Source: Deltaproteobacteria bacterium RBG_13_61_14
GTDB lineage: Bacteria > RBG-13-61-14
Length of the DNA stretch: 10,951 bases
Reading direction: 5' to 3'
Assembly (NCBI GenBank): GCA_001797815.1
Contig: MGQK01000043.1
Span: 11,415-22,365, forward strand
Part shown: in pieces, positions 1 to 10,951 of the stretch
Layout of the letters: each line of letters starts with the position of its first letter
How positions within the stretch are numbered: the stretch's first letter is position 1
Translations under genes and position numbers: made by a program
The notes under the pieces: generated by a model
Database searches by the model: none
Seen by the model: only the letters and a program-made list of their open reading frames with translations
What the model was told of the DNA's origin: nothing

Positions 1-44
1 AATCAGTATAACCAATTCCGGCCGAAAATTAAACGTCCCCGCGG

Positions 45-3284
<3,240 letters not shown>

Positions 3285-3302
3285 TTAGCGTTTCCTATAT
3301 TC

Positions 3303-3382
3303 GTAGGGGCAGGGCTTGCCCTGCCCTTTTTGGGCCCGGCAAGCCGGGCACCCTACCGGGCGCGATAAATCGCGCCCCTACA
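3303..3382. repeat. Cluster of three palindromes bounded by GTAGGG motifs
   Basis: Three perfect hairpins stand side by side. The first has arms 3307-3315/3318-3326 (GGGCAGGGC). The second has arms 3334-3340/3343-3349 (GCCCGGC). The third has arms 3358-3366/3369-3377 (GGGCGCGAT). GTAGGGGC borders the first (3303-3310), GGTAGGGT on the minus strand borders the second (3350-3357), and the reverse complement GCCCCTAC closes the third (3375-3382). The shared border and differing stems suggest related units of one dispersed palindromic family. The cluster separates carB from the gene upstream. No run of T follows a stem on the minus strand, so it is not a canonical terminator, although the hairpins could protect mRNA ends. 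Confidence 0.7.
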
Positions 3383-3383
3383 T

Positions 3384-3414
3384 TTTGTAGCCCACCCTTT
3401 CTGAAGGTGGGCTA
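3384..3414. repeat. Hairpin repeat TTTGTAGCCCACCCTT after the radical SAM gene
   Basis: TAGCCCACC at 3388-3396 pairs with GGTGGGCTA at 3406-3414, and TT/AA extends the stem inward past a bulged C. The hairpin ends two bases before the radical SAM stop codon. The 16 bases TTTGTAGCCCACCCTT (3384-3399) recur exactly at 6176-6191 between pyrC and carA, so this is a dispersed repeat rather than a gene-specific terminator. CAAAATG, not a T-tract, follows on the minus strand. Confidence 0.65.
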
Positions 3415-3416
3415 AA

Positions 3417-4403
3417 TTAAAATCTTCTTTGCTTCCAGCCGTTTTCCAGACCCAGCCGCTCCATCGCCTCGGCCGCGTCCCGGTAGTCCTTGGCCGCAAG
3501 CCCCCGGGCCAACTCCGGGAACTCATGCGCCCGGTTCGCCGGGAAATACTGGGCCATCAGGCTGACCGCGGTCCCGAGAGAAATGTCTTCGGCCAGGAAG
3601 CGAAGCACGCCTTCGCTCCCGGCCAGCCCGCAGGGCAGCACCAGATGCCGCACGATCAGGCCCCGGATCGCAATCCCCTCCTCATCCATCACCAGATCAC
3701 CCACCTGCCGGTGCATCTCCCGGATGGCGGCCCGGTTCACTTTCTGGTATCCTTTCGTCGGGGCGACCGGCGGCTCGACTGAGCTCGCCGAAGTCCGGTC
3801 GCCCCTACCCTTCGGCACGCCGGAATATTTTTCCGCATTGGCATCATCATCGTATTTCATGTCCGGCAGGTAGATGTCCACGATCCCGTCGAACAGCTTC
3901 AGCGTCTCCACCGAGTCGTAACCGCCCGAGTTCCAGACCAGCGGGAGCTTCAGGCCGCTTTTGATTGCGAGCCGGAGCGCTTCCAAAATCTGGGGCGCCA
4001 CGTGGGTCGGGGTCACGAAGTTGATGTTGTGGCACCCCCGGCGCTGGAGTTCCAGCATCATCACCGCCAGCCCGGCCGGTTCCACCGGGCTTCCGTGCCC
4101 CAAATGGCTGATCGGGTAGTTCTGACAGAAAACGCAGCGCAGGTTGCAATGGGCGAAAAAGATGGTGCCCGAGCCGCGAAAGCCGCTCAGCGGCGGCTCC
4201 TCCCCGTGGTGCTCGTTGTAGCTCGAAACCTCGGCCACGGCCCCGGTCTCACAAAAACCCTTCTCCCCGGAAAGCCGATCCACCCCGCACTCCCGCGGAC
4301 ACACCCGGCACGGAGAGAGCATCTCCCGCGCCTGCCGGATGCGGAGGGAAAGATCTATGTCCGAAAGCCGCAGGTAGCTCGGAGTTTGGTCCTCGGCTTT
4401 CAT
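3417..4403 (-). CDS. PflX/COG1313-like radical SAM protein with an inserted palindromic peptide
   Basis: A 328-residue Fe-S protein resembling the uncharacterised PflX/COG1313 relatives of pyruvate-formate-lyase activating enzyme; its substrate is unknown. The radical SAM cluster motif CNLRCVFC (C86, C90, C93) is intact. An N-terminal CRVCPREC plus GEKGFC gives four further cysteines (C32, C35, C39, C51), typical of this group. Other family-like blocks are NFVTPTHVAPQ, IVDIYLPDMKY and HLVLPCGLAGSEG. I chose the ATG at 4403 because it overlaps the upstream stop as ATGA and has GGAG eight bases before it; a longer in-frame reading to 4445 runs inside the neighbour. Residues 198-217, between YSGVP and GYQKVNRAA, are encoded by a palindromic element and look foreign to the family. 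The gene sits inside the pyr operon, between the 207-residue hypothetical and carB. Confidence 0.88.
   Translation of the reverse strand: MKAEDQTPSYLRLSDIDLSLRIRQAREMLSPCRVCPRECGVDRLSGEKGFCETGAVAEVSSYNEHHGEEPPLSGFRGSGTIFFAHCNLRCVFCQNYPISHLGHGSPVEPAGLAVMMLELQRRGCHNINFVTPTHVAPQILEALRLAIKSGLKLPLVWNSGGYDSVETLKLFDGIVDIYLPDMKYDDDANAEKYSGVPKGRGDRTSASSVEPPVAPTKGYQKVNRAAIREMHRQVGDLVMDEEGIAIRGLIVRHLVLPCGLAGSEGVLRFLAEDISLGTAVSLMAQYFPANRAHEFPELARGLAAKDYRDAAEAMERLGLENGWKQRRF
3753..3812. repeat. 60-bp palindromic element inserted in frame in a coding sequence
   Basis: Perfect 11-bp arms GGGGCGACCGG (3760-3770) and CCGGTCGCCCC (3795-3805) flank a 24-bp core containing GGCTCGACTGAGC. The outer sequence GCCCCTAC (3801-3808) repeats the border motif of the palindromes at 3303-3382. 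The element adds exactly 20 codons to the radical SAM gene without a stop. GAAGG on one side and GAAAGG on the other (minus strand) may be an imperfect target duplication. The limits are placed where the family-like protein sequence stops and resumes, so they could shift by a few bases. Confidence 0.7.
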
Positions 4404-5023
4404 TTGTAGATCTCCGAGACTTTCATCCGGGGATAGCGTTCCCACTTGGTGCTCATGGCCATGAGCCGGCGCATCAGCCCCAGCGGGTCGTCGCCGTTCT
4501 TGCGCGCCCGCTTGGCCTCGGTCAGGATGAACTTATGCGCCTCGGAAGGGTGATAGCAGTAGGCCTCGGTCGCAACGTATTCCTTGCCCAGCGGCACCAG
4601 CCGCAACTCGGCAATGTCGCCGGCGTGGAGGTGAGACGGCAGGTTGCGCACGCTCTTGTATTTCTTCTTATCAATCAGGTCCCGCAACACTGCTTCCCCG
4701 TTCTTGACTTTCTTTACCTGGAAAAGCCGGTGCAGACTTTTGGTCAGGGCCAAGCATAGCTCCCGCTCTTGCTCGCTGAGTTCCAGGCCGTGCTGGCTCA
4801 GGCAAAGCTCGACCGGGGTCTGGCGCCGGCGATCCAAGGTCCGCTCAAACAAGAACCACTCGATGAACGAGGCCAGCCGCAGCTCCACGAACGGCTCGCC
4901 GTCCTTGGGCGCTCCGACTTGTTCGAAGTATCCGGCCTTGGCACGGTTCAACTCCTGCGCAAACTCGGGCCGGGCAATGAACTCATGCAGCCGGCGGAGA
5001 ACCGGCTCCAACTCCTCCAACAT
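4400..5023 (-). CDS. Conserved-looking hypothetical protein in the pyr operon
   Basis: I do not recognise this 207-residue protein with confidence. It is charged and probably mostly helical, with no signal peptide or membrane segment, so likely cytoplasmic. Noticeable blocks are LASFIEWFLFERTLD (about 51-65), a TPVELCL stretch, a central FQVKKVKNGEAVLRDLID, a GDIAELRLVPLG strand-like segment and a basic C-terminal part (TEAKRARKNGDD). The EWFLF...TPVE pattern loosely recalls uncharacterised helical families, but I assign no function. The ATG at 5023 overlaps the carA stop by one base (TGATG), and its own stop overlaps the radical SAM start (ATGA). It is therefore translationally coupled on both sides, which argues that it is a real gene expressed with carA and the radical SAM protein. 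Confidence 0.8.
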   Translation of the reverse strand: MLEELEPVLRRLHEFIARPEFAQELNRAKAGYFEQVGAPKDGEPFVELRLASFIEWFLFERTLDRRRQTPVELCLSQHGLELSEQERELCLALTKSLHRLFQVKKVKNGEAVLRDLIDKKKYKSVRNLPSHLHAGDIAELRLVPLGKEYVATEAYCYHPSEAHKFILTEAKRARKNGDDPLGLMRRLMAMSTKWERYPRMKVSEIYK

Positions 5024-6168
5024 CAACGCTCCTCCAACAAGTCCAAGAACCGGTCAAACCGGCTCACTGCATCGTGCGGGCCCGGGGAAGCCTCGGGATG
5101 ATACTGCACGCTGAAGATCGGCAGCTCCCGGTGGCGCATCCCTTCCACGGTTTGGTCGTTCAGGTTAAGGTGGGTCAGCTCGAACGCCTGGCCTTCCTTT
5201 TTAAAAAAATCTTCCGGCACGGCGAACCCATGATTCTGGCTGGTGATCGCCACCTCCCGGGTGGCCAGGTCCATCACCGGGTGGTTGGCCCCGTGGTGCC
5301 CGAACTTGAGCTTGAGGGTCTTGCACCCGAAGGCCAGTCCCAGGATCTGGTGGCCCAGGCAAATCCCGAAAATCGGAAGCTCGGGCTTCATCTTCACGAT
5401 CTTTCGCACGGCCGCAATCGCATAGGAAACCGGCTCCGGGTCGCCGGGCCCGTTGGAAAGGAAAAGGCCATCGGGGTTGAGCGCCAGAATCTCTTCCGCA
5501 GGGGTCTTCGCCGGCAAGACCATCGCCGCAATCCCGCGCGAGCTCAAGCCCCGGAGGATATTGGTCTTGATCCCGAAATCGAGCGCAGCCACCCGGAAGC
5601 GGGGCGGCTTCTCGGGCTGGGGATGGCCCTGGCCCAACTCCCACAGCCCCTCATAGAATTCGTAAGGCTTCTCACAGGTCACTTCCTTGGCCAGGTCGCG
5701 GCCGATCAGGGTGGGCGCGGCCTGGGCCTTGGCCACCAGGTTTTGGGGGTCAAGGTCCTCGGTGGACAGCACCCCGGTCATCGCGCCCTGGTCGCGGAGG
5801 TGCCGGGTGAGGAAGCGGGTGTCCAGGCCCTCGATGCCGATCACCCGGTGCTCGCGCAAATATTGGTCGAGTGTCATCTCCGAGCGGAAGTTGGAAGGCC
5901 GGGCCATGTATTCCTTGACCACGAAACCCGAGAGCCACACGGAGCGCGACTCGGCGTCCTCCGCGTTGATCCCGGTGTTGCCGATCTGGGTGTAGGTCAT
6001 GGTCACGATCTGGCCGCGGTAGGACGGGTCGGTCAGGATCTCCTGGTAGCCGGTCATGCCGGTGTGGAAGACCACCTCGCCGAAACTAATCCCCCGCGCG
6101 CCGAAAGCATAGCCTTCCAACACCGTGCCGTCGGCCAGCGCCAGGACCGCTTTATCTTTTTTCTTCAT
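5023..6168 (-). CDS. carA: Carbamoyl-phosphate synthase small (glutaminase) subunit
   Basis: Hydrolyses glutamine and passes ammonia to CarB. From the ATG at 6168 the product is 381 residues, against 382 in E. coli. The N-terminal CPSase small-chain domain (LADGTVLEGYAFG, then FHTGMTGYQEILTDPSY) runs to about residue 150. The class I glutamine amidotransferase domain follows, with NGPGDP at 239-244, nucleophile C270 in GICLGHQ, and H357/E359 in QYHPEASPGPHD. An open reading extension to 6342 crosses the repeat hairpin and the end of pyrC and lacks family similarity, so I rejected it. The ribosome-binding site is weak (AAGCGG directly upstream). The gap to pyrC is about 60 nt and filled by a hairpin. 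The stop overlaps the next start. Confidence 0.97.
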   Translation of the reverse strand: MKKKDKAVLALADGTVLEGYAFGARGISFGEVVFHTGMTGYQEILTDPSYRGQIVTMTYTQIGNTGINAEDAESRSVWLSGFVVKEYMARPSNFRSEMTLDQYLREHRVIGIEGLDTRFLTRHLRDQGAMTGVLSTEDLDPQNLVAKAQAAPTLIGRDLAKEVTCEKPYEFYEGLWELGQGHPQPEKPPRFRVAALDFGIKTNILRGLSSRGIAAMVLPAKTPAEEILALNPDGLFLSNGPGDPEPVSYAIAAVRKIVKMKPELPIFGICLGHQILGLAFGCKTLKLKFGHHGANHPVMDLATREVAITSQNHGFAVPEDFFKKEGQAFELTHLNLNDQTVEGMRHRELPIFSVQYHPEASPGPHDAVSRFDRFLDLLEER

Positions 6169-6175
6169 CCGCTTA

Positions 6176-6207
6176 TTTGTAGCCCACCCTTGCCCGGCAA
6201 GGGTGGG
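6176..6207. repeat. Perfect hairpin repeat in the pyrC-carA gap
   Basis: CCCACCCTTGCC (6183-6194) and GGCAAGGGTGGG (6196-6207) form a perfect palindrome around a single C. The leading TTTGTAGCCCACCCTT (6176-6191) is identical to 3384-3399. It lies eight bases upstream of the carA ATG, so in mRNA it could affect ribosome access or internal RNA processing. The minus-strand flank is CTACAAATAAG, not a T-tract, so it is unlikely to be an intrinsic terminator. Confidence 0.7.
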
Positions 6208-6209
6208 TT

Positions 6210-6237
6210 TACGACATACGAAATACTTTATACGATC
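6210..6237. repeat. Short degenerate TACGA/ATAC word repeat over the pyrC stop
   Basis: The words TACGA, ATACGA, AATAC and ATACGA follow one another and overlap the pyrC stop and last codons. The pattern resembles the other word-built intergenic elements here, but it is short and single-sided, so the call is tentative. Confidence 0.35.
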
Positions 6238-7505
6238 TTCTTGCCTTCCACCCACACCTGCACCGCCCTGCCCCGGAGCTTCCAGCCCTGGAAGGGTGAA
6301 TTCCTGGACTTGGACTTGAACTGGGCCACGTCCACCGTCCACTCCCGGGCCGGATCAATCACGGTGACGTGGGCCGGGCTGCCGGGCCGGAGCGTGCCGC
6401 CCGGGATGCCCAGGATCCGGGCCGGCGCTACCGACATCCGCTCCACCAACTGGCTGAAGGAAAGCCAGCCCTCGTGCACCAGCTTGAGCGCCAGGCCCAG
6501 CGAGGTCTCCAGCCCCACGATCCCGTTCATGGCCAGGATGAATTCAACGTCCTTTTCCACCGGGCTGTGCGGCGCGTGGTCGCTGGCAATCGCGTCAATG
6601 GTGCCGTCGCGGAGCCCCTGGATAATGGCCTCCCGGTCTTCCTGGGTGCGCAGCGGCGGGTTCATCTTGGTCGAGGTGTGGTATTCCAGATCGCGGACCG
6701 CCTCCTGAGTTAAGGTAAAGTAATGGGGCGCGGTTTCGCAAGTCACCGCGGCCCCGCGCGACTTGGCCTCGCGCACCAGCCGGACCGAGCCCGCGGTGGA
6801 GACATGGGCGAGGTGCAGCCGGCCGCCGGTAAGCTCGGCCAAGAGGATATCGCGCGCCACCATCACCTCTTCCGCTTCGGCCGGGATTCCGGGCAGCCCG
6901 AGTTGGGTGGAGATATATCCCTCGTGCATGGCCCCGCCGGCGGAAAGGTTCAGGTCTTCGGGGTGGGAGACGACCGGAATGTCGAAGCCCTTGCAATACT
7001 CCAACAGTCTTCGCGCCAACTCCGCGTTCATGATCGGTCTTCCGTCGTCGGAGATGGCCACGCAGCCGTGCTCCTTGAGGTCCGCGATCTCGGCCATGCC
7101 TTCGCCGGAAAGCCCGGGCGTGGCCGCGCCGATCGGATAGACAAAGACCTGCTTGGCCGCCTTGGCCCGCTCCAGGATGTAATCGGTGACCGCGGCGCTG
7201 TCGTTGCAGGGCTTGGTGTTGGCCATGCACGCCACCGCGGTAAAGCCGCCGGCCGCGGCGGCCGCGGCGCCGCTGGCAATGGTCTCCTTGTATTCCTGGC
7301 CCGGCTCGCGGAGGTGGACGTGCATGTCAATCAGGCCCGGCACCACCAGGCAATCCTTGGCGTCCACCGTCCTCACGCCGGTGCTGACCTTGCCGCCGGG
7401 ATCCAAGAGCGCCTCGATCTTGCCCTTGTCCATCAACACGTCCCGGGGCTCGTCCAATCCCTGGCCGGGATCTACCAGACGACCGCCCTTAATCAGTGTT
7501 TTCAT
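6228..7505 (-). CDS. pyrC: Dihydroorotase, class I
   Basis: Catalyses reversible cyclisation of N-carbamoyl-aspartate to dihydroorotate, the third pyrimidine step. The 425-residue amidohydrolase has the class I (Bacillus-like) layout. Metal ligands are present: H62 and H64 in MHVHLREPG, D153/D154 in ISDDGRP, H181 in VVSHPED, H234 in LAHVSTAGS and D309 in ASDHAPH. The C-terminal KSKSRNSPFQGWKLRG block is typical. An alternative TTG at 7523 exists, but the ATG at 7505 has GGAGG five bases upstream and gives the usual N-terminus MKTLIKGGRLVDP. All ligands are intact, so it should be catalytic rather than a PyrX-like non-catalytic partner. The final codons merge into a short ATACGA word repeat. 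Confidence 0.97.
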   Translation of the reverse strand: MKTLIKGGRLVDPGQGLDEPRDVLMDKGKIEALLDPGGKVSTGVRTVDAKDCLVVPGLIDMHVHLREPGQEYKETIASGAAAAAAGGFTAVACMANTKPCNDSAAVTDYILERAKAAKQVFVYPIGAATPGLSGEGMAEIADLKEHGCVAISDDGRPIMNAELARRLLEYCKGFDIPVVSHPEDLNLSAGGAMHEGYISTQLGLPGIPAEAEEVMVARDILLAELTGGRLHLAHVSTAGSVRLVREAKSRGAAVTCETAPHYFTLTQEAVRDLEYHTSTKMNPPLRTQEDREAIIQGLRDGTIDAIASDHAPHSPVEKDVEFILAMNGIVGLETSLGLALKLVHEGWLSFSQLVERMSVAPARILGIPGGTLRPGSPAHVTVIDPAREWTVDVAQFKSKSRNSPFQGWKLRGRAVQVWVEGKKIV

Positions 7506-7522
7506 GCTCGCCTCCACGCGCA

Positions 7523-7553
7523 ACTTAACAAGGGGTCTGACCCCATGTTAAGT
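7523..7553. repeat. Palindrome with GGGGTC/GACCCC core across the pyrB stop
   Basis: ACTTAACA (7523-7530) pairs with TGTTAAGT (7546-7553). One A/A mismatch follows, then GGGGTC (7532-7537) pairs with GACCCC (7539-7544) around a single base. The element includes the pyrB stop (7548-7550) and fills the pyrB-pyrC gap. The GGGGTC-N-GACCCC core is a motif I recognise from dispersed REP-like repeats in many bacterial genomes, often cited with RAYT-type transposases; none is visible here. Confidence 0.75.
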
Positions 7554-8498
7554 CCTGCCCTGGTCAGTATCCTCATGTTCAGCGCCGGCGCATAACAGGT
7601 ATAACAAGGCCATGCGCACCGCCACCCCGGCCTCGACCTGGTCCAGGATCACGGAGTATGGTCCGTCCGCCACCTCGGGGCTGATCTCCACTCCCCGGTT
7701 GATCGGGCCCGGGTGCATGACCAGCACGTCCGGCTTGCATAACCGCATCCGCGCCGGGTTGAGCCCGAAGCGGATGGCATACTCGCGCAGGCTGGGGAAC
7801 AGGCTCCCGGCCCCGCGCTCGAGCTGGATGCGCAGCATCATGATCACGTCCGCATCGGGGATGGCCTCCTCCAGACGGTAGCTCACCCGCGCGCCCATGC
7901 GTTCGATCCCGGGCGGGATCAGCGTGGGCGGGCCGACCACCCAGACCTCGGCCCCCATCTTGGAAAACCCGTAGATATTAGACCGCGCCACCCGCGAGTG
8001 CGCGATGTCGCCGGCGATCACCACCTTGAGCCCCGATAGCTTCCTTTTCTTCTCCCGCACGGTGAACATATCCAACAGCGCCTGGGTCGGGTGTTCGTGG
8101 GCGCCGTCGCCGGCATTGATGATCGGCGTGTCCAGGAGCTTGGCCAAGAGGTGGGGCGCGCCCGCGGCCGAGTGGCGGACAACCAGGATGTCCGGCCGCA
8201 TCGCCCAGAGGTTGCGGGCGGTGTCGGCCAGGGTTTCACCCTTGCTCAAGCTGCTGGCGGAGGCGGTGAAGTTGACCACGTCCGCGCTCAGCCGTTTGCC
8301 CGCGATCTCAAAGGAGGTGCGGGTGCGGGTGCTGGGCTCGAAGAAGAGGTTGACCTGGGTCTTGCCCCGCAGCGTGGGCACCTTCTTGACCGGACGATAG
8401 CTGATCTCCTGGAGCGAGGCCGCGGTGTCAAGGATGGTCTCAATGTCCTCCCGCTCCACCTGCTCCAGGCCGAGCATGTGCTTGACCAACAGCGCCAT
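7548..8498 (-). CDS. pyrB: Aspartate carbamoyltransferase catalytic subunit
   Basis: Condenses carbamoyl phosphate with aspartate, the committed pyrimidine step. The 316-residue product carries the carbamoyl-phosphate loop [13 protein letters not shown] (S56-R60), the 80s loop SLSKGET (K86), HPTQALLD (H136-D143), [12 protein letters not shown] and [10 protein letters not shown]. The ATG at 8498 overlaps the pyrR stop (TGATG) behind a GGGGGGAAG stretch; a GTG one codon earlier is possible. Length and neighbours fit the unregulated Bacillus-type trimer that depends on PyrR control rather than a PyrI subunit, and no pyrI is adjacent. The last codons and stop lie inside a palindromic repeat, so the C-terminal tail DTDQGRT may be partly repeat-derived. 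Confidence 0.97.
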
Positions 8499-9076
8499 CA
8501 CTTCCCCCCTTCGTTCCCGGCCGGCTCAGCGGCATTTTCCTCCGCCTCGATCAGGACCACCTGGTCCTCCTCGGCCCCTTCGCCGAACTTGACCTTGACC
8601 CGGTCGCCCCGCGCCGTGGGCAGGTTGCGGCCCACAAAATCGGCCCGGATCGGAAGCTCGCGGTGGCCCCGGTCCACCAGAACCGCCAGCTGGATCGAGC
8701 GCGGCCGGCCAAAGTCCATGAGCGCGTCCATGGCCGCGCGGATGGTCCGGCCGGTGAAGAGCACGTCGTCCACCAGGACCACCACCTTGCCTTCGATGTC
8801 GAAGTCAATCTCGGTCTTGTGCACCTTGGGATGGGTCTTCTGGTGGAAGATGTCGTCGCGGTACATGGTCACATCCATGAAGCCGCGGGGCACCGGCCGG
8901 CCCTCGATCTCGGTCAGGAGCTGGGCCAGGCGCCGGGCCATAGGCTCGCCGCCCTTGCGGATGCCCACCAGCACCACCGACTCCACCCCCTTGTTGCGCT
9001 CCACCACCTCGTGGGCGATCCGGGTCATCGCCCGCTTCACCGCATCGCTGTCCAGGATCTTTCTCTCTTTGCTCAT
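8498..9076 (-). CDS. pyrR: PyrR, pyr mRNA-binding attenuator / uracil phosphoribosyltransferase
   Basis: A UMP-responsive RNA-binding regulator of the pyr operon with uracil phosphoribosyltransferase activity in known homologues. The 192-residue protein closely follows Bacillus Pyr[10 protein letters not shown] at 15-23 keeps T18, R19 and H22, residues linked to RNA contact in B. subtilis. VGIRKGG, MYRDD, the PRPP motif [13 protein letters not shown] (about 99-111) and [13 protein letters not shown] are all present. The C-terminus is an acidic tail (about 175-192) slightly longer than usual. The ATG at 9076 has only a weak GGGGG ribosome-binding stretch. It is the first gene of the operon, behind its own predicted binding loop and terminator, so autoregulation is likely. 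The stop overlaps the pyrB start. Confidence 0.96.
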
Positions 9077-9095
9077 CGCAACCCCCGAGAATTAA

Positions 9096-9196
9096 TAGGC
9101 TTTAGGCATTAGGCTTTAGACTTTAGGCCCAGGATGTTGTTATTCATATCTGAATCTTCAGTCTAATGCCTAAAGCCTAAGGTCTAAAGCCTGCTA
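9096..9196. repeat. Inverted repeat of TAGGCTTTAGGC words in the pyrR leader
   Basis: The left arm (9096-9128) is built of variants of TTAGGCTTTAG, and the right arm (9160-9196) is its imperfect reverse complement. About 30 bases are pairable, and the mismatches are mostly A/G or C/T changes. The loop is roughly 30 nt. The element begins at the T-tract of the attenuator and ends shortly before the pyrR ribosome-binding site, so any read-through transcript carries it. It encodes nothing. Word-like internal repetition plus inversion suggests a dispersed MITE- or REP-like unit. Confidence 0.65.
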
Positions 9197-9227
9197 AAAA
9201 AAAGCCTTCCCCACAGTCGGAGAAGGC
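9196..9227 (-). terminator. Intrinsic terminator of the pyr leader (attenuator)
   Basis: On the minus strand GCCTTCTCC (9227-9219) pairs with GGGGAAGGC (9212-9204), one T·G wobble in nine pairs, around a six-base loop. Eight T residues follow (9203-9196). It stands 120 nt before the pyrR start and about 80 nt after the expected transcript start, so it must be regulated rather than constitutive. AGAAGGGC at 9267-9260 can pair with the 5' arm GCCTTCT (with one bulge), giving a candidate antiterminator. Confidence 0.88.
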
Positions 9228-9268
9228 GTTCTTAACGATTGGCGCAAACTTCATTTGAAGCCCTTCTT

Positions 9269-9282
9269 AATCTCGCCGGATT
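9269..9282 (-). promoter_or_regulatory. PyrR-binding loop (anti-antiterminator) in the pyr leader
   Basis: The minus-strand RNA reads AAUCCGGCGAGAUU. It matches the Bacillus PyrR-binding consensus ARUCCNGNGAGGYU at 13 of 14 positions, and the one change (A for G) restores a U-A pair in the stem. TTAATC/GATTAA closes a six-base loop CGGCGA, and CCTT/AAGG can extend the stem below an internal bulge. The 3' side overlaps the candidate antiterminator strand (9260-9267). PyrR bound with UMP would therefore favour the terminator, as in B. subtilis. Confidence 0.8.
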
Positions 9283-9315
9283 AAATTAAAAGGCCGGTTT
9301 CGATTCTGGACTAGC

Positions 9316-9344
9316 TATATACCACCTTTCCCGAAGGTTGTCAA
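9316..9344 (-). promoter_or_regulatory. Sigma-70 promoter of the pyr operon
   Basis: TTGACA (9344-9339) is a perfect -35 box. A 17-base spacer leads to TATATA (9321-9316) as the -10 box. Transcription would start near 9309, just upstream of the leader with the PyrR-binding loop. The spacer holds a small ACCTT/AAGGT inverted repeat of unknown meaning. It is the strongest promoter-like sequence in the window. Confidence 0.82.
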
Positions 9345-9422
9345 ATCTTTTTTTCTTTTGCCCACCACCCAAAATCGTCTCGAAATATAATTTGCCCTTC
9401 TGCAACTAACTGAAAAGAAACG

Positions 9423-9449
9423 ACTGGACCAGGCAGGGGGTAGTCCAGT
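9423..9449. other. Small hairpin in the pyr promoter-upstream spacer
   Basis: ACTGGAC (9423-9429) and GTCCAGT (9443-9449) form a seven-pair stem around a 13-base G-rich loop. It is the only structure I see between the pyr promoter and the GIY-YIG remnant. No T-tract follows on either strand, and its function is unknown. Confidence 0.35.
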
Positions 9450-9490
9450 AGAAGCGGAGAAAAAGGGGCGGAGAGAGGGAAGGTTAGCCA

Positions 9491-9655
9491 TCACCAGAAA
9501 TGGCGGTTGGCGAAGGCTCGGCCGGAACCGGACTTGAGGTACTTCTCGAAGGCAAGAGCTTTCTGATTGTCTTCGAACTTGATCGCCACGACAAGGCGCC
9601 AGGGTTTGTATTTCGAGGTGTGAGGAGACTTGCCGGAGTTGTGGAATTTGATAAG
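9491..9655 (-). pseudogene. C-terminal remnant of a GIY-YIG nuclease-family gene
   Basis: The frame reads 54 residues to a TGA, starting LIKFHNSGKSPHTSKY and ending SGSGRAFANRHFW. This matches the second half of small GIY-YIG proteins whose C-terminus is typically KYLKSGSGRAFAKRHF. The N-terminal half with the GIY and YIG strands and the catalytic arginine is absent. An in-frame TAA (9658-9656) immediately precedes the fragment, and no start codon is present. The residue pattern differs from the intact GIY-YIG gene directly upstream, so it is a remnant of another subfamily and not a duplicate. Deletion or recombination at the boundary near 9655 is the likely origin. Confidence 0.72.
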
Positions 9656-9658
9656 TTA

Positions 9659-9940
9659 CTATCCTCGCTTCTTGCTTAAGGTCTTTAGTTCTCCAATATC
9701 TCCACGAAAAAGCGCTTCCTTTTTCGCTCGGGTCCATTTTTTAATTTTGCGTTCTCTTCGGACGGCGGCAATTCTATTCTCACATTCTTCTTGATAAACC
9801 AAGACGACAGGTCGCCGGTTCTTGGTATAAACTGTGCCAGATCCGTTATTATGGACCGTTACCCTTTTGGCAACGTCTTCGGAGGCGCCAACATAGTAGC
9901 TGTTGTCCGAGCAACGGAGAATGTATACATAGTGCGGCAT
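9659..9940 (-). CDS. Small GIY-YIG domain protein (putative endonuclease)
   Basis: A 93-residue single-domain GIY-YIG protein of the UPF0213/YhbQ-like type. YVY (4-6) and YVG (16-18) are the two signature strands, R26 and H30 follow in KRVTVHNNG, and E63 in RRERKIKKW is the expected metal-binding glutamate. The family nicks or cuts DNA in characterised members; the role of these short proteins is unclear. I chose the ATG at 9940. A TTG at 9946 is an alternative, closer to a GAAGG that lies inside the neighbouring repeat. It sits downstream of tRNA-Ala on the same strand, behind a terminator, so its promoter is uncertain. The C-terminal LKTLSKKRG tail is basic. Confidence 0.85.
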   Translation of the reverse strand: MPHYVYILRCSDNSYYVGASEDVAKRVTVHNNGSGTVYTKNRRPVVLVYQEECENRIAAVRRERKIKKWTRAKKEALFRGDIGELKTLSKKRG

Positions 9941-9948
9941 CGTCAACA

Positions 9949-9978
9949 GTCCTTCGACTCACTTCGTTCGCTCAGGAC
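9949..9978. repeat. Palindromic repeat unit with TTCGACTC...TCGCTCAGG
   Basis: GTCCT (9949-9953) and AGGAC (9974-9978) are inverted ends around TTCGACTCACTTCGTTCGCTC. A shorter relative (CATTCGACTTAAG then TCGCTCATG) follows at 9981-10002. On the minus strand a third (CCATTCGACTCA...TCGCTCATGG) encloses the terminator hairpin. The GAAGG in this unit may serve as the ribosome-binding site of the GIY-YIG gene. The pattern belongs to a dispersed small repeat type seen in many bacterial genomes. Confidence 0.6.
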
Positions 9979-10064
9979 ACCATTCGACTTAAGTCGCTCA
10001 TGTCAGTGGCCTGCCATGAGCGAAAAACGGAAATCCAGAGGATTTCCGTTTTGAGTCGAATGGT
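9979..10064. repeat. Nested inverted repeats able to fold as a three-way junction
   Basis: The outer arms ACCATTCGACT (9979-9989) and AGTCGAATGGT (10054-10064) are perfect over 11 bp. They enclose two further perfect hairpins. One is CGCTCATG/CATGAGCG (9995-10002/10015-10022), with a 12-base loop. The other is the 13-bp terminator stem (10024-10036/10040-10052). The right outer arm covers the discriminator base and CCA end of tRNA-Ala, so folding the outer stem would compete with the acceptor end unless the RNA is processed first. Confidence 0.7.
10024..10052 (-). terminator. Intrinsic terminator after tRNA-Ala
   Basis: AAAACGGAAATCC (10024-10036) and GGATTTCCGTTTT (10040-10052) form a perfect 13-bp stem around a three-base loop. 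On the minus strand the stem ends in a run of five T residues, eight nucleotides after the tRNA CCA end. The A/T-rich symmetric ends would also allow weaker termination from the other side. Confidence 0.82.
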
Positions 10065-10136
10065 GGAGGATAGGGGATTCGAACCCCCGACCTCGGCGAT
10101 GCGAGCGCCGCGCTCTCCCAGCTGAGCTAATCCCCC
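10061..10136 (-). tRNA. tRNA-Ala (anticodon CGC)
   Basis: A complete 76-nt cloverleaf with encoded CCA. The acceptor GGGGGAT pairs with ATCCTCC and includes G3·U70, the alanine identity pair. The D-stem is GCTC/GAGC, the anticodon stem CGGCG/CGCCG with loop CTCGCAT (anticodon CGC, reading GCG), and the T-arm GGGGG-TTCGAAC-CCCCT. Its own promoter lies upstream and a terminator downstream, so it is probably a single-gene transcript. Confidence 0.97.
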
Positions 10137-10147
10137 GCCGGTTCATG

Positions 10148-10176
10148 ATCCTACCTCTCCCCGGTCGAAATTGCAA
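10148..10176 (-). promoter_or_regulatory. Promoter of tRNA-Ala
   Basis: TTGCAA (10176-10171), a 17-base spacer and TAGGAT (10153-10148) make a good sigma-70 promoter. Transcription would start about five bases before the mature tRNA 5' end. The G/C-rich stretch between the -10 box and the start (ATGAACCGGC) resembles a stringent discriminator, but that is only a suggestion. Confidence 0.68.
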
Positions 10177-10233
10177 CCGGTTGTCATGGAAAGAGGCGGC
10201 CATTCGAGCTGGTTGGGAATGTCGGCGACACCC

Positions 10234-10578
10234 TCAGCGCGTCATGATGTTGGCGATGAACTCGGCGAGCATGCCTTGGGTCTCTTCGTCGATCGGGCTG
10301 AACTGGATGCCCATGCCCGGAACTACGGACGGATCCTTCTCCTCCGAGGCCACCATCCGAACTACCTTGCCTCGCACCGCGACGCGGCGGGCGATGCCGG
10401 GCAAGGGGAACTCCAGGTTCACCTGGGTGCCCACCGGGAAAGGCTCTCGCGTCTCCAGGAAAATGCCGCCCAGAGAAAGGTCGCGGGAGTAGTAGTAGTG
10501 GAAAAAGTCACCGGCCACGTTCGTGACCTTGGTGATCAGCTTGACGCGCGGGTAAGACCTTCGTTCCTGGTTGTTCAT
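10234..10578 (-). CDS. PilZ domain protein (c-di-GMP receptor type)
   Basis: A 114-residue stand-alone PilZ domain. Both ligand motifs are present: RSYPR (R7...R11, RxxxR) and DLSLGG (D33-G38, D/NxSxxG). They are followed by the beta-barrel pattern GIFLETREPFPVGTQVNLEFPLPG and GMGIQF, close to the PilZ subtype found in many copies in Myxococcus. It should bind cyclic di-GMP and act as an adaptor in motility, surface polymer or similar output; the partner cannot be inferred here. The start is well supported by AGGAG six bases before ATG. There is no membrane segment or extra domain. It is divergent from polA and about 95 nt upstream of tRNA-Ala on the same strand. Confidence 0.93.
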   Translation of the reverse strand: MNNQERRSYPRVKLITKVTNVAGDFFHYYYSRDLSLGGIFLETREPFPVGTQVNLEFPLPGIARRVAVRGKVVRMVASEEKDPSVVPGMGIQFSPIDEETQGMLAEFIANIMTR

Positions 10579-10607
10579 GGTCTGCTCCTGGACAGGATCT
10601 CAAAAGC

Positions 10608-10637
10608 TTGCTTAATTATTAGCATTTCGTCTAGGAT
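10608..10637 (+). promoter_or_regulatory. Candidate promoter of polA
   Basis: TTGCTT (10608-10613) and TAGGAT (10632-10637) are 18 bases apart. The -10 box is identical to that proposed for tRNA-Ala. It overlaps, on the opposite strand, the candidate promoter of the PilZ gene. It would give a leader of about 100 nt containing the inverted repeat at 10670-10726. Confidence 0.4.
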
Positions 10638-10644
10638 AAAGCAA
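10615..10644 (-). promoter_or_regulatory. Candidate promoter of the PilZ gene
   Basis: TTGCTT (10644-10639), an 18-base spacer and AATAAT (10620-10615) lie about 35 nt before the PilZ start. The -35 box lies in one arm of the 8-bp inverted repeat GCTTGCTT/AAGCAAGC (10606-10613/10639-10646). That repeat might be an operator or a chance result of two mirrored promoters. Confidence 0.45.
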
Positions 10645-10669
10645 GCAACCCTGAGAATTTTGGATTGCG

Positions 10670-10726
10670 GATTTTGGATTTGGGATTGGCGGCTTTCTTA
10701 AAATCCCCAATCCGAAATCCAAAATC
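10670..10726. repeat. Inverted repeat of GATTTTGGATTT words in the polA leader
   Basis: The left arm 10670-10688 and right arm 10708-10726 pair at 18 of 19 positions around a 19-base loop. Further related words (TTTTGGATTGCGG) extend to about 10658. It ends eight bases before the polA ribosome-binding site, so it is transcribed in the polA leader. Its build, short degenerate words in two inverted arms, matches the element at 9096-9196 although the word is different. Confidence 0.65.
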
Positions 10727-10744
10727 AAAAATCGGAGTAAGGTC

Positions 10745-10951
10745 TTGACCGAGAAAACTTCGCCCAAGCTCTATTTGGTGGACGGCAGCTCCTACATCTT
10801 CCGCGCCTATCACGCCATGGCCCGCCAGCGCCTGAGCAACTCCCGGGGTGTGCCTACCGGCGCCACCTACGTGTTCACCAACATGCTCCAGAAGCTGATC
10901 CGTGAAAAGAGGCCCGAATACCTGGCCGTGGTCTGGGACCCGCCGGGCAAG
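10745..10951 (+). CDS. polA: DNA polymerase I, N-terminal part (cut by the window end)
   Basis: The first 69 codons are open to the window edge. They encode KLYLVDGSSYIFRAYHA, then GVPTGATYVFTNMLQKLI and PEYLAVVWDPPGK, the start of the 5'-3' exonuclease (FEN-like) domain of DNA polymerase I. The first metal-binding aspartate lies in LVDGSS. The start is TTG at 10745, with GGAG (10734-10737) seven bases upstream; no ATG lies in frame before the conserved part. Whether the Klenow and 3'-5' exonuclease parts follow cannot be seen. It diverges from the PilZ gene, and a word-built inverted repeat occupies its leader. Confidence 0.93.
   Translation, partial: MTEKTSPKLYLVDGSSYIFRAYHAMARQRLSNSRGVPTGATYVFTNMLQKLIREKRPEYLAVVWDPPGK

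Follow-up and report, generated by a model that had tools for sequence, protein, structure and literature searches.

A GTAG-tagged, REP-like palindromic repeat with a nested core, inserted in frame in a deltaproteobacterial radical SAM gene

The closest described relatives of the element reported here are the GTAG-tagged REPs, which Di Nocera et al. (2013; PMC3733652) described from many phyla and sorted into 24 families. According to the same study, REPs have been reported within other palindromes, and they also occur inside genes (e.g., in Opitutus terrae), where more than half form dimers or groups that encode 20–30 amino acids. In IS200/IS605 and RAYT (TnpA-REP) transposition, a hairpin carrying a GTAG motif is recognized by the Y1 enzyme, and no target duplication is produced (PMC8266576). 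An older precedent is set by the Rickettsia palindromic elements (RPEs), mobile-looking palindromes that many genes carry in their reading frame (Ogata et al., 2000, 2002, cited in PMC10969869). In-frame insertion of a palindromic repeat into a gene is an already known kind of event; what looks new, judged by anatomy, is the GTAGGGGC repeat family and its nested construction. A text search of the literature for GTAGGGGC found no relevant paper among the matches listed.

The window, that is, the whole stretch of 10,951 nt that was analyzed (G000:C43:11415-22365), belongs to a fragmented draft genome of 4.74 Mb in 132 contigs. The host gene sits within a 342-aa open reading frame, and its product, for which the PflX/COG1313 name given by the first-pass annotation is fitting, carries the cluster motif at residue 86; curated models match it weakly, the Pfam match ending just short of its cut-off (Table 1). 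Positions 3753–3812 are an insertion in this gene. In an alignment of 29 relatives, none from a genome of the same genus as the host, there is a clean gap at residues 198–217 in all 28 homologues that span the site, whose conserved P and Y are separated by a single residue, against 21 in the query; reading the DNA of the 29th (G002, of the same order), where a stop codon occurs close by, shows no insert either. The 20 residues are likewise missing from all 39 named database loci that were compared separately and represent many phyla, so that the loop is absent from all 68 related genes checked. An AlphaFold model computed from 40 sequences (mean pLDDT 91.8) falls below a pLDDT of 50 only at residues 202–213, within the insert and between helices 187–194 and 219–234; in this model the added peptide resembles a disordered loop attached to a fold that is otherwise intact, and since the insert lies in this predicted loop between helices, the enzyme core is probably undisturbed. 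As a side observation, the homologue in G002 (L052, G002:C733) has an in-frame TAG just ahead of the insertion site and is possibly a pseudogene.

The insert itself is a composite, its two arms of 14 nt each enclosing a core on the + strand (Table 1), with a perfect 11-bp match between 3760–3770 and 3795–3805. Only 52 of the 60 net inserted nucleotides belong to the repeat; 52 is not divisible by three and would alone shift the frame, which is kept because of 8 further nucleotides of non-repeat sequence. The first-pass annotation had described an 11-bp perfect inverted repeat around a 24-bp core that leaves the frame unbroken, and had noted that its outer sequence recurs at the border of nearby palindromes. 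All of this is confirmed: the coordinates agree with the + strand sequence, the open reading frame runs uninterrupted across 3753–3812 (with the refinement that the repeat by itself is not a multiple of three), and GCCCCTAC also terminates the neighboring intergenic cluster. The homologue gap and the empty site in related genomes that it had anticipated were found as well.

Table 1. Coordinates of the insertion, its parts and its surroundings (positions in the window)
Feature	Position	Strand	Evidence
Host gene; radical SAM protein of 328 aa, PflX/COG1313-like, with intact CNLRCVFC cluster motif	3417..4403	-	Pfam Radical_SAM 27.6 bits, below 29.5 cut-off; homologue in 41 of 60 relative genomes searched; model pLDDT 91.8
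Net in-frame insertion in radical SAM gene, 60 nt = 20 residues 198–217	3753..3812	-	Missing from 29 relatives and 39 named loci
Composite palindromic element of 52 nt, GTAGGGGCGACCGG family; mutated at one end (GTCG on the + strand)	3757..3808	.	40 arm matches in genome vs 1 for control; 52-nt class shared with C27, C129
Left arm GTCGGGGCGACCGG	3757..3770	.	Sequence, arm search
24-nt core CGGCTCGACTGAGCTCGCCGAAGT, second repeat at centre of 28-nt palindrome	3771..3794	.	18 genomic matches (<=2 mismatches), control 0; also at centres of other palindrome subfamilies
Right arm CCGGTCGCCCCTAC; coding strand 5' GTAGGGGCGACCGG, GTAG intact	3795..3808	.	Sequence, arm search
GTAGGGGC/GCCCCTAC hairpin cluster in the spacer separating host gene and carB	3303..3381	.	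Sequence

The insert is a copy of a high-copy, dispersed repeat family. Perfect elements of the form GTAGGGGC N1-61 GCCCCTAC number 133 in the genome as against none for the reversed control, and the arm GTAGGGGCGACCGG was matched 40 times (both strands, at most one mismatch) as against once, so the palindrome is more than a product of chance. A detailed survey, which took in 44% of the genome (2.1 Mb, in part picked around known copies), found 121 elements, 65 of them exactly 28 nt long. This basic unit is a perfect palindrome, GTAGGGGC-N6-N6'-GCCCCTAC or GTAG-GGGC-N6-N6'-GCCC-CTAC, whose eight outermost bases hardly vary while the inner core differs by subfamily (ACGGCA, GGTTCG, GGCTCG, ATGGCA, GACCGG, and GCGATT). 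The stem is kept through compensatory changes: at positions 9–13 of the 65 28-mers, 315 of 325 cells are Watson–Crick paired, with several pair types. Elements of a second class, 53–75 nt long, comprise two hairpins with outward GTAG (GTAG-hairpin-spacer-hairpin-CTAC), which is REPIN anatomy. Although 80% of the surveyed bases are coding, 108 of the 121 elements are intergenic, with four across gene ends and nine called inside genes. No RNA family in Rfam matches the element, the sole match in the window being a tRNA.

With the GTAG-tagged REP superfamily (PMC3733652) these elements share a terminal GTAG beside a short palindromic stem (seen in the 133 perfect copies, and intact in the window copy on the 5' side of the coding strand), a high copy number, an intergenic bias, inverted dimers, some in-frame intragenic copies (20–30 aa), and the presence of Y1 transposases. 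They differ in their GGGC stem with a variable core, in bearing GTAG/CTAC on either end of a single 28-nt palindrome instead of GTAG at one end of a monomer, and in the second repeat of 24 nt at the center; nor was a cognate RAYT found. The REPIN (Bertels & Rainey, 2011; PMC3116915) is a good likeness of the twin-hairpin class, whereas the inserted 52-nt copy has one hairpin, tailed on both sides, and not two REPs plus a spacer. Because the unit is double-tailed and nested and its transposase putative, we class it with GTAG REP/REPIN elements as a variant. Membership among the RPEs was considered and rejected: the sequence is unrelated, the element measures 52 nt compared with about 150 nt and is mostly intergenic, the tag is GTAG instead of the CGTC of RPE-4/6 (PMC3733652), and the host is not a Rickettsia.

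Seven intragenic copies are convincing (on C43, the window contig, and on C24, C27, C46, C77, C96, and C130), and they reside in unrelated genes. The copy on C27 encodes the peptide GRGDRTSASSVEPPVAPT, identical to that in the window, at a linker ahead of the catalytic domain of a sulfatase-like membrane protein (named by motifs); that on C96, of the 88-nt class, occupies a linker of a protein judged by motifs to be CusB-like; that on C46 is at the C-terminus of its protein. On C130 the loop that holds the element is missing from five homologues, and for C24 the homologue search returned no relative covering the element site. Phase 2, where GTAG would read as a TAG stop, is not used by any of the seven. 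Two further elements called inside genes (L229 and L233) were dropped as degenerate chance matches at two mismatches. Separately, a Y1 transposase gene on the same contig as one of these copies (L094, G000:C130:61946-62110) contains three tandem in-frame SEPDFRGAGAP repeats, the DNA of which includes TAGGGGC.

Copy number and unrelated flanks point to a mobile element. Its anatomy, together with the published recognition of GTAG (PMC8266576), suggests that GTAGGGGC elements may be mobilized by a RAYT. The genome has 19 Y1 genes, and three of the five tested passed the REP_Tyr_transpos cut-off (NCBIfam). REP_Tyr_transpos proteins are encoded on C83 and C130. The C83 gene (107.9 bits) is followed after 17 nt by a GTAGCCCGCCC hairpin and has a related hairpin, inverted, on its upstream side; this makes a classical REPtron of the sister GTAGCCC family, the sole family for which a REPtron was seen; around the Y1 genes none was found for GTAGGGGC, and none of these genes is clearly cognate. 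This second GTAG REP family, to which the C83 REPtron belongs, also occurs twice in the window, as hairpins GTAGCCCACCCTT...AAGG(G)TGGG at 3387–3414 and 6179–6207. An IS200-like gene on C96 is the only Y1 gene with a GTAGGGGC motif within 1.5 kb, and its candidacy is weakened by its scoring as IS200 and not REP and by other hairpin families adjacent to it. Flanking direct repeats of at least 5 nt accompany none of 103 elements and do not rise above chance, as is expected for single-strand chemistry of the IS200/IS605 type; a target-site duplication suggested by the flanks CCGAAGG / CGAAAGG at the window site was rejected as a family property on that count. As for the first-pass interpretation, a mobile palindrome that creates peptide, it is supported in principle by the high copy number, by the homologue gap, with no homologue carrying a similar 20-residue loop, and by other copies with the same arms inside genes, including the identical peptide on C27, its mobile character following from copies and flanks as above. 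The resemblance to RPEs that it drew, in principle and with a different sequence, also held, with GTAG REP/REPIN proving closer.

Elements with GACCGG arms come in three sizes, 28, 52, and 88 nt, where the 52-nt class is the 28-nt palindrome with the 24-nt core at its center, and in the 88-nt class that core is itself interrupted by another 36 nt. A fourth level is seen in L259 (about 1454–1516, contig C10), in which 30 nt lie in the 36-nt insert in the 24-nt core. The core is central also in the ATGGCA, ACGGCA, and GCGGCT subfamilies and in an unrelated TAAGTTC palindrome, and several core-bearing subfamilies have empty 28-nt counterparts elsewhere in the genome. It is not confined to palindrome centers, an idea that was rejected on finding other copies between direct CAGATT repeats or elsewhere; of 32 matched core copies, 13 lie above the 99th percentile for random stems. 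Separately, four 28-nt GACCGG palindromes (L001, L012, L021, and L024; ~1470–1570) have a longer common flank, CGCGGGGTTACC...TTTGGGCAACAGGC, which suggests that they ride in a larger repeat. The size classes and the empty counterparts speak for an origin of the insert in two or more steps, the 28-nt palindrome arriving first (12 codons net) and the core later at its center (8 codons). As the nested lengths (24, 36, and 30 nt) are all divisible by three, an intragenic element could enlarge repeatedly without a frameshift. This multiple-of-three pattern is suggestive; it is based on three modules only, and an intergenic variant of 89 nt lies outside the series. Against the stepwise origin, near-identical composites of 52 nt (C27, C129, and the window) and of 88 nt (C107 and C125) suggest that whole composites may be mobile too, and we regard the stepwise history as possible though not the favored one. 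If it is true, proteins can grow by nested, frame-neutral steps. More doubtful still is the general picture of a self-nesting palindrome system, built on a GTAGGGGC family common to many bacterial lineages, in which small repeats with lengths divisible by three enter the centers of other palindromes and provide a stepwise route to new protein loops. The traceable series of 28, 52, and 88 nt in one genome lends itself to the question of how palindromic repeats originate, nest, and spread.

Whether assembled in steps or moved whole, the insert is likely a copy of a palindromic repeat of the GTAG-tagged, REP/REPIN-like type, non-autonomous and spreading within the genome; it consists of a 28-nt unit with a 24-nt repeat at its center. 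A REP-associated Y1/HuH transposase would recognize GTAG and the hairpin and move the element by single-strand transposition; selection would remove most coding insertions, and those that survive would keep the frame, lie outside the phase that turns GTAG into a stop, and fall in loops or linkers. Counted against this reading are the Y1 genes, none of them clearly cognate to GTAGGGGC, the GTAG at both ends of the 28-nt unit, the 8 of 60 inserted nucleotides outside the repeat, and the 132-contig assembly. The last of these, with an element that is itself repeated, could also hint at an assembly or binning artefact that joined two sequences at a short repeat, which is scarcely credible given that both sides encode the same protein in the same frame and form one continuous match to G001 (63% identity, residues 2–325). 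It is improbable that the palindrome persists because it serves a purpose as RNA or DNA (an mRNA hairpin for translation or stability, or a binding site) with the peptide as a by-product: the predicted RNA hairpin is strong (−38.7 kcal/mol), and REPs at gene ends are thought to influence mRNA stability or termination (PMC3733652), but the z-score is modest (−2.19), the element is mid-gene, and its family is overwhelmingly intergenic and avoids genes. That the loop is an adaptive addition altering the enzyme is very unlikely; the intact frame, cluster motif, and flanks imply that the protein is probably made, but the same peptide occurs in the unrelated sulfatase-like gene, the loop is predicted to be disordered, and no second lineage carries it. 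The 20 residues are most likely tolerated and not selected. Read as the spread of a GTAG-tagged repeat, the locus shows cleanly, at one site, how a repeat can write new peptide into the gene of a conserved enzyme.

Of 192 genomes drawn from across Bacteria, 53 contain the GTAGGGGC palindrome, with differing cores, which makes the identity of its mobilizer a general question. G001 and G002, both of the same order, have 0 and 9 copies, at the low end of a range that reaches 171 in G061 and 229 in G139; this spread over lineages could reflect horizontal transfer or convergence. The composite of GGGGC plus core is found in this genome only, among 183 genomes. Elsewhere in the window, long imperfect inverted repeats at 9092–9197 and 10657–10733 (TAGGCTTTAGGCATTAGGC... 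and TTTTGGATTGCGGATTTTGGATT...) look like further palindromic repeat families, and an imperfect palindrome, ACTTAACAAGGGGTCTGACCCCATGTTAAGT, at 7523–7553 lies just upstream of the dihydroorotase gene, with a similar sequence near the C129 element (L026).
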